Part shown: one piece after another, positions 1-64,000 of the stretch
How positions within the stretch are numbered: position 1 is the first letter of the stretch
How the letters are laid out: every line of letters begins with the position of its first letter
Assembly: GCF_001458395.1 (NCBI RefSeq)
Contig: NZ_CYSR01000034.1
Span: 1-64,000, forward strand
DNA length: 64,000 nt
From: Leisingera aquaemixtae
Lineage (GTDB): Bacteria; Pseudomonadota; Alphaproteobacteria; Rhodobacterales; Rhodobacteraceae
Direction: 5' to 3'
The notes under the pieces: generated by a model
Databases searched by the model: none
The model's input: only the letters and a program-made list of their open reading frames with translations
Told to the model about the DNA's origin: nothing
Translations under genes and position numbers: made by a program

Positions 1-546
1 GGTTATCTGGGGTCACAGGATACGTTCTATGTCGGCACGCTGAAGGGCGTCGGGCGGGTCTACCAGCAGACCTATGTCGACACCTATTGCAAGGTCGCCC
101 ATGCCAAGCTCTATACGACCAAAACCCCGATCACTGCCGCTGATCTGCTGAATGATCGCGTCCTGCCATTCCACGATGAACACGACCTGCCGGTGCTGCG
201 GATCATGACGGACCGGGGCACGGAATACTGCGGCCGGGCCGACAAGCACGACTACCAGCTCTTCCTGGCCATCAATGACATCGACCACACCAAGACCAAG
301 GTGAAATCGCCCCAGACCAACGGCATCTGCGAGCGGTTCCACAAGACCATTTTGCAGGAGTTCTATCAGGTCGCGTTCCGCAAAAAGCTCTACGACAGCA
401 TCGGTGCGCTGCAAACGGACCTCGACGAATGGCTGCATAACTACAACCACCAACGCACTCATCAGGGCAAAATGTGTTGCGGCAGAACGCCGTTCCAGAC
501 CATGATTGAAGGCAAGCAGATCTGGAAGGAAAAGTTCGTGAACTGA
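1..546 (+). CDS. IS481-like family transposase, C-terminal part (5' end outside window)
   Basis: The frame is open from the first base, so this is the last 181 residues of a longer DDE transposase whose start lies left of the window. It is the integrase-core (rve) catalytic region. The three acidic residues can be placed: D in VDTYCKVAHAKL (about residue 27), D in IMTDRGTEYCG, and E in NGICERFHKT. The tail YNHQRTHQGKMCCGRTPFQ is the usual C-terminal motif of IS481/IS3-like enzymes; a single-ORF form and the TGTAG-type terminal repeat downstream favour IS481. The visible part has no stop or frameshift, so the copy may be intact. It sits against the end of the recombinase/ParB module, which it appears to have interrupted. 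Transposase is certain; the family is likely. Confidence 0.85.
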   Translation, partial: GYLGSQDTFYVGTLKGVGRVYQQTYVDTYCKVAHAKLYTTKTPITAADLLNDRVLPFHDEHDLPVLRIMTDRGTEYCGRADKHDYQLFLAINDIDHTKTKVKSPQTNGICERFHKTILQEFYQVAFRKKLYDSIGALQTDLDEWLHNYNHQRTHQGKMCCGRTPFQTMIEGKQIWKEKFVN

Positions 547-582
547 ACTTGGCCTGACAGACGCCGCCGGAAAAACGGCCAA

Positions 583-609
583 CTGTCAGATCACATCTGA
601 ACCACTACA
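583..609. repeat. Probable right terminal inverted repeat of the IS
   Basis: Read on the minus strand this stretch begins TGTAGTGGTTCAGATGTGAT, the form expected for an IS481-type terminus (TGT at the outer tip). It lies 37 bases after the transposase stop. The matching left repeat is outside the window, so the assignment rests on position and on the TGT tip. The exact outer edge (base 609) and any target duplication cannot be confirmed here. Confidence 0.5.
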
Positions 610-799
610 TGTGAGCAACATTCACACTTCTGCCGGATGTAAAATCCCGGCTTTGTGGGCTCCGCACGGGATCGCCGCCATCCCCACAGCCGCACTTGAT
701 CCGCCCCACCGTGCGGCGTCTCCTGCGGTCCCCGCGCTTTTTCGGGTCCGGGTCCCCAGTCGTGATCCCATCCCAATTGACGGGAACCACTTGGATCAC
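605..799 (-). pseudogene. Possible fourth ORF of the recombinase/ParB operon, truncated by the IS
   Basis: A GTG codon at 799 overlaps the stop of the preceding parB-like gene in a GTGA arrangement (4 bases). This is the same kind of tight coupling that joins the other genes of this operon. The 64-residue frame begins VIQVVPVNWDGITTGDPDPK, continues with a very basic stretch (KKRGDRRRRRTVGR) and has a C-G-C pair. It ends at a TAG inside the IS terminal repeat, so the stop is supplied by the insertion. The real gene, if it is one, probably continued beyond base 610. No family is recognised. It could be a non-coding trailer, because the frame is short and GC-rich. Confidence 0.3.
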
Positions 800-1695
800 A
801 AAGTCAGTGCTTCCGTCTCCGTAACCTTTTCAAATTCGGGCAGAAACTCGGTATGGTGCATTTCTATGTATCGTACGATCCGTGGGTTTTTGATGAGCTT
901 GGAAACATACCCCCGCGCCAGAACCAGATCGAGATGATCGGATCCGTAGGTATCTTCGACCAATCGCAGCTCCCGCTCCAGATTTGCAGACTCGCGTTCC
1001 ATAAGCTCAAGTTGCTGGCGGGAAACCCCCTTTGCAGCCTTGGGTTTCTCCGGATTGACAAGCTGGCTTTCAGGCGTCGCAGCCAGCAGCGACTTCGCAT
1101 AGTTCACGGTGAACTTGTTCATGGTTACCATCAGCTCCGCAGCTTCGATCTGGCGCAGCGGCTTCATCTTCTTGAGAACACGAAACCCCGTCAGCGTGAC
1201 CTGCTTGTCCTTCAGCAATTCGGCCGCTTCTGGACAGATCCCATCCAACAGGCGCCTCTTCTCCTGGAGCGTTTTGATGTTGATATTCAAGGCGCGCGCT
1301 AATCTCTCCTCTGGTACGCCACGCTTCAATGCCATCAGGATCATTTTGTGTTCCTGAATGATCGCAAGCCGGCTGATGCGCTTGTTGTAGGTATAAGCTT
1401 CGTCATCAGTGGAGATTTGGCAAAGAGCATCACGCTTACCCAGGTCTTGCAGGATTGCATGGCGCAAGTGCCCATCGAGAAGCATGTAATTCCCTGGGTC
1501 AGACTTGTCCGCAGTGACGACAAGTGGCTCGACCAGACCGATTTCCTCAACGGATGCAGCAACCTGACGATACTTGACCGTCTCCTTTGTCCCTTTCTGG
1601 ACGACGTAAAGTGGATAGATGCGTCTCAGCGGCACACGGACAAATTCCTTTTCAAACGCCAGAGTAATCTGTTTCTTTTGCTTTGAACCCTTCAT
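796..1695 (-). CDS. ParB/RepB-like DNA-binding protein (second of pair)
   Basis: 299 residues. The N-terminal ParB-like nuclease/CTPase fold spans about residues 12-95 (VPLRRIYPLYVVQKG, then VEEIGLVEPLVV). LLDGHLRHAILQDLG stands where ParB has its G-x-x-R box. A helix-turn-helix follows at about 115-150 (RLARALNINIKTLQEKRRLL), then a RepB-like C-terminal half. In plasmid RepABC systems RepB binds parS with RepA, a ParA ATPase. No ParA or RepC gene lies here, so a classical partition role is not supported. It is the last intact gene of an operon with the serine recombinase: its ATG overlaps the previous stop by four bases (ATGA). It probably helps the recombinase recognise or organise DNA ends, which is an inference. 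Confidence 0.8.
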   Translation of the reverse strand: MKGSKQKKQITLAFEKEFVRVPLRRIYPLYVVQKGTKETVKYRQVAASVEEIGLVEPLVVTADKSDPGNYMLLDGHLRHAILQDLGKRDALCQISTDDEAYTYNKRISRLAIIQEHKMILMALKRGVPEERLARALNINIKTLQEKRRLLDGICPEAAELLKDKQVTLTGFRVLKKMKPLRQIEAAELMVTMNKFTVNYAKSLLAATPESQLVNPEKPKAAKGVSRQQLELMERESANLERELRLVEDTYGSDHLDLVLARGYVSKLIKNPRIVRYIEMHHTEFLPEFEKVTETEALTL

Positions 1696-2585
1696 TGTAT
1701 TTCCCCTGTGCGGGACGCAAGCCTGTCAGTCAGCTTCTTCGGAATTGTCGCCAGGCTTTCCGCGCGAAGCAATGTCACGAAATTTTCATCGTTCAGCAAA
1801 GTCCGCAAAGCTTCCGTGATGAACATCAATTCGTTGCGGGTTGCCGTCGCCTTTCGAAGCAGCACCTGCTTCTTCTCCACGTCGTTTTGGTATGTGCGCA
1901 GCAGGCTTTCGACAGATAGCGGCCGTCTTGGCCGTTTATCCGTGCCGGGCTGCCCCTTGCCATGCTTCTGGCGAGCCTCCACCAAGCGCTTTGCGGCCAA
2001 GAGCCTGCTCCCCCGGAGAAGGTTGCTCTCATAGGCCTGGCGCAGGATGTCTTGTACTTTTGTATCGTCGGCGTCGGCGATGTCGACAGCTACACTTACC
2101 GGAATTTTGCTACTTTCAACCGCCCGTAGAAGCCTGTGTTCACCGCTTTCCAAAAGCCGCAGCACACCGCGCACATATTTCATCGTCAGATTAGTCTTTT
2201 GCGCGATCTCGACGTCTGAATAGCCCCTATCTTTCAAACCTTTAATGTCGCGGAGCAGATCCAGAGCTCTGTGCTGCCGGCGGGCTACATTCTCAACAAG
2301 ACTCATGACAAGACAATCTTCACCGCTGGCGGAAATCACGATCGCGGGGATTTCTGTTTGCCCAAGCTCTTGGAAGGCTTCCAGCCGTCCCTGGCCGCAA
2401 ACCAAATCATAATGCGGGCCAGCATCGCTGTCTCTTCTTGCTACCGTGATGGGCCGTTTCAGGCCCAGTACAGCAATGCTGTCGACCAGCGCAGCAAAGG
2501 CATTACGGTTTCGAACGCGAGGATTGATGACCGTAATTCGATCAATTGGCACCATTTCCGCAGCTGTGTGAGCTTCCTCAATCAT
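1692..2585 (-). CDS. ParB N-terminal domain protein (first of pair)
   Basis: 297 residues from the ATG at 2585, which overlaps the recombinase stop by one base (TGATG). The longer frame to 2651 would overlap the recombinase and was not used. The ParB/sulfiredoxin-like domain covers about residues 10-95: VPIDRITVINPRVRNR, then LVDSIAVLGLKRPITV, then CGQGRLEAFQELG (the ParB G-x-x-R box) and SLVENVARRQH. A helix-turn-helix follows (YSDVEIAQKTNLTMKYVRGV, about 118-137), then a basic C-terminal half with coiled-coil character. It differs in sequence from the neighbouring ParB-like protein, so the pair is not a recent duplication. It is coupled to that gene by a 4-base ATGA overlap. Function within the module is unknown. 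Confidence 0.8.
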   Translation of the reverse strand: MIEEAHTAAEMVPIDRITVINPRVRNRNAFAALVDSIAVLGLKRPITVARRDSDAGPHYDLVCGQGRLEAFQELGQTEIPAIVISASGEDCLVMSLVENVARRQHRALDLLRDIKGLKDRGYSDVEIAQKTNLTMKYVRGVLRLLESGEHRLLRAVESSKIPVSVAVDIADADDTKVQDILRQAYESNLLRGSRLLAAKRLVEARQKHGKGQPGTDKRPRRPLSVESLLRTYQNDVEKKQVLLRKATATRNELMFITEALRTLLNDENFVTLLRAESLATIPKKLTDRLASRTGEIQ

Positions 2586-4159
2586 CAGGCAGCCTCCGGA
2601 AGTGGTACCTGAATCGCCATTTCGAACAGGGGAGACAGCGTGCCGAAACAATAAGCATCAAGCGATAACCCGTTGTTCTCTGCAAGCCGAAGGCGCGGTA
2701 GTGTCATGTCGATGCCTGGAAGCAGGTAATAATCGAGCGGACTCTGGTTCGGCCTGTCCATACGAACAGCAACAGTAATGTCGGGCTTCAACCTCGTGTC
2801 GAAACGGATGTTCCAGCGGAGGGAACCTGCGCTTGTCTGATGACACCGGACAATGACCAGTGAAGCGGTAAACTCATTGTTAATGGTCAGGAGATCCGTA
2901 CTTGGATCCTGTTCTACAAACCCGCCTGCTGCTTCAATTCCTGCTATAGTTTCCGCCACAACACCAGGGTGCAGCTCACGCAGGCGACGATTGATCTCAA
3001 TATACCGATAGTCGCGATCCGGTTGGAAACCAACAAGCTTGTATGCGCGAATTAAGCTCCCGAATCGGGTGCGGTAAGAACCGCTTGACGGAAGCGCGTC
3101 CGCTTCGTCGATGATCAGGCCTGACAAATACCCCTGGGATTGAAGGATATCCCGAAGGCCGGCCAGCATCTCATCGTCAGTCAGCCTTGCTGATCTCGCG
3201 CCAATGATGGCACCAGCCGCGGAAAAGAGCTCCGGATCGACAATTGCTTCGAAGACACCCTCCGCTCTGACCCAAGTATCCGGGTCGTTTTGCACCCGAT
3301 ACTTCTTCAACTTGAAAGAGCTTCGGTTCCAGACATTGTTCCCGATGTATTTCTCGTTGATCAGAAGCTGGTGCACAGTACCTCGGGTCCAAGCTCGTCC
3401 CAGATCGGTCAGTATTCCACGGGAGTTCAGCTTCTCCGAGATTTCTGTTTCAGATTTGCGTTCCTCGACAAATGATCGAAATATCTCTACTACGATGGCA
3501 ATTTCTTCGTCAGGCCCTGGCACAAGGATCACCCGGTCGGTTTGAATACTCTTATGCTGGCCTCGTTCAAGAATACCTTTGGGCTGACCTCCCTCATCGA
3601 TCAACATACGCCTCAGACCGAAACCCGGCGGCCCGCCCTGCCGGAACCCGCGTTCAATCAGGCGGCATTGCCCGGCGAATACCTTCTGGGAAAGCTCGCG
3701 GCTGTATTCACCGGCCATCGCACGTTTGACGCCTTTGACAATCGTCGATACCGGACTGCCATCATTCTCAAATTGCTCGGCACAATAGACGACTGATATG
3801 CCCGCACGCTTGCAGATGTATTCGTAATAAGCACTTTCGTCGGCATCCTGAAACCGCCCCCAGCGGCTGATGTCGTAGACAAGAACAACCTTGAAATCGG
3901 CGTTCCCGGACTGAATGTCTTCGAGAAGCTGCTTCAGCCCGTCGCGCCCTTGAATTCGAAGACCGCTCTTTCCTTCATCCGAATAGGTCCGAACGATGTC
4001 GATGCCTCGCCGCCGGGCGTATTGCGCAATGGCGTCAGACTGGTTCTCAGTAGAGTAGCGCTGGTGTTCTGTAGACATGCGCACGTATTGCGCTCCGCGG
4101 ATCGCACGCTGGGATTTTGGAGCCCCAGGGCTCTCTTCATGATCATCGCGCCGACTCAA
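2585..4159 (-). CDS. Large serine recombinase (resolvase/invertase family)
   Basis: 524 residues from a TTG at 4159, chosen because a strong Shine-Dalgarno (GGAGGT, bases 4169-4174) lies nine bases before it; an in-frame ATG at 4225 has no such site. Domains: resolvase catalytic fold at about 20-165 with the nucleophile serine in YVRMSTEHQ (about residue 29) and the arginine signature of ISRWGRFQD; recombinase DNA-binding domain at about 180-330 (PPGFGLRRMLID, then IGNNVWNR). Instead of the usual zinc ribbon and coiled coil, the C-terminal half has a helical segment LPSSGSYRTRFGSLIRAYKL resembling homing-endonuclease-associated repeats. This is followed by an unrecognised beta-rich domain. 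It heads the operon with the two ParB-like genes and is divergent from a small gene. It should catalyse integration/excision or inversion of DNA. Confidence 0.88.
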   Translation of the reverse strand: MSRRDDHEESPGAPKSQRAIRGAQYVRMSTEHQRYSTENQSDAIAQYARRRGIDIVRTYSDEGKSGLRIQGRDGLKQLLEDIQSGNADFKVVLVYDISRWGRFQDADESAYYEYICKRAGISVVYCAEQFENDGSPVSTIVKGVKRAMAGEYSRELSQKVFAGQCRLIERGFRQGGPPGFGLRRMLIDEGGQPKGILERGQHKSIQTDRVILVPGPDEEIAIVVEIFRSFVEERKSETEISEKLNSRGILTDLGRAWTRGTVHQLLINEKYIGNNVWNRSSFKLKKYRVQNDPDTWVRAEGVFEAIVDPELFSAAGAIIGARSARLTDDEMLAGLRDILQSQGYLSGLIIDEADALPSSGSYRTRFGSLIRAYKLVGFQPDRDYRYIEINRRLRELHPGVVAETIAGIEAAGGFVEQDPSTDLLTINNEFTASLVIVRCHQTSAGSLRWNIRFDTRLKPDITVAVRMDRPNQSPLDYYLLPGIDMTLPRLRLAENNGLSLDAYCFGTLSPLFEMAIQVPLPEAA

Positions 4160-4297
4160 GAGCCAATCACCTCCCTTCGTCAAAATCCAAATCAGTTGGG
4201 AATGGCCGCGATTCCTGCGTGCCAAAGCTTAAACGCGGGACCTCGGAAAAGTGTTTCCGAAGATGGGCAATGTTTTTTCAGATCAGGACAAGGGCAA
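4160..4297. promoter_or_regulatory. Divergent control region of the recombinase module
   Basis: 138 bases separate the recombinase TTG (minus) from the small gene at 4298 (plus), so both promoters should lie here or just inside the coding ends. The minus-strand ribosome-binding site GGAGGT is at 4169-4174. No convincing -35/-10 pair was picked out. The small divergent protein is a natural candidate for a regulator acting here. Confidence 0.4.
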
Positions 4298-4666
4298 ATG
4301 AACAAATTAGACTACCGACTGGAGATCTCGGCTGCACTAAAGCGCGAACTTGGGGGATCTCACCGGGCGATCAAGGCTTCCATGAATTGGACAGGGGCAT
4401 CTGAGAGAACCGCGAAGAACTGGTTGGCCGGAGCAAACTGCCCAACGGGCGAGCACTTGATCGAGCTCATGAGGCACTCAAATGAGGTCGCGTTAACTGT
4501 ATTGGCCTTGTGCGGCAGAAACGAAGCATGCATTTCTTTTGAGCTCGATCGGCTCCGCCAAACACTTGTCAGAATGCTCTCGACTGCAGAGGAAATTTTG
4601 GGCCCAGAATCTGGGGCACCGCATCAAGCCGCAGAAAACCGTCGCGGCAGCAAAGAAAGCTCATAG
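4298..4666 (+). CDS. Small HTH-like protein divergent from the recombinase
   Basis: 122 residues. The ATG at 4298 is preceded by AAGGG. The same frame is open back to 3950, but that part is antisense to the recombinase and was not used. The N-terminal 65 residues (AALKRELGGSHRAIKASMNW, then GASERTAKNWLAGANCPTGE, then LIELMRHSNEV) look like a helix-turn-helix of the kind used by small phage and mobile-element repressors. Here the kinase-like phrase ERTAKNWLAG would be the recognition turn. The C-terminal tail (about 66-122) is predicted helical and ends in a polar KESS. Location and orientation suggest a regulator of the recombinase operon. No specific family is claimed. Confidence 0.6.
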   Translation: MNKLDYRLEISAALKRELGGSHRAIKASMNWTGASERTAKNWLAGANCPTGEHLIELMRHSNEVALTVLALCGRNEACISFELDRLRQTLVRMLSTAEEILGPESGAPHQAAENRRGSKESS

Positions 4667-5699
4667 TCTGCTCAGGTACCGAGTGTGGCGCGTCCTCAAG
4701 GCACTGCAAAATGATCCATGCCTGAGACAGTGAAATCTGAAGGCCCGAGAAAGCCTGTTTCTGCCCCATGCGCGCCGGGCAGTCATGGGGTCCGGATTCC
4801 TGCAACGCATTTGCTCAACCGGGCACTGCATCCTCAGACTGCAGCGTGGATACAAACTGGGATACGTTCTTTTCCACTTGACCACATATCCTCAGTATTT
4901 TACCTTTTAATTGTGTAATAACATGGACTTAGCATGGCATCCTACCACCCCAGCCATCGGCTTCTCACACAAGAAAACAAGCACCCGGTGCACCCGTTAG
5001 CCCCGAAAAGGCCCCCGGTTTCGGCCCCAGTGTTTTGGCGTGCTGTTAGCGGCTTCAGAACGTGTGTCTCGGGTGGGTCGGGAGGCCCCCAGCGGGCTGC
5101 TGGAGACCATCGCCACAGGTTAGAGCAAGCGAAAGTCCACATCGTTCGCCCAGTGATCCCAGTCATCGCACTCGTTATCCGCCGCCGACCCTTCGATCAG
5201 ATGTTCTGGCCGACAGCACAGTTGATTTCCTCCCCCTTTGCCTGAAAGACGGTTTCGCTGCTGAGAGTGCGGGACTTGGCCATGGCCGCGCCCTTGGCGA
5301 GGGAGAATTCACACTGCCCTTCTGCCCCGCCAACTCCTCCGCCGTTTCTGCCGCGCTGCGATCAGGTCGCGGGGTTTGCATCCGCACGATCCGGCCCGGA
5401 ATTACGCGCTGAAGCAGAAATTGCACGCATACCGTGCGTAGCCGCCGCCAAACTTCAGACAGCGGCAAACCGCCTTGCGAGGCTGCAGCAAGGCGGCCTG
5501 AACAGCCTGAACAGTGTCCTGTTGAAGAGTGACGCAAGGTCACTTATGATGCCGGAACGCACGCAGGCTTGCTGCTGATGCAACGTGCTGAACCTCCCCC
5601 CTCAATATTTTACAATCAGTAATTGCAAAACAAATTAAGGCAATGCAATATGATGGTGATTTAATATTAGATGCAACAATCGTTCAGTGGGGTTGACGG
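4667..5699. other. 1.0-kb gene-poor junction between accessory module and chromosome-like genes
   Basis: No frame here has convincing coding character. Several short ORFs are open only because of high GC. AT-rich patches occur at about 4895-4930 and 5600-5670; the second probably holds the promoter for the gene at 5700. A minus-strand frame ending at 5120 has an acidic, tryptophan-rich end (ECDDWDHWANDVDFRLL) that looks like a real protein C-terminus, so the region may hold a decayed gene. One strong hairpin lies at 5470-5496. This may be the right boundary of the mobile module, but no flanking direct repeat was recognised. Confidence 0.4.
5470..5496. other. Hairpin (9-bp arms) in the junction region
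   Basis: CCGCCTTGC at 5470-5478 pairs perfectly with GCAAGGCGG at 5488-5496 across a nine-base loop. No T-tract follows on either strand, so it is not a standard terminator. Function is unknown. Confidence 0.4.
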
Positions 5700-7358
5700 A
5701 TGACTGTCTTTCTCAAGATTTGCCGGTTTGGAGCTTTTGGCGTCTTTGATGCGCAAGGGGAAAACGTACAGCTGGGGGCCAAGCACCAGGCGCTGATGTC
5801 GCTGCTGTCCACGGCCGACGGAGGGATACGGACGCGGGCGTTTCTGGAGAAGACACTGTGGTGCCTGGCACAGCCGGAGCAGGCCAAGGCCAGCCTGCGC
5901 ACGGCGCTGTCGACGCTGCGGCGGCACCTGGGGCCGGAGGCGGCCAAGCTGCTGTTTGCCAACCGCGAACGGGTCATTCTGGACCTGACCCGGGTGGAGC
6001 TGGACAGCTGCGCCGGCAGTTCGGAATTCATGGAAGGTTTTGAGCTGCCTCATGAATCCGTCTTCAATAGCTGGCTGTCGGACACCCGGGCGGAGTTTTC
6101 CCGCAGTTCCGCGCACCCGGTGCCGCAGGCTGGTGCCGCTCCGGGGCGGGTGATCCTGGACAGATTGCTGCCGTCGATTGCGGTTCTGCCCTTTGTTCAC
6201 CGGTCACCGGGGGCCGCGGATGCGCCGCTTGGATCGCTGATGTCCGAAGAGCTGTCGCGGCACCTGTCGCGCAGCTGGGCTTTCTCGGTGACGTCCTACC
6301 TCGCCTCACGCCAGTTTGACCCGGAAAAGGTGCGCCCGGCCGAGGTGTCCTCGGTTGCGGGGGTCGACTACCTGATTTCGGGAACGGTCACCAGCGACGG
6401 CGGCCGGTTCCGCGCCGAAATAGACCTGCATGATGCGGTCCGCGAGAAGGTGATCTGGTCGCGCAGCTTTGACGGCAGCAAGAGCAGCCTGATGGAGGGA
6501 CGCAGCTCCGTCCTGCGCAACGCAACGCTGCAGATCGGCCAGACCGCCGCGGGCGAGGCGGTCCGGCTGGCCGGGTTCAAGCCGCTGAAGGCGCTGGAAA
6601 GCCATGTGCTGCTGATGGCGGCGATCTCACTGATGCAGGAAATGGACGCGGGCAAATTCCAGCGCGCGCATGAAATCCTGTCCCATCTGCTGGAGCGGGA
6701 GCCGAACCATGCGCTGCCGCTGACCTGGATGGGATTCTGGCATGTGATGCGGGTGGAAAAGGGGTTGTCGCCGAACCGGGAGGAGGACAGCCGTCTTGCC
6801 AGCAGGATGGCGGACGCGGCCATTGACGCGGCGCCCGCGTTCTCACTGGCCCACACCCTCAAGGGGCTCATCTCCAGCCACCTGACCTTCCGGTTCGACC
6901 TGGCGCAGGACGCTTATGACCTGGCACTGCGCGACAACCCGAACGAAGCCTTGGCGCTGCTGCTCAAAGGGGCGACGCTGGCGTACCAGGATATGCCGGA
7001 CGCGGCGGTGCAAATGACAGATGCGGCGCGGCAGCTGACCCCCTTGGGACCGCAGTGCTATTATTTTGACGCGATTTCGGCCCTGGCACATTTGTCGGCC
7101 CGCAATTACGGCCGCGCGATCGAACTGGCCGACCGCTCGCTGGACGCCAAGGGCGCCTTCCCGGTGCCGCTGCGCTCCAAGGCGATTGCCTTGCAGATGT
7201 CCGGACGGGGCGACGAGGCCCGGAGCACGGTGCAGAAGCTGCTGGAGGCAGCGCCGAAGTTCTGCCTGTCGCAATTCCAGCGTGACAACCCCGCCGCGAT
7301 GAGCCCTGCGGGACCGGAATGGGCCTCTGCCCTGCGGCAGGCCGGGGTGCCGGAGTAA
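5700..7358 (+). CDS. SARP-type winged-helix / TolB-like / TPR regulatory protein
   Basis: 552 residues. The N-terminal segment (about 5-100; FGAFGVFDAQGENVQL, then SLRTALSTLRRHLG) matches the SARP/BTAD-style winged helix in which a short beta platform precedes helices. A TolB/FlgO-like domain follows at about 160-275 (LPSIAVLPFVHRS, LMSEELSRHLSRSW, VDYLISGTV). The rest, about 280-540, is helical TPR-like repeats, with alternating A/L-rich helices and phrases such as REPNHALPLTWMGF. Proteins of this build in alphaproteobacteria are often paired with or fused to class III adenylate cyclases; no cyclase domain is present here. There is no membrane segment. The likely role is a cytoplasmic signalling or transcription factor with unknown target. 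It is transcribed alone and toward the small gene at 7524. Confidence 0.7.
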   Translation: MTVFLKICRFGAFGVFDAQGENVQLGAKHQALMSLLSTADGGIRTRAFLEKTLWCLAQPEQAKASLRTALSTLRRHLGPEAAKLLFANRERVILDLTRVELDSCAGSSEFMEGFELPHESVFNSWLSDTRAEFSRSSAHPVPQAGAAPGRVILDRLLPSIAVLPFVHRSPGAADAPLGSLMSEELSRHLSRSWAFSVTSYLASRQFDPEKVRPAEVSSVAGVDYLISGTVTSDGGRFRAEIDLHDAVREKVIWSRSFDGSKSSLMEGRSSVLRNATLQIGQTAAGEAVRLAGFKPLKALESHVLLMAAISLMQEMDAGKFQRAHEILSHLLEREPNHALPLTWMGFWHVMRVEKGLSPNREEDSRLASRMADAAIDAAPAFSLAHTLKGLISSHLTFRFDLAQDAYDLALRDNPNEALALLLKGATLAYQDMPDAAVQMTDAARQLTPLGPQCYYFDAISALAHLSARNYGRAIELADRSLDAKGAFPVPLRSKAIALQMSGRGDEARSTVQKLLEAAPKFCLSQFQRDNPAAMSPAGPEWASALRQAGVPE

Positions 7359-7523
7359 CCCTGACCGGGCGCCGCCAAGCCCCGGCTGCCGGGTGACGCT
7401 GGGAAATGCGCATCTGGCCCGCATCTTTTGCCGAAAGGCCAGGATAAACGTGTTAGCATCCGGTAGAACCCGGCGGCTGGCCGGGCCGGCAATGACCCGC
7501 AAAGGGCGGCGCAGGGAGAGGGC

Positions 7524-7982
7524 GTGAGCGAACATCTGGAATTTGAACGGCGCTTCTCGGGCTTCGGGCCGGCGGTCCGGCCCGAGGAACGGACACAGGA
7601 GATTCTCGACATTGTGGACGGCTTCATGCACCGCTGGGGCTACTCGGTCAGCAATCTGATCGGCGCAGAACTGACAGTGGGGCATCTTGGCGGCAGCCCG
7701 GAAGGGGCCCCGGACCTGATATTCCGCATGGCGGTGCTGGACTATTTCGAAATTGTCATCCGCAGCCGCAACGGCACCGTCAGCTATGGCGGCTGGCTCA
7801 CCGGCACCTTACCGGTCTCGGTGTCCAGTGAGCAGGTCAACGGCCGCCCGGTTCTGCTTACCACCTGCCGCGAGGGCGGCCGGATCCGCCATGTGTTCGA
7901 TCCGCTGGCCGGGTACCGTCCGGTGGCGGATGCCGCTAACCTGCCGTTGCATGCTGTGTGGCGGCTCTCGGACCCGGCCTAG
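7524..7982 (+). CDS. Hypothetical protein, 152 aa
   Basis: A GTG at 7524 follows the site GGAGAGG at good spacing and gives 152 residues. Sequence begins MSEHLEFERRFSGFGPAVRP and includes PDLIFRMAVLDYFEIVIR and NGTVSYGGWLTG. It has no signal peptide, no membrane segment and no recognised motif. Mixed alpha/beta composition suggests a small soluble cytoplasmic protein. It lies 165 bases after the SARP/TPR gene in the same direction and may be cotranscribed with it. The function is not known. Confidence 0.6.
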   Translation: MSEHLEFERRFSGFGPAVRPEERTQEILDIVDGFMHRWGYSVSNLIGAELTVGHLGGSPEGAPDLIFRMAVLDYFEIVIRSRNGTVSYGGWLTGTLPVSVSSEQVNGRPVLLTTCREGGRIRHVFDPLAGYRPVADAANLPLHAVWRLSDPA

Positions 7983-8225
7983 GCGCAGCCCCAAGACGCT
8001 TGCGGTCATCTGCTCCGGGACCGCCGCGCCGCTGCCGGCCGGTAAAATACAACGGACTTTCCCGCGCCTGCTCATGCTTTCTTTAGAGTCTTTCTGGCCT
8101 TCTAGCACAAAGAAGCAGGCGGGCGGACTTGCACCTGCAATCCCTGACCAGTCCCGCGCGCCAGCGGGGTGCCCCATGACTGGCCCGGGTTCAGATAGAA
8201 GCGGGCGGATGCATTGGGTGAGACG

Positions 8226-10874
8226 ATGACTATTGAAAAAGACGTTCCGGCGCGGCGCCGTTTCCGGCTGTTTTCCAGTATTGGCGCCAAGATCACGCTG
8301 ATCCTGATGACGATGGGCGCTGCCTGCGCCGTGGGCGGCATCCTGGTCACCCTGGTGTTCACGCAGACCGGCCGTCAAATGCAGGTTCTGACGCAAGAGA
8401 AGGTCCCGCAGCTGGAGCTGAGCAGCCGCCTGGTAAATGCCGCAGGCCAAGCCAAAAACACGATGATCGGCGTTCTGCAGGCCGGATCGGTTGAGGATCT
8501 GGCCCAGGCCGAGGAAAAGGCCGCCGCCGCCATCGCGCATCTGAACAGCACGGTCGCCGGGCTGCCCGCCGGGGAGCAGGCCCAATTCGCACCGGAGGCC
8601 GCTGCCGCTGCTGAACGGCTCAATAACCTGATTGCCGCGCGCAAAGGCGCCTTCGCCAACCAGGTTGCAATCGACACCCGGACCGCCCGCCTGCAGACCC
8701 TCAGCCAGGCGGTGCAGGACAAGCTTGTCATGGTCGCCTCCGAAGCCCGCAACAGCCTGATGGACGGCGGCGAAGAGACCATCATCCAGGTCGACGAGGT
8801 TCTGAACGATCTGGTGGAGCAGCAATTCGGCGGACTGCAAACGCTGCTGGAAGCACGCGCGGACATCAGCATCCTGTCCGGCGCGGCGCTGGCACTGGGG
8901 CATGTGCGCGACGTCCCGACCAAAGGGGCGCTCAAGAAAATGGCCAAAGACGCGCTGAAACGGCTGGAGCCTGTGCTGGGCCGGCTCGAAGAGCTGGGAC
9001 TGGACGCCGGCCGGGTGCAAAAGGTCCGCGAGTCGGTGGAGCTGTTCCGCTATACGCTGACGGCCAGCCGCAAGGAGCTGAAGGACAGCCGCAAGGAGGT
9101 GCTGGCCGCCCGCAACGCCAGCGTGCGCCCGCTGACGCAGGCGATGGAGCGGATGGTATTCACCCTGTCGGTCGCAGCAACCCAGGCCAGTGCAGACAAC
9201 CGCACCGCCATCCAGGGCCTGCTGGACAACCAGGTCGGCGTGCTGCAGCAGCTTCTGGAAATCAACGGCTGGATCAGCGCCTTTCAGGTTGCGGCGCTGG
9301 ACATGGCCGCAGCGCATGAGATTTCCGCCGCCCGGGCCGCTGCCGGACCGCTGCAGGACGCCGCCGCTGCGCTGGCGGGCTACAGCGGGTTCAATGACGG
9401 GGTGTTTGCTCAGGAACTGGAAGGGATGATCGCGCTTGCCGATCCCTCGCAAGGCCTGCCGGTGTTCAAGGCCGCGGCGCTGGAGGCTGCGGCCGAAGCT
9501 GCTACGGCATCGCAGGCCACCGTGGACGCCGTGCTGGAATTTGCTGGCAAGGCGACCGCCCTCGGGGCCGAAAGCCAGCTGGAAATCGCCTCAATCGCGG
9601 ACGGGCTCGCCAGCGACGTGACCGCAGCACAGCGGCAGCTGCAGATCCTGGCGGCTGTGGCGGCGGCGGTGTTTCTGGCGGCGCTGGTTCTGACCCGGAT
9701 TCTGATCCTGCGCCCGCTGGCCGATATCAGCGGCACAACTGAGCGGCTGGCCGCCGGAAATCTGCGCCCGGTGACCGGTTACGAGCGCTCCAGCGATGAA
9801 ATTTACCGCATCGCCACGGCGCTGTCGGTATTCCGCGACGGGCTGGTGCAAAAGGCCGAAGTGGAGGCCGCAGCCGAAGCGGAGCGCGATGCGCGCCTGG
9901 CCGAGCAGACCGCCGCGGTTACGGCCATCGGCAGCGGTCTGGAACGGCTGTCGCAGGGCGACCTGACCTACCGCATCCGCACCGAAATGGGCGAAGGCTA
10001 TGCCAAGCTGCGCGACGATTTCAACGCAGCGCTGGAGAAGCTGGAGGCCTCGGTGAGCAGTCTCAGCGCCAGCGGCCAGTCGATTGCCGGCGGCAGCACC
10101 GAAATTTCCTCGGCGTCCCGCAACCTCTCCGAACGTTCGGAGCACACTGCCCAAACCCTGGCCGGAACCGCGGCGGCGGTGAACCAGCTTTCGGTCTCAA
10201 TCGCCGGCACCGCCCAGGCCTCGGGCGAGGCCTCCGCCTCGGTCGAGGCGGCACGCCAGAACGCCAATGAGAGCATTGAGGTGGTCAAACGGACCTACGG
10301 CGCGATGGAGGCGATCAAGGAAAGCTCCGAGAAGATTTCCCGAATCATCGGCATGATCGAGGCAATTGCCCAGCAGACCAACCTGCTGGCGCTGAACGCC
10401 GGCGTCGAGGCGGCCCGGGCAGGCAATGTCGGCAAGGGGTTTGCCGTGGTCGCCTCGGAGGTGCGGACGCTGGCGCACCGGTCCAAGGAAGCCGCCACGG
10501 AAATCGCCGCTTTGGTGGAGGAAGCGGGCCAGAATGTCGAGCTTGGCGCCGATCTGGTCGAGCAGACCCGCGCGGCGATCAGCGACATTTCTGCCTCTGT
10601 CACCAGCGCGGCCGACCTTATGAAGTCCATTTCCCAGGCATCCTCGGAACAATCCGGCAGCCTGCAGGAGATCAACACCGCAATGGCCAATCTCGACGAC
10701 GCCACCACCCGCAACGCGGCCCTGTTCGAGGAGGTCACCTCCTCCAGCCTGGGGCTGTCCAAGGAAGCTCAGGCTATGGCTGGCGCCATCGGCGCCTTCC
10801 GCACTCAAGCGGCGGCCCCCGGACATAGTGCCAGCGGCACAGAGCAAGAGGAGATCTGGCGGCTGCAGGCCTGA
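8226..10874 (+). CDS. Methyl-accepting chemotaxis protein (large periplasmic helical sensor)
   Basis: 882 residues from the ATG at 8226, preceded by GGGTGAG. A membrane helix lies at about 22-45 ([19 protein letters not shown]). A long, almost wholly helical periplasmic region follows to about 470, then a second membrane helix at about 471-493 ([20 protein letters not shown]), a HAMP region at about 494-547 and a further HAMP-like linker. The methyl-accepting signalling domain has the hairpin tip [20 protein letters not shown] and [13 protein letters not shown]. The periplasmic part is unusually long (about 425 residues) and repetitive in A, L, E and Q, suggesting stacked four-helix bundles. 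The C-terminus (EEIWRLQA) is only a weak match to a CheR tether. The ligand is unknown, and no che genes are near. Confidence 0.92.
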
Positions 10875-10898
10875 GGCGGTGCTCGAAACAGCCCTGCC

Positions 10899-11810
10899 CT
10901 ACTCCCCGGCAACGAAGCGGTAGCCGCTGCCGGACCGTTCTGCCCGCCCGATGCCGCCGCCCGGCAAGTGATAGCCAATCAGCCGCATCTGCTCCGCGGC
11001 CAGCAGATCCAGCAGGCGCAGGCGCGTCGCGGCCGCCGTTTGCGGATCCTGGTCAGAGCCGACCGGCCAGGAGGGTTCTGCAAAGCTGACATGGTGATTG
11101 CCAACCGCGTCGCCCAGGATCAGGACGCTTTCACTGCCGCCGCGGACTTCAAAGGCCATATGCCCCGGCGTGTGGCCGGGGGTGGCGCGGGCGGCAACGC
11201 CGGGCAGGATTTCCGCCCCATCGGCGAACAGCTGCACCCTGTCCTCCAGCGCCTCCATCCGGCGGCGCGCCCCGGCGGCCATGGCAGCGCGGCTGCTGCC
11301 GATGCTGGCGGCCGTGTCCGGATCGTACCAGTAATCCCATTCATCCTGCCCCATCAGAAAGGCCGCCTCGGGGAACAGCAGTTCATCGAAATCGTCCAGC
11401 ACCCCCCACAGATGATCCGGGTGGCAATGGGTAAAGACCACGTGGGTTACGTCCTCCGGGGCGACCCCGATGGCCTCCAGCGCCCCTGGCAGCTTGCCCG
11501 CGCTGTCCTGAAACCCCGGCCCGGAACCTGCGTCAAACAGAACCACCCGGCCCTCGTCCCTGAGCAGGGTGACATTGACCTCTGGCATCAGCGGCCCCGC
11601 CCCGATCCCGTAGCGGTGCAGCAGCGGTTGCAGCGCCTCCGGGTCAAGCCCGCCAAAGATGAATTCCGGCGGCAGGGTCAGGTGGCCGTCCGACAGCGTT
11701 TCAATCTTCTTGGCCCCCAGCTCGATCCGGGCCAGCGCCCATCCCGGTGCCGCCGCCGCAGCCAGCCCCGCCGCAGCCCCCAGGCCGAAATTCCGTCTGC
11801 TTAAGGCCAT
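10899..11810 (-). CDS. Tat-exported metallo-beta-lactamase-fold hydrolase
   Basis: 303 residues. A twin-arginine signal opens the protein (SRRNFGLGAAAGLAAAAAPG), so export of the folded metalloenzyme to the periplasm is expected. The metal site is clear: HCHPDHLWG (H-x-H-x-D-H) at about 129-137, a later histidine in TPGHTPGHM and an aspartate in LILGDAVGNHH. The arrangement is that of the lactonase/quorum-quenching-like MBL group, but substrate cannot be told from sequence. It ends 24 bases from the stop of the chemoreceptor gene, the two being convergent. It is the last gene before pcaQ on the same strand, separated by 128 bases, and there is no clear link to the pca genes. Confidence 0.85.
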   Translation of the reverse strand: MALSRRNFGLGAAAGLAAAAAPGWALARIELGAKKIETLSDGHLTLPPEFIFGGLDPEALQPLLHRYGIGAGPLMPEVNVTLLRDEGRVVLFDAGSGPGFQDSAGKLPGALEAIGVAPEDVTHVVFTHCHPDHLWGVLDDFDELLFPEAAFLMGQDEWDYWYDPDTAASIGSSRAAMAAGARRRMEALEDRVQLFADGAEILPGVAARATPGHTPGHMAFEVRGGSESVLILGDAVGNHHVSFAEPSWPVGSDQDPQTAAATRLRLLDLLAAEQMRLIGYHLPGGGIGRAERSGSGYRFVAGE

Positions 11811-11938
11811 CGCCTTTCCTCCCGCTTCAGTCTGCCTGCATCAAATGCAAATATTCTATTTGGTGAATTATACGGCATGGCCGCAGCAACGCAAACTCCT
11901 GCATTGCCGCAGTCCTGCCAGTCCGGCCAGCAGCGGCG

Positions 11939-12865
11939 CTAAACCAGTCCCAGAGCGGCGCAATGGCTGCGCAGCGCGGCGCAAAACCGCTGTGCAGCGG
12001 CGGTCAGCCGGTGATCGCGGCGGGTGCACAGGCCAACCGGGCCCAAGGTGCTGTCCGTGTTCACCGGCAGCGCAGCCATGGTGCCCGCCTGCAGATCCGG
12101 CCGCACCACGCCGTGACTAATGATCCAGACCGCCTGATGCGCCAGCACGAAGCGGCGCCCAAAGGAAGATGAGACCGTCTCGACCGGAAAGCGCGGCAAC
12201 GCCAGCCCCTGCTCCAGAAACATCCGCTCGACCAGAGGGCGGATGATAGACCCTTCCGACGGTATCAGCACCGGATAATCCTCAAACACCGCCGGCGGCA
12301 GATGGGCAGCCCCGGCCAGCGGGTGGCCTGCTGCGACCACCACCGCGACGCGCTCACGGTACAAGGGGTCGAATTCCACCCCGGCCATCGTTTCCGGCGC
12401 GGGCAGCCGGCCGACCACCACATCCAGGCTGCCGCGGCGCAGCTGGTCAATCAGATACTGATTGCCGCCGGACATCACCAGGAACCGCCCCGGTGCCCTG
12501 CCTGCACGCAGCTGCGCCAGCGTGTCGGGCACCAGATCCGCTGCCACTGTAGGCAGCGCCCCGATGTAGACCTGCGGCCCCTCCGCCTCCCCCAGGCCCT
12601 GCAGCAGCGCCACCCCGTCACGCGCCAGCGCCAGGCTGCGCCCCGCATGATCCCGGAACAGCTCTCCATAGCTGCTGAGCCGGATGCCGCGGCCATGTTT
12701 TTCCACCAGCGGCTTGCCGCAGACCGCCTCCAGCTCGCGCAGCGCCCGGGTAACAGCGGGCTGGGTCATGCCCAGCGCCTCAGCCGCCTGGGTGACGCTC
12801 AGCTTGCGGGCGACTTCAACGAAGACTTCAAGATGGCGCAGCTTCAAAGAGGACGAAAGTCTCAT
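11939..12865 (-). CDS. pcaQ: LysR-family regulator of protocatechuate genes, PcaQ
   Basis: 308 residues, the usual length for PcaQ. The N-terminal LysR winged helix lies at about 8-67 (LRHLEVFVEVARKLSVTQAA, MTQPAVTRALRELE), followed by the two-lobed effector domain (VYIGALPTVAADLVPDTLAQ, VIWIISHGVV-type end). The gene is divergent from pcaCHG, the arrangement in which PcaQ activates the pca operon in response to a ring-cleavage product such as beta-carboxy-muconate or its lactone. Identification rests on both the sequence and this context. The 86-base divergent region holds inverted ATAC/GTAT elements that could be its operator. Confidence 0.85.
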   Translation of the reverse strand: MRLSSSLKLRHLEVFVEVARKLSVTQAAEALGMTQPAVTRALRELEAVCGKPLVEKHGRGIRLSSYGELFRDHAGRSLALARDGVALLQGLGEAEGPQVYIGALPTVAADLVPDTLAQLRAGRAPGRFLVMSGGNQYLIDQLRRGSLDVVVGRLPAPETMAGVEFDPLYRERVAVVVAAGHPLAGAAHLPPAVFEDYPVLIPSEGSIIRPLVERMFLEQGLALPRFPVETVSSSFGRRFVLAHQAVWIISHGVVRPDLQAGTMAALPVNTDSTLGPVGLCTRRDHRLTAAAQRFCAALRSHCAALGLV

Positions 12866-12902
12866 ATCACCACAGGTATCATTTCATGCCTGATTGGGGA
12901 TT

Positions 12903-12929
12903 ATACAGATCACCTGCGGTATGCGATAC
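12903..12929. promoter_or_regulatory. Candidate PcaQ operator
   Basis: In the pcaQ-pcaC divergent region, ATAC (12903-12906) and GTAT (12919-12922) form an interrupted inverted repeat. GTAT-GCG-ATAC (12919-12929) forms a second, shorter one. LysR regulators bind T-N11-A-type imperfect palindromes of this size. It is not the ATAACC-N4-GGTTAA form described for rhizobial PcaQ, so the call is tentative. Confidence 0.35.
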
Positions 12930-12951
12930 TCCTATGCAAAGGGAGACCGCA

Positions 12952-13347
12952 ATGACGCAAGACAGATACGACCGCGGCATGCAAGTCCGGCGCAGGGTGC
13001 TGGGCGACGCCCATGTGGACCGCGCCGAGGCCGCCAAGACGGCGCTGGACCAGCCGTTTCAGGAGCTGATCACTGAGGCCGCCTGGGGCACGGTCTGGGC
13101 GTCGGACCGGATTTCCATGCGGGAACGGTCGATGCTGACATTGGCGCTGCTGGCAGCGACCGGCAATTTCGCTGAGATCCCGATGCACATCCGAGCCACC
13201 GCCCGCACCGGCGCCAGCCAGGAAGACGTGCAGGAGGCCTTCCAGCATGTGGCCGTCTATGCCGGCGTGCCGCGCGCCAATCAGGCGCTGAAACTGGCCA
13301 AGGAAACCTATGCCGCAATGGCAGCCGAAGGGGAGGAGCCCGCATGA
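12952..13347 (+). CDS. pcaC: 4-carboxymuconolactone decarboxylase
   Basis: 131 residues from an ATG at 12952, preceded by AAAGGGAGA. Alpha-helical carboxymuconolactone decarboxylase/AhpD fold, with the family segments [37 protein letters not shown] and [18 protein letters not shown]. It converts 4-carboxymuconolactone to beta-ketoadipate enol-lactone with loss of CO2 in the protocatechuate branch of the beta-ketoadipate pathway. It is first in the operon, and its stop overlaps the pcaH start by four bases (ATGA). There is no fusion to PcaD, unlike PcaL proteins, and no separate pcaD is present nearby. Confidence 0.93.
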
Positions 13348-14081
13348 GCACGCCGCCGAAAGAGGGGGAGTTCTATCAGCGCGACCGCCGCTGGCACCCC
13401 CCTGCCCTGTCGCAGGACTACAAGACCTCGGTCACCCGCTCGCCCAAATTCCCGCTGATCAGCCTGGAGAACACCCCCAGCGAGATCACCGGCCCGGTGT
13501 TCGGCCACAACGATATCAACGCCGCCGACAATGACCTGCTGAGCAACTTCGCCCAGCCCGGCGAAAGCCCGGTCGGCGAGCGGATCATCGTGCATGGCCG
13601 GGTGCTGGATGAAAACGCCCGCCCGGTGCCGAACACGCTGGTGGAGATCTGGCAGGCCAATGCGTCCGGCCGATACCGGCATAAGAAGGACAGCTATCTT
13701 GGGGCGCTGGACCCGAATTTCGGCGGCTGCGGCCGGACGCTGACGGATGCGAACGGCTGCTACCATTTCCGCACTGTAAAGCCCGGCGCCTACCCCTGGC
13801 GCAACTGGGTGAACGACTGGCGGCCCGCGCATATCCACGTTTCGGTCTTCGGCAGCGGTTTCGCCCAGCGGCTGATCACTCAGCTCTATTTCGAGGGCGA
13901 CCCGCTGATTGCCCGCTGCCCGATCGTGAACACCATCCCGGACCCGGAGGCGGTTGAGATGCTGGTGGCCCGGCTCGACATGAACGCCACCATTCCGCTG
14001 GACACCATCGCCTACCGCTTTGACATCGTGCTGCGCGGGCGGCGGTCCACCCTGTTTGAAAACCGGCTGGAGGGAAACTGA
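13344..14081 (+). CDS. pcaH: Protocatechuate 3,4-dioxygenase beta subunit
   Basis: 245 residues. Intradiol ring-cleavage dioxygenase with its non-haem Fe(III) ligands: a tyrosine in SGRYRHKKD, a tyrosine in PGAYPWRNW, and two histidines in [11 protein letters not shown]. An N-terminal PcaH-specific extension (about 1-60) carries the [12 protein letters not shown] motif. With PcaG it forms the alpha-beta enzyme that opens protocatechuate to 3-carboxy-cis,cis-muconate using O2. It overlaps pcaC by four bases upstream and pcaG by one base (TGATG) downstream, so the three are translationally coupled. Confidence 0.95.
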
Positions 14082-14701
14082 TGCGGCAGAAGCTGGAATA
14101 CCTGAAAGAAACCCCCTCCCAGACCGCTGGTCCCTATGTCCATATCGGCCTGGCCCCTGGTGCGGCGGGGTTTGAGATCTACGATCAGGAGCTTGGCTGG
14201 GACATTGCAGGTCCCAATGCCAAAGGCGCGCGCATCCGGGTCGAGGGCGTGGTGACCGACGGCACCGGTTCTCCGGTCAAGGACGTGCTGCTGGAGGCCT
14301 GGCAGGCCAATGCGGACGGCGTCTATGCCCACCCGGAGCATGTGGGCGAGGTGGAGCAGGGGTTCCGCGGCTGGGGCCGGGTGATCACCGACTTCGAGAC
14401 CGGCGAATGGGGATTTGACACCGTGAAACCCGGGCCTGTGATGGGCCGGGGCGGGCAGATGATGGCGCCGCACATCAATCTGTGGATCGTCGCGCGCGGC
14501 ATCAACGTCGGGCTGAATACCAGGGTCTATTTCGAGGACGAGGAAGAGGCCAATGCGGCAGACCCGGTGCTGAATGTGATAGAATGGGAGCGCCGCCGCG
14601 CCACACTGATCGCCAAGCGCGAGGCGCGGGACGGTCTGGCAGTCTACCGGTTCGACATCCGCCTGCAGGGCGAAGATGAGACCGTGTTTTTCGACATTTG
14701 A
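14081..14701 (+). CDS. pcaG: Protocatechuate 3,4-dioxygenase alpha subunit
   Basis: 206 residues, normal for the alpha subunit. It begins with the typical QTAGPYVHIGLAPG and has the intradiol dioxygenase core (VLLEAWQANADGVYAHP, GFDTVKPG, MMAPHINLWIVARG). As in other PcaG proteins the iron ligands are not complete (HIN in place of HIH), consistent with a structural partner of PcaH. It follows pcaH with a one-base overlap and precedes the DUF849 gene by 11 bases. Confidence 0.94.
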   Translation: MRQKLEYLKETPSQTAGPYVHIGLAPGAAGFEIYDQELGWDIAGPNAKGARIRVEGVVTDGTGSPVKDVLLEAWQANADGVYAHPEHVGEVEQGFRGWGRVITDFETGEWGFDTVKPGPVMGRGGQMMAPHINLWIVARGINVGLNTRVYFEDEEEANAADPVLNVIEWERRRATLIAKREARDGLAVYRFDIRLQGEDETVFFDI

Positions 14702-14712
14702 AGGGGAATTTA

Positions 14713-15543
14713 ATGAGCACACCCTGCATCATCTGCGTGGCCATCACCGGCTCGGTCCCGACCAAGGAGAACAATCCGGCGGTGCCTGTCACTATCGCGG
14801 AACAGATCGAAAGCACACAGGAGGCGTTCGAGGCCGGCGCCTCGATTGCGCATTGCCATGTGAGGAATGACGATCAGACGCCGACCTCGGATCCGGAAAA
14901 ATTCGCGCGGCTTATGGAAGGGCTTCAGAAACACTGCCCCGGCATGATCATACAGCTGTCGACAGGCGGCCGCTCCGGCGCGGGGCGCGAGCGCGGCGGG
15001 ATGCTGCCGCTGCGCCCCGACATGGCATCGCTGTCGGTCGGATCCAACAACTTCCCCACCCGGGTCTACGAGAACTCCCCCGACCTGGTCGACTGGCTGG
15101 CCTCCGAGATGCGCACCTACGAGGTGAAGCCGGAAATCGAAGCCTTTGACCTGTCGCATATCCACCAGGCGGTGAAGATGAACCGCGAGGGGCGCATTCC
15201 CGGCACGCTTTACGTGCAGTTTGTGATGGGGGTGAAGAACGCGATGCCGGTGGATAAGGACGTGTTCGACTACTACGTCAAAACCATGCAGCGGCTGGCG
15301 CCGGAGGCCCAATGGTGCGGCGCCGGGGTCGGGCCGGGGCAGATCCTGGTCAACGAATGGTCGATTGCCGCAGGCGGCCATACCCGCACCGGGCTGGAGG
15401 ACAACATGCGGCTCGACCGCGAGACGCTGGCCCCCTCCAACGCGGCGCTGGTGAAACGGGCCGCAGACCTGTGCGCGAAATACGAGCGCCCCGTCGCCAC
15501 CTGGCAGCAGGCCCGCGAGATCCTGGAGCTGCGCCCCGCCTGA
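14713..15543 (+). CDS. Beta-keto acid cleavage enzyme (DUF849/BKACE)
   Basis: 276 residues from the ATG at 14713, preceded by AAGGGG. DUF849 TIM barrel: VAITGSVPTKENNPAVPVT at the N-terminus, zinc-ligand histidines in SIAHCHVRNDD, then IIQLSTGGRSGAGRERGG and WCGAGVGPGQ. The family condenses a beta-keto acid with acetyl-CoA to give acetoacetate and a new acyl-CoA. Its place as fourth gene of the pca operon, 11 bases after pcaG, suggests beta-ketoadipate as substrate, giving succinyl-CoA and acetoacetate and so bypassing PcaI/J and PcaF. That substrate is an inference from context. An amino-acid-type BKACE substrate is less likely here. Confidence 0.85.
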   Translation: MSTPCIICVAITGSVPTKENNPAVPVTIAEQIESTQEAFEAGASIAHCHVRNDDQTPTSDPEKFARLMEGLQKHCPGMIIQLSTGGRSGAGRERGGMLPLRPDMASLSVGSNNFPTRVYENSPDLVDWLASEMRTYEVKPEIEAFDLSHIHQAVKMNREGRIPGTLYVQFVMGVKNAMPVDKDVFDYYVKTMQRLAPEAQWCGAGVGPGQILVNEWSIAAGGHTRTGLEDNMRLDRETLAPSNAALVKRAADLCAKYERPVATWQQAREILELRPA

Positions 15544-15551
15544 ATGCGCCC

Positions 15552-15599
15552 GCTTCGGGCCGCAAGGCCCGAAGCCGTGCCCAAGGCCGCCAGGCGGCC
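15552..15599 (+). terminator. Two stem-loops after the pca operon
   Basis: GCTTCGGGCC (15552-15561) pairs with GGCCCGAAGC (15566-15575) around GCAA. A second stem, GGCCGCC/GGCGGCC, spans 15585-15599. They lie between the convergent pca and cueR genes. There is no long T-tract, so termination is likely but not certain. Confidence 0.55.
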
Positions 15600-15642
15600 C
15601 GTCAGGGCAGCCGCGGGCGCGGGAGCGCCGCGCCGGGCTTGC

Positions 15643-16032
15643 TCAAACCTCGCCTGACAGATCCTTGAGGATCGGGCAGTCCGGGCGGCTGTCGCCTGCG
15701 CAGCCTTTGACCAGTTCGCCAAGCGTGTCGCGCATGGCCTGCAAGTCGGCGATCTTCTCCTCGATCTTGGCCAGATGCTCCAGCGCCAGCTGTTTCACAT
15801 CGGCGCTGGCGCGGCTTTCGTCCTCGTAGAGCGCCATCAGGGTGCGGCAGTCCTCGATGGTGAAGCCCAGCGCCCGGGCCCGGCCCAGAAACGCCAGCTT
15901 GTGCAGATCGGTCTCCGCAAAGCAGCGGTAGCCGTTGGCGCTGCGGTGCGGTTTGATCAGGCCGATGTCCTCGTAATAGCGGATCGTCTTGGCGGGCAGC
16001 CCGGAGCGGCTGGAAACGTCACCGATGTTCAT
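15643..16032 (-). CDS. cueR: MerR-family copper-responsive regulator CueR
   Basis: 129 residues. MerR winged helix at the N-terminus (MNIGDVSSRSGLPAKTIRYY, then GLIKPHRSANGYR), a long dimerisation helix, and a C-terminal metal loop with the two CueR cysteines in GCAGDSRPDCPIL. It senses monovalent copper, silver or gold and activates copA by twisting a promoter with a 19-base spacer. Such a promoter is seen upstream of copA here. Its ATG overlaps the copA stop by four bases (ATGA), so regulator and pump form one operon, with CueR second. Confidence 0.9.
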   Translation of the reverse strand: MNIGDVSSRSGLPAKTIRYYEDIGLIKPHRSANGYRCFAETDLHKLAFLGRARALGFTIEDCRTLMALYEDESRASADVKQLALEHLAKIEEKIADLQAMRDTLGELVKGCAGDSRPDCPILKDLSGEV

Positions 16033-18536
16033 GCGCGCGCCTCCTGTCCGCCTGCTGCGGCCGCTGCGCGGGCAGTGTGGCCCTCCTCTATCGCTGGTTT
16101 CAGGCGGCGCAGGCGCAGCGCGTTCGACAGCACAAACACGCTCGACAGCGCCATCGCGCCCGCGGCCAGCGCCGGCGACAGCAGCGGCCCGCCGAAGGGA
16201 TACAGCACCCCGGCTGCCACCGGGATCAGCAGCACGTTGTAGCCAAAGGCCCAGACCAGGTTCTGGCGGATGTTGCGCATGGTGGCGCGGCTGACGGTCA
16301 GCGCATTCACCACCCCGCGCAGATCGCCGGAGACCAGCACCACATCTGCGGCCTCGATCGCCACGTCGGTGCCGGTTCCGATGGCAATGCCCGCATCTGC
16401 CGTGGCCAGCGCAGGCGCGTCATTGATGCCGTCGCCGACGAACGCCAGGGTGCCGTGCTCCTGCTGCAGCTCTGCAATTGCGGTCACCTTATCCGCCGGC
16501 AGGCATTCCGCCTTTACCGCGTCAATGCCCAGCTGCGCGGCAATCGCCTGCGCGGTGGCCGCAGCATCGCCGGTGATCATCGCCACCTTCAGCCCCTGAT
16601 CATGGAACGCCTTGATCGCGGCAGGGGTGCCCGGCTTGACCGGGTCGGCCACCGCAATCACCGCCGCCGCCCGCCCGTCAATCGCTGCGTACAGCGGGGT
16701 TTCGCCGCGTTCTGCCAGCCGCTGACCCTCGGCCTCAAGTGCGCCCAGCGCAATGCCTTCGCGGACCATCAGCCGGGCAGCGCCCACCAGCACTTCGCGC
16801 CCCTCGGCCCGGGCCCGCAGGCCATAGCCCGGGATCGCCTCAAAAGAATCCGCCTTGGGCAGCCCTTTGCCTGCCGCTGCCGTGATGGCGCGGGCGATGG
16901 GGTGCTCCGACTGCGCCTCCGCCGCGCCGGCCAGACGCAGCACCTCGTCCCGGCTGAAGCCCTCGGCACAGACCAGCGCAGTCAGCGACGGGCGCCCCTC
17001 GGTCAGGGTGCCGGTCTTGTCGAGCGCCACCACCTGCACTTCCTGCAGCCGCTGAAGCGCGTCGCCCTTGCGGAACAGAACGCCCATCTGCGCGGCACGG
17101 CCGATGCCCACCATGATCGACGTCGGCGTTGCCAGCCCCATCGCGCAGGGGCATGCAATGATCAGCACGGAGACGCCGGCCACAAGGGCCAGCGGCAGCG
17201 ACGGCGCCGGGCCGAACAGCGACCAGGCCAGCACGGTCAGCGCCGCAACCACGATTACCGCGGGCACGAACCACAGGGTGATGCGGTCGACCATCCCCTG
17301 CACCGGCAGCTTGGCGCCCTGCGCCTGCTCCACCATGCGGATAATCTGCGCCAGAACGGTGTCGCGGCCCACGCGGGTGGCGCGGAATTCCAGTGCCGCA
17401 TTGCCGTTGATGGTGCCCGCCGTCACCTCATCCCCCGAAGCTTTCGCGACCGGCACCGGCTCGCCGCTGATCATGCTTTCGTCGATGTAGGAGCTGCCCG
17501 AGACAATCTCGCCGTCCACAGCGATGCGTTCGCCCGGGCGGACACGGATCAGATCCCCTGCCCCGATCTCCTCCACCGGGGTCTCCACCGCCTCGCCAGC
17601 GGCGACAACCATGGCGGTTTTCGGCTGCAGCCCGGCCAGCTTGCGGATGGCGGCGCCGGTGCGCCCCTTGGCGCGCGCTTCCAGGAACCGGCCGGTCAGG
17701 ATCAGCACCACGATCACCGCCGCGGCCTCGTAATAGACATTGGCAGTGCCTGCCGGCAGCAGCCCGGGCGCGAACGTGGAGATGACCGAAAACCCGTAAG
17801 CCGCAGAAGTGCCCAGCGCCACCAGCGCATTCATATCAGGCGCGCCCCGGAACAGCGCCGGGAAGCCCTTGGTGTAGAACTGCCGCCCCGGCCCTGCCAG
17901 CACGAGGGTGGTCAGGGCACATTGCAGCAAATAACTGTTTTGCATACCGATATTGGCCGCCACCCAGTGGTGCAGCGCCGGGATTATGTGGCTGCCCATC
18001 TCGATCAGGAAGACTGGCAGCGTCAGCACCGCCGCGATCAGCACCTGCCGCCCCAGCGCGGCAATCTCATCCGCCTTGCGCTGGCTTGCCTGCTCCGCCT
18101 CATCCGGGGCACCGCTGCTCAGCCGCGCCGGATAACCCGCTCCTGTCACCGTGCGGGCCAGATCGGCGGCCCGGACCGCCCCGGTCAGGAACCGGACCTG
18201 CGCGGTTTCGCTGGCCAGGTTCACACGCGCCTCCAGCACCCCCGGCACCGCCAGAAGCGCCCGCTCCACCCGCCCCACACAGGACGCGCAGGTCATACCG
18301 CTGAGCGCCAGGGTCACCTCGGACTCAGCCGCCGGATAGCCTGCGGATTTCAGCGCATCCGTCAGCTGAACCAGTTTCACCTCCGGCACAGCCTCGACCT
18401 GGCCGGTTGCGTTTGCAAGGTTCACGGATGCCGCTTGAACCCCCTCAACGCCCGCCAGGGCACGTTCGGCGCGCCCGGCACAGCCTGCGCAGCTCAGGTT
18501 GGTAATTTGCAGTGATATACGGGTGTTTTCTGACAT
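16029..18536 (-). CDS. copA: Cu(+)-exporting P1B-type ATPase
   Basis: 835 residues. Two N-terminal heavy-metal-associated domains carry CAGCAGR (about 16-22) and CASCVGR (about 82-88). The P-type core follows, with the membrane metal site CPCAMG, phosphorylation motif DKTGTLTEG, SEHPIA and the hinge GDGINDAPAL. The helix-7 YN pair (FGYNVLL) and helix-8 M-x-S-S (MALSSVF) mark the Cu(+) subgroup. It pumps cytoplasmic Cu(+) or Ag(+) to the periplasm. It heads the copA-cueR operon with a CueR-type promoter 30-60 bases upstream. It is full-length for the family with no missing motifs. Confidence 0.97.
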   Translation of the reverse strand: MSENTRISLQITNLSCAGCAGRAERALAGVEGVQAASVNLANATGQVEAVPEVKLVQLTDALKSAGYPAAESEVTLALSGMTCASCVGRVERALLAVPGVLEARVNLASETAQVRFLTGAVRAADLARTVTGAGYPARLSSGAPDEAEQASQRKADEIAALGRQVLIAAVLTLPVFLIEMGSHIIPALHHWVAANIGMQNSYLLQCALTTLVLAGPGRQFYTKGFPALFRGAPDMNALVALGTSAAYGFSVISTFAPGLLPAGTANVYYEAAAVIVVLILTGRFLEARAKGRTGAAIRKLAGLQPKTAMVVAAGEAVETPVEEIGAGDLIRVRPGERIAVDGEIVSGSSYIDESMISGEPVPVAKASGDEVTAGTINGNAALEFRATRVGRDTVLAQIIRMVEQAQGAKLPVQGMVDRITLWFVPAVIVVAALTVLAWSLFGPAPSLPLALVAGVSVLIIACPCAMGLATPTSIMVGIGRAAQMGVLFRKGDALQRLQEVQVVALDKTGTLTEGRPSLTALVCAEGFSRDEVLRLAGAAEAQSEHPIARAITAAAGKGLPKADSFEAIPGYGLRARAEGREVLVGAARLMVREGIALGALEAEGQRLAERGETPLYAAIDGRAAAVIAVADPVKPGTPAAIKAFHDQGLKVAMITGDAAATAQAIAAQLGIDAVKAECLPADKVTAIAELQQEHGTLAFVGDGINDAPALATADAGIAIGTGTDVAIEAADVVLVSGDLRGVVNALTVSRATMRNIRQNLVWAFGYNVLLIPVAAGVLYPFGGPLLSPALAAGAMALSSVFVLSNALRLRRLKPAIEEGHTARAAAAAGGQEARA

Positions 18537-18539
18537 GGG

Positions 18540-18889
18540 AGACCTGCGGTTTTGTCCTATGCTGGATCATATGAGGGTTCCAGTCAGGGGAAGGTCAAGG
18601 CCCCGCGGCAAGATTCCTTCCCAAAACTGGAAGCCTGCGGGCAAGCAGCTGGAAAAGGCGGTTTCTTTCTTCCTTGGCCGATGGCGCGGACCGCTGCTCA
18701 GCCGTCGCATTCGGGGCCAAGCCCAGCACGCCGGGACTGATAGGGTGCCGAGGCGGCGCTTGCGTGCGCCGGCCTGCAAATGTAACGCTGAGGCAATCAG
18801 ACCCGCGGTGCTGCTGCTGGCAACGCATTCACCCCGGTCCCGCCCTAGGGCGGCCCGGCCCCGGAGAATTTGGACGAAGGACCAGTCAC
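18540..18889. other. 350-base divergent intergenic region between copA and frmA
   Basis: Apart from the copA promoter at 18566-18598 no gene was found. A perfect 14-base palindrome, CCGCCCTAGGGCGG, sits at 18840-18853, about 37 bases before the frmA start, and could be an operator or a leader stem-loop. The rest shows no recognisable signal. Confidence 0.5.
18566..18598 (-). promoter_or_regulatory. CueR-type promoter/operator of copA
   Basis: Reading on the minus strand, TTGACC (18598-18593) is followed by the interrupted palindrome ACCTTCC-N-GGAACC within 18595-18575 and then by CATATG (18573-18568), a 19-base spacer. A long spacer with an ACCTTCC half-site overlapping the -35 box is the standard CueR architecture. 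It lies about 30-60 bases before the copA ATG. Confidence 0.8.
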
Positions 18890-20005
18890 ATGATCAAAAC
18901 CCGCGCCGCCGTTGCGGTTGCCCCCGGCAAACCGCTGGAAATCATGGAGGTGAACCTCGAAGGCCCCAAGGCGGGTGAGGTTCTGGTGGAAATCAAGGCA
19001 ACCGGCCTCTGCCACACCGATGAATTCACCCGGTCGGGCGATGACCCCGAAGGCATCTTCCCGGCGATCCTGGGCCATGAGGGCGCAGGCGTCGTGGTCG
19101 AAGTCGGCGAGGGCGTGACCAGCCTGAAACCCGGCGACCACGTGATCCCGCTTTACACGCCCGAATGCCGCGAGTGCGAATACTGCCTCAACCCCAAGAC
19201 CAACCTTTGCCAGGCGATCCGCTCCACCCAGGGCCAGGGGCTGCTGCCCGATGGCACCACCCGTTTCTCGATGCTGGACGGCACCCCGATCCATCACTAC
19301 ATGGGCTGCTCGACCTTTGCGAACCACACCGTGGTGCCGGAAATCGCGCTGGCGAAAATCCGGGAGGACGCGCCGTTTGACAAGGTCTGCTACATCGGCT
19401 GCGGCGTCACCACCGGTATCGGCGCGGTGATCAACACCGCCAAGGTGGAAATTGGCTCCCGCGCGGTGGTCTTTGGCCTCGGCGGCATCGGCCTCAACGT
19501 GATCCAGGGCTTGCGTCTGGCCGGTGCCGACCAGATCGTCGGTGTCGACCTGAACCCGGGCAAGGTCGAAATGGCCGAGAAGTTCGGCATGACCGACTTC
19601 GTCAACCCCGCTGAGGTCGAGGGCGACCTGGTGGCGCATCTGGTCGAGCTGACCGGCGGCGGCGCGGATTACACCTTTGACGCCACAGGCAATGTGCAAG
19701 TGATGCGCACTGCATTGGAATGCGCCCACAAAGGCTGGGGTGAAAGCATCATCATCGGCGTGGCGCCCGCAGGGGCCGAGATTTCGACCCGCCCGTTCCA
19801 GCTGGTCACCGGCCGCAGCTGGCGCGGCACCGCCTTTGGCGGCGCATCAGGCCGCACCGACGTTCCGAAGATCGTCGACTGGTACATGGACGGTAAGATC
19901 GAGATCGACCCGATGATCACTCACAAGCTGACCCTGGATCAGATCAACGAAGGTTTCGACCTGATGCACGAGGGCAAATCCATCCGCGCCGTGGTCGAAT
20001 TCTGA
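18890..20005 (+). CDS. frmA: S-(hydroxymethyl)glutathione dehydrogenase (class III alcohol dehydrogenase)
   Basis: 371 residues from the ATG at 18890; GAAGGA lies upstream. The frame is open earlier, but that part has no family similarity. Zinc-dependent medium-chain dehydrogenase: catalytic zinc site in [24 protein letters not shown] and the later cysteine of [10 protein letters not shown]; four structural-zinc cysteines in [18 protein letters not shown] fold [12 protein letters not shown]. Class III features ([25 protein letters not shown]) identify the glutathione-dependent formaldehyde enzyme. It oxidises S-hydroxymethylglutathione to S-formylglutathione. No esterase (frmB/fghA) gene follows. 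It could serve formaldehyde released by demethylation reactions elsewhere in this window. Confidence 0.95.
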
Positions 20006-20035
20006 TCCTCAGAATTGATGTGAAACAGATGAAAT

Positions 20036-20060
20036 GCAGGCCCAGGGGCCTGCGTTTTTT
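20036..20060 (+). terminator. Rho-independent terminator after frmA
   Basis: GCAGGCCC (20036-20043) pairs with GGGCCTGC (20046-20053), followed by G and six T (20055-20060). It lies between the convergent frmA and spoVR genes and fits termination of frmA. Confidence 0.88.
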
Positions 20061-20084
20061 CGCGCAAAAGTTGTCAGCTGGCAA

Positions 20085-21599
20085 TCAGTGTTCGCTTGCG
20101 GTTTCCACCGCATCCAGCCTGACACCGTAACCCCAAAGCCGGCGCAGGTGCTTCAGCACCTCTTCCTGTTCCTCTTCATCCAGGTGGATGCCGTCGCGCA
20201 CGGTGTGGGTCAGTTTCAGCTCCCGGTCGCCGCGCAGGTCCGCGTCCGTCACCTGAATGTCCGGCTCCAGATAGGCCAGGTCATACTGCTTGGCCAGATC
20301 GCGCCGGATCGCCTTATAGCCGGCCCGGTTGTGGATCTGGCTGACAACCAGATTGGGCAGATCCGCGTCATTGGTCAGCGTGAACAGCTTGAACTTGCGG
20401 ATCAGGTTCGGAGACAGGAACTGCTGGATGAAGCTTTCGTCGCGGTAATTCGCCCAGGCATCGCGCAGCACACCGCGCCAGTCCGGGTTGCCGGCAAAAT
20501 CCGGGAACCATTCACGGTCTTCGTCGGTCGGGTTCTGGCAGATCCGGCGGATGTCCTGCATCATCGCAAAACCCAGCGCATAGGGGTTGATGCCCGAATA
20601 GCGCGGATCGTCGTACTCCGGCTGCATCACCACATTGGTGTGGCTGTGCAGCATCTCCATAAAGGCGCCTTCGGTGATCTGGCCCTGCTCATAAAGCTTG
20701 TTGATGATGTAGTAATGCACAAAGGTCGCGCAGCCCTCGTTCATCACCTTGGTCTGTTTCTGCGGATAGAGGTACTGCGCCAGCATCCGCACGATGCGCA
20801 GGATCTCGCACTGCCAGGGCTCCAGCTTCGGGCTGTGCTTCTCCAGGAAATACAGCAGGTTTTCCTGCGGCAGGTTCATCTGCTTGCGGCGCGCGCTGAA
20901 GGAGGCGTCCTCTGGCTGTTCCAGCTTGTCCCGGCCCAGGGTGGAGTCGGTCCAGATATCCAGCACGCTCTGGCTGCTCTCATAGCCCTCGCGCACCTTC
21001 TGCATGGCGACCAGCTCCTCGCTGGTCGGCTTGGGCGGGCGGCCATAGCGGAACACGCCCTGAGACTGCAGCGCATGGGCGGCGTCCAGCACCTCCTCCA
21101 CCGCGCTGAGGCCGTAACGCTGCTCGCAGGCGGCGATGTAGTTCTTGGCAAAGGCCAGATAGTCGTGAATGCCCGCGGCATCGGTCCATTGCTGGAACAG
21201 GTAGTTGTTCTTGAAGAAATGGTTATGGCCAAACGCCGCATGCGCCATCACCAGGGTCTGCATCGCCATGGTGTTTTCTTCCATGTTGTAACTGATGCAG
21301 GGGTTCGAATTGATCACGATCTCATAGGCCAGGCCCTGGCGGCCGGTCCGGTACAGCGCCTCGTCGCGGGCGAAATGCTTGCCGAAGGACCAGTGCTGAT
21401 ACATCAGCGGCAGGCCGACGCAGGAATAGGCGTCCAGCATCTGCTCGGCTGAGATGATTTCGATCTGGTTGGGATAGACATCCAGCCCGAGGTCTTCGAG
21501 CGCGATCTGCTCGATGGCGTCGCGCGCCTTCTCCATCAGCTCGAAAGTCCATTCCGGCCCGTCGAACAGCGGCGTGCGCGCCGTTTCAGCTGCCTGCAT
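20085..21599 (-). CDS. spoVR: SpoVR family protein
   Basis: 504 residues, the usual size of the SpoVR/YcgB family. Typical segments are WTFELMEKARDAIEQIA, DVYPNQIEIISAEQMLDAYS, YEIVINSNPCISYNMEENTM and MNEGCATFVHYYIINKLYEQ. A soluble cytoplasmic protein of unsettled biochemistry, first known from Bacillus spore cortex formation and widespread in non-spore-formers, where it is co-conserved with PrkA and YeaH. Here it is the last gene of prkA-yeaH-spoVR, overlapping yeaH by 14 bases. A stress or stationary-phase role is likely by analogy with the E. coli yeaGH/ycgB genes. Confidence 0.93.
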   Translation of the reverse strand: MQAAETARTPLFDGPEWTFELMEKARDAIEQIALEDLGLDVYPNQIEIISAEQMLDAYSCVGLPLMYQHWSFGKHFARDEALYRTGRQGLAYEIVINSNPCISYNMEENTMAMQTLVMAHAAFGHNHFFKNNYLFQQWTDAAGIHDYLAFAKNYIAACEQRYGLSAVEEVLDAAHALQSQGVFRYGRPPKPTSEELVAMQKVREGYESSQSVLDIWTDSTLGRDKLEQPEDASFSARRKQMNLPQENLLYFLEKHSPKLEPWQCEILRIVRMLAQYLYPQKQTKVMNEGCATFVHYYIINKLYEQGQITEGAFMEMLHSHTNVVMQPEYDDPRYSGINPYALGFAMMQDIRRICQNPTDEDREWFPDFAGNPDWRGVLRDAWANYRDESFIQQFLSPNLIRKFKLFTLTNDADLPNLVVSQIHNRAGYKAIRRDLAKQYDLAYLEPDIQVTDADLRGDRELKLTHTVRDGIHLDEEEQEEVLKHLRRLWGYGVRLDAVETASEH

Positions 21600-22923
21600 A
21601 CTGCGCTCCCTTAACCTTGGGGAGGAAGAACTCCCGGAAAATCGGATAGATATGGCCCGGCTGCGAAACCCGCTGCATCTCGAAATGCTGCGCCTGCGCC
21701 TTCACCTCGCGGTAGTTCTGCCACAGGTCTTCGCCTGCTTCGGGGTTGTTCAGCAGCATCTCCGCCGCCTCATCGACGATTTCCACATAGGCATAGAACT
21801 GGCTGACCGGCAGCAGGTCGTTCAGCAGCAGCTTCTTGCACCTGACCGAGTCATTGCCGAAGTTCTCGCCGTCGGAGGCCTGGGCGCCGTAGATGTTCCA
21901 TTCATCCGGCGGATAGCGCTCCTCGATGATCTCCTTCATCTTCTCGAGCGCGGTGGAGACAATGGTGCCGCCGGTTTCGCGGGCATAGAAGAAGGTCTCC
22001 TCATCCACTTCCTGGGCGTGGTGGGTATGGCGCACAAAGACCAGCTCTGTGTGCTCATAGCAGCGTTCCAGAAACAGGTGCAGCAGCAGGAAGAAGCGTT
22101 TCGCCAAGTCCTTCTCGCGCTCCTGCATGGAGCCGGAGACATCCATCAGGCAGAACACCACGGCGCGGGAGTTGCGGATTTTTTCCGGAACAAAGGTGTC
22201 GTAGCGCAGGTCCAGCGGGTCGATATAGCCGACCACCTTGCGTTTGCGGATGATGCCGTCGAGCTTTTTCCGCAACGCCTCCAGGAAATCTTCCTGCGGC
22301 GGTGTGCGGTCGTCCAGCGCCTCCAGTTCGGCGATCTGCTCTTCCAGATCGCGCTGGGACTTGGTGGTGGGACGCTGCAAGGCGATCCGGCGGCCCAGAG
22401 AGTTGCGCATGGTGCGCACCAGGTTGAGGTTGTTGGGCGTCCCGGCAGTTGTCAGGCCGGCGCGGCGGGTTCCGATGGTCTCGGTTTCCACCGTGGCCTT
22501 TTCCACAAGGTCCGGCAGCTCCAGCCCTTCGAACAGGATTTCCAGATATTCCTCCTGAGTCAGGGTGAAGGAAAACTCGTCCTCGCCATCGCCTTCCTCA
22601 GAGGCCTTGCGGCCGCCCTGCCCGGCGCCGCCTTGCGGCCGTTTGATGGTGTCGCCGACAACAAAATCCTTGTTGCCGGGCAGCACGTGACGGCGCAGGC
22701 CGCCCTTGGAGGAATGGAAGAACCGCGGCTCCTTCAGCCCCCTCGACGGGATCGTGACCTTTTCGCCGCCGTCCGGGACACCGCTTCCGCTTTGGATCGA
22801 CTTCCCGCGGACCGACTGGTCGACGCGCTCCTTAATATTCTCCCGGGCCCGCCGCAGGAACCGCTGGCGGTTCCCGAGGCTCTTGCCCTTCGGATTGGCG
22901 CGCCTGTCGATGAAATGATGCAT
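21586..22923 (-). CDS. yeaH: YeaH/YhbH family protein (DUF444, VWA-like)
   Basis: 445 residues. The family opening MHHFIDRRANPKGKSLGNRQ and a basic, glycine-rich N-terminal half precede a von Willebrand A-like domain in the second half with the metal-site motif LMDVSGSMQ and the later segments FVRHTHHAQEV and ETGGTIVSTALEKM. In E. coli YeaH works with the YeaG kinase under nitrogen starvation and stress. It lies 18 bases after prkA and overlaps spoVR by 14 bases, so the three are cotranscribed. Confidence 0.92.
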   Translation of the reverse strand: MHHFIDRRANPKGKSLGNRQRFLRRARENIKERVDQSVRGKSIQSGSGVPDGGEKVTIPSRGLKEPRFFHSSKGGLRRHVLPGNKDFVVGDTIKRPQGGAGQGGRKASEEGDGEDEFSFTLTQEEYLEILFEGLELPDLVEKATVETETIGTRRAGLTTAGTPNNLNLVRTMRNSLGRRIALQRPTTKSQRDLEEQIAELEALDDRTPPQEDFLEALRKKLDGIIRKRKVVGYIDPLDLRYDTFVPEKIRNSRAVVFCLMDVSGSMQEREKDLAKRFFLLLHLFLERCYEHTELVFVRHTHHAQEVDEETFFYARETGGTIVSTALEKMKEIIEERYPPDEWNIYGAQASDGENFGNDSVRCKKLLLNDLLPVSQFYAYVEIVDEAAEMLLNNPEAGEDLWQNYREVKAQAQHFEMQRVSQPGHIYPIFREFFLPKVKGAQYAGS

Positions 22924-22941
22924 GTTGCACAGCGCTCCTCT

Positions 22942-24876
22942 TTAGCCCGCCTTGTTGACGCGCATGTACCATTCGACCAGGCGCCGGACCTGGCGGTCGG
23001 TGTAGCCGTGGCCGCGCATCCGCTCGACGAACTCCTGGTGCTTGCTCTCGGTCTTGCTGTCCTTCTTGGACCCGAAGGAAATCACCGGCAGCAGTTCCTC
23101 GACCTGGCTGAACATGTGCTTCTCGATCACGTCGCGCAGCTTCTCATAGGAGTTCCAGGCCGGGTTCGAGCCGGTATTGGCGCGGTGGCGCAGCGCGAAC
23201 TTGACCACCTCGTTGCGGAAGTCCTTGGGATTGGCGATGCCGACCGGCTTCTCGATCTTGCTCAGCTCCGCATCCAGCACCTCGCGGTTGTAAAGCTGGC
23301 CGGTATCCGGATCCTTGTAGTCCTGCTCTTCGATCCAGGCATCAGCATAGGCGATGTAGCGGTCAAAGACGTTCTGGCCGTATTCGGTATAACTTTCGAG
23401 GTACGCCTTCTGGATTTCGTTGCCGATGAACTCCTCATAGCGGGGCGCCAGCTCGGTCTTGATGAACTCAAGATACTTCTGCTCCGTCTCTTGCGGGAAC
23501 TGCTCGCGCTTGATCATCTGCTCCAGCACATACATCAGATGCACCGGGTCCGCTGCTACCTCGTTGGTGTCGAAGTTGAAGGTGGTCGACAGCACCTTGA
23601 AGGCAAAGCGTGTGGAGATGCCGTTCATGCCCTCGTCGACGCCGGCGCGGTCCTGGTATTCCTGCACCGTCTTGGCCTTGGGATCGGTGTCCTTCAGGCT
23701 TTCGCCGTCATAGACGCGCATTTTCGAGTAGAGGTTGGAGTTCTCATGCGGCTTCAGGCGGGTCAGCACCGAGAAGCGGCTGAGGATCTTCAGCGTCTCC
23801 GGCGCGCAGGGCGCGTTGCGCAGTTCGCTGTTCTCGATCAGCTTTTCATAGATCGAGGTTTCGTCCGAGACCCGCAGGCAGTAGGGCACCTTGACGATCG
23901 ACACCCGGTCGATGAAGGCCTCGTTGTTCTTGTTGTTCTTGAAGGACTGCCATTCGCTCTCATTCGAGTGCGCCAGGATCAGGCCGCTGAAGGGGATGGC
24001 GCCGAAGCTTTCGGTGCCCATGTAATTGCCTTCCTGGGTCGCCGTCAGCAGCGGGTGCAGCATCTTGATCGGCGCCTTGAACATCTCGACGAATTCCAGG
24101 ATGCCCTGGGTCGCCCGGTTCAGGCCGCCGGAGAAGCTGTAGGCATCCGGATTGTCCTGGCTGAAATGCTCCAGCTGGCGGATGTCGACCTTGCCGACCA
24201 GGGTCGAGATATCCTGGTTGTTCTCATCGCCCGGCTCCACCTTGGCCACGCAGATCCGGCGCAGCCGCGACGGGTGCAGGCGCACGACCGAGAATTTGTT
24301 GATATCGCCGTCAAATTCATCCAGCCGCTGCACCGCCCAAGGCGACATCAGCCCCGGCAAACGGTGCTGGGCAATGCCGTATTCCTCCTCCAGCACCTTG
24401 CCCATGCGGACCGGATCGAACAGGCCCAGCGGGCTTTCGAAAATCGGTGAGATCTGATTGCCGGCCTTCAGCACATAGATCGGCTGGTCTTCCATCAGCC
24501 GCTTCAGGCGTTCCGCCAGCGAAGATTTGCCGCCGCCGACCGGCCCCAGCAGGTAAAGGATCTGCTTGCGCTCTTCCAAGCCTTGCGCGGCGTGGCGGAA
24601 GTAGCCGACGATCCGCTCAATCGTGTCTTCCATGCCGTAGAAGTCGTGGAAGGCGCTGTACCGCTTGATCGTTCGGTTCTGAAAGATCGGCCCGAGACGC
24701 GAGTCCTTGGACGTGTCTACCAGTTCCTCTTCGCCAATTGCCTTCAGCATCCTCTCGGCGACGTTCGCGTACAGGCTTGGATCGTCGCGGCAGGCATTCA
24801 AATACTCCTGCAGCGGCATTTCCTGCTCGCGCGTTTCGCCGTACTGCTCTGCAAAAAGTTCGGCAATGTCTTTCAT
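22942..24876 (-). CDS. prkA: PrkA family serine protein kinase
   Basis: 644 residues. PrkA AAA-type N-terminal domain with the Walker A motif LLGPVGGGKSSLAERLK (about 108-124). HSNESEWQSFKNNKNNEAFI and VKVPYCLRVSDETSIYEKL are characteristic of YeaG/PrkA. The C-terminal PrkA-kinase region (about 395-640) contains DEGMNGISTRFAFKVLS. Members have serine/threonine kinase and AAA ATPase activity and act in starvation responses. It is first of the prkA-yeaH-spoVR operon, preceded by a 722-base gene-free region that must contain its promoter. The length is normal. Confidence 0.95.
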   Translation of the reverse strand: MKDIAELFAEQYGETREQEMPLQEYLNACRDDPSLYANVAERMLKAIGEEELVDTSKDSRLGPIFQNRTIKRYSAFHDFYGMEDTIERIVGYFRHAAQGLEERKQILYLLGPVGGGKSSLAERLKRLMEDQPIYVLKAGNQISPIFESPLGLFDPVRMGKVLEEEYGIAQHRLPGLMSPWAVQRLDEFDGDINKFSVVRLHPSRLRRICVAKVEPGDENNQDISTLVGKVDIRQLEHFSQDNPDAYSFSGGLNRATQGILEFVEMFKAPIKMLHPLLTATQEGNYMGTESFGAIPFSGLILAHSNESEWQSFKNNKNNEAFIDRVSIVKVPYCLRVSDETSIYEKLIENSELRNAPCAPETLKILSRFSVLTRLKPHENSNLYSKMRVYDGESLKDTDPKAKTVQEYQDRAGVDEGMNGISTRFAFKVLSTTFNFDTNEVAADPVHLMYVLEQMIKREQFPQETEQKYLEFIKTELAPRYEEFIGNEIQKAYLESYTEYGQNVFDRYIAYADAWIEEQDYKDPDTGQLYNREVLDAELSKIEKPVGIANPKDFRNEVVKFALRHRANTGSNPAWNSYEKLRDVIEKHMFSQVEELLPVISFGSKKDSKTESKHQEFVERMRGHGYTDRQVRRLVEWYMRVNKAG

Positions 24877-25598
24877 CGTGGATCAAGCCTCCTGGTTAAC
24901 TGGCGCCGTTCCTCCTGGCGTTCCTTCGCACGCGGACAGAGGATGCCCAGCACGTGGGCATAGGTGTCCGCGTCAGTGTTGAGTTCTGATTTCTGCTCGG
25001 CGCCGCTGCTGGCGTCATACGTCCGGCTGGCCGCTCTTAGCGGCGGCCTGCGCCCGGTGACCAGGGCTGTCGGCGTCGTCTTTACTTACTCTCGAGCTTA
25101 CACCAATTACGAACTTCTTCCTATCTGAAAGTGGTGTACTTTTAATTAATTGCCAGAATCTTTTGCGGGAAATTTTCATCACATCGAAGCGACCGCCGCA
25201 TTCCGGCAGCCCTTCTGCATCGCGGCATTTCAGGGGTTTACGGGCGCGCTTCCGCCCGTGGGGGATTGCTGCAGCACATACTCTCCCTTATGGGGGAAAC
25301 CGGCGCAGAATGGCTGCACTGCAGGGCGGGCCGCAACCGGAGCTGCCCCGGCTGCAGGCACCGCCCGCCCTCCCGTCCAGATGGAAAACCTTAAAAAATC
25401 TGCGGCAGACAGGACACGGTTGCCGCCTTTTTTGCCGCAGCAACGGAGCCTAGATACTGGACAGGCTGCAAAAAATCGTCTCAGTATGGCCTCAAAATGG
25501 TCGCAAAAGACGGCCGATGGGCGAAACTACAGGCAACGGAACCACGCAAAGGGCGCCTTATTCACGGCGCCGCGGCGTACAGATTGAGCGGTAGAACA
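24877..25598. other. 722-base divergent region between prkA and the Bap-like gene
   Basis: No convincing gene. A plus-strand frame at 25150-25587 (145 codons) has biased but unstructured composition and was rejected. An AT-rich segment at about 25080-25160 is a likely promoter zone. A hairpin with 7-base arms (ACGGGCG/CGCCCGT) sits at 25240-25259. The length, and the fact that it separates a stress operon from an adhesin, suggest substantial regulation, but no known binding motif was recognised. Confidence 0.5.
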
Positions 25599-28124
25599 AT
25601 GAGCACGGTTGCATTTATTACCCGCAATATGGCGGGCACAACACAGCATGGGAATTTCTCCGAAGGCACGCCGGCGCGCATCGACGCCGCCTCGGCCAAG
25701 GACATTTCGCTGAATCTCAGCCCGGCCGACGTCGAAAGCTATTCCCGCCGCGGCAGCGATCTGCACCTCACCCTGGCCAACGGTCAGGAACTGGTGCTGG
25801 AAAACTACTACGCCTTCGATGCCACCGGCGGCAAGAACCTGTTCCTCAGCTCCGAGGGCCAGTTCATCGAGGTGGTGCTGGAGGACAAATCCAGCGGCAT
25901 GCTGTTTGCCACTTATGAGCCGCTCGACCTGACCGGCAAGTGGAGCGCCTACGACGAGATGGTCTTTCTGGACGTCGACCGGATCGAGCCGGTGGTCGCG
26001 CCGCTGGCCGCGCCGCTGTTCGGCGGCCTGGGGGCCGCAGGGGCTGCAGCAGGCGTTGTCGGCGCGGCCGCCATTGCCGGCGGCGGCGGAGATGGCGGCG
26101 GCGGCGGAACCGGCGGCATCGTGCCCACGGTGAATGACCCGGACGCCACCTACCCCGTTTCGGGCTCCACCAGCACAGCAGTTGAAATTACCGGCACCGG
26201 GGCGCCGGGGTCCGAGGTCACAGTCACCGTCGGAACCGCGACCCAGACGACTACTGTCGATGAGGACGGCAACTGGGGCGTGACCTTCCCGGTCGATGAC
26301 CTGCCGCCGGACGGCAACTACGAGTCGACCGTCCATGTGGTTGACCCGAACGGCACCGAGTTCGACCTGGACGGGCCCACCGTGGTGATCGACACGGTTG
26401 CCGATGTGACCCTGGACGAGGGCCAGGCCGGCGGCGATGACATGATCAACGCGGCGGAAGCCGCCGATGGCGTCACCCTGACCGGCACCGCCGAAGCCGG
26501 CGCCACTGTCGAAGTGACCTTCCAGGGCGTCACCCGCACCGTCACCGCGGCAGAGGACGGCACCTGGAGCGCGGATTTCGCCGCATCGGAGATTGTCGCA
26601 GGCGAATACGATTCAGAAGTCACCGTCACGGCGACCGACAGTTTCGGCAACACCGGCAGCGTCACCGGCACCATCCGCGTCGATACCTTAACTGCGGTGG
26701 CGATTGATCCCGGCCAGGCCGGCGGCGACGATCTGGTCAACAGCTCTGAGGCCGCGGCAGGCCTGACCCTGACCGGCACCGGCGAGCCGGGCGCCACGGT
26801 CAGCGTCACCGTGGAGGGCGTCACCCGCAGCGCCACGGTGGACGCGGACGGCAACTGGGCCGCGGAATTCGAAGCAGGCGCGCTGCCTGCCGGCGAATAT
26901 GACTCCACCGTCAGCGTGACCTCGACCGACGCGGCCGGCAACACCGCGACGGCGACCGCCGACCTGCGCGTGGACACGCTGGTCGACCCGCTGACCCTGG
27001 AGGCCGGCAGCATCGAAGGCGACAACGTCGTCAACAACACAGAGCACAGCGACGGTGTGACCCTCACCGGCACCGTGGAGCCGGGCTCGACCGTTGTTGT
27101 GCAGTTGGGCAGCGCCACCGAAACCGCGACGGTTGATGCCGGCGGCAACTGGAGCGTGGATTTTGCCGCCTCCGACATTGCTCAGGGCAGCTATGAAGCG
27201 GACATCACCGTCACCGCCACCGATGCCGCAGGCAACACCTCGGCAATCAGCGATACGCTGACCATCGACACCGAAGTAACGCCCTTCACCGCGGACAGCA
27301 GCCAGACCGATGACGATGTGCTGAATGTCGCGGAGCGCGCCGCGGGCCTGACCATGACCGGCACGGTCGAGACCGGCTCCAGCGTCGAGGTGACCATCGG
27401 CGGTGTGACCCGGGCTGCAACCGTGGATGCCGATGGCAACTGGAGCGCCGCCTTCGACGCCGATGACCTGCCCGAGGGCAACACCACCGCCACCGCTGAG
27501 ATCACTGCGACCGACGCGGCGGGCAACACGCAAACCCTGACTGAATCCTTCGGCATCGACACCGAGTATGACGCGCCGGACGTCGGCAGCGTCATCAGCA
27601 CCGGAGCCGGTGTCAGCGGCTTCTTCAGCGAGAATTTCGAATCCGGCGACACGGCGCATGAGCTGACCAGCGGCGGCGGCGTCGCCGACGTCACCGGCAC
27701 TGAAACGGCCCTTGGCGCCGGGCAGACCCTGTTCAGCTTCGACGCGGATGTGCCGGACGGCTCGCATCTGGTGGTCAACCGCGTCGATGATGCGGGCAAC
27801 AGCTCCGGCACGATGGTCGTGCTTGAAGACGGCGCGGACGCAACCGTGCTGGACCACGCGGGCCTGTCGCAATTCAACATTGACGAGCTGAACCTTGTGC
27901 ATGCCGACGGCGTCGACCTGACCCTGACCGAAGCGGACATCAACGCGCTGTCCGGCAACTCCGATACCGTGATCGTGCATGGCGGCTCGGATGACACGCT
28001 CACCATCACCGGCGCAACCCAATCGGGCACCAAGACCATCGATGGCGAGGCCTACAACGTCTACACTATTGGCGATGACGGCACCACGCTGATCGTCGAC
28101 GAAGACGTCAACACCGTGATCTGA
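25599..28124 (+). CDS. Bap-like surface adhesin with Ig-like repeats, type I secretion substrate
   Basis: 841 residues from the ATG at 25599. The N-terminal part (about 1-150) resembles the BapA prefix domain (LTLANGQELVLENYYAF) and is followed by a glycine/alanine linker at about 155-185. Five Ig-like repeats of about 80-95 residues follow, with the shared pattern TLTGT-EPGATV-VTV, DADGNWSAAF, TATDAAGNT and a closing VDT or IDT. The end, about 660-841, has the aspartate-rich, beta-rich character of type I substrates (SGNSDTVIVHGGSDDTLTI) and no N-terminal signal peptide. Very acidic, with few lysines. The three genes downstream encode a complete type I exporter. It probably acts in cell-surface attachment or biofilm. 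It is short for a Bap protein. Confidence 0.82.
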   Translation: MSTVAFITRNMAGTTQHGNFSEGTPARIDAASAKDISLNLSPADVESYSRRGSDLHLTLANGQELVLENYYAFDATGGKNLFLSSEGQFIEVVLEDKSSGMLFATYEPLDLTGKWSAYDEMVFLDVDRIEPVVAPLAAPLFGGLGAAGAAAGVVGAAAIAGGGGDGGGGGTGGIVPTVNDPDATYPVSGSTSTAVEITGTGAPGSEVTVTVGTATQTTTVDEDGNWGVTFPVDDLPPDGNYESTVHVVDPNGTEFDLDGPTVVIDTVADVTLDEGQAGGDDMINAAEAADGVTLTGTAEAGATVEVTFQGVTRTVTAAEDGTWSADFAASEIVAGEYDSEVTVTATDSFGNTGSVTGTIRVDTLTAVAIDPGQAGGDDLVNSSEAAAGLTLTGTGEPGATVSVTVEGVTRSATVDADGNWAAEFEAGALPAGEYDSTVSVTSTDAAGNTATATADLRVDTLVDPLTLEAGSIEGDNVVNNTEHSDGVTLTGTVEPGSTVVVQLGSATETATVDAGGNWSVDFAASDIAQGSYEADITVTATDAAGNTSAISDTLTIDTEVTPFTADSSQTDDDVLNVAERAAGLTMTGTVETGSSVEVTIGGVTRAATVDADGNWSAAFDADDLPEGNTTATAEITATDAAGNTQTLTESFGIDTEYDAPDVGSVISTGAGVSGFFSENFESGDTAHELTSGGGVADVTGTETALGAGQTLFSFDADVPDGSHLVVNRVDDAGNSSGTMVVLEDGADATVLDHAGLSQFNIDELNLVHADGVDLTLTEADINALSGNSDTVIVHGGSDDTLTITGATQSGTKTIDGEAYNVYTIGDDGTTLIVDEDVNTVI

Positions 28125-28130
28125 ACGGCC

Positions 28131-28156
28131 GGCCCGGCGGCGCCTTCCGCCGGGCC
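28131..28156 (+). terminator. Strong stem-loop between the adhesin and its exporter genes
   Basis: GGCCCGGCGG (28131-28140) pairs perfectly with CCGCCGGGCC (28147-28156) around CGCCTT. No T-tract follows. It begins seven bases after the adhesin stop and could attenuate read-through or protect the upstream mRNA, so that more substrate than exporter is made. Confidence 0.6.
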
Positions 28157-28196
28157 CAACACACCAAAAGCCTTGGACACAAGGGCAAGGGGCAGG

Positions 28197-29489
28197 ATGC
28201 AACCGGGACGCTTTCTTTGCGCCATCGCAGTGATGTGCAGCCTGTCGGCCTGCGCCCGGTCACCGCTGTCCGGCGGCCCGGAAACCGCGGCCGGCACAGC
28301 CCCGCGCAGCAATTTCGCGCAACCCGGCGAGGCGTCCTCCGAGGTGATCCGGCAATTGATGGACCGGCGCTCGCTGCTGGCCGGGGACAGCGCCTACGGC
28401 CAGGTTGCCGCAGCTGCCATCGCCGCCTCCTCCCGCGCCGCCGAAGCTGAGCTGATCAGCGCCAAGCTGCGGGCCGAAGCGGCCTCCAAGAACTGGCTGC
28501 CGACGCTGGGGCCTTCGGTCAGCCTGACCGACCTGGGCGATCTGGTGGCGGGGCTGCTGATCGAGCAGGTGCTGTTTGACAACGGCCGCCGCAAGGCCGA
28601 ACGGGCCTTTGCTGCCGCCGACGTCGAGGTCGCCGCGGTCAGCCTGTCTGAAGACATGAACGGCCGGGTCGAGACCGCCGTCGGCCTTTATGCTGCCGCG
28701 CTGCGCGGCGACGAAAAGGCAGCCTATGGCGAGAGGGCGCTGCGCCGGATGCAGGACTTCCGCCGGATCGTGCAGGGCCGTGTGGATGGCGGCGTGTCGG
28801 ACCGCGCCGATCTGAATGTGGTGGACAGCAAGATCAGCGGCATCCGCACTGCCACGGCCACCGCCCGCGACGCTGCCGCCACCGCCCGCGCCGAGCTGCA
28901 GGCGATGACCGGCCAGTCCTTCCCGCAAAAGCCCGCGCATCTGGACATCGGCACGCCGCCGGAGCAGGTGCAGTTCCTGTCCGTGCTTCGGGCCAGCGCC
29001 GAAGCGGACCGCACCATTGCACAGGCCAAATCCGGCCGCGCAGGGCTGCTGCCGCAGATCTCAGCCGCGGGCAACGTGACAACAGACGGCTCCGGCGCCG
29101 GGCTGACCCTGGGCACCGGCCAGCCGCTGGGCCTGGGCACCCCTGCGGCACTTCAGGCGCTGGAAGCTTCCAAGGAGGCCGCCAGGCGCCAGGTCGGCGA
29201 AGCGGAAGAAGCCGCGCGCCGCACCTACAGCCGCCAGATCCAGCAGATCGCCTCCTACCGCCGCCAGGAGGCCGAGACCGCGGCCCTGGTGCGCCGCAGC
29301 CGCGAGACCTATGAGCTGTTCCAGAAACAGTTCGAAGCGGGCCAGCGTCCGGTGATGGAGGTAATCCAAGTCTATGAGGAGCTGGTGCGCCGCGAGCAGG
29401 CCTTTATCGACGCAAAATATGAGGTGGTGCTGATCCAGCTGCAGCTGGCACGCGACCTGGGCCTTTTGGCCGATGGGGACAAGATTTGA
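28197..29489 (+). CDS. TolC-family outer-membrane lipoprotein of type I secretion
   Basis: 430 residues from the ATG at 28197, after AAGGGG. A lipoprotein signal peptide ends in the lipobox LSAC (about residues 20-23), so the mature N-terminus is lipid-anchored cysteine. The rest is the repeated helical TolC/OEP fold, with paired segments such as AAEAELISAKLRAEAASKNW and LPTLGPSVSLTD in the first half and AEADRTIAQAKSGRAGLLPQ in the second. It forms the outer-membrane channel for the exporter, in the position of LapE. Its stop overlaps the TTG start of the ABC gene by three to four bases. Confidence 0.85.
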   Translation: MQPGRFLCAIAVMCSLSACARSPLSGGPETAAGTAPRSNFAQPGEASSEVIRQLMDRRSLLAGDSAYGQVAAAAIAASSRAAEAELISAKLRAEAASKNWLPTLGPSVSLTDLGDLVAGLLIEQVLFDNGRRKAERAFAAADVEVAAVSLSEDMNGRVETAVGLYAAALRGDEKAAYGERALRRMQDFRRIVQGRVDGGVSDRADLNVVDSKISGIRTATATARDAAATARAELQAMTGQSFPQKPAHLDIGTPPEQVQFLSVLRASAEADRTIAQAKSGRAGLLPQISAAGNVTTDGSGAGLTLGTGQPLGLGTPAALQALEASKEAARRQVGEAEEAARRTYSRQIQQIASYRRQEAETAALVRRSRETYELFQKQFEAGQRPVMEVIQVYEELVRREQAFIDAKYEVVLIQLQLARDLGLLADGDKI

Positions 29490-31822
29490 CGGACACGACA
29501 CAAAAGCTCCCCGGTCCCCTGCCCGCCTCCGGCAACAAGCCGGTGCTGCGGGCTGTGCCCGTTTCCAGCCCGAAGGCTGCGCCGCAAGGCGGGATGCAGC
29601 CTGCCAACACCCCTGCCCCGGCGCCCGGCCCCAAGGCGCAGCTCAAGCCGCGCACGGACAACCGGCCCAAACCTCAGCCGCAGGACGCCCTGCCTGAAGT
29701 CGGCTCGCTGCTGGAAGGCGCTGCGGCCCGTATCCAGCACCGCGCCAGCCTGATTGCCACCCTGGCCGCCCTGAAGGGCAGCGACGTGCCCATCAGCGAC
29801 GTTGCCGCCTTCCTGTGGAAGGAAACGCCGGGCGATCTGTCGCTGCACACGCTGGCCAAGGCGGTGCAGGCCTCCGGACTGCAGCCGAAAATCCTGGAAA
29901 AGCAGCTCCTTGCCCCTGCCCTGTGGCCTGCGCTGGCGATCATGTCCGGCGGCCAGTGCGTGCTGGTGCTGAGCCAGGCGGACGATGCGCTGACGATCTA
30001 CGACACCTCCTGCGCGGACAACCGCACCGAGGTGCCGCTGGACGAATTCAGTCCCTATTTCACCGGCACCGTGCTGTCGGCCCGCCCCTCGCTCAAGCAG
30101 ATGGCCGCACGGCACACGCCGCAGATCGACCCGGGCCACTGGTTCTGGAGCGAGTTCCCGAAATACCGCCGCCAGGTGGGCGAGATCATGCTGGGGTCGC
30201 TGGTCGCCAATATCCTGGCCGTCTCTGTCGCGCTGTTCTCCCTTCAGGTCTATGACCGGGTGGTGCCGCATCAGTCGCACGCCACCCTGTGGGTGCTGGC
30301 GGTTGGCGCCTTCCTCGCGATTGCGCTGGAGGCGATGCTGAAGCTCGCCCGCGCGCGGCTCACCGATGCGGCGGGCCGCCAGATCGAGCTGTCGGTGCAG
30401 CACAACCTGATGCGCCGCCTGATCGGAATGCGCTCCGACAAGAAGCCCTTGCCGCCCTCGGGCCTGTTTGCCGCGATGCGGGACTTCAGCTCGGTGCGCG
30501 AGTTCTTCACCTCCTCCACTATCTCGACGCTGGCGGACATCCCCTTTATCGCGGTGTTCCTGCTGCTGGTCGCCTCCATCGCCGGGCCGGTGGTCTGGGT
30601 GATCGTCGCGGGCGGCATCCTGATGCTGCTGCCTGCCTATTTCATGCAGAAGAAGATGATCGCGCTGACCCGCCAGACCCAAGGCGCCAACGCCAAGGCC
30701 GGGCGGCTGCTGCATGAGGTGGTAACAGAACTCGACACCGTGAAGACCCAGCGCGGCGAGGAGCGCGTGCTGCGGCTGTGGGATGAGCTGAACACGCTGT
30801 CGTCGCATTCCGCGACCGAACAGCGCAAGCTGTCCAGCGCCCTCACCTACTGGTCGCAAGGGGTGCAGCAGGCGACCTACATCACCGCGGTGGTGCTCGG
30901 CACGCTCTTGGTCTTTGCCGGTGAATTCACCGTCGGCACCATCATCGCCACCGGCATCCTGACCAGCCGGACGCTGGCGCCGCTGACCCAGTTCGCCGCC
31001 ACGCTGGCGCGCTGGAGCAACGTCAAGGCGGCGCTGGAAGGGCTGGACGCCATCGCCCAGGCACCGCAGGAAAAGGAACAGGAGCGCACCTATCTGCGCC
31101 GCCAGAAGATCGACGGCCGGTTCGAGCTGCGCGAGATCCTGTTCCGCTATGACGACGACGCCGCCCCGACTGTGGATGTGCAGGGGGTTGCGATCACCCC
31201 GGGGCAGCGGATTGCGGTTCTGGGCGTGAACGGGTCAGGCAAGTCCACCCTGCTGAAACTGCTGTCGGGCCTTTATGCGCCGGACCGCGGGCGCATCCTG
31301 CTGGACGGCACAGACATGGCGCAGATCGACCCGCGCGACCTGCGCGCAAATATCGGCTACCTCAGCCAGGACGTGCGGCTGTTTGCCGGCTCCCTGCGCG
31401 ACAACCTGAACCTCAACCAGCTGGAACGCGACGACGACCGCCTGATGGAGGCGCTGGAGTTCGCAGGCCTCGGCGCCCATGTGCGCAACCACCACAAGGG
31501 GCTGGATCTGGAAATCAGCGACGGCGGCCATGGCCTGTCGATCGGCCAGCGCCAGTCGATCGGCTGGGCGCGGCTGTGGCTGCAAAACCCCTCGGTCGTG
31601 CTGCTGGATGAACCCACCGCAGCGCTGGACCAGACGCTGGAGCGCACCCTGGTCAGCCGCCTGGAAAGCTGGCTTGAGGGCCGCACGGCGGTGATCGCCA
31701 CCCACCGGATGCCGATCCTGTCGCTGACCAACCGCACCCTGATCCTGCAATCGGGCCGGATGGTGGTGGACGGCCCGCGCGACCAGGTTCTGGCGCATCT
31801 GGCCGCCGGAGAAGGCAAATGA
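29486..31822 (+). CDS. Type I secretion ABC transporter with C39-like domain (LapB type)
   Basis: 778 residues. A TTG at 29486 is used, overlapping the tolC-like stop (TTGA). A proline-rich cytoplasmic extension covers about 1-70. A C39-like domain lies at about 75-200, lacking the catalytic Cys-His expected of a protease, as in RTX and LapB-type exporters, where it binds substrate. Six membrane helices span about 230-500 (VANILAVSVALFSLQVYDRV, LWVLAVGAFLAIALEAMLKL). The nucleotide-binding domain has Walker A VLGVNGSGKSTLLKLL, signature LSIGQRQSIGWARL and Walker B VVLLDEPTAALD. It should export the Bap-like protein encoded just upstream. The HlyD partner follows with a 4-base ATGA overlap. 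Confidence 0.92.
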   Translation: MTDTTQKLPGPLPASGNKPVLRAVPVSSPKAAPQGGMQPANTPAPAPGPKAQLKPRTDNRPKPQPQDALPEVGSLLEGAAARIQHRASLIATLAALKGSDVPISDVAAFLWKETPGDLSLHTLAKAVQASGLQPKILEKQLLAPALWPALAIMSGGQCVLVLSQADDALTIYDTSCADNRTEVPLDEFSPYFTGTVLSARPSLKQMAARHTPQIDPGHWFWSEFPKYRRQVGEIMLGSLVANILAVSVALFSLQVYDRVVPHQSHATLWVLAVGAFLAIALEAMLKLARARLTDAAGRQIELSVQHNLMRRLIGMRSDKKPLPPSGLFAAMRDFSSVREFFTSSTISTLADIPFIAVFLLLVASIAGPVVWVIVAGGILMLLPAYFMQKKMIALTRQTQGANAKAGRLLHEVVTELDTVKTQRGEERVLRLWDELNTLSSHSATEQRKLSSALTYWSQGVQQATYITAVVLGTLLVFAGEFTVGTIIATGILTSRTLAPLTQFAATLARWSNVKAALEGLDAIAQAPQEKEQERTYLRRQKIDGRFELREILFRYDDDAAPTVDVQGVAITPGQRIAVLGVNGSGKSTLLKLLSGLYAPDRGRILLDGTDMAQIDPRDLRANIGYLSQDVRLFAGSLRDNLNLNQLERDDDRLMEALEFAGLGAHVRNHHKGLDLEISDGGHGLSIGQRQSIGWARLWLQNPSVVLLDEPTAALDQTLERTLVSRLESWLEGRTAVIATHRMPILSLTNRTLILQSGRMVVDGPRDQVLAHLAAGEGK

Positions 31823-32997
31823 CGATGGCTCTGCACGATCCTTACGGCAACGCAGAAACGCCGCGCAGCGCCAGCCGCATCATCTATCTGGCGCTGGCCG
31901 CCGTTCTGACCTTCCTGATCTGGGCCGCCTTTGCCTCCATCGACGAGATTGTCCGCGGCGAGGGCCAGGTGGTCTCCTCCTCCCGGGCGCAGATCGTGCA
32001 GAACCTTGAGGGCGGCATCCTGGCGGAGCTGCATGTGCGCCAGGGCGATATCGTCACCGCCGGCCAGGTGCTCGCCAAGCTGCAGGACACCAAGTTCCGC
32101 GCCGCCGCCGACGAGCTGCAGAACCAGATCGACGCGCTGGAAATCAAGCGCTTCCGGCTGGAGGCGCAGATGAAAGGCGCCTTTGAGTTCTCCGTGCCAG
32201 ACATGCTGGCGCAGCGATCGCCCGGCATTCTGGCCTCCGAACGCGGCCTGCTGACCGCCCGCCAGACCGACTTCACCAGCCGCCGCGACAGCGCCCGGCA
32301 GATCATGGATCAGCTGAACGGCGAGCTGGCCAATATGGAGCAGCTCTACAAGCAGAAGATCGTCGCGCTGATTGAGGTGAACAAGGCGCGCAAGGCCGCC
32401 ACCGACGCCCGCGCCAAGTACAACGAGATCGGCACCCAGGCCGAGCTTGAGCAGGCGGAGGAGTATTCGCAGACGCTGCGCGACCTCACCACGCTGCGCC
32501 AGGAACAGCGGCTGGCGGTGGACCAGCTGAACCGCACCATCATCACCTCCCCCATGGCCGGGATCGTCAACAGCCTGGCGGTGACCACCATCGGCGGCGT
32601 GATCCGCCCCGGCGAGGAAATTCTGGAGATCATCCCGCTGGGCGAGGAGCTGTTTGTCGAAGCCCGGGTGAGGCCCGAAGATATTGCCAGCGTGCAGCCC
32701 GGCCAGGACGCCACCATCAAGCTGTCAGCGTATGACTATACCATCTACGGCTCGCTGCGCGGCAAGGTGGATTTTGTCTCAGCCGATACCTTTGAGGATG
32801 AGCGCAACCCGCGCGCCGAACCCTATTACCGGGTGACGGTGCGGGTCGACAAATCCGGCTTCACCGAACGCCAGCAGTCCATCGAAATCCGCCCCGGCAT
32901 GCGGGCCACGGCAGAGCTGCAGACCGGCGCCAAAACCGTTTTGCAATACCTGCTGAAACCGCTCTACAAGTCCCGCGAGGCCCTGCGCGAGCCCTGA
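31819..32997 (+). CDS. HlyD-family periplasmic adaptor of type I secretion
   Basis: 392 residues. A short cytoplasmic tail is followed by one membrane helix at about 22-42 (IIYLALAAVLTFLIWAAFAS). A lipoyl/barrel half (GEGQVVSSSRAQIVQNLEGG), a long coiled-coil hairpin at about 95-230 and the returning half (ITSPMAGIVNSLAVTTIGGV, RPGEEILEIIPLGEELFVEA) complete the fold. It links the inner-membrane ABC exporter to the TolC-like lipoprotein. It is the last gene of the adhesin secretion cluster; its ATG overlaps the ABC stop by four bases. Confidence 0.94.
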   Translation: MTMALHDPYGNAETPRSASRIIYLALAAVLTFLIWAAFASIDEIVRGEGQVVSSSRAQIVQNLEGGILAELHVRQGDIVTAGQVLAKLQDTKFRAAADELQNQIDALEIKRFRLEAQMKGAFEFSVPDMLAQRSPGILASERGLLTARQTDFTSRRDSARQIMDQLNGELANMEQLYKQKIVALIEVNKARKAATDARAKYNEIGTQAELEQAEEYSQTLRDLTTLRQEQRLAVDQLNRTIITSPMAGIVNSLAVTTIGGVIRPGEEILEIIPLGEELFVEARVRPEDIASVQPGQDATIKLSAYDYTIYGSLRGKVDFVSADTFEDERNPRAEPYYRVTVRVDKSGFTERQQSIEIRPGMRATAELQTGAKTVLQYLLKPLYKSREALREP

Positions 32998-33060
32998 TGC
33001 CGCCAGCGCCTGGCCGCGCGGCAGCAGGCTTGCGGCTGTTTCGCCAACCGGCGGCGGCCC

Positions 33061-33774
33061 CTATCCCGCCCGCCGCATCAGGTCACGCAGCGATCCATCC
33101 AGCGCCGTGCCGATCGTCACCCGCCGCTTGCCCATCGCCGCCTTGGCAGAGATCACCGAGACCAGCCGCGGCGGCAGGCCCGGCCGCATCTCCAGCACCG
33201 GCGACCCGGACGCGCCGAAGTCCACCAGGCAGGACAGCACCAGGGTCCGGCTGCGCCGCGCCAGCACGCTGCAGGACGGTTCCAGCCCCGGCCGGGAGGC
33301 ACGCTTCCGGGTATAGGACAGAACCCCCAGGGTATCGCCGCGCTCCGCGTCCTGCGACATGACCAGCGGCCGGATCCGGCTGCGGCTGATCGGCCGGTCC
33401 AGCTTGAGCACCGCCAGATCGCTGCCGATCTGGTGCGTGCCCGCGGGCCGGTAGCGGTATTGCGGATGCACCACTGCCTTCACCACTTGCCGCAGGGCCA
33501 CCGCCTGCCGCCCCGACAGCCCGGCCTCGAACCAGACCGATGCAGGCGCAACCTGCGCCCCGGTGCGCGGATCGAACAGGCAATGCGCGGCTGTCAGCAC
33601 CAGGTCCGGCGCCACCAGCGCCCCGGTGCAGATGTTCCCGTTAGCGATGTTCAGCCGTCCGACAGCCTCCCACCCGTCAAGGGTTGTGGCGCCTGGCCGC
33701 GCATCTTCCGCAGCGGCACCGAGGGGCATGCCCAGGGACAGGCATGCCGCCATCGCAGCAATGAATAGTTTCAT
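33061..33774 (-). CDS. Secreted trypsin-like serine protease
   Basis: 237 residues with a cleavable signal peptide (MKLFIAAMAACLSLGMPLGA, cleavage likely near AAA-ED). The S1 catalytic triad is visible: His in LVLTAAHCLF, Asp in GSDLAVLKLD and Ser in FGASGSPVLE. The serine context GASGSP differs from the usual GDSGGP of digestive trypsins and is common in bacterial S1 proteases and glutamyl endopeptidase-like enzymes. Four cysteines outside the signal could form two disulfides. It is convergent with the hlyD-like gene. A role in processing surface proteins such as the nearby adhesin is possible but rests on proximity only. Confidence 0.87.
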   Translation of the reverse strand: MKLFIAAMAACLSLGMPLGAAAEDARPGATTLDGWEAVGRLNIANGNICTGALVAPDLVLTAAHCLFDPRTGAQVAPASVWFEAGLSGRQAVALRQVVKAVVHPQYRYRPAGTHQIGSDLAVLKLDRPISRSRIRPLVMSQDAERGDTLGVLSYTRKRASRPGLEPSCSVLARRSRTLVLSCLVDFGASGSPVLEMRPGLPPRLVSVISAKAAMGKRRVTIGTALDGSLRDLMRRAG

Positions 33775-34370
33775 GACCCACTCCAGCTTCCCACAAATTC
33801 ATCGTCATTCAGGCGTGCGGCTGGAATGAGGCTAAAAGGTGCCATGAAGAGCCGGTTTCATGGACAGATTGCGGCAGCGTTAACAATTCCCTAATCCCCC
33901 GTTTATTGATGCTTAACCATGGCAAATAAAGCACCTGCAATGCCACAAAAACCCGGGCAGCAATGGCGGCAACCCGGAAACCACCTGAAAACGCGGGAAA
34001 ATTTGCTGCTGGCCTACCGGGATACAGGCGCCGCACCGTCACTGCAGAGACGATTCGCACCGCCCCGGCGTTAACCATTTATCTGTTCCTGGTCCGGCAG
34101 CACTCCGCCGTAACGCTGTGTGCGCCGCCGCAATCGTTAAGAGCCAGACCGTCCGGGCGTCTGCGCTTGCCTGGGCCATCAGGAACAAAACTGCAGCGCA
34201 AAGGGCCGACCACAACCTCAAGGTGACGTGAAGGAAAATCGAAACCCTATCGTAAAAGCGCAGGATCGTTAACCGATAAAAAATCTATCTGACGTTGAAA
34301 CTGTGACAAATCGCATCACTGGCATCCGGCCGGGGACCGCCCGCAGGATGCCTCTCCGCTGGAGGGTAAA
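33775..34370. other. 596-base divergent intergenic region upstream of the second chemoreceptor
   Basis: No gene found. The region is less GC-rich than its surroundings and holds several GTTAA elements: two GTTAAC (near 33880 and 34270) and two more near 34070 and 34135. Repetition of a short motif could mean a regulator binding array, but the motif is too short to exclude chance in AT-rich DNA. Confidence 0.4.
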
Positions 34371-36734
34371 TTGAAAATTCTGAGATCCATGAAACTCGCC
34401 CACAAGCTGCCGCTGCTGATCGTCAGCACTGCGCTGGTGCTCACAGCCGTGCTGATTGCCGTCAGCACCAGCAACTTCCGGCGCGGGGTGCTCCAGAACA
34501 GCGAATTGTTCATGCAGTCGCTGGTGGAGGACCGGGAACTGGCTCTGCAATCCTATTTCGAAGGAATCGAAGCCGCCATTCTGACCATCGCATCGGTCCC
34601 CTCCACGGCCGGTTCAATGAAGGATCTGACCGCAACCTGGGCCACCAGAAGCGGCGAAGGCCAGGCTGAGGTGCAAAATCTGTCGATGTTTGCGTCCGTC
34701 GCGTCGCCCTATGAAATTCACTTCAAGCGCACCCATTCCGCCTTTCAGAAAGTGATGGAGCGAATGGGCTTTTACGACATCTTCCTGATCACCGCGGCCG
34801 GGGACGTGGTGTTTTCGGTCACAAAGGAAAGCGATTACGCCACCAACATGGTGTCCGGGCCCTTCCGCGAGACGGGACTGGCCAAAGCGTTCCGGATGGC
34901 GGAGGCAGGGGAGCCCGGGCGGGTCTATTTCTCTGATATCGAAGCATACGATCCCAGTGCTGGCGCCCCGGCCGCCTTTGCCGCGACCCGGGTCGAGGAT
35001 GACGCCGGCCGGTTCGCGGGGGTGTTTGCCCTGCAAATAGCCATCGACGAGATCGCCATGATCACCACCAATTTCGGCGGCGCGCTGGAAACTCTGGATG
35101 TGTACCTGATCGGCGGCGACTTTAAGGCCCGCACCAAATCGCGCCTCGAAGGCCGCCACGGCGTGCTGGAAGAACTGCCGAACCTCCCCTACATCGAGAC
35201 CGCCTTCGCCGGCAGCAGCTCCGAAAGCAGCGCGTCAGATGCGGAGGAGGAGCGGTCTGTCTCGTTCCACCCCGCTGTGCAAAAACCGGACGGCCGCACG
35301 GTTGCAGCCGTCACCGGGCCTTTCAGATACCGAGACCTGAACTGGGCGATCGTTGCCGAGCTGGACCGGGAGGAAATCCTGGCGCCTGCGGTCCGCCAGC
35401 GCCAGATCATGCTGCTGATCTCCTTGGCCTGTGCTGCGGCTGTCTCCTTCCTCGGCTGGCTGTTTGCGCGGTCGATTACACGTCCGATCGACAAGATCTG
35501 CACCCGTATGGAGGCTGTTGCCTCAGGCGATCTGGACACCAGCATCGAAGCTGCCGCACGCAACGACGAAATCGGCAAGATCGGCAAGACGCTGGTGTCG
35601 ATGCAGGCCGACCTGAAGCAGGCGCGTATCGCCGAAGAGCGCCGCAACGAGCAGCAGCAGGAGCAGCAGTTCGTGGTTGAAAGCCTGAGCGCCGGCCTCG
35701 TGCGGCTGTCCGCAGGAGATTTTTCGCAGCCGATCACCGAGGCCTTTCCGAAGGATCACGAGCAGCTGCGCCACGACTACAACCTGACCCTGGAAACCCT
35801 GAAAGAAACTGTGCAGCAGGTGATCGAGGCGGCCCGCAGTATTCGCAACGGCGCCGAAGAGATCAGCCAGGCCTCCGATGACCTCTCGCACCGCACTGAG
35901 AGCCAGGCAGCCACCCTGGAAGAGACCGCAGCGGCGCTGGATGAGCTGACCGCGTCGGTCAAATCCGCCGCCGAGGGCGCCCGCAGTGTCGAAGCCACCA
36001 TGGCAGAGGCGCGGGCCGAAGCCGAGGCCAGCGGCTCCGTGGTCGGCAACGCCGTGACCGCCATGACCGAGATCGAGCAGAGCTCGAACCACATCAGCCA
36101 GATCATCTCTGTGATTGACGACATCGCCTTCCAGACCAACCTTCTGGCCCTGAACGCAGGCGTCGAGGCGGCGCGGGCAGGCGAGGCCGGCAAAGGCTTT
36201 GCCGTGGTCGCGAGCGAAGTGCGGGCGCTGGCCCAGCGCTCCTCCGACGCGGCGATGGAGATCAAGACTCTGATCGGCGACAGCTCCAAACAGGTGGAGC
36301 GCGGGGTGGATCTGGTCGGCAAGGCCGGCGAGGCGCTGCAAAGCATCGTCAAACGGGTCACCCATATCTCGCAGCTGGTCTCCGGCATCGCCGAGGGCGC
36401 GGCCGAACAATCGACCGGGCTGGCCGAGATCAACACCGGCGTCACCCAGCTGGACCAGGTGACCCAGCAGAACGCGGCCATGGTGGAAGAGGCCACCGCC
36501 GCCGGCCACATGCTGCACACCGATTCAAACAAGCTGGCGGAACTTGTGTCGCATTTCACGATTGAGGGGCAGCATGCCCCCCGCTCGGACCGCAAGAGAC
36601 CGGAACCCGCCAGTGCGCACGCTGCTGCGGCGCCAAAGGACAGCTGGAGCGATGACCCCAGCCTGCCTGCAGATGGTGCCGGCCAAACCCTGGCAACGGG
36701 CACCGGCGGAGCAGGGAAATGGGAAGATTTCTAA
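34371..36734 (+). CDS. Methyl-accepting chemotaxis protein with C-terminal CheR/CheB tether
   Basis: 787 residues. The TTG at 34371 is chosen because GGAGGG lies five bases before it; an ATG at 34389 is the alternative. Membrane helix 1 is at about 15-35 ([20 protein letters not shown]), a periplasmic sensor of about 305 residues follows (Cache-like by size and the phrase [14 protein letters not shown]), then helix 2 at about 345-366 ([20 protein letters not shown]), HAMP ([19 protein letters not shown]) and the signalling hairpin ([20 protein letters not shown]). The last five residues, KWEDF, match the xWxxF pentapeptide that recruits CheR and CheB, on a flexible tail of about 55 residues. 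Ligand unknown. Confidence 0.94.
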
Positions 36735-37404
36735 GCCTGGCGGGCGCACAGCCCGCGGCACCGCACGCCTCGGTCAGGCAAGCCTGAGACAGCGGTACTG
36801 AAACCAGAGGCCGGACCGCAGTTCCGGCCTCTGGTCCGGCCATAATTCCTCGGCTGAACGGGCGGGCAGAACTGGTGCTGCGGACCGGATACTGCGGCTC
36901 TCCTGCTGCCCTTTATGGCGTTGCGCAACCGCAAAGCCTTGCCGTGCAGCACTGCCCCTGGACGCGCCGCGCACGCTTCCTGGCAAGGCCGCGGCAGCGG
37001 ACTTTCATGCCGCTGCCGCCGCGGGCTGCTGCCTCAGCTCCGGGCCACAGAACGTCTGCGCGTGGCCGGGAGCGCCCTGCCGCCCGGATCTTTGAGGCGC
37101 TGTAACGGCCCCGCTCAGAACAGGCTAAGCAGCTCAACCTGCAAATAATTTTCGCAAAATTCCCTGCTTCTCCCCGCTTCGGCCGGTTGCGCGGCCTCCC
37201 GTAACGCAAGGGGTCCGCAAATATCATTTGGCAAACGTGTCCTTAACGTAAAATCCTGGCCGCCGCCCCCTGCACTCAGTTTTCCTTAATCAAATGCCTC
37301 AAGATAATAAATCCATACGTGAAAATAAGCGAATATAATACCGCCTAGAGTGTGAAGTCCCGGGCAGCCGCTCCGGGTGCAGCTTAGTATTAAAAGGTAT
37401 CAGG
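36735..37404. other. 670-base gene-free region
   Basis: No credible gene. It holds one long perfect hairpin at 36804-36834 after the chemoreceptor. From about 37240 to 37400 it is AT-rich, the probable promoter and leader of the receiver gene at 37405. The middle (36850-37130) is GC-rich with no recognised signal. Confidence 0.5.
36804..36834. terminator. Perfect 12-bp stem-loop after the chemoreceptor gene
   Basis: CCAGAGGCCGGA (36804-36815) pairs perfectly with TCCGGCCTCTGG (36823-36834) across a seven-base loop. There is no T-tract, so it may be a weak or factor-assisted terminator, or an mRNA 3'-end stabiliser. Confidence 0.6.
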
Positions 37405-38136
37405 ATGAGAAATACTCCGTTTTCCAGCAAGGGCGCCCCGCCGGTTCTGCAGCCCGTCAATCTGAACATTCTCTCTGTTGATGACGATGAGATTGACAGG
37501 CTGCGCCTGAGCAAACTGTGCCGCAAGGCCGGGATGACTGCAGAATTCCACGAGGCCGCGACCCTGGACGAAATGCGCCAGCAGCTGGACGCGGAGCAAT
37601 TTGATCTGGTGTTCCTTGACCACAACCTGGGCATGGACACGGGACTGGACGCGCTGAGGCTGCTGGTGTCGCATGAAGATCAAGTGCAGGCGGTTCCCAT
37701 CATGCTGACCAGCGCGACGAATTACCATATCGCCGTCGAGGCCATGCGCCGCGGGTGCGCGGATTACATTGTCAAGGATGAGCTGACCACGGATTCCCTG
37801 ATGAAATCCATCGCCTCAGCGCTTGAGCGGCGGGCGCTTTACGGGCAGCTGTCGAGCGCACGGGCCTCGGAGAAGGAGCTGAGGCGGATTTTCCAGCGGT
37901 TCATTGTCGGCTGCGGGCCCGATCTCCGGCTGCTTCTGAGCCGGACGCTTGCCGGGGTGCGCGTGATCAAGTCGCAGGCGCGTCAGGATGACAGCGTGCC
38001 CCCCGCGATGCTGTCTGATGTCTCGCTGCTGGAACGCAGCTGCAAGGATCTGGTTGTGTTCATGGATGATCTGGACAGCGTGATCGACGACACCCGGGAA
38101 TTCGCCGCCAAAGCTTCGCCCAACTTGCTGCAGTAA
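37405..38136 (+). CDS. Response regulator receiver protein with degenerate dimerisation domain
   Basis: 243 residues. Receiver domain at about 20-140: acidic pocket SVDDDEIDRL, phospho-acceptor aspartate in LVFLDHNLGMD (about 72), threonine/serine in MLTSAT and lysine in YIVKDEL. The remaining 100 residues are helical and align by eye with the DHp region of the histidine kinase at 38834 (FQRFIVGCGPDLRLLLSRTL against FSDVLVHDMRAPLRAIKFLS). The phospho-histidine position is not histidine, and there is no ATPase domain. It may therefore dimerise or pair with that kinase without autophosphorylating. It is 232 bases upstream of the next receiver gene in the same direction. Confidence 0.8.
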   Translation: MRNTPFSSKGAPPVLQPVNLNILSVDDDEIDRLRLSKLCRKAGMTAEFHEAATLDEMRQQLDAEQFDLVFLDHNLGMDTGLDALRLLVSHEDQVQAVPIMLTSATNYHIAVEAMRRGCADYIVKDELTTDSLMKSIASALERRALYGQLSSARASEKELRRIFQRFIVGCGPDLRLLLSRTLAGVRVIKSQARQDDSVPPAMLSDVSLLERSCKDLVVFMDDLDSVIDDTREFAAKASPNLLQ

Positions 38137-38367
38137 CAGCCAGCCGCAGGTGCGGGCGGGCCCGGAGATCCAGAGCAATTCCTTCCCGAGAGGCTCGAAA
38201 CCTCCCCCCCTCCAAAGGCCAAAGGCCTTCACAGCGGACTCCGGCACGGACCTGCCCTGTACAGGAACAGCGAAAGACGGCCGGATTGCGCTTCAGTCCG
38301 GCTGGCCAGCGGACCCCGCCTCCGCCTCTCCCGGCCGCTGGCCGCCCCGGAACAAGGAAAATGCAGC

Positions 38368-38862
38368 ATGGCCGTCAACAGCGCCCCCGCCAGCCGCCCT
38401 GCCCTGAACATTGTGCTTGTCGAGGACGATGACGGCGATGCCAAGGCCCTGCGCCGCGCGTTTGACCAGGCCAGGATCGCCAACCCGATCCAGCGATTCA
38501 CCGATGGTGTCGAAGCATTGGCGTTTCTGCGCGGCGAAATGAGCCAGGTGCCGCCGCCCAATTTTGTGGTGCTGAGCGACATCAATATGCCGCGCAAGAA
38601 TGGCCTCGAACTGCTGGAGGAAATCCGCGCCGATCCAGTGCTGCGCAAGGTCCTGTTTATTGTGCTGACGACGTCCGAGGACGAAAGGGACATTTCCGCA
38701 GCCTATGCCAATAACGTGGCCGGCTACATTCTCAAGTCCAATGCCGGAGACATGTTTGTCGATCTGATGGCCACGCTCGACCATTACTGGCGCATTGTTG
38801 AACTGCCCGAAATTCACATCACAAAGGTGTCCGATGACGGTTCTCAATATCCTGATCATTGA
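38368..38862 (+). CDS. Single-domain response regulator (Rcp1-like)
   Basis: 164 residues, a stand-alone CheY-like receiver with no output domain. Key residues: VLVEDDDGDAKALRRAF (acidic pocket), the aspartate of VVLSDINMPRKNGLELL, VLTTSEDERD and the lysine of YILKSNAGD. The DINMP-x-x-x-G form and the D-D-D-G-D start are typical of Rcp1-type regulators that receive phosphate from phytochrome-like or other histidine kinases. Its 3' end overlaps the receiver-kinase gene by 29 bases in a different frame, so the two are cotranscribed and probably partners. Confidence 0.88.
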   Translation: MAVNSAPASRPALNIVLVEDDDGDAKALRRAFDQARIANPIQRFTDGVEALAFLRGEMSQVPPPNFVVLSDINMPRKNGLELLEEIRADPVLRKVLFIVLTTSEDERDISAAYANNVAGYILKSNAGDMFVDLMATLDHYWRIVELPEIHITKVSDDGSQYPDH

Positions 38863-39925
38863 CGATGACGCTGGCGACCGGAAACTGGTGCGCAGGCTTT
38901 TGCTGCAAATGCACCCGGACGCCAAGGTTGCCGAGGCGGACTGCGGGCAAAGCGCCCTGTCTCAGGCCGGCCTCCCGGTGGATGTGATCCTGCTGGACTA
39001 CCTTCTGCCGGACGGCACCGGACTGGACCTTATCACGCAGCTGACGGCGACCTGGCCGCGGGCGGTTTTGTTCATGACCACCGGCCAGGGGGACGAGGAA
39101 ATCGCCAAGAGCGTCATTCTGGCCGGCGCCAGTGATTACATTCCCAAATCCGCGATCACTGCCGAGGCCCTCCAGCGGATGGTTTCGAACGGCCTGAAGG
39201 TCGCTGAAATGCGCTGGCGGATCCAGGAGCAGCAGAATGAGCTGCGGCTGTTTTCCGATGTGCTGGTGCATGACATGCGGGCGCCGCTGCGCGCCATCAA
39301 GTTTCTCAGCGACCAGATACAAGAAGACTATGACAACGGTGAATTTGACGAGGTCACCCGGCAGCTGGGCCTGATGAAGAAGTCGGTCCGCAAAACCTCT
39401 GACCTGATTGAACGGCTGGCAAGCCACATCAACCCGCACAGCAACGGGACCGCTGAGCATGTCACTGTCGATAGCCTGTTCGACAGCTTGCGCGCTGTCA
39501 TGGCGCAGGATCTGGCGGCGTCCGGCGCCCGGATTGAATGGCTGTCCGGGGGTTTGAACGTCTCGTGCTTTCCGCCGGACATCGTGCAGCTGCTGCAAAA
39601 CCTGATCGGCAACGCCATCAAGTACAGCGGCTGCAAAACCCCTGAGATAACGGTGACGGCTGAACCCGCTGCCGGCGGCGTGATGATCTCGGTTGCGGAT
39701 AACGGCATTGGCGTCCCGCCGGAGTACCGGGAGAAGATTTTCGAGCCCTTCAAGCGGCTGCAGCGCGGCAGCGACCAGCCCGGCACCGGCCTTGGGCTGG
39801 CCACCTGCGCCAAAATCGCCAAGCGTCACAACGGGGCAATCTGGTGCGATCCCCACGCGGAGGCCGGCACGACAATCCGGTTTCTGGTCTGCCTCGGGAA
39901 ATCCCAGGCGCAGAGACCGGCCTGA
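38834..39925 (+). CDS. Hybrid sensor: N-terminal receiver fused to histidine kinase
   Basis: 363 residues from the ATG at 38834. Receiver domain at about 1-120 (ILIIDDDAGDRKLVRRLL, VILLDYLLPDGTGLDL, YIPKSAITAEAL). A HisKA dimerisation domain follows at about 133-200 with the phospho-histidine in VLVHDMRAPLRAIKF, then a HATPase_c domain with N box LLQNLIGNAIKYS, G1 box VADNGIGVP and G2 box GTGLGLATCAKI. It has no membrane segment and no PAS or GAF sensor, so input probably arrives through phosphorylation of its receiver. Together with the two receiver proteins just upstream it forms a compact phosphorelay with no DNA-binding output in the window. Confidence 0.9.
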   Translation: MTVLNILIIDDDAGDRKLVRRLLLQMHPDAKVAEADCGQSALSQAGLPVDVILLDYLLPDGTGLDLITQLTATWPRAVLFMTTGQGDEEIAKSVILAGASDYIPKSAITAEALQRMVSNGLKVAEMRWRIQEQQNELRLFSDVLVHDMRAPLRAIKFLSDQIQEDYDNGEFDEVTRQLGLMKKSVRKTSDLIERLASHINPHSNGTAEHVTVDSLFDSLRAVMAQDLAASGARIEWLSGGLNVSCFPPDIVQLLQNLIGNAIKYSGCKTPEITVTAEPAAGGVMISVADNGIGVPPEYREKIFEPFKRLQRGSDQPGTGLGLATCAKIAKRHNGAIWCDPHAEAGTTIRFLVCLGKSQAQRPA

Positions 39926-39976
39926 CGGCGGCGCCCTTTCGGCAGGCGCTGCGGGCGGCCTGGCCTTTGGCGGCGG

Positions 39977-40645
39977 TCAGGAGCCCGCCTGCGCCGGGAA
40001 ATGCGCCAGCAAGGAGGCTTTGGCCTCCAGAATATGCGCTCGGGTCAGGTCCGAGGCCAGCCGCGCATCGCCCGCCTCGCACGCCTCCAGGATGGCAAGA
40101 TGCTCCCGGCCTGCACGCTCCATGCCGTTGCTCATCACTAGCTGCGCCCGGATATAGCGGTCGATCCGGTCCATTGCGCCGCTGGCCGCCTCGCGGAAGA
40201 AGGTCAACCGGCTGGCACTGTACAGCCCGTCATGGAAGGCCCGGTTCAGCACCCCCCATTCCATCGGATTTTTCGAGGCATCGAAGGCGGCGAAATCGGC
40301 ACGGGCCCGGGCCAGCAGCTCTGGCGGCATCCGCGGCACCGCATCGCGGATGATCTCCGGCTCAAGCAGCGCGCGGAAATCAAAGATTTCGGCAGCCTCA
40401 TCCGCCGAAAGGCCGGCCACCACGGCGCCCTTGAACCGCTGGGTCCGGACCAGGCCGTGTTCTTCCAGCCGGTTGATCGCTTCGCGCACCGGCAGCCTGC
40501 TGGTCCTGAAATGGCGCGCGATCTCATCCTGGCGCAGCGGCTCCCCTTCCGCCAGCCGGCCCTCGATGATGGCCTTGCGCAAGGCGTCGAACACCGCTGC
40601 CGAGGCCGAAGCCGATTTCGAGATATCCACAGGGTCCAGTTTCAT
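39977..40645 (-). CDS. GntR family transcriptional regulator (FCD type)
   Basis: 222 residues. GntR winged helix at about 12-75 (ALRKAIIEGRLAEGEPLRQD, EIARHFRTSRLPVREAINRL). The all-helical FCD effector domain covers about 85-215, with metal-site candidates in FDFRALLEPEII, NRAFHDGLYSAS and the later REHLAILEACEAGD and RAHILEA. The ATG is preceded by GGAGG. FCD regulators usually repress catabolic genes for organic or amino acids. The next gene on this strand is the XRE-cupin regulator, so the target may be the divergent lpdA cluster or a distant operon. Confidence 0.9.
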   Translation of the reverse strand: MKLDPVDISKSASASAAVFDALRKAIIEGRLAEGEPLRQDEIARHFRTSRLPVREAINRLEEHGLVRTQRFKGAVVAGLSADEAAEIFDFRALLEPEIIRDAVPRMPPELLARARADFAAFDASKNPMEWGVLNRAFHDGLYSASRLTFFREAASGAMDRIDRYIRAQLVMSNGMERAGREHLAILEACEAGDARLASDLTRAHILEAKASLLAHFPAQAGS

Positions 40646-40746
40646 GGCAGCGCGCCTCCTTTCCAGCAGGTGTAAGCGAAGCGGCTTGCCTGGAAAAGCG
40701 GCTTAACCGGCCATCGGGACAGGCAGCCCGGCGGGCGGCTTCCCCG

Positions 40747-41361
40747 TCACACTTCCAGCGAGACCCACAGCACCTTTGCGTCCTCCGCGCTGACCGACAC
40801 GCAGCCATGGCCCATGCCGCTGTCGTAATAGACCGAGTCGCCCGGCCCCATGCGCAGCGGCCGGTAATGCTCGGTGTACAGGATCACCTCGCCGCTCAGC
40901 ACGAACATGAACTCCTCCCCCTGATGGCGCACCCAATTGTCGAATTCGGTGACATCGCGCGCCTTGATGGTGCTGATGTAGGGGACCATCCGCTTGCTGG
41001 TCAGGTCGCTGCACAGCAGTTCATGGTCATAGGTAGTGGTTTCCTTGTGCTCCCCCTCGCCGGTGCGGGTAAAGTCCCGCCGCCCGGTAACGCCGCTTTG
41101 CCCGGACTGCAGGAACAGCTGCGGCGTTTCCAGTTCCAGCGTCTGCATCAGGCGGCGGATGATCTCGAAACTGGGCCGGGTCTGGTTGTTCTCGATCTTC
41201 GACAAGGTCGAGCGCCCGATGGCCGCGGCCTTGGCCGCTTCCTCCAGCGTCAGGCCCTTCTCCTTGCGGGCGTCGCGAATCATTTTCCCCAGGACTTCCC
41301 CGTCCGGAGCTTCCATGGCCTCGGGGCCGAGCCCTGTTTCTTCTGAGGGAATTGGTTCCAT
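40747..41361 (-). CDS. XRE-cupin transcriptional regulator, divergent from the glycine cleavage cluster
   Basis: 204 residues. Xre-type helix-turn-helix at about 24-80 (LGKMIRDARKEKGLTLEEAA, AAIGRSTLSKIENNQTRPSF). A cupin_2 effector domain covers about 125-200 (EEFMFVLSGEVILYTEHYRP, GDSVYYDSGMGHG), whose histidine and glutamates could bind metal or ligand. The ATG follows AGGAGA. It is divergent from lpdA-lipA-symporter-gcvTHP with 173 bases between, and a GGAAA-AAG-TTTCC inverted repeat lies there. Regulation of the cluster by an amino acid or methylamine is a reasonable inference. Confidence 0.9.
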   Translation of the reverse strand: MEPIPSEETGLGPEAMEAPDGEVLGKMIRDARKEKGLTLEEAAKAAAIGRSTLSKIENNQTRPSFEIIRRLMQTLELETPQLFLQSGQSGVTGRRDFTRTGEGEHKETTTYDHELLCSDLTSKRMVPYISTIKARDVTEFDNWVRHQGEEFMFVLSGEVILYTEHYRPLRMGPGDSVYYDSGMGHGCVSVSAEDAKVLWVSLEV

Positions 41362-41446
41362 CTCTGCGAATTCTCCTGTTCCGCAAGCAGCTTAGCTTTG
41401 ATGTATCCGCGGGTCAAAATTTCCGCATCAATACTTTTAGTTTGCA

Positions 41447-41466
41447 ATAGGGAAAAAGTTTCCTAT
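41447..41466. promoter_or_regulatory. Candidate operator upstream of lpdA
   Basis: GGAAA-AAG-TTTCC (41451-41463) is a perfect 5-3-5 inverted repeat flanked by ATAG and TAT, in the 173 bases between the XRE-cupin gene and lpdA. Size and symmetry suit an Xre-type dimer. The assignment to this regulator is by position only. Confidence 0.45.
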
Positions 41467-41534
41467 AGGAGACGCAACGTCGTATACGGCAGCGTACGTG
41501 CCGGTCTTGGACCGCATTTCGGAGGAGAAACAAA

Positions 41535-42917
41535 ATGAGCGCTTATGATCTGATCGTGGTCGGAGCCGGTCCGGGCGGTTATGTCGCAGCGATCCGCGCG
41601 GCGCAGCTGGGCCTGAAGGTTGCTTGCGTCGAGGGCCGCGGCGCACTGGGCGGCACCTGTCTCAACGTCGGCTGCATCCCCTCCAAGGCGCTGCTGACCT
41701 CCTCCGCCAAATATGCAGAGCTGTCCCATCTGGCCCAGCATGGCATCGCAGTTGAGGGCGCCAGCCTGGACCTGAGTGCGCTGATGGCCCGCAAGGACAA
41801 GATTGTCGGCGACCTGACCAAGGGCATCGCTTTCCTGTTCAAGAAGAACGGCGTCGACCACATTGAAGGCTGGGCCAGCATCCCCGCCCCCGGCCAGGTG
41901 CAGGTGGGGGGCGACACCTACACCGCCAGCAACATTTTGATTGCCACCGGGTCGGAACCCAGCCCCCTCCCCGGCGTGGAGATCGACGATGCGGATGTGC
42001 TGAGCAGCACCGGCGCGCTGGCACTGGACGCCGCGCCGGAGCATCTGGTGGTGATCGGCGCCGGCGTGATCGGGCTTGAGCTTGGTCAGGTCTGGTCCCG
42101 CCTCGGATCCAAGGTGACGGTGGTGGAATACCTCGACCGCATCCTGCCCGGCATCGACGGCGAGATTGCCAAGCTGTCCCAGCGCGCGCTGAGCAAGCGC
42201 GGCCTGAAATTCCAGCTGGGCCGTGCTCTGAAGAGCATTGAAAAGGGCGCAAACGGCCTGACCCTGACGCTGGACCGGGTCGGCAAGGGCACGGAAGAGC
42301 AGATTGAGGCAGACAAGGTGCTGATCGCCATCGGCCGCCGCCCTGTGACCCGCGGCCTGGGGCTGGAGGCGCTGGGGGTATCCATCAATGCCCGCGGCTT
42401 CATCGAGGTGGATGAAACCTTCCAGACCTCTGTCCCGGGCATCTTTGCCATCGGCGACTGCGTGCCCGGCCCGATGCTGGCCCACAAGGCCGAGGAAGAC
42501 GGGGTTGCCTGTGTCGAGATACTGGCAGGCGAGCATGGCCATGTGGATTACAACACTGTTCCCGGCGTGGTCTACACCGACCCCGAAGTCGCCTCCGTCG
42601 GCCAGACCGAGGAAGCGCTGAAAGAGGCCGGCACCGAATACATCACCGGCCAGTTTGCCTTCATGGCCAACTCCCGCGCCCGCTCCACCGGCGAGACCGA
42701 CGGTGCCGTGAAGGTGCTGGCAACGCCCGACGGCAAGATCCTCGGCGCGCATATCTGCGGCGCCCACGGCGGCGATCTGATTGCCGAACTGGTGCTGGCG
42801 ATGACCAAGGGCGCCACGGTCGAGGACGTCGCCCGCACCTGCCACGCGCATCCGGCGATGGGCGAAGCGGTGAAAGAAGCCTGCCTTGACGCGCTTGGCC
42901 GCGCCATTCACGCCTGA
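41535..42917 (+). CDS. lpdA: Dihydrolipoyl dehydrogenase (E3 / glycine cleavage L-protein)
   Basis: 460 residues, preceded by GGAGGAG. FAD-binding fold LIVVGAGPGGYVAAIRAAQ, redox disulfide GGTCLNVGCIPSKALL, NAD fold VVIGAGVIGLELGQVWSRLG, and the C-terminal active-site histidine-glutamate HAHPAMGEAVKEA. It reoxidises dihydrolipoamide with NAD. Because it heads the cluster lpdA-lipA-symporter-gcvT-gcvH-gcvP, it is most likely the L-protein dedicated to glycine cleavage rather than the main 2-oxoacid dehydrogenase E3, though it could serve both. Confidence 0.95.
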   Translation: MSAYDLIVVGAGPGGYVAAIRAAQLGLKVACVEGRGALGGTCLNVGCIPSKALLTSSAKYAELSHLAQHGIAVEGASLDLSALMARKDKIVGDLTKGIAFLFKKNGVDHIEGWASIPAPGQVQVGGDTYTASNILIATGSEPSPLPGVEIDDADVLSSTGALALDAAPEHLVVIGAGVIGLELGQVWSRLGSKVTVVEYLDRILPGIDGEIAKLSQRALSKRGLKFQLGRALKSIEKGANGLTLTLDRVGKGTEEQIEADKVLIAIGRRPVTRGLGLEALGVSINARGFIEVDETFQTSVPGIFAIGDCVPGPMLAHKAEEDGVACVEILAGEHGHVDYNTVPGVVYTDPEVASVGQTEEALKEAGTEYITGQFAFMANSRARSTGETDGAVKVLATPDGKILGAHICGAHGGDLIAELVLAMTKGATVEDVARTCHAHPAMGEAVKEACLDALGRAIHA

Positions 42918-42935
42918 TCCGGAGAAAATTGTCAG

Positions 42936-43880
42936 ATGACAATTCAGCTGCGCCCCCGCCACCCGGAAAAGGCCCGCAAGGCCGACAGCGCCATCCCGCG
43001 CAAACCGAAATGGATCCGCAAGAAGAAGATCGAAAGCGCGGAATACTACCAGACCCGCAAGCTGATGCGGGAGCATGATCTGGCCACCGTCTGCGAAGAG
43101 GCCGCCTGCCCGAACATCGGCGAATGCTGGTCCAAGCGCCATGCCACCATGATGATCATGGGAGAGGTCTGCACCCGCGGCTGCTCCTTCTGCAATGTAA
43201 CCACCGGCAAGCCGGACACGCTGGACGCGTTTGAGCCGGGCCGGGTTGCGGCGGCGGTCAAGAAGCTGGGCCTGCGCCATGTGGTGATCACCTCCGTCGA
43301 CCGGGACGACCTGGCGGACGGCGGTGCGGAGCATATTGCCCAGACCATCCGCGCCACCCGCCATCAGAACCCCGGCACCACCATCGAGGTGCTGACCCCG
43401 GATTTCCTGGGCAAGGGCGAAGCGGCGCAGGCGGTGTTCGAGGCGGCGCCGGATGTGTTCAACCACAACCTGGAAACCGTGCCGCGGCTCTATCCCCGTG
43501 TGCGCCCCGGCGCGCGCTATTACACCTCGCTGCGGCTGCTGGACGACGCCAAGCGCGCCAACCCGCAGCTGTTCACCAAGTCCGGCATCATGGTCGGCCT
43601 GGGCGAGACACTGGAGGATGTGCGCCAGGTGATGGACGACCTGCGTGCAGCGGGCGTCGATTTCCTGACTGTGGGCCAGTATTTGCAGCCCACCCCCAAA
43701 CACCACCCGATCGACCGCTTCTGGTCGCCGGAAGAATTCGAGCAGTTGGAACAGATCGCGCGCTCCAAGGGCTTTTTGCATGTGTCAGCGACACCGCTGA
43801 CCCGCTCTTCGTTCCACGCGGATGAAGATTTTGCCGCCCTGAAAGAGGCCCGTCAGATGGCCTTGGCAAAGGGCAAATAA
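42936..43880 (+). CDS. lipA: Lipoyl synthase
   Basis: 314 residues. Radical-SAM enzyme with both iron-sulfur sites: the auxiliary cluster cysteines in [13 protein letters not shown] and the SAM cluster in [10 protein letters not shown], plus a C-terminal serine ligand in [11 protein letters not shown]. It inserts two sulfurs into octanoylated lipoyl domains, such as that of the GcvH protein encoded 2.6 kb downstream. It follows lpdA by 18 bases. Many roseobacters keep lipA near pyruvate dehydrogenase genes; its place here supplies the lipoyl group where glycine cleavage is induced. Confidence 0.96.
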
Positions 43881-43905
43881 CATTAACGCAAGCGGGAGGA
43901 GACCC

Positions 43906-45276
43906 ATGGAAGCGTTAAATTCAATCGTAGGAGAAGTAAACGAAGTGGTTTGGGGGCCGATGATGCTGGTCCTCATTCTCGGCGTCGGCTTCTTCCTCCA
44001 GGTCGGCCTGAAATTCATGCCGATCCGGAAACTGGGCATGGGCTTTGGCCTGATGTTCAAGGGCCGTGAAGCAACCGGCGAAGGCCAGATCACCCCGTTC
44101 AACGCGCTGATGACCGCGCTGTCGGCCACCATCGGCACAGGGAACATTGCAGGCGTTGCCACTGCCGTGTTCCTCGGCGGCCCCGGCGCGCTGTTCTGGA
44201 TGTGGATGACCGCGCTGGTCGGCATGGCCACCAAATATTCCGAAGCCGTCTGCGCCGTGAAATTCCGCGAGCGTGACGAAGAAGGCAACTATGTCGGCGG
44301 CCCGATGTACTACATCAAGAACGGCCTCGGCGCGAAATGGGCCTGGCTGGGCGTTGCCTTTGCCGTGTTCGGCTCCATCGCGGCCTTCGGCATCGGCAAC
44401 GGTGTGCAGGCGAACGGCGTGGCACAGGTTCTTGAGACCAACTTCGGCTTCAACACCTCCATCACCGGCATCGTGCTGATGGTGCTGACCGGCGCCGTGA
44501 TCCTGGGCGGCATCACCCGCATCGGCGCGGTGGCGGGCAAGCTGGTTCCGTTCATGGCGGTCAGCTACATCATCGCAGGCCTGATCGTTCTGGTTGTCAA
44601 CGCGGACGCCATCGGCACCGCCTTCAGCCTGGTCTTCACCCATGCCTTCACCCCCTCGGCAGCCGAAGGCGGCTTTGCCGGTGCGGCGGTCTGGGCGGCG
44701 ATCCGCTTTGGCGTGGCCCGCGGCGTCTTCTCCAACGAAGCAGGCCTCGGCTCTGCCCCGATCGCGCACGCAGCGGCTGAGACCAAAGGTCCGGTCAACC
44801 AGGGCCTGATCGCCATGCTGGGCACCTTTATCGACACCGTCATCGTCTGCTCGATCACCGGTCTGGCGATCATCGCTTCCGGCGCCTGGACCTCGGGTGA
44901 ATCCGGTGCGGCGCTTACCTCGCTGGCGTTCGAAACCTCGCTGCCGGGCATCGGCGGCTACCTGATCGCCATCGCACTGTCGATCTTTGCCTTCACGACC
45001 ATCCTCGGATGGTCCTATTATGGCGAGAAGTGCATGGAGTTCCTGTTCGGCGTGAAGGTCATGCTGCCCTACCGCATCCTGTGGATCATCGCGATCTACT
45101 TCGGGGCCACCGCCGACCTGGGCTTCATCTGGCTGCTGGCTGACACGCTGAACGCGATGATGGCCATCCCGAACCTGATCGCCCTGGCCCTGCTGAGCCC
45201 GATCGTCTTCAAGGTGACGAAAGAGTTCTTTGCCACCGGCGGCAAATCGGAAGAAGCCGGCCACGCTGCTGAGTAA
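43906..45276 (+). CDS. Alanine/glycine:sodium symporter (AGCS family)
   Basis: 456 residues, about ten to eleven membrane helices. AGCS signature segments: GMGFGLMFKGREATGEGQ, TPFNALMTALSATIGTGNIA, ATAVFLGGPGALFWMWMTAL and SNEAGLGSAPIAHAAAET. These transport alanine or glycine with Na+. It lies 25 bases after lipA and 69 before gcvT on the same strand, so glycine is the likely substrate, feeding the glycine cleavage system encoded next. The start is an ATG with GGGAGGAG before it. D-serine or alanine transport cannot be excluded. Confidence 0.92.
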   Translation: MEALNSIVGEVNEVVWGPMMLVLILGVGFFLQVGLKFMPIRKLGMGFGLMFKGREATGEGQITPFNALMTALSATIGTGNIAGVATAVFLGGPGALFWMWMTALVGMATKYSEAVCAVKFRERDEEGNYVGGPMYYIKNGLGAKWAWLGVAFAVFGSIAAFGIGNGVQANGVAQVLETNFGFNTSITGIVLMVLTGAVILGGITRIGAVAGKLVPFMAVSYIIAGLIVLVVNADAIGTAFSLVFTHAFTPSAAEGGFAGAAVWAAIRFGVARGVFSNEAGLGSAPIAHAAAETKGPVNQGLIAMLGTFIDTVIVCSITGLAIIASGAWTSGESGAALTSLAFETSLPGIGGYLIAIALSIFAFTTILGWSYYGEKCMEFLFGVKVMLPYRILWIIAIYFGATADLGFIWLLADTLNAMMAIPNLIALALLSPIVFKVTKEFFATGGKSEEAGHAAE

Positions 45277-45345
45277 GCTCTCCGGGAGGGCGCGTCCTGC
45301 GCCCTTCCCCACCCCGAAACCCTACAAATTCAAAGGCTGCACAGG

Positions 45346-46443
45346 ATGACCGACGCACCCAAACGCACCCCGCTTTATGACCTGCACGTCGAGCTTGGCG
45401 GCAAGATGGTCGACTTCGCCGGCTGGGAAATGCCGGTCCAGTACCCCATGGGCATCATGGGCGAGCACAAGCAGTGCCGCGAGAAGGCAGCACTTTTTGA
45501 CGTCTCCCACATGGGCCAAGTGATCCTGCGCGGTGAAAACGTCGGCGAGAAGCTGGAAACGCTCTGCCCGCAGGCCTATGCCGGCCTGAAGGAAGGCAAG
45601 GCGCGCTATGGCTTCTTCACCAATGAGAACGGCGGCATCATGGACGACCTGATCGTCTCCAACGCCGGCGATCATTACTTTGTCGTGGTGAACGCAGCGC
45701 TGCGCCATCAGGACATCCCGCATATGCAGGCCAACCTGGACGGCGTCGAAGTGACCGAAATCTTCGACCGCGCGCTGGTTGCCGTGCAGGGCCCCAAGGC
45801 CGAGGACGTGGTGGGCGAACTGTGCCCCGCCGCCCGTGAGCTGAAGTTCATGGAAACCACCGTGGCGGAGATTGACGGCGCCGAATGCCGGATTTCGCGC
45901 CTGGGTTACACCGGCGAGGACGGCTACGAGATCTCGATCCCGGAAGCGGATGCCATCCGCATTTCCAAACTGTTCCTGGCCCATGACGACTGCGAACCCG
46001 CAGGCCTCGGTGCCCGCGACTCGCTGCGCCTGGAGGCCGGTCTCTGCCTTTATGGCAACGACATCGACCAGTCGACCTCGCCGATCGAGGCGTCGCTGTC
46101 CTGGGCGATCCAGAAGCGCCGCAAGGAAGAGGGCGGCTTCCCCGGTGCCGCGCGCATTCAGAAGGAACTGGCCGAAGGCCCCGCCAAGAAACTGGTCGGC
46201 ATCAAGCCCGAAGGCCGCGCCCCCGCCCGCCAGGGTGTGGAAGTTCAAAGCGAAGGCGGCGATACTCTCGGCACCATCACCTCGGGCAGCTTCGGACCCA
46301 CGGTCGGCGGCCCGGTTGCCATGGGCTATGTTGCGGCAGACCATGCCGCGCCGGGCACCAAGGTGAACCTCATCATCCGCGGCAAGGCGCAGCCGGCTGA
46401 AATCACCGCCCTGCCCTTCGTCACTCAGAACTACAAACGCTAA
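45346..46443 (+). CDS. gcvT: Glycine cleavage T-protein (aminomethyltransferase)
   Basis: 365 residues. GcvT folate-binding fold: TPLYDLHVELGGKMVDFAGW, CREKAALFDVSHMGQV, the catalytic aspartate within DVSHMGQ, ISRLGYTGEDGYEISIP, and the C-terminal barrel (GTITSGSFGPTVGGPVAMGY). It transfers the methylene group from aminomethyl-lipoyl-GcvH to tetrahydrofolate, releasing ammonia. It is shorter at the middle than mitochondrial forms but complete. It lies 21 bases before gcvH in the same operon. Confidence 0.96.
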   Translation: MTDAPKRTPLYDLHVELGGKMVDFAGWEMPVQYPMGIMGEHKQCREKAALFDVSHMGQVILRGENVGEKLETLCPQAYAGLKEGKARYGFFTNENGGIMDDLIVSNAGDHYFVVVNAALRHQDIPHMQANLDGVEVTEIFDRALVAVQGPKAEDVVGELCPAARELKFMETTVAEIDGAECRISRLGYTGEDGYEISIPEADAIRISKLFLAHDDCEPAGLGARDSLRLEAGLCLYGNDIDQSTSPIEASLSWAIQKRRKEEGGFPGAARIQKELAEGPAKKLVGIKPEGRAPARQGVEVQSEGGDTLGTITSGSFGPTVGGPVAMGYVAADHAAPGTKVNLIIRGKAQPAEITALPFVTQNYKR

Positions 46444-46464
46444 GACATCATCAGGAGAGTCAAC

Positions 46465-46830
46465 ATGGCCACCTATTTTTCCGAAGACCACGAGTGGATC
46501 ACCGTTGAAGGCGACACTGCAACTCTGGGCATTACCAAGCACGCCGCCGACCAGCTGGGCGAAGTTGTCTTTGTCGAGCAGCGCGAAGCCGGCGACGAGT
46601 TCGAAAAAGGCGGCGAGATCGGCGTCATCGAGTCGGTGAAAGCCGCGTCGGAAATCTACGCGCCGCTGGACGGCGAAGTGATCGAGGTGAACGAAACCCT
46701 GGCCGACAACCCCGCCGCGCTGAACGAAAGCCCGGAAGGCGACGCCTGGATCTACAAGATCAAGATCTCCGACGCCTCTCAGCTGGACGATCTGATGGAT
46801 CTGGACGGCTACAAGGCCCTGATCGGCTAA
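46465..46830 (+). CDS. gcvH: Glycine cleavage H-protein
   Basis: 121 residues. Lipoyl-carrier barrel with the modified lysine in [19 protein letters not shown] (about residue 58) and the family start [20 protein letters not shown]. It shuttles the aminomethyl group from GcvP to GcvT and is reoxidised by LpdA. A stem-loop follows its stop at 46840-46863, between it and gcvP. Confidence 0.97.
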
Positions 46831-46839
46831 GCATCCCCT

Positions 46840-46863
46840 CCCCGCCGGAACCGTCCGGCGGGG
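46840..46863 (+). terminator. Stem-loop between gcvH and gcvP
   Basis: CCCCGCCGGA (46840-46849) pairs perfectly with TCCGGCGGGG (46854-46863). It has no T-tract and lies inside an operon, so it is more likely an attenuator or mRNA-processing stem than a full stop. A near copy of its arms follows gcvP. Confidence 0.6.
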
Positions 46864-46865
46864 TC

Positions 46866-46890
46866 CATTGCCCCAGACATTGCCCCAGAC
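46866..46890 (+). repeat. 12-base tandem duplication before gcvP
   Basis: The unit CATTGCCCCAGA occurs twice in direct succession (46866-46889) just ahead of the gcvP ribosome-binding site AAGGA. Its position could alter translation of gcvP, or it may be a replication slippage product. Confidence 0.7.
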
Positions 46891-46903
46891 AAGGACCTCT
46901 GTA

Positions 46904-49762
46904 ATGGCCTTCAAACTTACCGATTACGAAGCCTATGACTTCGCCAACCGGCGCCACATCGGCCCCTCGCCGCGCGAGATGGCCGACATGCTGCAGGTGA
47001 TCGGCTTCAAAACCCTGGACGAGCTGATCGACGCCACCGTGCCGCCCGCCATCCGCCAGAAAGAGGCGCTGGACTGGGGCCCGGCAATGACCGAGCGCGA
47101 TGCGCTTTTCCACATGAAGCAGGTGGCCTCCAAGAACAAGGTGCTGACCTCGCTGATCGGCCAGGGCTATTATGGCACCACCACCCCGGCGCCGATCCTG
47201 CGCAACATCCTCGAAAACCCGGCCTGGTACACCGCTTACACCCCCTATCAGCCGGAAATCTCCCAGGGCCGTCTTGAAGCGCTCTTGAACTTCCAGACCA
47301 TGGTCAGCGATCTGACCGGCCTGGACATCGCCAACGCCTCGCTGCTGGACGAAGCCACTGCTGCTGCCGAAGCGATGGCAATGGCGCACCGCGGCTCGCG
47401 CTCCAAGGCGAACAACGCGGCCTTCTTCGTCGACAAGAACTGCCACCCGCAGACCGTTGCCGTGATCCAGACCCGCGCCGAGCCCCTGGGCATCGACGTG
47501 GTGGTTGCCGATCCGGACGAGCTGGACCCGGGCGCGGTCTTCGGGGCGATCTTCCAGTATCCCGGCACCTACGGCCATGTGCGCGATTTCACATCGGAAA
47601 TCGAAGCCATCCACGAGCACAAGGGCATCGCCGTTGTCGCCGCTGACATTCTGGCGCTGGCGCTGCTGAAGTCGCCCGGCGAGATGGGCGCGGATATTGC
47701 CATCGGCTCCACCCAGCGTTTTGGCGTTCCGATGGGCTATGGCGGCCCGCACGCGGCATATATGGCGACCACCGACAAGCTGAAGCGCGCCATGCCGGGC
47801 CGCATCATCGGCGTGTCCGTCGATGCCCGCGGCAACAAGGCCTACCGCCTGGCGCTGCAGACCCGCGAACAGCACATCCGCCGCGAAAAAGCCAACTCCA
47901 ACGTCTGTACCGCACAGGCGCTGCTGGCCGTCATCGCGTCGATGTACGCGGTCTACCACGGCCCCGACGGCATCAAGGCCATCGCCCAGTCGGTGCACCG
48001 CAAGACCTCCCGCCTGGCCGCGGGCCTGGAAGAGCACGGGTTCAAAGTGGAGCCGGAAGTGTTCTTTGACACCATCACCGTCGAGGTCGGCCCGCTGCAG
48101 AAAACCGTCATGGAAGCGGCCGTTGCCCGCGGTGTGAACCTGCGCAAGGTGGGCGAGGACCGCATCGGCATCTCGCTGGACGAGCAGACCCGCGCCGAGA
48201 CCATCGAAGCGGTCTGGGGCGCCTTCGGCATCGAGAAGAAGGACGACAGCGTCAAGAACCGCGCCTACCGCCTGCCGGATTATGCGCTGCGGGAAAGCGA
48301 ATATCTGACCCACCCGATCTTCCACAAGAACCGGGCCGAGGCAGAAATCACCCGCTACATGCGCCGCCTTGCCGACCGCGATCTGGCGCTGGACCGTGCA
48401 ATGATCCCGCTGGGCTCCTGCACCATGAAGCTGAACGCGACCATCGAAATGATCCCGGTCACCTGGCCGGAATTCGGCAACCTGCACCCCTTCTGCCCGG
48501 AAGACCAGGCGCAGGGCTACCACCAGATGATCGCCGATCTGAACGACAAGCTCTGCCAGATCACCGGCTATGACGCGATCTCCCAGCAGCCGAACTCCGG
48601 TGCGCAGGGCGAATACGCGGGCCTTCTGACCATCCGCAACTACCATGCGGCAAACGGCCAGGGCCACCGCAACGTCTGCCTGATCCCGACCTCCGCGCAT
48701 GGCACCAACCCGGCCACCGCGCAGATGGTTGGCTATACGGTGGTTCCGATCAAGGCGGATGACAAAGGCAACATCGACGTCGCCGACTTCCGCGAAAAGG
48801 CGGAGAAGCACTCTGACCACCTCGCCGCCTGCATGATCACCTACCCGTCCACGCACGGCGTGTTTGAGACCACCGTGCAGGAGGTTTGCGGCATCACCCA
48901 TGAGCACGGCGGCCAGGTGTACATCGACGGCGCCAACATGAACGCCATGGTCGGCCTGTCGCGTCCGGGTGACATCGGCGGCGACGTCAGCCACCTGAAC
49001 CTGCACAAGACCTTCTGCATTCCGCACGGCGGCGGCGGCCCCGGCATGGGTCCGATCGGCGTCAAGGCGCATCTGGCAGAGCACCTGCCGGGCCATCCGG
49101 AATACGGCACCGCCGTGGGTCCGGTCTCGGCGGCGCCGTTCGGCTCGCCGTCGATCCTGCCGGTCAGCTGGGCCTACTGCCTGCTGATGGGCGGCGCAGG
49201 CCTGACCCAGGCGACCCGGGTGGCGATCCTGAACGCCAACTACATCGCCGCGCGCCTGAAGGACGCCTACAAGATCCTCTACACCTCGGAAACGGGCCGC
49301 GTTGCGCATGAGTGCATCCTCGACACCCGCCCGCTGGCGGATGAGGGCAACGTCACCGTGGACGACATCGCCAAGCGTCTGGTCGACTCGGGCTTCCACG
49401 CCCCGACCATGTCCTGGCCGGTGGCGGGAACCCTGATGGTGGAGCCGACCGAATCCGAGCCCAAGGACGAGCTGGACCGCTTCTGCGACGCCATGCTGTC
49501 GATCCGGCAGGAGGCGCAGGACATCATCGACGGAAAGATCGACGCGCAGAACAACCCGCTCAAGCACGCGCCGCACACGGTGCGCGACCTGGTCGGCGAA
49601 TGGGACCGTCCCTACAGCCGCGAGCAGGCCTGCTTCCCGCCGGGCAACCTGGGCGTCGACAAGTACTGGCCGGTGGTGAACCGGGTGGACAACGCCTATG
49701 GCGACCGCCACCTGGTCTGCACCTGCCCGCCGATGTCGGAGTACGAAGAAAACGAGGCCTGA
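46904..49762 (+). CDS. gcvP: Glycine dehydrogenase (decarboxylating), P-protein
   Basis: 952 residues from the ATG at 46904, which has AAGGA upstream. A single-chain P-protein, the fused form of the two-subunit enzyme. The N-terminal half has [34 protein letters not shown] and [20 protein letters not shown]. The C-terminal half has [28 protein letters not shown] and the PLP lysine in [19 protein letters not shown]. It decarboxylates glycine and passes the aminomethyl group to GcvH. It is the last gene of the cluster; a hairpin follows at 49778-49802. Confidence 0.97.
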
Positions 49763-49777
49763 TCCGTCAGGCCTCCC

Positions 49778-49802
49778 GCCCCGCCGGCCTGTCCGGCGGG
49801 GC
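49778..49802 (+). terminator. Stem-loop after gcvP
   Basis: GCCCCGCCGG (49778-49787) pairs perfectly with CCGGCGGGGC (49793-49802) around CCTGT. There is no T-tract. It resembles the stem after gcvH closely and probably ends or stabilises the gcv transcript. Confidence 0.6.
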
Positions 49803-49859
49803 ACTCCTGCAGCGCCCGCCGCGCCGCATCCCCGCATGACCCGCTCAGAGGAGAGAATG

Positions 49860-50864
49860 ATGTCCCGTCTCGAACCGCTGACCGTGCCAGCCTCCCGGCA
49901 AACCGCTGACAACGCGGCACAGACCCGCCTCCACGACGTCGAAATCATTCTGCCGCAGTCGGAGCCGCCTGCCGCGGCCCAGATGATTTGCGAGGTCTTC
50001 CGCGCCGCCAACGATCTGTTTCCCGACAGCGGCTACCGCACCGCCGTGCGCAACCTCAGCTCGCAGATGCGCGCGGTGCCCGCCGGCTGGAAGCCACAGA
50101 CAGTGATATTCCTCGGCGGCATCGCCAGCCGCTGGCCGCTGAATTCCGGCGAAAAGGCCAGCCTGCAGCGGATCTGCCGCCAGGCACAGCGCTGCCTGTT
50201 TGCCGGCAGTGCGGTTTTCCTGCTGCCAGAGACCGGCATCAACGCACCGGTGGAAAGCGCGGTGCACGCGAACTTTGCTGCCGCCGCAGAGGAAGAGCAG
50301 CTGGCCTGCGCCCCGGCAGGCACCCTGACCGCCAGCTCGGGCCGGATCAGCACCGCTGTCAGCAGTTTTGCCGCGCTGCGCGTGCTGGCCGCCTTTCTGC
50401 GCGCCGACCGCGGCCCGTTCATTGCCGACGCGGTCTGCGACTATCTGGGCCTTACCTTTGGGCCCGTGTCGGAGCAGTCCAAGGTGTCTTTGCAGCTGCG
50501 CCAGACCGCCGGCGGCGACGCGCTGATCGTTAAGATCCTCGATCTGATGCAGCAGAACCTCGAAGAGCCGCTGTTGATCCGCGATATTGCCCAGCAGGCC
50601 GGCGTTTCGCCGCGCAAGCTGGAGCGCCGCTTCCAGCAGAAGGCCCGCACCAGCCCGCTGGCCGCCTACCGCAAGCTGCGCATCGAAAAGGCCCGCCAGC
50701 TGCTGCTGCACACCACCCTGCCGCTGGCCGAGATCGTCGCCGCCACCGGCTTTGGCTCCCGCAGCAGCCTGACGGAATGGTTCAAGCGCGAGTACAAGAC
50801 CAGCCCGCAGGCGTTCCGGAAGCAGTATTATGCGGACCGCCACCCTGCGGGGTCCATGGCCTGA
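49860..50864 (+). CDS. GlxA-type AraC family transcriptional regulator
   Basis: 334 residues from the second of two adjacent ATG codons (49857 and 49860), which has the better spacing from AGGAG. An N-terminal DJ-1/PfpI-like (GATase1-like) domain covers about 15-195 (HDVEIILPQSEPPAAAQMIC, VIFLGGIASRWPL); it lacks an obvious catalytic cysteine dyad. The C-terminal AraC double helix-turn-helix covers about 225-325 (IRDIAQQAGVSPRKLERRFQ, EIVAATGFGSRSSLTEWFKR). This is the architecture of GbdR, CdhR and ArgR-type regulators of glycine-betaine, carnitine and amino-acid catabolism. It lies between gcvP and a transporter/demethylating flavoprotein locus, so it is a good candidate activator of both. 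Confidence 0.9.
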   Translation: MSRLEPLTVPASRQTADNAAQTRLHDVEIILPQSEPPAAAQMICEVFRAANDLFPDSGYRTAVRNLSSQMRAVPAGWKPQTVIFLGGIASRWPLNSGEKASLQRICRQAQRCLFAGSAVFLLPETGINAPVESAVHANFAAAAEEEQLACAPAGTLTASSGRISTAVSSFAALRVLAAFLRADRGPFIADAVCDYLGLTFGPVSEQSKVSLQLRQTAGGDALIVKILDLMQQNLEEPLLIRDIAQQAGVSPRKLERRFQQKARTSPLAAYRKLRIEKARQLLLHTTLPLAEIVAATGFGSRSSLTEWFKREYKTSPQAFRKQYYADRHPAGSMA

Positions 50865-50887
50865 CAGCATCCGGTGCCGGACGGGGA

Positions 50888-50911
50888 AAAGGCGGCCCCG
50901 GGGCCGCCTTT
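50888..50911. terminator. Bidirectional terminator between convergent genes
   Basis: AAAGGCGGCCCC (50888-50899) is followed directly by its exact complement GGGGCCGCCTTT (50900-50911), then TCTTGTGTTCTT. The A/T-ended palindrome lies between the AraC gene and the PotC-type permease gene and should act on both strands. Confidence 0.8.
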
Positions 50912-50928
50912 CTTGTGTTCTTGCGGGG

Positions 50929-52215
50929 TCAATCGCCTGCGCCGCCGCCCTCGCTGCCGCCTGACAGGGCGTTTGGATCGAAGACGTTGCCGAAGCCGGA
51001 AGAATTGCCCTGCGGTTCCTGCTCCGCTTCAGGCTCGGCCTCGCTGCTGCCCGACAGGTTGCCGGGGGCGAAGGCGCCGCCGAAGCCGCTGCTGCTGCCG
51101 GACGGCGCGGCGGGGGCCGGAACGGCCTCGCCCTGCTGGTCCAGCTGCTCCTGACGGCGCAGCTCGCGCTGGCGGAGCAGTTCCTGGATGCGCTGTTCGG
51201 CCTCCAGCCGCTTCTGCTCCTGCACATCGGCGATGCACTGGGCCGGGCTGTAGAGCGCCGCGGTGCCCGCCACCGCCACCGTGACGCAGGCCACCGCGAC
51301 CAGCGCCGCCGCCGCCCAGTTGGAACGGAAGAACCCGGGCAGTTGCAGCCTGCCGCTTTCCAGCTCCGCCACCGTGGCCTTCTGGCGCGCCGCCGCCACC
51401 AGTTCCTTGCGGCGCAGGCTGGCCTCGTTGGCGAGTGCCGCGATCACCGTCAGCACCACGATGATGAAGGCCAGCGCCGAAATCGCGGGGGTGATGCCGT
51501 AACGCACCTTCTGCGCCAGCTCGATGGTCAGCGTCGGGTATTCGCCGAAGGTGAATGTGGTGGTGTTGTAGTTCTCAAAGCTCGCCAGGAAGGCCAGCAC
51601 CGCAGCGCTCGCAATCGCGGGGCGCATGAACGGCAGCAGCACCTTGCGGAAGGCCTGAGCGTGCGTCGCGCCCAGATCCAGCGCCGCCTCGGTCAGGGCC
51701 ATGTCATAGCGCTGCAGGCGGGCCACCAGCACCAGCATGCAGTAGCTGGCGATGAAGGTGGACTGGCCGATGATGGTCAGGAACAGCCCGTTGGAGAGCC
51801 AGCTGTCCGCCCCCAGCCCCAGCATCCGGTTGATCCGGTCCCAGAACACCAGGGTCGAGATCCCCAAGACCACGCCGGGGATGAGGATCGGCGCGATGAT
51901 GATGGTGTAATAGGTGGCGCGCAGCTTGGGCCAAATCTGGGTCAGCATCAGCGCCCCCGCCAGCCCCATCGCGACTGACAAGACCACCGTGCCCGCCCCC
52001 ACCAGGATCGAGTTCCAGATGCCGTTCAGGATCCGCTCGTCGCGGAACAAGGCCCCGAACCACTCGAACGTCAGGCATTCCCAGGGGGTCATCCGCGGGA
52101 AGGCGGGTGAGTTAAAGGCGGTGGCCGACATGATCACCAAGGGGCCCAGAAGATAGGCGAAGAACACCCCCAGATAGATCCAGAGGCTGAGGCGCATAAA
52201 GGTGAACCGCTTCAT
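50929..52215 (-). CDS. PotC-type ABC transporter permease with unusual C-terminal extension
   Basis: 428 residues; the family norm is about 260-280. Residues 1-275 are a normal PotC-like permease with six membrane helices and the ATPase-contact loop EAALDLGATHAQAFRKVLLP. The rest is extra: an added membrane helix at about 304-326 (WAAAALVAVACVTVAVAG), a charged coiled coil at about 330-358 (RLEAEQRIQELLRQRELRRQ), then a low-complexity tail with two copies of the motif SSGFG-x-x-F-x-P-x-x-LSG (about 373-388 and 405-419) separated by acidic residues. No frameshift is needed. It overlaps the PotB-like gene by four bases (52212-52215). The tail's role is unknown. Confidence 0.88.
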   Translation of the reverse strand: MKRFTFMRLSLWIYLGVFFAYLLGPLVIMSATAFNSPAFPRMTPWECLTFEWFGALFRDERILNGIWNSILVGAGTVVLSVAMGLAGALMLTQIWPKLRATYYTIIIAPILIPGVVLGISTLVFWDRINRMLGLGADSWLSNGLFLTIIGQSTFIASYCMLVLVARLQRYDMALTEAALDLGATHAQAFRKVLLPFMRPAIASAAVLAFLASFENYNTTTFTFGEYPTLTIELAQKVRYGITPAISALAFIIVVLTVIAALANEASLRRKELVAAARQKATVAELESGRLQLPGFFRSNWAAAALVAVACVTVAVAGTAALYSPAQCIADVQEQKRLEAEQRIQELLRQRELRRQEQLDQQGEAVPAPAAPSGSSSGFGGAFAPGNLSGSSEAEPEAEQEPQGNSSGFGNVFDPNALSGGSEGGGAGD

Positions 52216-53132
52216 TTGCCGATATCCCCCATGTTCACCTTGAACAGGCGCATGACGGCCAGAACAAGCAGAATACAGGTGACCAGCAGCACCACCGCAT
52301 AAGCCGCGCCCTGCGGCCAGTCGGAGTTGTCATTGAACTGCTGATAGATCAGCTGGGTGAACCACAGGGAGGACGGCCCGCCCAGGATCTGCGGCGCCGC
52401 CAGCGCGCCGGCCGACAGCATGAACACCATGGTGCAGCCGGAGGAGATGCCGGGCTTGGCGTAAGGAATGACCACCCGCTGGTGGATCTTGGCCCAGCTC
52501 GCGCCCATGTCCCGCGCCGCCTCGATCTGGTTGCGGTCCAGGCTTTCGATCACATTGTAGATCGGGAAGATCATCAAGAGGATGTAGGCGTATCCCAGAC
52601 CCGCATAGAGCGCGATGTCATTGCGGATGAAATCGAAGGGGGTGTCGAAAATCCCCAATCCAACCAGCATGTTGTTCAGCACCCCGGTCTCGCCGAAGAT
52701 GATGCGCAAGGCGAAGGCGCGCAGGATCTCGTTGATCCAGTAGGGGATGATCAGCATCAGCGCGAAGATGCGGATGTGGTTGCCCTTGGTCTGGGCCAGA
52801 TAATAGGCGATCGGGTAGCACAGGATCAGGTTGAAGACAGTGACGCAGACCGCCGCCACCAGGGTGCGGAAGAACACCCTGAGGTCGACCGCGTTGTAAT
52901 CCTGGCTGCCGCCCTCGGGGCCGTAGATCAGGTATTTGTAATTCTCCAGCGTGTAGACGTCCCTGGGCCCGCCGATCTCCGGCGGCGGCAGGTTAGGGCG
53001 GAACGAGAAGTCGAGCATCGACAGCTGCGGCAGGATGATGAGGCCGACGGTCCAGAACAGGACCAGCCCCAGCATCAGGCTGCCCATGCCCGTGCCGTTG
53101 CGTTTGAAGAACTCCCTCAGGAAGCTTGGCAT
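52212..53132 (-). CDS. PotB-type ABC transporter permease
   Basis: 306 residues from the ATG at 53132, preceded by GAGGGGG; a longer frame to 53165 would run into the ATPase gene. Six membrane helices; LMLGLVLFWTVGLIILPQLS is the first. The loop that contacts the ATPase is EAARDMGASWAKIHQRVVIP. It belongs to the spermidine/putrescine-type importer permeases. It follows the ATPase gene by 13 bases and overlaps the second permease by four. Together with its neighbours it makes one PotDABC-type importer. Confidence 0.92.
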   Translation of the reverse strand: MPSFLREFFKRNGTGMGSLMLGLVLFWTVGLIILPQLSMLDFSFRPNLPPPEIGGPRDVYTLENYKYLIYGPEGGSQDYNAVDLRVFFRTLVAAVCVTVFNLILCYPIAYYLAQTKGNHIRIFALMLIIPYWINEILRAFALRIIFGETGVLNNMLVGLGIFDTPFDFIRNDIALYAGLGYAYILLMIFPIYNVIESLDRNQIEAARDMGASWAKIHQRVVIPYAKPGISSGCTMVFMLSAGALAAPQILGGPSSLWFTQLIYQQFNDNSDWPQGAAYAVVLLVTCILLVLAVMRLFKVNMGDIGK

Positions 53133-53145
53133 GGTTTGGCCCCCC

Positions 53146-54258
53146 TCATTCCGCGGCCAGTTCACCGGCTGGCACGATGACGGCGTTCTTCGTCTCGTAT
53201 TCCAGGGTGATGTTCTGGCCGGTGTGATCCTCGAACGACTGCCCGAGGTTGGGGATCGAGACCTTCAGCTCCTTGCCGCCGTCGCCTTCCATGAAGATGT
53301 TGAAAGCGTTGCCCTCGAACTCCTCGTGATTGACCTTGGCGGTCACAAAATGCGTGCCGGTGGCTCCTTTGGGTGCCAAAGCAAAGGCTTCGGGGCGGAT
53401 GAACATCATCGCGGCGTCGCCTTCCTTCATCCGGCCCTGGTTGGCGCTGGAAATCCGCGCCACCAGATCACCCGACCGGTTGGTCTGGATCAGCGCCTCA
53501 TTGCCCATGACACGCTTGACCTTGCCGCGGAACACGTTGTTTTCGCCCACGAAAGACGCGGCAAAGGCGGTGGCGGGATCGTTGTAGATGGCCTTGCCGT
53601 CGCCGATCTGGTCAATGACGCCGGCCCGCATCACCGCGATGTTGTCGGACATGGTCAGCGCCTCGCCCTGGTCGTGGGTGATGTAGATGAAGGTGATGCC
53701 GACCCGCTGCTGGATTTCCCGCAGTTCGGTGCGCATGTGCTGGCGCAGCTTCAGGTCCAGCGCCGACAGCGGTTCATCCAGCAACAGAACGTCCGGCTCC
53801 GCACAGAGCGCCCGCGCAATCGCCACCCGCTGGCGCTGGCCGCCCGACAGCTCCGACGGCAGCTTGCCGCCCTGGCCGGGCAGCGCGATCATGTCCAAAA
53901 GCTCATCCGCGCGCTTGCGCCGCTCGCGCGCCGAGGCGCCCTTGATCTCCATCGAGAAGGTGATGTTCTCCCAGACCTTCATCAGCGGAAACAGCGCCAG
54001 GTTCTGGAAGATCAGCGCGGTGGGGCGCTTGTTCGGCCCGATCCCCTTCATGTCGTTGCCGCCGATCAGCACCCGGCCGCCGCTTGGCTCCAGGAAGCCC
54101 GAGACCGCGCGCAGGATGGTGGTCTTGCCGCAGCCCGACGGCCCCAGGAAGGAAAAGAAATCCCCCCCGTTGATGGTCACATTGGCATCGCGCACGGCAA
54201 CAAAGTCACCGAAGCGGATCCACAAGTTCTCGAGATCAACACCGACCCCTGCACTCAT
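53146..54258 (-). CDS. PotA-type ABC transporter ATP-binding protein
   Basis: 370 residues from the ATG at 54258 (GGGAGAAG before it). Walker A LGPSGCGKTTILRAV, signature LSGGQRQRVAIARAL, Walker B LLLDEPLSALD, switch histidine ITHDQGEALTM. A C-terminal TOBE domain covers about 285-365. It powers import through the two permeases encoded downstream. It lies 153 bases after the binding-protein gene, with a strong stem-loop in the gap. Confidence 0.94.
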   Translation of the reverse strand: MSAGVGVDLENLWIRFGDFVAVRDANVTINGGDFFSFLGPSGCGKTTILRAVSGFLEPSGGRVLIGGNDMKGIGPNKRPTALIFQNLALFPLMKVWENITFSMEIKGASARERRKRADELLDMIALPGQGGKLPSELSGGQRQRVAIARALCAEPDVLLLDEPLSALDLKLRQHMRTELREIQQRVGITFIYITHDQGEALTMSDNIAVMRAGVIDQIGDGKAIYNDPATAFAASFVGENNVFRGKVKRVMGNEALIQTNRSGDLVARISSANQGRMKEGDAAMMFIRPEAFALAPKGATGTHFVTAKVNHEEFEGNAFNIFMEGDGGKELKVSIPNLGQSFEDHTGQNITLEYETKNAVIVPAGELAAE

Positions 54259-54365
54259 TTGGCTTCTCCCTAAGATGCAGACCTCCATTCCGGTGGCATG
54301 CCACCGGCCCCGCAAGAGCTGCTATCCGTATCTGTTCGTATGTGTTGGCGCCGCAAAATGTGCGG

Positions 54366-54393
54366 CTGGCCCCAGGGCGTGCCCCGGGGCCAG
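54366..54393 (-). terminator. Attenuator-like stem-loop between binding-protein and ATPase genes
   Basis: CTGGCCCC (54366-54373) pairs with GGGGCCAG (54386-54393), with a further GGGC/GCCC inside. It is just after the binding-protein stop on the minus strand. Such stems usually allow partial read-through, giving an excess of binding protein over permease. Confidence 0.65.
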
Positions 54394-54411
54394 GTTATTC
54401 AAGCGCGCGGG

Positions 54412-55536
54412 TCAGGCGCTCTTGAACTTGTTGACGAATTCGGTGCGCACGTCGGCGTACCAGGGCGCCTCGGCCGGCCAGGGGTTCAGATTGGCCAGGC
54501 TGTCGCCCGGATAGGCCTCGGCGAAGTTCTTCTTGTAGATGTCGCCGGAGAAGCCGTCGGCGCCCAGCACCGGCGAGTTGTAGCCGTGGCTGTCGATCGC
54601 CTTGCCCGCAGGCTCCTGCTGGAAGGCATAGTCGATGAAGGCATAGACCTGCTCCTCGTTCTGGGCGCCGACCGGCATCGACATGCCGTCGACCCAGGCC
54701 ATCGCGCCTTCGACGGGCGCCTGGTAATGCACCGGCTCGCCTGCGGATTTCAGCGCCAGCGGCGGGCCGTCCCAGGTCTGGCCGACCACCACACCCTCGT
54801 TCAGCAGACCGTTCTTCTGGGTGTCGGCGTCGTTCCAGATCAGCTTGATCCGGTCCTTGCGCGCCACGCACCAGTCGGTGACCTGGCCCCAGACCTTGCG
54901 CATGGTTTCCTCGTCGTCATAGGCAGCCCAGATCGAGCCCGGCTCCATCTCGCCCGAGGCTTCCATGTAAAGCCCTGCACCCAGCATCATCGAATGCGCC
55001 CGGCCCATGGTCTTGCCCGCGTTCTCCTCGCTCCAGACGTCGCCGTAAGACGGCGCATCGCCCGCAGGCAGCCATTTGTCGGTGCGGTACGCAATGCCTT
55101 CGGTGCCCCAGATATGCGGCAGCCAGTGGACGCCTTCACCGCCGAAGTTCCAGGCATCGGTGCCGATCTTGGCCATCGCCGGGTTCACCGCGTCGATGTT
55201 GACCTTGCTCATGTCGAAGGGCTTCAAAAGCTCCAGCGGCCCCCACTGCAGCGAGCGGTTGTTGGTGGGCGAGACGATATCGAAGCCCTGCCCCTTGGTG
55301 GCCTTCATCTTGTTGATGATTTCCTCGTTGGAGCCGATGCCGGTGTAATTCACCTTGATGCCGGTCTTGGCCTCAAAGCCGGAAAGGAACTCCGGCGGCA
55401 GGTAGTCCGACCACATCAGGATGTTCACTTCGCCCGACGACGCCAGCGCGCTTTTCGAATAAAGCGGCGCCGCCAGGGCCGCAGCCCCCGCAGCTTTCAG
55501 CACAGAACGCCGCGAAACAGTCGACTTTACTGTCAT
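54412..55536 (-). CDS. PotD-type periplasmic substrate-binding protein
   Basis: 374 residues from the ATG at 55536, after GGGAG; the same frame stays open far upstream, antisense to the flavoprotein gene, and that part was rejected. A Tat-like signal (SRRSVLKAAGAAALAAPLYS) leads to a PotD/PotF fold: EVNILMWSDYLPPEFLSGFE, FDIVSPTNNRSLQW, MGRAHSMMLGAGLYMEA. These bind polyamines or related small cations. Polyamine-binding aspartates cannot be confirmed by eye. Divergence from the demethylating flavoprotein, with 450 bases between, suggests the ligand is an N-methylated compound, which is an inference. Confidence 0.88.
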   Translation of the reverse strand: MTVKSTVSRRSVLKAAGAAALAAPLYSKSALASSGEVNILMWSDYLPPEFLSGFEAKTGIKVNYTGIGSNEEIINKMKATKGQGFDIVSPTNNRSLQWGPLELLKPFDMSKVNIDAVNPAMAKIGTDAWNFGGEGVHWLPHIWGTEGIAYRTDKWLPAGDAPSYGDVWSEENAGKTMGRAHSMMLGAGLYMEASGEMEPGSIWAAYDDEETMRKVWGQVTDWCVARKDRIKLIWNDADTQKNGLLNEGVVVGQTWDGPPLALKSAGEPVHYQAPVEGAMAWVDGMSMPVGAQNEEQVYAFIDYAFQQEPAGKAIDSHGYNSPVLGADGFSGDIYKKNFAEAYPGDSLANLNPWPAEAPWYADVRTEFVNKFKSA

Positions 55537-55986
55537 TTGATCAATTCTCCCTTTGGACTGGTATTTGTTATTTTTTGTTTTGTTGAACGGTGAAACCTTG
55601 CGGAGGCTTGCATCGCCCCGACAGTGACAGTTTGGAAAAACGATAAGGCCAGATTGCCCGCAAAGTTTCCCGGCATGACGCCAGTTTCGGCACAGTTTGA
55701 AGCCATCTGCGACATTTCCATTGGATGAGCCTCCACTGCTGCCCCGGCAGTGTGCGTTTGTGCGGGGCGGGCCGTCAACGGCCATGTGCGTTTCCCACCG
55801 CACCCGGTTGCGCTGCCGATCCCGGCGTCCCTGGGATTGCCGCCTCTTGCGGCGGCCAGTGACCGCCCCGTTTCTTTCGCATCCTGCAAGCAAGCATTCG
55901 AATTTCTGCGAAACTGGGCCGCCTGCATTGCCGCCGCGCGCGTCTGGGCGCTTAGTCGGTAGAGGGTAAACCGGAGGCTCCTTGTC
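55537..55986. promoter_or_regulatory. 450-base divergent control region
   Basis: It separates the PotD-type operon (minus) from the flavoprotein gene (plus), so both promoters should be here. An AT-rich stretch at about 55555-55590 lies 20-55 bases before the potD-type start. No activator-binding repeat was clearly recognised. The GlxA/AraC regulator at 49860 is a plausible controller. Confidence 0.45.
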
Positions 55987-58422
55987 ATGAAATCGCGCAC
56001 CAAGGTTGTGGTGATCGGCGGCGGCATCGCCGGCTGCTCCACGCTGTACCACCTCACCCAGGAAGGCTGGAGCGACGTTGTGCTGGTCGAACGCAACGAG
56101 CTGACCAGCGGCACCACCTGGCATTCGGCGGCGCAGGTGACGAACTTTGGCACCAACCAGACCATGATCGGGCTCAAGTCCCGCTCCATCAGCCTCTATA
56201 AGGAGCTGTCCGAAGACCCGGATTATCCGATCAACTACCACCACGGCGACGGCGGCATACGGCTGGCCAATACCGAGGCGCAGATGCAGGGGTACCGGCA
56301 TTTCGCCTCGGTAGCCCGCGGTATGGATGTGCATTTCGAGATCATCAGCGCCGAGGAATGCGGCCGCCGCCACCCGCTGATCTCTACGGATAAACTGGTG
56401 GGCGGCCTGTGGGACCCGCTGGATGGCGACATCGACCCGGCGCAGCTGTGCCAGGCGCTGGCGCGGCGCGCCCGCAAGGCCGGCGCCGAGGTCTACCGCA
56501 ACACGCCAGTGACCGCGCTGACCCAGCATAAGGACGACACCTGGACCGTGCACACGGAACACGGCGATATCGACTGCGGTATTGTGGTGAATGCCTGCGG
56601 CTACCGGGTGAACGAGGTCGGCGCGATGATGGGGGTGCATCACCCGGTCGCCTCGATGGAGCATCAGTATTTCCTGACCGAGGACATCCCCGCCATCAAG
56701 GAGGCCGGCCGCCGGATGCCGCTGATCCGCTGCCCGATCTCAGACTACTACTGCCGCCAGGAAAAGAACGGTCTGCTGATCGGCTTTTACGAGCAGAACT
56801 GCAAGACCTGGGGCATGGACGGGATCGACCCGGATTTCGTCAACGCTCTCTGCCCTGACGATCTGGAGCGGGTGATGGACGTGCTGGAGGGCGCGTTTGA
56901 CCGGATGCCCGCGCTGCGCGAAACCGGTATCCGCGCGATCGTCAATGGGCCGATAACCTATACCATCGACGGCGCACCCCTGATCGGCCCGGTCCCGGGC
57001 AAGCGCAACGCCTTCTGCGCCATCGGATTGCGGGCCGGGCTGGGGGAAGGCGGCGGCCATGGCTGGCTGCTGGCGCAGATGATCGTGCACGGCGAGGCCT
57101 GTTTTGACACCTGGTGCCTGGACCCGCGCCGCTTTACCACCCACGCCAATGCAGAGCTCACCGCGCTGAAAGCCGTGGAAGACTACCAGAACGAGTTCCG
57201 CTTTCATTTCCCGCATGAGCACCGCCCGGCGGGCCGGCCGGCCAAAACTACGCCGCTGACGCCGGTGCTGGCCGCCGAAGGCGCGGAGTTCAGCGTGGTG
57301 AACGGCTGGGAGCGGGTGGATTACATCAAACCCTCGCCGGATTTTCACCCCTCGCGGACCTTCAACTTCGACGAAGCCTTCGGCGTGGTCGCTGCGGAAG
57401 TAAAGAATGTGCAGGACAACGTGGGCCTTGCTGAGGTCAGTGGCTTCAACCGGATCGAGATCACCGGCGCGGACCGCCACAGTTTCCTGGACCGGATGTT
57501 CTGCGGCACCGTCACCCGCCGCGCGGGCCGCGCCGGGCTGGGCTACCTTCTGAACCGCCACGGCATGGTCAAGGGCGAGGCCACGGTGGCGAACCTGCCC
57601 GCATCCGACCGCGGGCCGGAGCGGGTCTGGTACGGCTCTGCCGCTGCCAGCGAGTTTCACGACATGGACTGGCTGAGCCAGCACATCCGCGCGGGTGAAG
57701 ACGTGCAGCTGCGCTCCCTCACCAATGACCGGACCATCCTGGTCCTGGCAGGACCCCGGGCGCGGGATGTGCTTTCTGCCTGTGCCCGGGGCGGCTGGTC
57801 GCGCGAGGCCTTCCCCTGGCTGTCGGTGCGCGAATGCTTCATCGGTATAGCTCCGGCCACGGTGATGGGTGTCAGCTTCTCAGGTGAGCTGGCTTATGAA
57901 ATCCACGTCCCGAATGCCTCGCTTTATGCTGCCTATCTGGCGCTGCGCAAGGCCGGGGAGGCTTTCGGGCTGAAGCTGTTCGGCGCCCGCGCGGTGGAGT
58001 CGATGCGGATGGAGAAAGGGTTCCTGCACTGGAAGACGGATCTGATCACCGAATACGACCCGTATGAGACCGGGCTGGGCCGTTTCGTGACGCTGGACAA
58101 AGGCGGGTTCATTGGCCGCCAAGCACTGTTGAAGCGCCGGGCCGCGGGGCCGCGCAAAAAGCTGGTCACGCTGAAGATCGCCGCCACTCACGCCCCGGCC
58201 CATGGCGGCGCCTCGCTGATGCAGAAGGACAAGGTCGTAGGGACGATAACGTCAGGCGACTGGGGCCACCGGGTGGGAATGAATCTGGCCTATGCCTTTG
58301 TCGAGCCGGATCTGGCAACGGTGGACAGCTCCATGCAGCTTGACCTCTGCGGCGATCTGGTCACGGCAACGGTCATTGCCCCTTCCCCCTATGACCCTGG
58401 CTTCGACCGTATCCGCAGCTGA
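55987..58422 (+). CDS. Dimethylglycine/sarcosine dehydrogenase-like flavoprotein with GcvT-like domain
   Basis: 811 residues, the usual size for this two-part family. The N-terminal DAO-type FAD domain opens with VVVIGGGIAGCSTLYHLTQ and has SGTTWHSAAQ, where the histidine is the covalent FAD site in dimethylglycine and sarcosine dehydrogenases. An FAO_M-like middle domain follows, then a C-terminal GcvT-like tetrahydrofolate domain from about 430 (NVGLAEVSGFNRIEITGADR, then GFLHWKTDLITEYDPYETGL and GTITSGDWGHRVGMNLAYAF). It oxidises an N-methyl amino acid and passes the one-carbon unit to folate. The substrate could be dimethylglycine, sarcosine or a related compound. Its genomic partners are the PotDABC-type importer and the glycine cleavage genes. 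Confidence 0.88.
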   Translation: MKSRTKVVVIGGGIAGCSTLYHLTQEGWSDVVLVERNELTSGTTWHSAAQVTNFGTNQTMIGLKSRSISLYKELSEDPDYPINYHHGDGGIRLANTEAQMQGYRHFASVARGMDVHFEIISAEECGRRHPLISTDKLVGGLWDPLDGDIDPAQLCQALARRARKAGAEVYRNTPVTALTQHKDDTWTVHTEHGDIDCGIVVNACGYRVNEVGAMMGVHHPVASMEHQYFLTEDIPAIKEAGRRMPLIRCPISDYYCRQEKNGLLIGFYEQNCKTWGMDGIDPDFVNALCPDDLERVMDVLEGAFDRMPALRETGIRAIVNGPITYTIDGAPLIGPVPGKRNAFCAIGLRAGLGEGGGHGWLLAQMIVHGEACFDTWCLDPRRFTTHANAELTALKAVEDYQNEFRFHFPHEHRPAGRPAKTTPLTPVLAAEGAEFSVVNGWERVDYIKPSPDFHPSRTFNFDEAFGVVAAEVKNVQDNVGLAEVSGFNRIEITGADRHSFLDRMFCGTVTRRAGRAGLGYLLNRHGMVKGEATVANLPASDRGPERVWYGSAAASEFHDMDWLSQHIRAGEDVQLRSLTNDRTILVLAGPRARDVLSACARGGWSREAFPWLSVRECFIGIAPATVMGVSFSGELAYEIHVPNASLYAAYLALRKAGEAFGLKLFGARAVESMRMEKGFLHWKTDLITEYDPYETGLGRFVTLDKGGFIGRQALLKRRAAGPRKKLVTLKIAATHAPAHGGASLMQKDKVVGTITSGDWGHRVGMNLAYAFVEPDLATVDSSMQLDLCGDLVTATVIAPSPYDPGFDRIRS

Positions 58423-58441
58423 ACCTTCGCAATCAGCAAAA

Positions 58442-58469
58442 CGCCCGGGGAACTCCCCGGGCGCTTTCT
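58442..58469. terminator. Terminator between flavoprotein gene and tauC-type gene
   Basis: CGCCCGGGG (58442-58450) pairs with CCCCGGGCG (58455-58463) around AACT and is followed by CTTTCTTT. It lies between convergent genes and ends the plus-strand transcript. Confidence 0.75.
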
Positions 58470-58489
58470 TTGCGTCATCCAGCTTCTAA

Positions 58490-59755
58490 TCAGCTGCGGC
58501 CCTTCCACGGCACCAGCCAGTTCTCAGCCTTGCGCATCAGGATGTCGATGCCATAGCCGATGATCCCGATCATCACGATGCCCATGATCACGATATCGGT
58601 CAGCTGGAACTTGGACGCGGCGATGATCATCATGCCCGCGCCCTTCTGCGCGGCCACCAGCTCAGCCGCCACAACCGTGCCCCAGCAGACCCCCATCGCC
58701 ACCCGCGCGCCGGTAAAGATTTCCGGCAGCGAGTTCGGCACGATCACATGCCGCATGATCTGCCACTTGGACGCCCCCAGCGAATAGGCCGCGTGGATTT
58801 TCGAGATGTTCACGCCGGAGACCCCGGCCCGGGCCGCAATCGTCATGATCCAGAGTGCGGCCAGGAACAGCAGAACGATCTTGCCGGTTTCCCAGATGCC
58901 GAACCAGATGATCACCAGCGGGATCAGCGCCAAAGGCGGGACCGGGCGCATGAATTCCACAATCGGGTCGAACCAGCCGCGGAACCAGCCGGACAGGCCC
59001 ATGGCATAGCCCAGCGGAATACCGACAATCGCGCCGGCAACGAAACCGGCAATCACCCGCGCCAGCGACCAGCCCAGGTGCTGCCACAGCGAGAAGTTCT
59101 GATAGCCCTCGGATGCGATTTCAAAGAACCGCGCCACCACCGTTTCCGGGGCCGGCAGCCAGATCGGGTTCATCTGCATCCCGGCACTGGGGGTAAAGCT
59201 GATGGCGCCCTTTCCGGTCAGCGTCACCGTCCCGTCGCCGGTGTCCACAGCCGTGCCAGGCCCGATCGGCTCCCCGTTGATGGCCACGACTTTGGCGCCT
59301 TCCTTGCGTTTGACCTCATCATTGCGGTCGAAGATCAAGGTCGTGGACCGCCCGGCCTGTGCCGCCAGCGCATCGTTTTTGGCAAAGCCGCCGCCGGGGT
59401 CCACCTCGAAATTGGAGCTGGCCTCGCCAAATCCGGCCACCCGGACGGCGACTTCCGCTTCGTCGGTGCTGCCCGCGGCGTTTTCCAGCGTGTAGGTAAA
59501 GCTGGTTTCACCGGTGAACGGCCCCGGCACGTGAAGCGGAAACAGCTTGGAGCCGGTGAAGGCCGCCCAAATCAAAAAAATCACCAGCACCGAAATGATC
59601 GACGCCGCCCGGTCCGGGCTCACCGCGCTTTCGTCGCCGAAAGTCACCGTCTTCAGGCTGGTGAAATCGTGCCGTGACTGCATGCCCTTGCGAATGAACT
59701 TCACCAGGAAAAAGGCGCCGGCGAACAACGCGATGTAGAACAGCAGTACCGTCAT
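58490..59755 (-). CDS. tauC: TauC-type ABC permease with large cadherin/VCBS-like insertion
   Basis: 421 residues against about 250-280 for ordinary TauC/SsuC. The last 215 residues are a standard permease (HLGWSLARVIAGFVAGAIVG, LAALWIMTIAARAGVSGVNI, the EAA-like IHAAYSLGASKWQIMRHVIV). The first 205 contain two further membrane helices (about 1-22 and 50-70). Between the second and the permease core lies a periplasmic segment of about 130 residues whose phrases FTYTLENAAGSTDEAEVAV and KVVAINGEPIGPGTAV match cadherin-like/VCBS repeats of adhesins. The frame is continuous and the start overlaps tauB by four bases, so this is a true fusion, not an error. Confidence 0.85.
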   Translation of the reverse strand: MTVLLFYIALFAGAFFLVKFIRKGMQSRHDFTSLKTVTFGDESAVSPDRAASIISVLVIFLIWAAFTGSKLFPLHVPGPFTGETSFTYTLENAAGSTDEAEVAVRVAGFGEASSNFEVDPGGGFAKNDALAAQAGRSTTLIFDRNDEVKRKEGAKVVAINGEPIGPGTAVDTGDGTVTLTGKGAISFTPSAGMQMNPIWLPAPETVVARFFEIASEGYQNFSLWQHLGWSLARVIAGFVAGAIVGIPLGYAMGLSGWFRGWFDPIVEFMRPVPPLALIPLVIIWFGIWETGKIVLLFLAALWIMTIAARAGVSGVNISKIHAAYSLGASKWQIMRHVIVPNSLPEIFTGARVAMGVCWGTVVAAELVAAQKGAGMMIIAASKFQLTDIVIMGIVMIGIIGYGIDILMRKAENWLVPWKGRS

Positions 59756-60558
59756 GCCACCTGCTCCGTCCGGCCCATGATCTCCTCTTCCATCTCCCAG
59801 ATCATCGACAGGATCTCATCGCGGGTCTCGGCAAAGCCTTCGGATTTCTTGACGTCACGCAGGTCGGCATTCACCCCGCGCTCGGCAAAGGGCAGCTGGT
59901 ATTCGCGGTGGATGCGGCCCGGGCGCGGCGCCATCACGATCAGCCGTTCGCCCAGCAGCAGCGCCTCCTCCACCGAGTGGGTGATCAGGATGATGGTCTT
60001 GCCGGTTTCCTTCCACAGCTTCAGCACCAAGCCCTGCATCTTTTCCCGCGTCAGCGCGTCCAGCGCGCCCAGCGGCTCGTCCATCAGGATCACATCCGGC
60101 TCGTTCGCCAGGCAGCGGGCCAGTGCCACCCGCTGCTGCATGCCGCCCGACAGCTCGTAAACCGCCTTCTCCTTGAAGTCCTGCAGGCCGACGATGTCCA
60201 GCAGATGGTCGGAGATCTTCTCGCGCTCGGCCCGCCTCATACCCTTCATGCGGGGACCGAATTCCACGTTGTCGCGCACGTTCATCCATTCAAACAGCGC
60301 GCCCTTCTGGAACACCATCCCGCGCTCCGCGTCCGGTCCGGTGACCACATGCCCGTTCAGCTCCACCCCCCCTTCCGTCGGGGCCAAAAAGCCTGCCAGG
60401 ATGTTCAGCAGCGTGGTCTTGCCGCAGCCCGAGGGGCCCAGCACCGACAACAGTTCCCCCGCCTGCAAATTCATTGAAACGTCTTTCAGCGCCTGAACCG
60501 AGCTGCCGTTGGGCAGGTCAAAACGCATGGAGACACTCTTGATGTCCAGTCCCGCCAT
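59752..60558 (-). CDS. tauB: TauB-type ABC transporter ATP-binding protein
   Basis: 268 residues. Walker A LGPSGCGKTTLLNILAGF, signature LSGGMQQRVALARCL, Walker B VILMDEPLGALD, switch histidine LITHSVEEALLL. It belongs to the nitrate/sulfonate/taurine group. The start lies 100 bases after tauA, with a stem-loop in between, and the stop overlaps tauC by four bases. A C-terminal extension of about 15 residues beyond the core is normal for this group. Confidence 0.92.
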   Translation of the reverse strand: MAGLDIKSVSMRFDLPNGSSVQALKDVSMNLQAGELLSVLGPSGCGKTTLLNILAGFLAPTEGGVELNGHVVTGPDAERGMVFQKGALFEWMNVRDNVEFGPRMKGMRRAEREKISDHLLDIVGLQDFKEKAVYELSGGMQQRVALARCLANEPDVILMDEPLGALDALTREKMQGLVLKLWKETGKTIILITHSVEEALLLGERLIVMAPRPGRIHREYQLPFAERGVNADLRDVKKSEGFAETRDEILSMIWEMEEEIMGRTEQVA

Positions 60559-60610
60559 CTTCTCTCCCTCCTGTTAGGGCTTCGCGGCCTGCGCCCTGCC
60601 CGCCGGGATG

Positions 60611-60637
60611 CGAACGGCCCGAAAGCCGGACCGTTCG
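60611..60637 (-). terminator. Attenuator-like stem-loop between tauA and tauB
   Basis: CGAACGG (60611-60617) pairs with CCGTTCG (60631-60637), with more pairing inside the loop. It lies 22-48 bases after the tauA stop on the minus strand and probably keeps binding-protein mRNA in excess of tauBC. Confidence 0.55.
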
Positions 60638-60658
60638 GCACATTCAGTTCGCTGCGGT

Positions 60659-61654
60659 TCAGTTCTGCGCGGCGGCCAGCGGCGCGCTGTTGACGGTTCC
60701 GTCATAGGAGTCCAGCGCCGCCTCGATGCTGCCCGCATTCACGAAGATATCGGCCACGCCCTTCATGAAGGTCTGCGCGCCGCCGCCCAGCCATTTTTCC
60801 GACAGCTGCTCCTCTGCTGACGGGAAGCTGAAGGTGGCGATGGTGGCTTCGGCATCCGCCAGGTCCATGCCTGCGTCCTTGGCGATGACCGGCAGCATCT
60901 CGTCCTTGTGATCGCCCGAGTTCCACATGGCGTTGGCCTCTGCGGTCACTTTCAGGAACTGGCTCAGCAGCTCGCCTTCGGACTCGACAAAACCGGCGGG
61001 CGCGCTGGTCACGTCGAACACCAGGATGCCCAGTTCCTCCTTCTCCGCACCGGTCAGCAGTACGTTGCCATGCTCCACCATCCGCCGCAGCGCGCCGCCC
61101 CAGCCGCAGACCATGTCCAGGTTGCCCTGGGCAAAGGCCGCCGCACCGTCAGCGGGGGCCATGTCGACAATTTCCATCGAACCCACATCAACCCCGAAAT
61201 GCGCCATCTGCGACAGGAAGCCGTAATGCGCCGCGGTGCCGATCGGCACGCCGACCTTCTTGCCGTTCAGCTCAGCCGCACTGTCCTTGTCGATCTCCAG
61301 CGCCTCGGCCACCACGCAGTTGTCGTTGTCGGAATAGCTGACCGCCACATCCACCGCCTGGAGGTCCTGCCCGGCGGAGGTTGCCACCACAAACGGCGGC
61401 ACGCCCTGGCTCACGGCGATCTGAACATCGCCCGAGGCCATGGCCGCAGACATCGCCGTGCCGGTATCGAAAGAGACCCAATTGATCTTGACGCCCATCT
61501 CCTCCTCATAGGTGCCGTTGGACTTGGCAAACTGGAAGGGCATCGGCCATTCGAGGAAGTAGGCGACGGTGATCTCATCCAAGGCAGAGGCGTGCGAGGC
61601 AGACAGCGCCGCGAAGCCGGCACAAGCAGTCGTCAGCAGGTACTTTTTAATCAT
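60659..61654 (-). CDS. tauA: TauA-type sulfonate/taurine-binding periplasmic protein
   Basis: 331 residues from the ATG at 61654, with GGAGG at good spacing; the frame is open to 61777 but that part has no signal. A Sec signal peptide (MIKKYLLTTACAGFAALSAS) precedes a NitT/TauT-type binding fold: ITVAYFLEWPMPFQFAKSNG, AVSQGVPPFVVATSAGQDLQ, VGVPIGTAAHYGFLSQMAHF. In known taurine systems this protein captures taurine; here its neighbour is an HpsN-type dehydrogenase, so 2,3-dihydroxypropane-1-sulfonate or another C2-C3 sulfonate is also possible. No taurine-pyruvate aminotransferase or xsc is in view. Confidence 0.88.
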   Translation of the reverse strand: MIKKYLLTTACAGFAALSASHASALDEITVAYFLEWPMPFQFAKSNGTYEEEMGVKINWVSFDTGTAMSAAMASGDVQIAVSQGVPPFVVATSAGQDLQAVDVAVSYSDNDNCVVAEALEIDKDSAAELNGKKVGVPIGTAAHYGFLSQMAHFGVDVGSMEIVDMAPADGAAAFAQGNLDMVCGWGGALRRMVEHGNVLLTGAEKEELGILVFDVTSAPAGFVESEGELLSQFLKVTAEANAMWNSGDHKDEMLPVIAKDAGMDLADAEATIATFSFPSAEEQLSEKWLGGGAQTFMKGVADIFVNAGSIEAALDSYDGTVNSAPLAAAQN

Positions 61655-61781
61655 ATTGGATCTCCTCCCAGTGGTTTTCCGGGTCCGTTCAATGCGGGCC
61701 TCGGACATGTATTTTTGCACGGCAAACCATATCCGGGAAGAAAATACACAGTAGAATAAAGTTGCTTTTGCGCCCAAAGTA

Positions 61782-61792
61782 AAACTTAGTTT
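61782..61792. promoter_or_regulatory. Candidate LysR operator between tauA and its divergent regulator
   Basis: AAACT-T-AGTTT is a perfect inverted repeat in the 180-base divergent region, within an AT-rich stretch. Size and location suit a LysR binding half, but it is too short for certainty. Confidence 0.35.
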
Positions 61793-61834
61793 CGTTTTTA
61801 ACGGATATGCTTTGGTGAACAGGAGGCGCAGCCT

Positions 61835-62806
61835 GTGCAGAAATCCCTAAGCCTGAGGTGGCTGGAGGTGTTCCAGCTTATTTCAAAGTCAGGATCAATA
61901 CAAAAGGTTGCTGCTGAAACCGGCCTGTCGATCAGCACCGTGTCCAATCACCTGCGCAGTCTGGAAAGCGCGCTGGGGGTGGATCTGGTGGATCATACCC
62001 GCCGCCCGATGGGGCTGACCCCGGCCGGAGTCGTCTATGCCCGCTACGTCCATGAGGGGCTGATGACGCTCAGACGCGGCGAGGCGGAGATCCGCTCCGG
62101 CAGCTGGCAGCACGCCACCGATCTGCGCATGGCGCTGCTGGATGATTTCGACAACGAAGTCGGCCCGGAGCTGTTCCAGTTCCTGTCCACCGCCCTGCCC
62201 CGCTGCAATTTCCGCCACTACACCCGGCCCAGCCATGAGATCATCGCAAAGCTGCAGGAGCAGAAACTGGATGCCGGTGTCGCCACCCGCCCGGCGGGGC
62301 TGCTGCCGGATCTGATCGAGTACCCCTTGATGCGCGATCCGTTCATTCTGGTGGTGCCCGCCGCATACAGCGGCAGCGTCGAGGAGCTGACCAAACCGGA
62401 GGCGCCGCTGCCGTTCCTGCGCTATTCCCGCGACCACACCATCGGCAAGCAGATCGAAACCCAGCTGACCCGGCTCAAGATCTCGCTGCCCAACCGGTTT
62501 GAGCTGGAATGCAACCAGTCGATCATCGGCCTGGTGGCCGAAGCCAGCGGCTGGACCGTGACCACCGCCGCCAGTTACCACCGCGCCCAGCGCTTTCACG
62601 ACAAGGTCAAGGTCGTGCGCTTTCCAGGCAAGAGCTTTGCCCGGACGGTGTCGCTGTTCACATCCAGCGTCTATCCGGCGGCCACGTCGCAGCTGATCCA
62701 TGAGGCGCTGCAAAAGTCTCTGCGCCATCATTTCACCGATCCGATCAGCGCCCGTTTCCCCTGGCTGGCCGAGGAGTTCCGGACGCTGCCGGCGCAAGAC
62801 GCATAA
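61835..62806 (+). CDS. LysR family regulator of the sulfonate cluster
   Basis: 323 residues from a GTG at 61835 with AGGAGG eight bases before it. Winged helix at about 5-65 (LRWLEVFQLISKSGSIQKVA, GLSISTVSNHLRSLESALGV) and a LysR substrate domain (DLRMALLDDFDNEVGPELFQ, AGVATRPAGLLPDLIEYPLM). It is divergent from tauABC and in line with hpsN, the usual position of a LysR activator for both. It is not the MocR-type TauR known from roseobacter taurine clusters, which favours a substrate other than taurine. Confidence 0.88.
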   Translation: MQKSLSLRWLEVFQLISKSGSIQKVAAETGLSISTVSNHLRSLESALGVDLVDHTRRPMGLTPAGVVYARYVHEGLMTLRRGEAEIRSGSWQHATDLRMALLDDFDNEVGPELFQFLSTALPRCNFRHYTRPSHEIIAKLQEQKLDAGVATRPAGLLPDLIEYPLMRDPFILVVPAAYSGSVEELTKPEAPLPFLRYSRDHTIGKQIETQLTRLKISLPNRFELECNQSIIGLVAEASGWTVTTAASYHRAQRFHDKVKVVRFPGKSFARTVSLFTSSVYPAATSQLIHEALQKSLRHHFTDPISARFPWLAEEFRTLPAQDA

Positions 62807-62954
62807 AGGCAGACCCCAATTCGAAACAAACATTCGTGTTTCTCGAAACCACCGGTCCCTGGCTTGACCGTTTAAGCCCTTGGGCGCTGTTTAAAGCGCA
62901 AACCGCACCGTGCGCTTCCCCGCACAACCGGCGGCCTTTCAAGGGACATGGATC

Positions 62955-64000
62955 ATGGCAATCACTTATCTGAAACAGGCCCAGCCGCGCCCGGCCGCCG
63001 AGAACAGCGATATCCGCGACACCGTCGCGGTAATGCTCGCCAATATCCGGCGCGAGGGCGAGGAGGCAGTGCGCAGCTATGCGGAAAAGCTGGACGGCTG
63101 GACCGGCCCGATTGTGGTGACGGATGCCCAGCGCCGCGCCGCTTGCAACCGTGTTTCGCCGCAGACAAAGGAAGACATTCAGTTCGCCCACGCCAATATC
63201 CGCCGCTTTGCCGAGGCGCAGAAGGCCACCATGGGGGAATGCGAAGTGGAGGTGATCCCCGGCCTGATCGCGGGCCAGAAGCAGATCCCGGTGTCCAGCG
63301 CCGGCTGCTATGTGCCGGGCGGGCGCTACAGCCATATCGCCAGCGCGCTGATGACCATCACCACCGCCAAGGTGGCAGGCGTGCCGCATATCACCGCAGT
63401 CTCGCCGCCGCGCCCCGGCAGCGGCATTCCCGATGCGATCATCTATGCCATGGACCTGTGCGGCGCGGACCTGATCCTGAACCTGGGCGGGGTGCAGGGC
63501 ATTGCCGCCATGGCGCAGGGCCTGTTCGGGTCGCAGCCCGCCGACATTCTGGTCGGCCCCGGCAATTCCTATGTGGCGGAGGCCAAGCGGATGCTGTTCG
63601 GCGAGGTAGGCATCGACATGTTTGCAGGCCCCACGGACTCCCTGCTGATTGCCGATCACACCGCAGAGGTGGAAACCGTCGCCTGGGATCTGGTCAGCCA
63701 GGCAGAACACGGCGCCGACAGCCCGGTCTGGCTGGTCACCACCAGCGAGCCGCTGGCCAAGGGGGTCATGGCCCGCGCGCAGGCGCTGATTGACCAGTTG
63801 CCCGAACCCAACCTCTCTGCCGCCCACCGTGCTTGGCACGAACGCGCCGAAGTGGCCCTGTGCGGCAGCCGCGAGGAAGCCGCGCAGGCGGCCGACCGTT
63901 ACGCGCCCGAACATCTGCAGGTGCAGGCCGAGGATCTGGACTGGTGGCTGGACCGCCTCACCGCCTATGGCTCGCTGTTCCTGGGCAAGGAGACCACGGT
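62955..64000 (+). CDS. hpsN: Sulfopropanediol 3-dehydrogenase, HpsN-type (histidinol dehydrogenase family), 3' end outside window
   Basis: 348 residues are visible from the ATG at 62955 (AAGGG upstream); the gene runs past the window end with no stop. Histidinol-dehydrogenase fold: SSAGCYVPGGRYSHIASALM, LVGPGNSYVAEAKRMLFGEV, zinc ligands Q and H in SQAEHGADS, and catalytic glutamate-histidine in YAPEHLQ. The loop FAGPTDSLLIAD replaces the AGPSE-type loop of true HisD, which supports HpsN, the enzyme that oxidises (R)-2,3-dihydroxypropane-1-sulfonate to sulfolactate with two NAD. No other histidine genes are near. Its neighbours are a sulfonate-type transporter and a LysR gene. HisD is the alternative. 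Confidence 0.82.
   Translation, partial: MAITYLKQAQPRPAAENSDIRDTVAVMLANIRREGEEAVRSYAEKLDGWTGPIVVTDAQRRAACNRVSPQTKEDIQFAHANIRRFAEAQKATMGECEVEVIPGLIAGQKQIPVSSAGCYVPGGRYSHIASALMTITTAKVAGVPHITAVSPPRPGSGIPDAIIYAMDLCGADLILNLGGVQGIAAMAQGLFGSQPADILVGPGNSYVAEAKRMLFGEVGIDMFAGPTDSLLIADHTAEVETVAWDLVSQAEHGADSPVWLVTTSEPLAKGVMARAQALIDQLPEPNLSAAHRAWHERAEVALCGSREEAAQAADRYAPEHLQVQAEDLDWWLDRLTAYGSLFLGKETT

Follow-up and report, generated by a model that had tools for sequence, protein, structure and literature searches.

Large serine recombinases, such as those of SPbeta, phiC31, Bxb1 and CcrB, combine a catalytic domain with a recombinase domain, and some serine recombinases act in transposons: Tn5053-type elements keep the resolvase TniR beside genes for TniQ and a transposase. 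The ParB-type proteins of the ParABS and repABC systems contain ParB_N and RepB (PF07506) domains, and repABC operons encode an antisense RNA, the ctRNA, between repB and repC. A non-coding element beside a gene is also described for the prophage-borne BstA system, in which aba is a short DNA element overlapping the start of bstA (PMC8585504).

Comparison with these systems was carried out for a module in a stretch of 64,000 nucleotides from the Leisingera aquaemixtae contig NZ_CYSR01000034.1 (the window). The module shares certain features with each system: (i) its serine recombinase, Rec, has the catalytic and recombinase domains of large serine recombinases according to Pfam, NCBIfam and Foldseek, but its gene shares an operon with those of two ParB-like proteins; (ii) these proteins carry ParB_N and PF07506 domains and resemble Spo0J, Noc and ParB in profile comparisons, but both stand behind a recombinase with no adjacent ParA, RepA or RepC, and the module also occurs at chromosomal and prophage loci; and (iii) its candidate RNA lies on the sense strand, whereas the repABC ctRNA is antisense. 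The module and its surroundings comprise the following features.

Positions 1-609, forward strand: IS481-family insertion sequence at the contig start, occupying the expected place of the 3' hairpin of the RNA
Positions 757-630, reverse strand: core of a structured element, a candidate RNA of about 128 nt with seven helices, directly after RepB and on the same strand
Positions 796-1695, reverse strand: RepB, the third gene, a ParB-like protein of 299 aa (Pfam PF07506, E 5.7e-46)
Positions 1692-2585, reverse strand: ParB, the second gene (ParB_N, E 9.3e-10; RepB-type domain PF07506, E 1.1e-14)
Positions 2585-4159, reverse strand: Rec, serine recombinase (Pfam Resolvase, E 3.7e-25; Recombinase PF07508, E 6e-21)
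Positions 2588-3160, reverse strand: C-terminal domain of Rec, 191 aa, suspected nuclease-like fold
Positions 4243-4260: palindrome TCGGAAAAGTGTTTCCGA in the interval that separates Rec from the divergent gene, also present in L058; candidate operator
Positions 4298-4666, forward strand: small divergent open reading frame of 122 aa, candidate regulator
Positions 4877-5223: right border zone, where two genomes of the same genus match the window only rightwards (G011 from 4877, G004 from 4939)

The preliminary description of the window proposed a dedicated, translationally coupled recombinase-ParB-ParB system. The overlaps on which it relied are indeed present in the window, the Rec stop and ParB start being joined in TGATG and the ParB stop and RepB start in ATGA. 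The order and strand of Rec, ParB and RepB are identical in all 139 complete loci among the 167 analyzed; of the 28 incomplete ones, 26 are cut by the edge of the locus and two (L052 and L118) lack one gene despite sufficient room. A separate sample of 398 genomes showed the same order at 24 of its 25 RepB loci, one of these 25 loci (L307, genome G096) being the already known L054. RepB matches were found in 26 of these 398 genomes, which were drawn from the phylum of the window; the module is thus not rare. It resides on chromosomes, on plasmids and in virus records. This order is beyond chance and marks a dedicated module, found across genomes neither as scattered neighbours nor bound to one plasmid backbone. 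The proposed absence of ParA, RepA and RepC was borne out for the genes adjoining the module in the window and in the annotated plasmid copies. Likewise, no named system of this make-up is contained in Pfam, NCBIfam, PADLOC, PHROGs or Rfam, and a full-text literature search found no paper on a Rec-ParB-RepB module.

In Rec, the Resolvase catalytic domain precedes the Recombinase domain, as in large serine recombinases, and the Foldseek matches include the large serine integrases of SPbeta, phiC31 and Bxb1. We placed the start of Rec at a TTG codon preceded by GGAGGTGA, whereas the start chosen by the ORF program is another TTG, at 4225. The catalytic Tyr, Arg, Ser, Asp, Arg and Arg residues do not vary among all 77 aligned rows, which had been picked with a loose catalytic pattern. 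Among 133 Rec ORFs with a score of at least 500, 126 pass this pattern, and all 126 contain YxRxS and Dx[ST]RxGR; four others lack the pattern (three reach a contig edge and one is split), and the remaining three are short. The C-terminal domain distinguishes Rec from other large serine recombinases. The window copy has no Pfam match, no Pfam zinc-ribbon was detected in Rec, and the model of the domain was likened to other folds; the domain is probably not of the usual zinc-ribbon/coiled-coil type. The modeled tail weakly resembles nucleases: I-Ssp6803I is the sole Foldseek match at or below 0.001 (E 8.8e-4), followed by NhoI (0.026) and by still weaker PvuII and Hjc; viral PD(D/E)XK proteins also occur among the weak fold matches. 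Residues E96, D127 and D143 of this domain are invariant in the 77 rows.

The profile matches of ParB are Spo0J, ParB, Noc and KorB, and those of RepB are Noc and Spo0J; ParB_N scores above the Pfam family cut-off in the ParB of the window. A CTP-type motif of the ParB_N domain was observed as CGxGRxxA in 138 of 152 ParB proteins and as LDGHxR in 153 of 167 RepB proteins. The small protein had been described as divergently encoded and HTH-like. Its divergence holds, with homologues divergent from Rec in at least 81 of the 122 loci with room for the gene, a lower bound because the filter on spacing passed over even the copy in the window. The HTH nature is unproven: HigA-2-type antitoxins appear among the PDB profile matches with E of about 0.04, and unrelated chains score higher. 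The protein has no match in Pfam or NCBIfam, and its one PHROG match, phrog_23106 (E 1.4e-10), is to a family whose function is not known.

The left border of the module is absent from the window because the contig begins within the insertion sequence. Its transposase fragment (E 6.8e-51, 173 bits) scores under the family cut-off of 224, and the same sequence occurs at five other places in the genome, all of which end at the nucleotide corresponding to window position 609. On the right side, positions 4939-5223 recur at several places in the genus. The break points of pairwise comparisons recur just beyond the divergent gene, without direct repeats. The preliminary description expected att ends to emerge from flank alignment; the flank and pairwise comparisons revealed no att pair, no att repeats and no clean empty site of a trio-only element.

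These borders bear on the reading in which the element relies on Rec as its integrase for integration and excision, ParB and RepB serve as accessory or direction factors, and att sites flank the module or island. The large-serine-integrase domains of Rec and the recurring borders past the divergent gene are in its favour. Of 72 virus records, 44 were analyzed for integrases and recombinases, and 20 of them contain no other integrase, so that an integration role is possible there. On the other hand, 11 of the 44 records have another serine recombinase at the end opposite the trio and eight have a tyrosine integrase, and the missing att repeats and empty sites, as well as a Rec C-terminal domain that is not of the usual zinc-ribbon type by Pfam, make an integrase role distinctly unlikely. 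(The PF03354 terminase model, a poor choice, matched one of the 44 records and is uninformative.) The opposite recombinases, together with a variable cargo slot filled by the trio in one prophage family, also speak against the earlier suggestion that the trio itself is a mobile element. Rather, the trio sits in a cargo position in some prophages.

A second role for Rec would be maintenance, by resolving the carrier's cointegrates or multimers at a site close to the module while the ParB pair organizes the synapse, as a resolvase does with accessory proteins. This reading draws on several islands where genes for TniQ and for a Mu-type transposase lie next to the trio, the place of the resolvase in Tn5053-type transposons. 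No Resolvase match apart from Rec occurs within 10 kb of the trio in any of the seven genomes of this kind, among them L062, where the trio's own Rec went unmatched too. Against it, most loci lack such transposition genes, the prophages with a trio are integrated elements that often have another recombinase, and no res-like site was identified; Rec also differs from TniR in exceeding 500 aa and in having two ParB partners. We therefore consider resolution unlikely, though somewhat better placed than integration. If it were correct, ParB would gain a new job without ParA.

The cargo position was further analyzed with respect to defence genes. In the first of two prophage families (80 prophages related by a tail protein), RepB is present in seven members, in a slot between the tail genes and the prophage end, and eight trio-less relatives share both slot borders. 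Of the five trio-less loci in which the slot was scanned, four were found to contain AbiE, IetAS, Gabija or SIR2-HerA and the remaining one a weaker Zac-like pair. The slot proteins numbered 45 distinct ones (50 before removal of similar ones), 10 of them from the five loci scanned; a second slot scan included nine of these 10 and one protein of L233. The slot scans omitted L259 and L281, as well as L269 because of its similarity to L264. The trio thus shares a slot with known prophage defence cargo in one family, but has no PADLOC model of its own, giving weak domain-level matches only (best E 0.0022). A Fic gene also occurs in the slot of trio-bearing members of the first family, which counts against a defence role of the trio, as this gene rather than the trio could be the defence gene. 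In the second family, 10 proteins of six trio-less loci, at none of which the far border was confirmed, had no PADLOC match, so a defence slot has no PADLOC support there; one of these proteins is a Ro60 homologue.

The nearest neighbours at chromosomal loci matched PADLOC families of restriction, methylase, Fic and candidate-defence proteins, as read from the family names (13 families over 119 proteins; alignment set A9, 119 of 129 listed neighbours). For comparison, 113 proteins from 19 unrelated stretches, at hand-chosen positions, one in each of 19 genomes, yielded matches mainly to apparent housekeeping homologues. Genes 6-10 kb away match PADLOC at least as often as the nearest neighbours, and the near-versus-far comparison shows no difference favouring defence. 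The BstA system offers a conceptual likeness, in that a non-coding element lies beside a gene in a system borne by a prophage; aba overlaps a gene start (PMC8585504), whereas the element of the module follows the operon and covaries like an RNA.

Our tentative preference, held with somewhat less than even confidence, is an undescribed self-contained accessory cargo system of prophages, islands and plasmids that most likely shields the carrier from mobile DNA with which it competes. The system would comprise the small divergent gene, Rec, ParB and RepB, plus the RNA in a part of the family. Transcription from the divergent promoters might be under the control of the small protein. Produced in a fixed ratio with Rec, ParB and RepB would form ParB-type clamps on DNA and bring in Rec, whose serine active site would cut or rejoin the clamped DNA, and the C-terminal domain of Rec may add recognition or cleavage. 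If the module acts in defence, a recombinase as the weapon would be surprising.

Downstream of RepB, positions 605-799 hold no gene but a conserved structured element. It was found by nhmmer in 94 of 167 loci, every time on the strand of the trio and just after RepB, and in five of the 25 loci of the separate sample; its absence from the other 20 shows that it is not universal. For alignment A5, 95 matches were reduced to 62 rows by removal of near-duplicates, and seven degenerate or truncated copies (L062, L075, L143, L152, L169, L193 and L200) were left out. RNAalifold gave 29 pairs, 15 of them with changes on both sides; the pair counts were run with controls. Model R1 of the element scores 131.2 bits at the window copy. 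In window positions 1-12000 no Rfam family reaches its gathering score, the sub-threshold psRNA2 match lying on the opposite strand (21.8 bits versus 65 needed). A coding block was rejected, as all six frames have a stop in 21-33 of the 62 sequences and the core length shifts by single bases (100-105 nt). A search of 289 genomes yielded 16 matches, three of them (in G000 and G043) known beforehand; all 16 adjoin RepB or, in three cases (L213, L216 and L220), a RepB fragment, and a dispersed repeat was not seen in this sample. Thus, the element appears to be a covarying candidate RNA restricted to the RepB locus in the sampled genomes.

The same block might instead be a DNA site, such as a ParB centromere, an att site or a site folded as single-stranded DNA. 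Its location inside a recombinase-ParB operon suits such a site, and folded single-stranded DNA can also give compensatory changes. The nested multi-helix fold, lying invariably on the trio's strand right after RepB, and the terminator-like hairpin with a T-run after the element in L122 and L148 argue for RNA, as does the excess of G-U over A-C cells in the pairs (92 versus 23), a count that leans one way because the fold was derived on the trio's strand. We regard a DNA site as rather unlikely. That a recombinase operon owns a dedicated structured RNA might also suggest a programmable guide aiming Rec; since the unpaired positions of the core form no clearly hypervariable block (mean entropy 0.49 bit, versus 0.38 for paired positions) and 20 of the 25 separate-sample loci are without the RNA, this is very improbable. 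Within the preferred cargo system, the RNA would derive from the operon's own transcript and may be a part of the complex, tune the operon or mark the carrier's own copy as self. The most elaborate form, which we consider doubtful, would be a new kind of ribonucleoprotein conflict system, where a serine recombinase whose tail is nuclease-like is aimed by a ParB clamp pair and cuts or rearranges competing phage and plasmid DNA, and where the RNA tunes or licenses the recombinase or prevents it from attacking self DNA. The module would link a structured RNA of its own to serine recombination and ParB-type clamps.

A diverged RNA at match-less loci was sought with R1 over 79 sources, giving full matches only where nhmmer had already matched, and no shared second motif was noticed in 50 downstream regions read by eye. 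R1 also detected a 28-nt remnant of the element in L080. A second, decayed copy of the element, 5 kb downstream, was observed in L059 only.

Comparison of 167 loci showed that the genes of the serine recombinase (Rec), ParB and RepB constitute a dedicated module. The set comprised relatives retrieved with a RepB alignment as the query (the best 80 of 573 from the genome collection and 72 from virus contigs), six annotated records, eight stretches of related genomes, and the window, where the module includes the following features:

4298-4666, divergent from Rec: small ORF of 122 aa, its sole match a PHROG of unknown function
2585-4159, minus strand: Rec, with Resolvase and Recombinase domains
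1692-2585, minus strand: ParB, with ParB_N and PF07506
796-1695, minus strand: RepB, with PF07506

The window genes run Rec, ParB, RepB on the minus strand, and the overlaps that had suggested translational coupling in the preliminary description were confirmed at both junctions (TGATG, then ATGA). The order recombinase-ParB-ParB, whose comparison across genomes the same description had proposed as a check, is indeed conserved: all three genes are present in 139 of the 167 loci, with one order and strand in 139 of 139. The remaining loci are truncated by the locus edge (26) or lack one gene although room exists (L052 and L118). RepB was also matched (E<=1e-40) in 26 genomes of a separate sample of 398, the window's genome among them; Rec and ParB lie directly upstream of it in 24 of the 25 non-window loci, one of which was already in the earlier set, and in the 25th RepB is broken. 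The small divergent gene accompanies at least 81 of the 122 loci with space for it, a lower bound, the filter having passed over the window's own copy. The closest named relatives of RepB among the matches listed belong to Rhodobacteraceae, which points to an alphaproteobacterial genome (phylum Pseudomonadota). Annotated plasmid copies with the same order occur in Roseomonas, Agrobacterium (pAtC58), Methylibium, Aminobacter, and Sphingobium, where the trio genes bear only generic domain names. A full-text search of the open-access literature, which mostly leaves subscription papers and preprints outside its coverage, returned no paper on the trio or its RNA, and an earlier description is possible.

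The active site of Rec is conserved, the catalytic residues being identical in 77 of 77 aligned rows that were pre-selected by a loose catalytic pattern; this pattern and a length test were passed by 126 of 133 Rec ORFs, and the other seven are cut, split or short. An AlphaFold2 model of Rec (mean pLDDT 84.6, pTM 0.54) groups with large serine integrases in Foldseek. When its C-terminal 191 residues were modelled separately (pLDDT 88.7, pTM 0.70), the top match was I-Ssp6803I (E 8.8e-4), with no other at <=0.001; further matches include NhoI, PvuII, Holliday-junction resolvases, and viral proteins, two of them named PD(D/E)XK. These matches agree with one another but are weak as a signal of a nuclease fold, whose catalytic triad would be putative. 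Both ParB and RepB resemble Spo0J and Noc, and the CGxGRxxA motif is present in 138 of 152 ParBs. Rec may be recruited by such ParB-type clamps. Upstream of Rec, L057, L102 and L107 contain a palindrome with 9-bp arms of the GGNCCGAAAATTTCGGNCC type, a candidate operator identified without a chance control; the window palindrome, TCGGAAAAGTGTTTCCGA, differs from this type.

Part of the trio family possesses its own covarying RNA. The DNA directly 3' of RepB is 80-85% identical to the window in L011, L040, L053 and L057, whose RepB proteins are only 44-57% identical. A profile of this block matches 94 of the 167 loci, always on the strand of the trio and 5-101 nt past the RepB frame end, the exceptions being three loci in which RepB is split (distance taken from its first piece) and an additional copy in L059. 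A coding sequence was ruled out for the block, and Rfam gave no match at gathering and a single sub-threshold match on the opposite strand. The fold derived from 62 diverse aligned copies contains seven helices with 29 pairs, of which 15 change on both sides in at least one sequence. This count is the weightiest evidence, because the shuffle and sliding controls lean towards structure. Paired cells amount to 95.5%, compared with 87.4 +/- 0.4% after shuffling. None of 500 shuffles reached the covariation score of 0.281 (0.131 +/- 0.006 shuffled), although kinship among sequences can outscore such shuffles even without structure; sliding the partners drops pairing to 31-43%, a control biased towards a structure taken from the same alignment. 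G-U and A-C cells number 92 versus 23. A 3' hairpin with perfect arms of 8-14 bp begins 131-170 nt past the RNA start in 19 of 26 loci examined, and in L122 and L148 a TTTTTT run comes after it. The window is one of the seven loci without it: its RNA core (757-630, minus strand) is intact, and an IS481-family element (1-609) starts 20 nt past the core, at the expected hairpin site. The element's sequence recurs at five further places in the same genome, each with the same end base as here (609), and the window's first base, the end of contig C34, lies within it.

The RNA belongs to the trio, yet it is not universal. Among 289 genomes of the window's class, the RNA search model matched 16 places in 13 genomes (three places already in the earlier set), all adjoining RepB, which is a fragment at three. 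Its presence clusters on the RepB tree (16 Fitch changes; 200 shuffles averaged 52.5 and never fell below 42). The RNA may serve a function within the module. Its presence in just 5 of the 25 loci of the separate RepB sample argues against a programmable guide, which is unlikely. A decayed second copy lies at L059:15972-16099, 5 kb downstream of the first with further genes between. Directly after RepB, L080 retains a 28-nt remnant (E 0.18, also visible by eye), suggestive of RNA loss at this locus.

In some prophages the module occupies a cargo position, and in several loci tail genes converge towards it. Among the 44 of 72 virus records surveyed for integrases, eight have a tyrosine integrase and 17 a second serine recombinase besides Rec, which is near the opposite record end in 11 (G351, G355, G357, G362, G364, G369, G371, G377, G378, G384, G386) and elsewhere in six (G352, G375, G376, G388, G389, G392); neither type was found in 20 records. 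Virus records may be fragmentary. That the module itself serves integration or excision appears improbable. A role in resolution is doubtful but somewhat better placed, because 7 of 7 genomes whose trio is close to TniQ lack a further Resolvase within 10 kb of the trio. Islands at L050, L063, L064, L067, L076 and L099 carry a TniQ-type gene (one representative scanned) and adjacent clusters directed towards the trio. Within 260 bp past RepB, L084 and L124 contain stretches resembling by eye the tRNA 3' ends of integration sites.

Our tentative reading is that the module may act in defence, a possibility held short of even confidence because the hotspot evidence is strong in one prophage family and absent in another. 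Among 80 relatives of one prophage, collected by tail protein, RepB is present in seven and two more terminate within the RNA region; in many others the tail-side similarity ends near that same point, and the far border is also common to eight trio-less relatives. Slot genes between these borders, scanned in five of the eight, gave strong PADLOC matches to AbiEi/AbiEii (L237), IetA/IetS (L245), GajA/GajB (L264) and HerA/SIR2 (L265), and a weak one to a Zac-like pair (L262). Each of eight trio-bearing loci has a Fic-type protein upstream of the trio (one sequence cluster, one representative scanned). In the second family, PADLOC matched none of 10 proteins from six trio-less loci; one of these, encoded at L379:14034-15635 beyond the tail genes of a prophage relative that lacks the trio, is a homologue of Ro60/Rsr (E 7e-106 to 2nvo). 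Around chromosomal loci there is no near-versus-far contrast, because genes 6-10 kb off match 51 PADLOC families over 97 proteins versus 13 over 119 for the nearest neighbours. In 19 other stretches used for comparison (113 proteins), 36 families were matched, the first 25 resembling by name RtcR, UvrD-type helicase, and cysteine desulfurase.

Beyond the small ORF, a stretch of ~280 bp (window 4939-5223) recurs whole or partly at several sites in genomes of the same genus, including three places in one of them (G003), and resembles the kind of repeat expected at an island end or hotspot.
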